Source: B21-G16 sp003644825 [NCBI: Candidatus Zhuqueibacterota bacterium] (GTDB lineage Bacteria; SM23-31; B21-G16). Taken from it: a stretch of DNA of 6,553 nucleotides. How positions within the stretch are numbered: position 1 is the first letter of the stretch; the number at the start of each line of letters is the position of its first letter. The DNA lies in assembly GCA_003644825.1 (NCBI GenBank), contig QNDJ01000096.1, positions 1-6,553 on the forward strand. Direction: 5' to 3'. Positions 1-6,553 of this stretch are shown one piece after another. The notes beneath the pieces are model-generated. The model was not told the DNA's origin. It searched no databases and saw only the letters and a list, made by a program, of their open reading frames with translations. A program made the position numbers and the translations under genes.

Positions 1-28
1 CTCTATAACCCTTCATTTAACATCAAAA

Positions 29-34
29 AGGAGG
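29..34 (+). promoter_or_regulatory. Ribosome binding site of the first amidohydrolase-like gene
   Basis: A perfect AGGAGG lies 7 nt before the ATG at 42. It fixes the start even though this choice gives the protein a rather long, 14-residue segment before the hydrophobic core of the signal peptide. Only about 28 nt of upstream sequence is available, so the operon promoter cannot be judged. Confidence 0.9.
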
Positions 35-41
35 AAAAAGT

Positions 42-1730
42 ATGAATATAATTTTTAATGCGGGCAGATTTAAGCCCAAAAAGCTTATATATCTGTCCTT
101 ATTTGTTTTAATACCTTCCTTAACAGTTTATTCTCAGCAATTTGGAGGTGTTTATGCAATTAAGGGTGGTATAATTGTTAAGGGAACAGGAGAAAAAATT
201 GAAAACGGGATTGTTTTAATCAGGGATGGACTGATAGAGGCAGTTGGCAAATATATTCAGATTCCTGAGGATGCAGAAATTATCAATGCAGAGTCGTTGT
301 ATGTTTATCCGGGGTTAATAGATGCTCATACGAACATTGCGATTCCCAGAAAAAAACCTGAAGTAAGACGAACTCAGGCAGGAAGAACTACTCCACGAGA
401 ACCTGAACCTGCGTTTACTCCAGAAAAAAAGGCTGTAGACCTCATTAAAGCTGATAATAAATCCCTGAAAAAGATAGTAGAAAGTGGTGTTACGACTGCA
501 TTAACGGTTAATCCGACTGGAGTATTTCCAGGAACAAGTGCTTTGATTAACCTTCGGGGTGAAACACCTGGAGAAATGATTGTAAAGCCTCTGGTGGCAC
601 AGCATATCACTTATGCAATTCGGAGAGGAGCATATCCTTCTACTTTGATGGGTGTTGTTGCTTTTCAGCGTCAGACGTTTCTTGATTTGAAGCATTACAT
701 TGAATTGAAGAATATATCTAAGATTACAACACGAGGATGGAAAAGACCAGATTATGACGGAAAGCTGGAGGCTCTTATACCTGTTTTTGAAAATAATTTT
801 CCAGTTATTATCAATGCAATGAAAGAAAATGATATTATCAGGGCTGTTAAACTTGCAAGAGAATTTAATTTAAATTATATAATAAGTGGTGCAGTTGAGG
901 GATATAGAACTGTAGAATTATTAAAAAGGGAAGGTAAACCGGTATTGCTCAGCCTGGATTTTCCTGAACCTATGCAGGTAACGGGTTATTCGTTTGCCCT
1001 TAAAGTAAAACCACCTGAGGTTGAGAAAAAACCTTCTAAAGAAGAAGAGAAAAAGAAAGAAAAAGAAGATAAAGAATTCTGGGACCTTATTTATGGAAAT
1101 GCTGCAACATTATATCAAGCAGGAATAAAATTTGCATTTTGTTCTGCTCCAAAAAGTAAACCTGAAAAATTACTTGAAAATGTAAGAAAAACAGTTGAAC
1201 ATGGACTTCCGAAGGATGAAGCTTTGAAAGCCCTGACGGTTAATCCTGCTAAAATCTTTGGAGTTGAAGAAGAACTCGGTACTATTGAAGAGGGTAAAAT
1301 TGCCAATATTATTGTTTGTGATAAGGAAATTTTCGATAAAAAATGTAAGATGAGATATGTTTTTGTTGATGGAAAAAAGATTGAAATTGTGAAAAAACCT
1401 GAGAAGAAAAAGAAAGAAGAAACAGCAAAAGTGGATGTTTCTGGAGAATGGGATGTAGAAATTGAAACTCCAGATGGTATAATGTCTGCGACCTTAATTA
1501 TTAATCAATCGGGAAATGAATTCAGTGGAACATTCAGTTCGGAAATGGGGGATATCGAATTACAAAATGGAAAAATAAGCGGTAATGAAATTGAGTTTGT
1601 TGTAACTGCTGGTGGTATAGAGGCTACTTTTTCTGGAACTGTTAAAGGTAATGAAATTAATGGAACAGTTGATGCAGGTCCAATGGGGACAGTTACTTGG
1701 AAAGCAACCAAAAAACCAGGCTCAAAATAA
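42..1730 (+). CDS. Exported amidohydrolase-like pseudoenzyme with extra C-terminal beta domain
   Basis: This 562-residue protein has the amidohydrolase fold related to imidazolonepropionase-like metal-dependent hydrolases. A signal peptide is visible (basic KPKK at 12-14, hydrophobic core, likely cleavage after VYS at 29-31). Next come the N-terminal beta-sandwich (about 38-88) and the barrel entry PGLIDAHTN (90-98). The C-terminal family signature follows: GLPKDEALKALTVNPAKIFG at 388-407, then the EEGKIANIIV turn. The catalytic site is degraded. The HxH pair reads H96-T-N98, and the barrel lysine position is about I189. The two later histidine positions are N258 and G283, and the final aspartate position is A369. 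It is therefore unlikely to be a standard metal hydrolase. A Lys/Glu-rich insert (322-346) interrupts the barrel before the last strand, and a Lys-rich linker (451-463) leads to an extra beta-rich domain (465-557). It is the first gene of a three-paralog operon, 21 nt ahead of the intact enzyme, so a partner or scaffold role is inferred. The reading frame is intact, so it is not a pseudogene. Confidence 0.9.
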   Translation: MNIIFNAGRFKPKKLIYLSLFVLIPSLTVYSQQFGGVYAIKGGIIVKGTGEKIENGIVLIRDGLIEAVGKYIQIPEDAEIINAESLYVYPGLIDAHTNIAIPRKKPEVRRTQAGRTTPREPEPAFTPEKKAVDLIKADNKSLKKIVESGVTTALTVNPTGVFPGTSALINLRGETPGEMIVKPLVAQHITYAIRRGAYPSTLMGVVAFQRQTFLDLKHYIELKNISKITTRGWKRPDYDGKLEALIPVFENNFPVIINAMKENDIIRAVKLAREFNLNYIISGAVEGYRTVELLKREGKPVLLSLDFPEPMQVTGYSFALKVKPPEVEKKPSKEEEKKKEKEDKEFWDLIYGNAATLYQAGIKFAFCSAPKSKPEKLLENVRKTVEHGLPKDEALKALTVNPAKIFGVEEELGTIEEGKIANIIVCDKEIFDKKCKMRYVFVDGKKIEIVKKPEKKKKEETAKVDVSGEWDVEIETPDGIMSATLIINQSGNEFSGTFSSEMGDIELQNGKISGNEIEFVVTAGGIEATFSGTVKGNEINGTVDAGPMGTVTWKATKKPGSK

Positions 1731-1738
1731 ATTTTTAC

Positions 1739-1744
1739 GGGAGG
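1739..1744 (+). promoter_or_regulatory. Ribosome binding site of the active amidohydrolase gene
   Basis: GGGAGG sits 7 nt before the ATG at 1752. The protein begins Met-Met; the second ATG (1755) would have a 10-nt spacer, so the first ATG is favoured. The site lies wholly inside the 21-nt gap after the preceding stop codon. Confidence 0.85.
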
Positions 1745-1751
1745 ATAATTT

Positions 1752-3071
1752 ATGATGAAGAAAATGATATATTTATTGTTCCTTGCTTTGATTATCACCG
1801 GCATTGCTATTAATTGTGTATATGCTGGTGGGGATGTTTTTATAAAAAATGGAACAATATTAACAATAACAAAGGGGGTAATTAAAAACGGATGTATTTT
1901 AATACGTAATGGTAAAATAGTTGCTGTAGGAAAAGACCTCACGGCTCCTGAAGGTGTTCCTGTAATAGATGCTACGGGGTGTTATGTTATGCCGGGTATT
2001 ATTGATTCTCATTCCCATATGGGGATTGATAGGGGAATTAATGAAGCAACTTCGCAGGTAACTCCACAGGTGAATATTGAAGACGTAATAAGACATGATG
2101 ATTTAAGTTTTTATAGAGCTTTAGCTGGAGGGTGTACAGCTATTCAGAACCTCCACGGTAGTGCTAATGTGATTGGTGGAGAGAATGGAGTTCTTAAACT
2201 AAAGTTTGGGAAACCTGCTGAAGAACTTTTAATCCACGATGCGATGCAGGGTGTAAAGTTTGCCCTCGGTGAAAACCCAAAAAGAAGAGGAGCAGAGTCT
2301 AACAAATTTCCTGCATCGAGAACAGGTATCTCTCATATTCTTAGAGAAGCTTTTACACAGGCAAAAGAGTATATGAAGAAATGGGATGAATATGAAAAAG
2401 CAAAAAGAGGAGAAATTAAACCGCCAAATAAATGGGTTGCAAAGGTCTGGCCTATTCCACCTAAAAAAGATTTAAAAATGGAAGTTCTTGCCGATTTGTT
2501 AAAAGGAAAAAAGGGTATTGTTTGTCATTGTTATGAGGCACAGGAAATCGAAGATTTGTTTAAGGTATGTGATGAGTTTGGTGTAAAAGTATATTCTCTC
2601 GAACACTGTCTTGAAGGATATAAAGTTGCTGATATAATTGCAAAACACGGAACCGTTGCTTCTATATTTATGGATTTCTGGGCATATAAAGTTGAAGCTT
2701 TTGATGCTATACCTTATAATGCAGTGTTGTTAACAAGGAGGGGAGTTACTGTTACTGTTAATTCAGATAGTAATGAGAGGGTAAGAAGGTTATTTCAGGA
2801 AGCTGCAAAAGCTCTGAAATATGGAAATATGACTGAAAATGAAGCATTGAGAATGATAACAATAAATCCTGCTAAGGACCTTCATATAGATGATAGATGC
2901 GGTAGTATCGAGGTTGGAAAAGATGGTGATATTGCTATATTTGATGGTCATCCTTTATCTGTATATTCTAAAGTGGTCAAGACATTGATTGAAGGGGATG
3001 TTTATTTTGATTATGATAAAGCAATGACCGCTGAAAAGGTTCTGGCAAAATATAAGAAATCAACCCGGTAA
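1752..3071 (+). CDS. Exported metal-dependent amidohydrolase (imidazolonepropionase-like family), catalytically intact
   Basis: This 439-residue protein is an amidohydrolase of the HutI-related group, which hydrolyses C-N bonds in cyclic or linear amides; the actual substrate is not readable. A signal peptide occupies residues 1-25 (MMKK, hydrophobic core, VYA cleavage site), so it acts outside the cytoplasm. Domains in order are an N-terminal beta-sandwich (about 28-78), the TIM-like barrel (79-375), and a C-terminal return to the sandwich with GSIEVGKDGDIAIFDG (384-399). All expected metal ligands are present: H87 and H89 in IDSHSH, the barrel lysine K169 (probably carboxylated) in KFALGENPKR, H259 in VCHCYE, H285 in LEHCLEGYK, and D339 in NSDSN. 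The segment HGSANVIGG (135-143) and the GENPKR motif are typical of a widespread subfamily of about 400 residues, usually annotated only as amidohydrolase. It is the middle gene of the operon, between two paralogs that lack these ligands, and is probably the only catalytic member. Confidence 0.93.
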   Translation: MMKKMIYLLFLALIITGIAINCVYAGGDVFIKNGTILTITKGVIKNGCILIRNGKIVAVGKDLTAPEGVPVIDATGCYVMPGIIDSHSHMGIDRGINEATSQVTPQVNIEDVIRHDDLSFYRALAGGCTAIQNLHGSANVIGGENGVLKLKFGKPAEELLIHDAMQGVKFALGENPKRRGAESNKFPASRTGISHILREAFTQAKEYMKKWDEYEKAKRGEIKPPNKWVAKVWPIPPKKDLKMEVLADLLKGKKGIVCHCYEAQEIEDLFKVCDEFGVKVYSLEHCLEGYKVADIIAKHGTVASIFMDFWAYKVEAFDAIPYNAVLLTRRGVTVTVNSDSNERVRRLFQEAAKALKYGNMTENEALRMITINPAKDLHIDDRCGSIEVGKDGDIAIFDGHPLSVYSKVVKTLIEGDVYFDYDKAMTAEKVLAKYKKSTR

Positions 3072-3080
3072 AATTATCAG

Positions 3081-3087
3081 GGAGGTG
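3081..3087 (+). promoter_or_regulatory. Ribosome binding site of the third amidohydrolase-like gene
   Basis: GGAGGTG is a very strong match to the 16S anti-Shine-Dalgarno sequence, 5 nt before the ATG at 3093. It lies in the second 21-nt intergenic gap of the operon and supports the chosen start, which directly yields a short MKK-type signal peptide. Confidence 0.88.
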
Positions 3088-3092
3088 TTCTG

Positions 3093-4388
3093 ATGAAAAA
3101 AATATCTATTTTTATAATAATTTTCATACTTATGTATGGTTTTATTTATGCTGGAGACCACCAGGGGAAATATGTTATTAAGAATGCAACAATTGTAACT
3201 GTTACAGGGCCAATTATAGAAAAAGGAGCTGTTATTATAGATGGAAATAAAATTACGTATGTAGGTAGGTTTCCAAGTATTCCGGAAGGAGCTGAAGTAA
3301 TAGATGCAGAAGGTTTGTATGTATACCCAGGTATGATTAACTCATATACAACTCTTGGTTTGACAGAAATAGGCTCAGTAAGAGAAACAAATGATGCACG
3401 AGAAGTAGGTGATTTTAATACATTTATAAAGGCTTCCAGTGCTATTAATCCAAGTTCTGTTCATATTCCAATAACAAGAGTAAATGGAATAACAACAGCA
3501 TTAACAGTACCTCAGGGTAGTTTAATTTGTGGATATGGAGCATTAATCAACCTTTATGGCTGGACTATTGAAGAAATGATTTTAGAGGATAAAGCTGTAA
3601 TGGTAGTGAATTTTCCAAGAAGTACGCCTTTTGCTTATTTTAGAGAACCCACTAAAGAGGAAAAGAAAAAAGCAGCCGAAAAAGCAAAAAAACAGATTGA
3701 AAAAATGGAAAATCTTTTTGAAAAAGCAAGATTATATTATAAAGCTAAAAAAAGTTATGAAGCTGGTGAACTGAAAACTCCTCCACCTGTTGATATGACT
3801 CTTGATGCTTTAATTCCTGTTATTAAAGGCGAGGTTCCGCTTCTTATAGGTGTTTCAAATGAGAAAGATATTAAAGAAGCTGTAAAGGTTGTGAATAATG
3901 TTAAGGTTAAAGCAATCTTTACCGGCGTCAACGATGGATGGAAAGTTGCAGATTTACTTGCTAAAAACAAAATTCCATGTTTGGTTGGGTCGGTATTGTC
4001 TGTTCCCGGTAATAAAGACCCCTTTGATGCAGGTTATGCAAATGCTGGTATTCTTAATAAGGCAGGTGTTAAAATTGCATTTGTTACCGGTGGTGCATCA
4101 GATGCAAGAAATCTACCTTATCATGCTGGGATGTCCGCTGCTTATGGATTACCCAGGGATGAAGCGCTGAAAGCAGTTACCATATATCCTGCTCAAATTT
4201 TCGGCGTTGATGATAAGATTGGCAGTATAGAAGTGGGTAAAATTGCCAATATTGTGGTAACAGATGATGATATCCTTGAAATGAGAACCCATATCAAATA
4301 TCTTTTCATTAATGGGAAAAATGTTCCTTTGAAATCCAAACATACAGAACTGTATGAAAAATATAAGAAAAAATACGGTATTAAATAG
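3093..4388 (+). CDS. Exported amidohydrolase-like pseudoenzyme lacking all metal ligands
   Basis: This 431-residue paralog of the two preceding proteins starts with a signal peptide (MKK, hydrophobic core, IYA cleavage after residue 20). The beta-sandwich (about 25-77) and C-terminal signature are well kept: GLPRDEALKAVTIYPAQIFG at 352-371 and SIEVGKIANIVV at 378-389. The active site is erased. The usual IDxHxH reads I82-N-S-Y85-T-T87, and the barrel lysine position is about V172. The later histidine positions are G253 and G278, and the final aspartate position is G333 within VTGGASDAR. A charged helical insert (about 186-222, KEEKKKAAEKAKK...) is followed by ELKTPP, which lines up with a similar helix and PP pair in the middle protein, confirming common descent. 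The frame is open, the ribosome binding site is strong and the signal peptide is intact, so it appears to be a maintained non-catalytic protein. A role as partner subunit of the intact enzyme is inferred. Its closing KKKYGIK tail is unremarkable. Confidence 0.9.
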   Translation: MKKISIFIIIFILMYGFIYAGDHQGKYVIKNATIVTVTGPIIEKGAVIIDGNKITYVGRFPSIPEGAEVIDAEGLYVYPGMINSYTTLGLTEIGSVRETNDAREVGDFNTFIKASSAINPSSVHIPITRVNGITTALTVPQGSLICGYGALINLYGWTIEEMILEDKAVMVVNFPRSTPFAYFREPTKEEKKKAAEKAKKQIEKMENLFEKARLYYKAKKSYEAGELKTPPPVDMTLDALIPVIKGEVPLLIGVSNEKDIKEAVKVVNNVKVKAIFTGVNDGWKVADLLAKNKIPCLVGSVLSVPGNKDPFDAGYANAGILNKAGVKIAFVTGGASDARNLPYHAGMSAAYGLPRDEALKAVTIYPAQIFGVDDKIGSIEVGKIANIVVTDDDILEMRTHIKYLFINGKNVPLKSKHTELYEKYKKKYGIK

Positions 4389-4784
4389 ATAAGTGAATTT
4401 TTACAAATGTTCAGGGTTCAGGTTTCTATGGTAGATGAAAATACCGTTTAGAAACCTGTCCCTGAAGTGATAATGAAAATCGAAAAGATATTTTTGTAAC
4501 AAAATATTTGCTGCCAGTGTTCATATCCTTAGTTTTACTATATTTCTTTCCTGTATTGTAGATAATTATTTAATTAGAGCTATACCAGAAGGAATGCTTA
4601 TAAAAAAAGAAAGTCCTTAAAGGGTGCTTATATTGTTTTTAGGTTAAACATTTTTTAAATTTAAATAAGAAATATTATTATCTTAATTTATATATGTAAT
4701 TAATGAACAACTAAAGTATTAATCTCTTTTACAATATATATGTTTGTTTAAATTTGGAATCTAAATTTACAAAGTAGTGTTAAA
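4389..4784. other. Intergenic region, AT-rich, no convincing gene
   Basis: This 396-nt gap separates the amidohydrolase operon from the propeller gene. Apart from the hairpin at 4410-4466 it is low-complexity AT-rich sequence. Only peptides of a few codons can be read, and none has a correctly spaced ribosome binding site. The second half (about 4640-4784) is the most likely place for the promoter of the downstream gene. TTTACA at 4728-4733 with TAAATT at 4749-4754 is the best box pair I see, but its 15-nt spacing and the base composition make it unconvincing. An 8-bp direct repeat (TGCTTATA at 4595 and 4625) is probably chance. Confidence 0.7.
4410..4466. repeat. Long imperfect inverted repeat (hairpin) just after the amidohydrolase operon
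   Basis: Beginning 21 nt after the stop of the third gene, TTCAGGG (4410-4416) pairs with CCCTGAA (4460-4466), and CAGGTTTCTA (4419-4428) pairs with TAGAAACCTG (4449-4458). A small mismatch (TT against T) lies between the two helices. An inner GGTA/TACC helix (4430-4433 with 4442-4445) closes an 8-nt loop. The stem is much richer in G and C than its surroundings. There is no T-run directly after it (the nearest is TTTTT at 4491-4495), so it is not a textbook intrinsic terminator. It could be a transcript-end or 3'-protecting hairpin, or a member of a dispersed short repeat family. Confidence 0.75.
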
Positions 4785-6494
4785 GTGGTTAAAATTAAAC
4801 TATTAATTTTACTTTTTATAATATTTTTAGTTAAAACATCTTTTTCTCAGGAACAGTGGGTAAGTTATACAAATGCAAATAGAAGAATAAATGCTTTAGA
4901 ATTTGAGGGTGATATTCTCTGGGCAGGAACAGCAGGGGGTATTGTAGAATGGGATGTGAAAGATGGAACATATATTAAATATACAGTTAATGATGGTCTG
5001 GCAGGCAATTATATACGAGCAATAGCTGTAGATTCTAGTGGAAACAAATGGATCGCAACAGCTAAAGGAGTCTGTAAATTTGATGGTAAATACTGGATTA
5101 CATATACAAAAGATAATGGACTGGCAAGCAATAATGTGCGTGCAATAACTATAGATTTTGATGGAAATATATGGTTTGCAACAGGTGAAGGAGTAAATAA
5201 ATTTGATGGAAATAACTGGACTACTTATACAGAAGATGATGGTTTATTATTTCGAGATGTGCGCTCAATTGCTGTTGATCTGGAAGGAAATATATGGTGT
5301 GGCTCGTTGAAAGGGGTCAATAAATTTGATGGATTCAACTGGGTTTCATATTCTAAAAGGTGGCTTACATTTATAAATTCAATTTCAATGGACCACAGTG
5401 GTAATATATGGTTTGGAGGTGTTCTTGGAGTGAGTAAATTTGATGGAAATAGCTGGACTACTTATACTGAAGATGATGGTTTAGCAGGTAATTGGGTAAC
5501 TTCCATAGCTGTAGATTTAGAAGGTAATTTATGGTTTGGAACATTATTTGGAGTAAGTAAATTTGATGGAATTAATTGGACTACATATACAACTGAAGAT
5601 GGACTGATTAGTAATTATGTATATTCAATAACTGTGGGTCGAGCTAAAAATATATGGTTTGGAACCTGGGATGGAATTAGTAAGTTTGATGGAAAAAACT
5701 GGATAACATATAAAACCAATGATGTTTTAATTGGTAATAAGGTATATTCAGTAGCTACAGATTCAAAAGGAAATGTATGGTTCGGGACTTCAAGTGGAGT
5801 AAACAAATTTGATGGGAAGAAATGGAATGTATACACAACGAGTAAAGGATTGGTAGATAATTTTGTATATTCAATAGCTTTGGATTATAGAGATAATATT
5901 TGGTTTGGAACATCAGGAGGAGTTAGTAAATTTGATGGTACTCATTGGATTTCTTATACAAAGGGTGATGGTTTAGTAGATAACATTGTGTATTCAATAA
6001 CAATGGATTTAAATGGAAATATATGGTTTGGAACAAAACACGGAGTTAGTAGATTAAGTGGAATAAGCTGGACTACATATACAACTGATAATGGGTTGAT
6101 TAATAACAGTGTTAATTCAATAACTTCAGATTTAGAGGGTAATATATGGTTTGCAACAGAAGGAGGTGTTAGCTGCCTTAAAAGATTTGACTATCATAAA
6201 GTAAATGAAAAAAGAAGCTTTATTTTATCCCATAATTATCCCAATCCATTTAACAGTGAAACTATTATAAGATATAATGTATTAGTTTCTTCTGTTATTA
6301 ATTTAAAAATATACAATGTTGCTGGACAGGAGGTAAGAAATCTCTTTAACAGAATGATGATACCAGGAAACTACATAGTAAAATGGGATGGAACAAATAA
6401 TCAGGGCATAAAAGTTCCTTCTGGTATATATTTTTACACGATGAAAACCAGAAATAACTATATTAAAACGAGAAAGATGACTTTAATTAAATAA
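4785..6494 (+). CDS. Secreted Reg_prop beta-propeller protein with type IX-like C-terminal sorting domain
   Basis: This 569-residue protein has a signal peptide (VKIK, hydrophobic core, likely cleavage after SFS at 19-21). About eleven propeller blades of the two-component-regulator type (Reg_prop) follow, from residue 25 to about 465. The consensus is I-x-x-D-x-x-G-N-I-W-F-G-T-x-x-G-V-S-K-F-D-G-x-x-W-T-T-Y-T, then DGL-x-x-N-x-V-x-S. The tail (478-569) is a FlgD-like immunoglobulin-fold sorting domain, with NYPNPFN at 484-490, IYNVAGQEV at 509-517, WDG at 534-536, SGIYFY at 546-551 and terminal RKMTLIK. Such tails direct proteins across the outer membrane by the type IX system in Bacteroidota, and occur in several candidate phyla. 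Reg_prop blades are best known as sensor domains of hybrid histidine kinases; here there is no transmembrane helix or kinase after them, so a surface-binding role is inferred and the ligand is unknown. The start is GTG at 4785, the only usual start codon after the in-frame stop at 4749, and no clear Shine-Dalgarno precedes it. Confidence 0.88.
   Translation: MVKIKLLILLFIIFLVKTSFSQEQWVSYTNANRRINALEFEGDILWAGTAGGIVEWDVKDGTYIKYTVNDGLAGNYIRAIAVDSSGNKWIATAKGVCKFDGKYWITYTKDNGLASNNVRAITIDFDGNIWFATGEGVNKFDGNNWTTYTEDDGLLFRDVRSIAVDLEGNIWCGSLKGVNKFDGFNWVSYSKRWLTFINSISMDHSGNIWFGGVLGVSKFDGNSWTTYTEDDGLAGNWVTSIAVDLEGNLWFGTLFGVSKFDGINWTTYTTEDGLISNYVYSITVGRAKNIWFGTWDGISKFDGKNWITYKTNDVLIGNKVYSVATDSKGNVWFGTSSGVNKFDGKKWNVYTTSKGLVDNFVYSIALDYRDNIWFGTSGGVSKFDGTHWISYTKGDGLVDNIVYSITMDLNGNIWFGTKHGVSRLSGISWTTYTTDNGLINNSVNSITSDLEGNIWFATEGGVSCLKRFDYHKVNEKRSFILSHNYPNPFNSETIIRYNVLVSSVINLKIYNVAGQEVRNLFNRMMIPGNYIVKWDGTNNQGIKVPSGIYFYTMKTRNNYIKTRKMTLIK
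5022..6119 (+). repeat. Tandem 123-nt coding repeats encoding 41-residue propeller blades
   Basis: Nine successive units fill residues 80-445 of the propeller protein: 80-120, 121-161, 162-199, 200-240, 241-281, 282-322, 323-363, 364-404 and 405-445. All are 41 residues (123 nt) except the third, which is 38. A divergent unit precedes them (about 35-79) and a partial one follows (446-465). The repeat is also visible in the DNA: AARTTTGATGG (R is A or G) recurs in eight of the nine units and ATATGGTTTGG recurs in several. The third unit has KRWLTF in place of the GL-x-x-N turn, and the ninth has RLSG in place of KFDG. Confidence 0.9.
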
Positions 6495-6553
6495 AAAGAT
6501 TATTTTTAAAATGATAGTTAAGATATTTACTACATAATTTTAATGTATTCTGC

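What the first reader, a model, noticed from the sequence alone, without database searches (positions are those of the whole stretch)
42..4388. Pseudoenzyme - enzyme - pseudoenzyme operon of three exported amidohydrolase paralogs
Seen: three paralogs in one operon with identical 21-nt gaps and strong ribosome binding sites, all with signal peptides. Only the middle one keeps the full ligand set (H87, H89, K169, H259, H285, D339). The first keeps a single ligand (H96) and the third keeps none, while both keep the fold signatures, e.g. the EGY/DGW motif just after the lost sixth-strand histidine and the DEALKA-T-x-x-PA segment. Known: inactive dihydroorotase paralogs in the same superfamily are needed to assemble some bacterial aspartate transcarbamoylases. 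Inference: the two dead paralogs form a hetero-oligomer with, or hand substrate to, the live one in the periplasm. Retention of two separate degenerate copies flanking an intact one suggests a selected three-part system rather than decay.
Basis: partly seen in the sequence, partly recalled or inferred. Interest (0 to 1): 0.68.

Follow-up and report, generated by a model that had tools for sequence, protein, structure and literature searches.

The report
One live amidohydrolase, two dead partners
Three neighbouring genes encode apparently exported sister proteins of which only the middle one looks able to be an enzyme; the same live-plus-dead set recurs in many distant bacteria, often fused into one protein, so the dead copies appear to be working parts of one machine.

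Summary
ORF1 (T1), ORF2 (T2) and ORF3 (T3) are paralogous, apparently exported amidohydrolases; only T2 keeps the metal ligands HHKHHD. In 287 domains from related loci, T2 keeps all six in 108 of 109 (the other is incomplete), T1 in 0 of 59, well-separated T3 in 0 of 92. Neighbouring types stand in the order T1-T2-T3. They also occur fused: [T1-T2], [T2-T3] and [T1-T2-T3]. T3 accompanies T2 in 31 of 31 and 32 of 32 genomes of two phylum samples, whereas T1 is often absent. The dead copies are under purifying selection (median dN/dS 0.12, 0.11, 0.13 for T1, T2, T3). AlphaFold2 predicts packed halves in both fusions modelled (pTM 0.81 and 0.85). Best reading: an exported hetero-oligomeric amidohydrolase with one catalytic and one or two non-catalytic paralogous parts, comparable in logic to M16 peptidases and to the pseudo-dihydroorotase of some ATCases. 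Physical association, substrate and the role of T1 remain inferred. I found no description in the open library searched.

The parts
42..1730 (+). T1: apparently exported pseudo-amidohydrolase (562 aa), metal ligands lost except H96, with a C-terminal beta extension
1431..1727 (+). C-terminal extension of T1 (about 99 aa); the homologous part of the AlphaFold2 model has eight strands
   Evidence: sequence; (no Pfam match)
1731..1751 (+). 21-nt gap with GGGAGG ribosome-binding site before T2
1752..3071 (+). T2: apparently exported catalytic amidohydrolase (439 aa), all six ligands intact
2010..2018 (+). T2 H87 and H89 (HxH, strand 1)
2256..2258 (+). T2 K169 (bridging, presumably carboxylated lysine)
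   Evidence: carboxylation inferred from the family
2526..2528 (+). T2 H259 (strand 5)
2604..2606 (+). T2 H285 (strand 6)
2766..2768 (+). T2 D339 (strand 8, general acid/base)
   Evidence: role inferred from the superfamily
3072..3092 (+). 21-nt gap with GGGAGGTG ribosome-binding site before T3
3093..4388 (+). T3: apparently exported pseudo-amidohydrolase (431 aa), no ligand kept; the near-obligate partner of T2

Best explanation
The three genes encode the parts of one exported hetero-oligomeric metallo-amidohydrolase. T2 is the catalytic part, with a binuclear-type site (H87, H89, K169, H259, H285, D339), probably a dipeptidase, carboxypeptidase or N-acyl-amino-acid hydrolase of the COG1228 kind (COG label recalled). 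T3 is a catalytically dead paralog that takes the place of a second subunit next to T2. T1 is a further dead paralog, probably derived from the T3 side, with an extra beta domain. The dead parts most likely complete or stabilise the assembly and shape or gate access to the T2 site. Shown here by computation: ligand pattern, order, linkage or fusion, co-occurrence of T2 and T3, purifying selection, and that T1 and T2 are each one group on the tree. Inferred: physical association, stoichiometry, cell compartment, substrate and the exact duty of T1 and T3.
For: Ligands kept in T2 108 of 109, T1 0 of 59, T3 (strong) 0 of 92; in T1 and T3 five of the six former ligand columns lie among the variable columns (59th-99th percentile of entropy), while the strand-6 His became mostly Gly (T1 41 of 50, T3 80 of 93). 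All joins occur naturally: [T1-T2], [T2-T3] and ten [T1-T2-T3] chains of 1265-1502 aa, two of them cut by contig ends. Separate neighbours are tightly spaced: T2|T3 within 50 nt or overlapping in 55 of 56, T1|T2 in 19 of 19 (ORF starts are the first possible ones, so overlaps are overcounted). T2-T3 co-occurrence 31 of 31 and 32 of 32 genomes (26 and 52). Median dN/dS 0.117 (T1, 10 of 13 pairs used), 0.110 (T2, 17 of 20), 0.134 (T3, 18 of 20). Tree: T1 and T2 each fall on one side of a branch with SH-aLRT 99. AlphaFold2 of natural fusions: T1-T2 1032 aa pLDDT 84.3, pTM 0.81; T2-T3 885 aa pLDDT 82.1, pTM 0.85. If the two halves were placed at random, pTM near 0.52 would be expected (simple arithmetic).
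Against: No measured interaction, and no inter-domain error matrix or coordinates were available, so the interface is not seen. Fusion and operon linkage also fit proteins that merely act on the same substrate. AlphaFold2 may pack homologous tandem domains in a remembered dimer arrangement; no control fusion was run. In G061, T3 lies on another contig than T1-T2. T1 is absent from many T2-T3 genomes. T3 of genus g241 evolves faster than T2 (dN/dS 0.33-0.54 against 0.18-0.24), and one T3 pair of g122 reaches 0.34. T3 needs two changes on the tree, so a single origin is not shown. One genome (G134) has a second T3 beside only a fragment of T2.
Confidence: 0.75

Rival explanations
1. The dead paralogs do not assemble with T2 but act as exported binding proteins for the same substrate (capture or delivery), kept in the operon for co-regulation.
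For: Operon linkage and apparent export of all parts; unlinked T3 in G061; the extra beta domain of T1 could bind something.
Against: Fusions of T1-T2, T2-T3 and all three, and high pTM of the fusions; no conserved polar set at the former active-site positions of T3.
Confidence: 0.15
2. T1 and T3 are enzymes with a changed active site (neofunctionalised, other metal set or metal-free), so that the operon encodes three different activities.
For: The T3 half of a fusion model matches several amidohydrolases (VIA-align Z about 25, rmsd 3.3-4.0, 300-320 residues aligned). Some polar residues are conserved above 85% in T3 (E92, D101, S122, R129, Y215, T363, D393) and in T1 (such as Y198, R210, Q211, D215, R267, E274).
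Against: Five of the six ligand columns vary freely and the conserved polar residues do not stand at these positions. Some (Y215 in T3; R210 and D215 in T1) sit in the segment equivalent to T2 198-207, part of which (R198, Y207) is conserved in T2 too. A new catalytic set elsewhere in the barrel is not excluded.
Confidence: 0.07
3. Ordinary decay after tandem duplication; the dead copies are relics.
For: A copy split over several frames exists on a Hymenobacter volaticus plasmid, and dN is somewhat higher in T1 and T3 than in T2 (median ratios 1.62 and 1.34).
Against: T2 with T3 in 39 of 386 sampled genomes from 31 families, purifying selection, T1 and T2 each one group on the tree, in-frame fusions.
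Confidence: 0.03

Closest known systems
Amidohydrolases of the COG1228 kind with a Lys ligand (COG label recalled): PDB 3ooq of Thermotoga maritima, uncharacterised; prolidase 3n2c; arginine carboxypeptidases 3be7, 3mtw
   Same: T2 has the same fold and the HxH, K, H, H, D set; 3ooq is the best sequence match of T2 (E 2.7e-58) and of T3 (2e-35) and the best fold match
   Different: 3ooq is one sequence in ten chains, no dead partner is named. T2 is apparently exported, forms its own group on the tree and comes with dead paralogs
Pseudo-dihydroorotase of Pseudomonas aeruginosa aspartate transcarbamoylase (PMC7053772, abstract and outline read)
   Same: An inactive amidohydrolase-fold chain is needed for an active partner and assembles with it
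   Different: There the partner is an unrelated transferase; here the live partner is itself an amidohydrolase paralog in the same operon or chain
M16 metallopeptidases (PMC12731061, start of the abstract seen in the listing)
   Same: Two halves, active-site residues typically in one half only, both needed. That they occur both as separate subunits and as one chain is recalled
   Different: Unrelated fold; here up to two dead parts per live part
CRMP/DPYSL proteins (listing)
   Same: Dihydropyrimidinase relatives; that they are inactive and form mixed tetramers is recalled
   Different: Eukaryotic, cytosolic, not an operon with a live paralog

Membership tests
Amidohydrolase superfamily (Pfam Amidohydro_1) | Sequence match above the curated cut-off | tested here: met
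   T1 59.6, T2 66.7, T3 53.9 bits against a cut-off of 25
Catalytically competent binuclear amidohydrolase (HxH, K, H, H, D) | All six metal ligands, ORF2 (T2) | tested here: met
   ORF2 HHKHHD; T2 group 108 of 109, one incomplete
Catalytically competent binuclear amidohydrolase (HxH, K, H, H, D) | All six metal ligands, ORF1 and ORF3 (T1, T3) | tested here: not met
   ORF1 HNHNGA, ORF3 YTVGGG; T1 0 of 59, strong T3 0 of 92
COG1228 prolidase/carboxypeptidase | Cleavage of Xaa-Pro or Xaa-Arg/Lys | not testable with these tools
   needs an assay; only fold and ligand kinship shown
Pseudo-DHO/ATCase system | An aspartate transcarbamoylase partner gene next to the dead paralog | tested here: inconclusive
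   none among the window ORFs of 80 aa or more, but the contig begins 41 bases before T1; no neighbour cluster spans more than 11 of 115 loci, and the neighbours were not annotated
Named NCBIfam families | Score above the family cut-off | tested here: not met
   best hits of T1-T3 far below cut-offs (e.g. nagA 55.9 of 225.65) among the 25 best families listed per protein
Obligate live-plus-dead hetero-oligomer | Physical complex | not testable with these tools
   indirect only: natural fusions, pTM 0.81 and 0.85

The most novel reading that the evidence does not exclude
A widespread, unnamed class of exported asymmetric amidohydrolases in which one live barrel works only inside a fixed assembly with one obligate dead barrel (T3) and, in many lineages, a second dead barrel with a beta cap (T1): the amidohydrolase counterpart of M16 peptidases. 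The dead barrels build the substrate chamber and set specificity for larger substrates.
Probability: 0.45. Interest if true: 0.75.

Novelty: new variant of a known kind. Interest (0 to 1): 0.62.

Why it matters
By family match all three proteins would be called amidohydrolases, as two such neighbours are on the Qipengyuania plasmid. The comparison indicates that in this group only one in two or three is an enzyme and that the unit of function is the set. It would explain why recombinant single members may be inactive, offers natural one-chain fusions for structure work, and gives a clean case for how dead paralogs become parts of an enzyme.

Tried and rejected
Decay of T1 and T3: rejected by dN/dS and persistence. 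T2 alone in relatives: looked for; the three solitary matches G032, G423 and G551 score lower on T2 (about 306-355 bits) with a smaller lead over T3 (about 58-65), and no second amidohydrolase was seen in the stretches fetched around them (the G423 gene lies at the contig end, the G032 one near it). Only G032 of the three was in the tree, where it joins the solitary enzymes at support 81. T1 hidden elsewhere in genomes without a seen T1: 35 searched with the T1 profile gave only T2/T3 places, the other pair of G273 and the second T3 copy of G134. Substrate from neighbours: largest cluster in 11 of 115 loci, mostly close relatives (ORF calling was crude and GC-rich loci gave spurious frames). 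The Qipengyuania pair stands behind a peptide transporter, one case only. Export: the hydropathy count (53 of 55, 60 of 62, 60 of 61 for proteins beginning with T1, T2, T3) is lax, since 19 of 25 unclassified ones also pass; a stricter look at nine N-termini separates the window ORFs (2.25-3.02) from six relatives outside the set (0.84-1.84). Other amidohydrolases of the same genome: eight more of other subfamilies; a strict HxH pattern was seen in four and the alignment to T2 was too weak to read the rest, so no conclusion. Named taxa: the genome-contig scan found only weak, other amidohydrolases. The phylum of the window could not be named. Interface and position of T1 relative to T3: no coordinates available. 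The fold-search rows do not cover the T1 half, so its fold rests on sequence and on the pLDDT of the model. The beta extension of T1 was not searched alone. Rows left out of counts: domains of 250 residues or fewer and dN/dS pairs with dS outside 0.05-2.5.
Full report
What was checked. The window is the whole of contig C96 (6553 bases) of a fragmented, 83.6% complete genome assembly, so the operon could extend upstream of base 1. ORFs 42-1730, 1752-3071 and 3093-4388 lie on the + strand with two gaps of 21 nt and clear ribosome-binding sites. Each matches the Pfam amidohydrolase models, none matches an NCBIfam family at its cut-off among the 25 best listed per protein, and ORF2 and ORF3 are 29% and 35% identical to ORF1. 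I call them T1, T2 and T3.

Ligands. Aligned with 30 relatives, T2 has H87, H89, K169, H259, H285 and D339; T1 reads H-N-H-N-G-A and T3 Y-T-V-G-G-G at these columns. T1 carries about 99 further residues, which in a homologous model form eight strands.

Relatives. A search with T3 in 60 genomes found matches in 15. Profiles of the three types were then built (T3 9 rows, T1 8 rows, T2 10 rows). The T3 profile at E 1e-15 or better hit 33 of 83 genomes in the phylum of G014, 28 of 121 in that of G009, 33 of 97 in that of G033, 2 of 2 in that of G011 and 2 of 8 in that of G058. At that threshold the T3 profile also reports T1, T2 and solitary relatives, so these are upper bounds. Ninety-nine stretches were fetched besides sixteen earlier ones, and open frames of 120 aa or more were scored against the three profiles.

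Architecture. Counting loci by their best-scoring domains: [T1-T2] [T3] 28 loci (in one, L153, part of T3 is still attached and the frame is split); separate [T2] [T3] 24; [T2-T3] 15; [T1] [T2-T3] 13 and one more with a split T1 (L133); [T1-T2-T3] 9 and one more in which T3 is scored in two stretches (L152); [T1] [T2] [T3] 3 including the window; one with T2 doubled (L049). Three of the 24 [T2] [T3] loci (L129, L157, L158) are pairs of another group, and some others (such as L047, L071) begin at a contig end where a T1 could be cut off. One locus listed as [T3] [T2] (L113) comes from overlapping frames, and its domain coordinates give T2 before T3. The remaining loci are solitary, truncated or arrays. 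Among neighbours of the main types the order is T1, T2, T3. Separate T2 and T3 frames are within 50 nt or overlap in 55 of 56 cases and T1 and T2 in 19 of 19; exact 4-nt overlaps are the commonest value. Starts were taken as the first possible start codon, so larger overlaps are partly artefacts. Twenty further regions, most from a broad sample, show the same architectures, including another one-chain triple (L170), with one region masked.

Pattern of loss. Of 287 domains, T2 keeps all six ligands in 108 of 109 (the remaining one is incomplete), T1 in 0 of 59 (53 keep none, 6 keep one), and T3 with a score margin above 100 in 0 of 92 (66 none, 24 one, 2 two). The T2 count includes nine weakly assigned rows, some of them solitary enzymes. 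Of 27 weakly assigned T3 domains, 2 are intact: these stand alone in their stretches (L126, L151); others of the 27, from arrays, keep up to five. In T1 and T3 five of the six former ligand columns are at the 59th to 99th percentile of column entropy; the strand-6 His became Gly in 41 of 50 T1 rows and 80 of 93 T3 rows. So the active sites were given up, whereas glycines, the Y198-P199 and R210-Q211-D215 residues of T1, and E92 and D101 of T3 are held.

Co-occurrence. T2 (E 1e-90 or better) is in 31 of 83 genomes of the G014 phylum, and all 31 have a T3. Two more genomes match the T3 profile there: G083 has T3 at the start of one contig and T1 at the end of another, so T2 fell in a gap; G096 has T1-T2 cut by a contig end and no T3 seen. 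T2 is in 32 of 97 of the G033 phylum, and all 32 have T3. In a broad sample of 386 genomes, 43 match T2: 3 are solitary enzymes (G032, G423, G551), 1 (G504) has a masked stretch where the rest of T2 and any T3 would lie, and 39 have T3. Of these 39, 38 reach 1e-60 with the T3 profile and G392 has a weak T3 seen only; G418 is also weak. The 39 come from 31 families by the tool's labels. These samples overlap and must not be added. In G061, T3 is on another contig than T1-T2, so co-presence survives loss of linkage. The T1 profile found no separate T1 in 35 genomes without a seen T1.

Selection. For 20 pairs of related genomes, Nei-Gojobori estimates (pairs with dS between 0.05 and 2.5 only: 10 of 13 for T1, 17 of 20 for T2, 18 of 20 for T3) give median dN/dS 0.117, 0.110 and 0.134. 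Relative to T2, dN is 1.62-fold (T1, 13 pairs) and 1.34-fold (T3, 20 pairs). The highest value, 0.54, is T3 in one genus.

Origin. In a quick maximum-likelihood tree of 120 domains, T2 (41 rows) and T1 (27 rows) are each one side of a branch (SH-aLRT 99). T3 (38 rows) needs two changes: 27 rows group next to T1 (91), and the 11 from T1-less genomes lie between these and a set (94) that holds T2, the solitary enzymes and the dead partners of other pairs. The simplest story is one early duplication of a live enzyme that gave a dead partner, then a second duplication of the dead line that gave T1. The root is at the midpoint and support at the deepest forks is 82-94, so this is a suggestion.

Structure. 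With the natural fusions as alignments (28 and 29 rows), AlphaFold2 gave pTM 0.81 for a T1-T2 chain of 1032 aa and 0.85 for a T2-T3 chain of 885 aa. Two rigid halves at random positions would give about 0.52 and a mutual error near 5 Angstrom about 0.86 (arithmetic), so both pairs are predicted to be packed. The T2 halves match 3ooq (Z 48.7, rmsd 2.0, 374 aligned; and Z 43.6, rmsd 2.1, 371 aligned), and the T3 half matches several amidohydrolases near Z 25. No coordinates or error matrices were available, so whether T1 and T3 use different faces of T2 is open.

Named carriers. Hymenobacter volaticus (plasmid NZ_CP095062.1) has T1-T2 and T3 split into several frames, either a broken copy or sequencing errors. 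Novosphingobium resinovorum (plasmid) has T2 with HHKHHD followed by a T3 reading AQFVGV; Qipengyuania citrea (plasmid) has a T2-like and a T3-like gene in that order, ligands not read.

Literature. Searches of the open PMC library for dead amidohydrolases, tandem amidohydrolases and COG1228 pseudoenzymes listed no description of this set. One 2026 preprint on metal-dependent bile salt hydrolases (PMC13081902; abstract and six passages read) has no occurrence of 'inactive', 'heterodimer' or 'paralog' in its main text. The pseudo-dihydroorotase precedent is real (PMC7053772, abstract), and M16 peptidases give the closest working analogy (PMC12731061, start of abstract in listing). Most subscription papers are not held, so absence from print is not shown.

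Verdict. Observation confirmed; the interpretation as a selected multi-part system is well supported by comparison, with T3 as the constant partner and T1 as an addition; physical assembly is likely but inferred.

Noticed in passing
L131 (G254:C2, 30-48 kb), L155 (G195:C529), L154 (G187:C263): Tandem arrays of about 3 to 9 amidohydrolase paralogs, with a few intact ligand sets among many degenerate ones: possibly larger live-plus-dead assemblies.
   Followed up: partly
L129, L157, L158, L159, L054: Further pairs of one intact and one dead amidohydrolase outside the main T2/T3 groups, which suggests that the arrangement may have arisen more than once.
   Followed up: partly
window 4785-6494: Protein with nine Reg_prop propeller stretches and a C-terminal FlgD_ig match; it also passes the cut-off of the T9SS sorting-domain model TIGR04183 (27.1 of 23). 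Same strand, about 400 nt downstream of T3.
   Followed up: no
L162 (Hymenobacter volaticus plasmid NZ_CP095062.1): The T1-T2 gene is split over four frames and T3 over two; broken copy or assembly frameshifts.
   Followed up: partly
L049 (G003:C34): T2 is doubled (T1, T2, T2, T3), both copies with intact ligands.
   Followed up: no
L196 6213-7932 (G134:C1): A second T3 copy with only a short end fragment of a T2 before it, apart from the main T2-T3 pair of the same genome.
   Followed up: partly
L093 and L094 (G061): T3 lies on another contig than T1-T2, yet both are kept.
   Followed up: partly
L191 4977-6656 (G000:C47): Another amidohydrolase-like protein of the same genome in which no HxH pattern was found; the alignment is too weak for a conclusion.
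   Followed up: no
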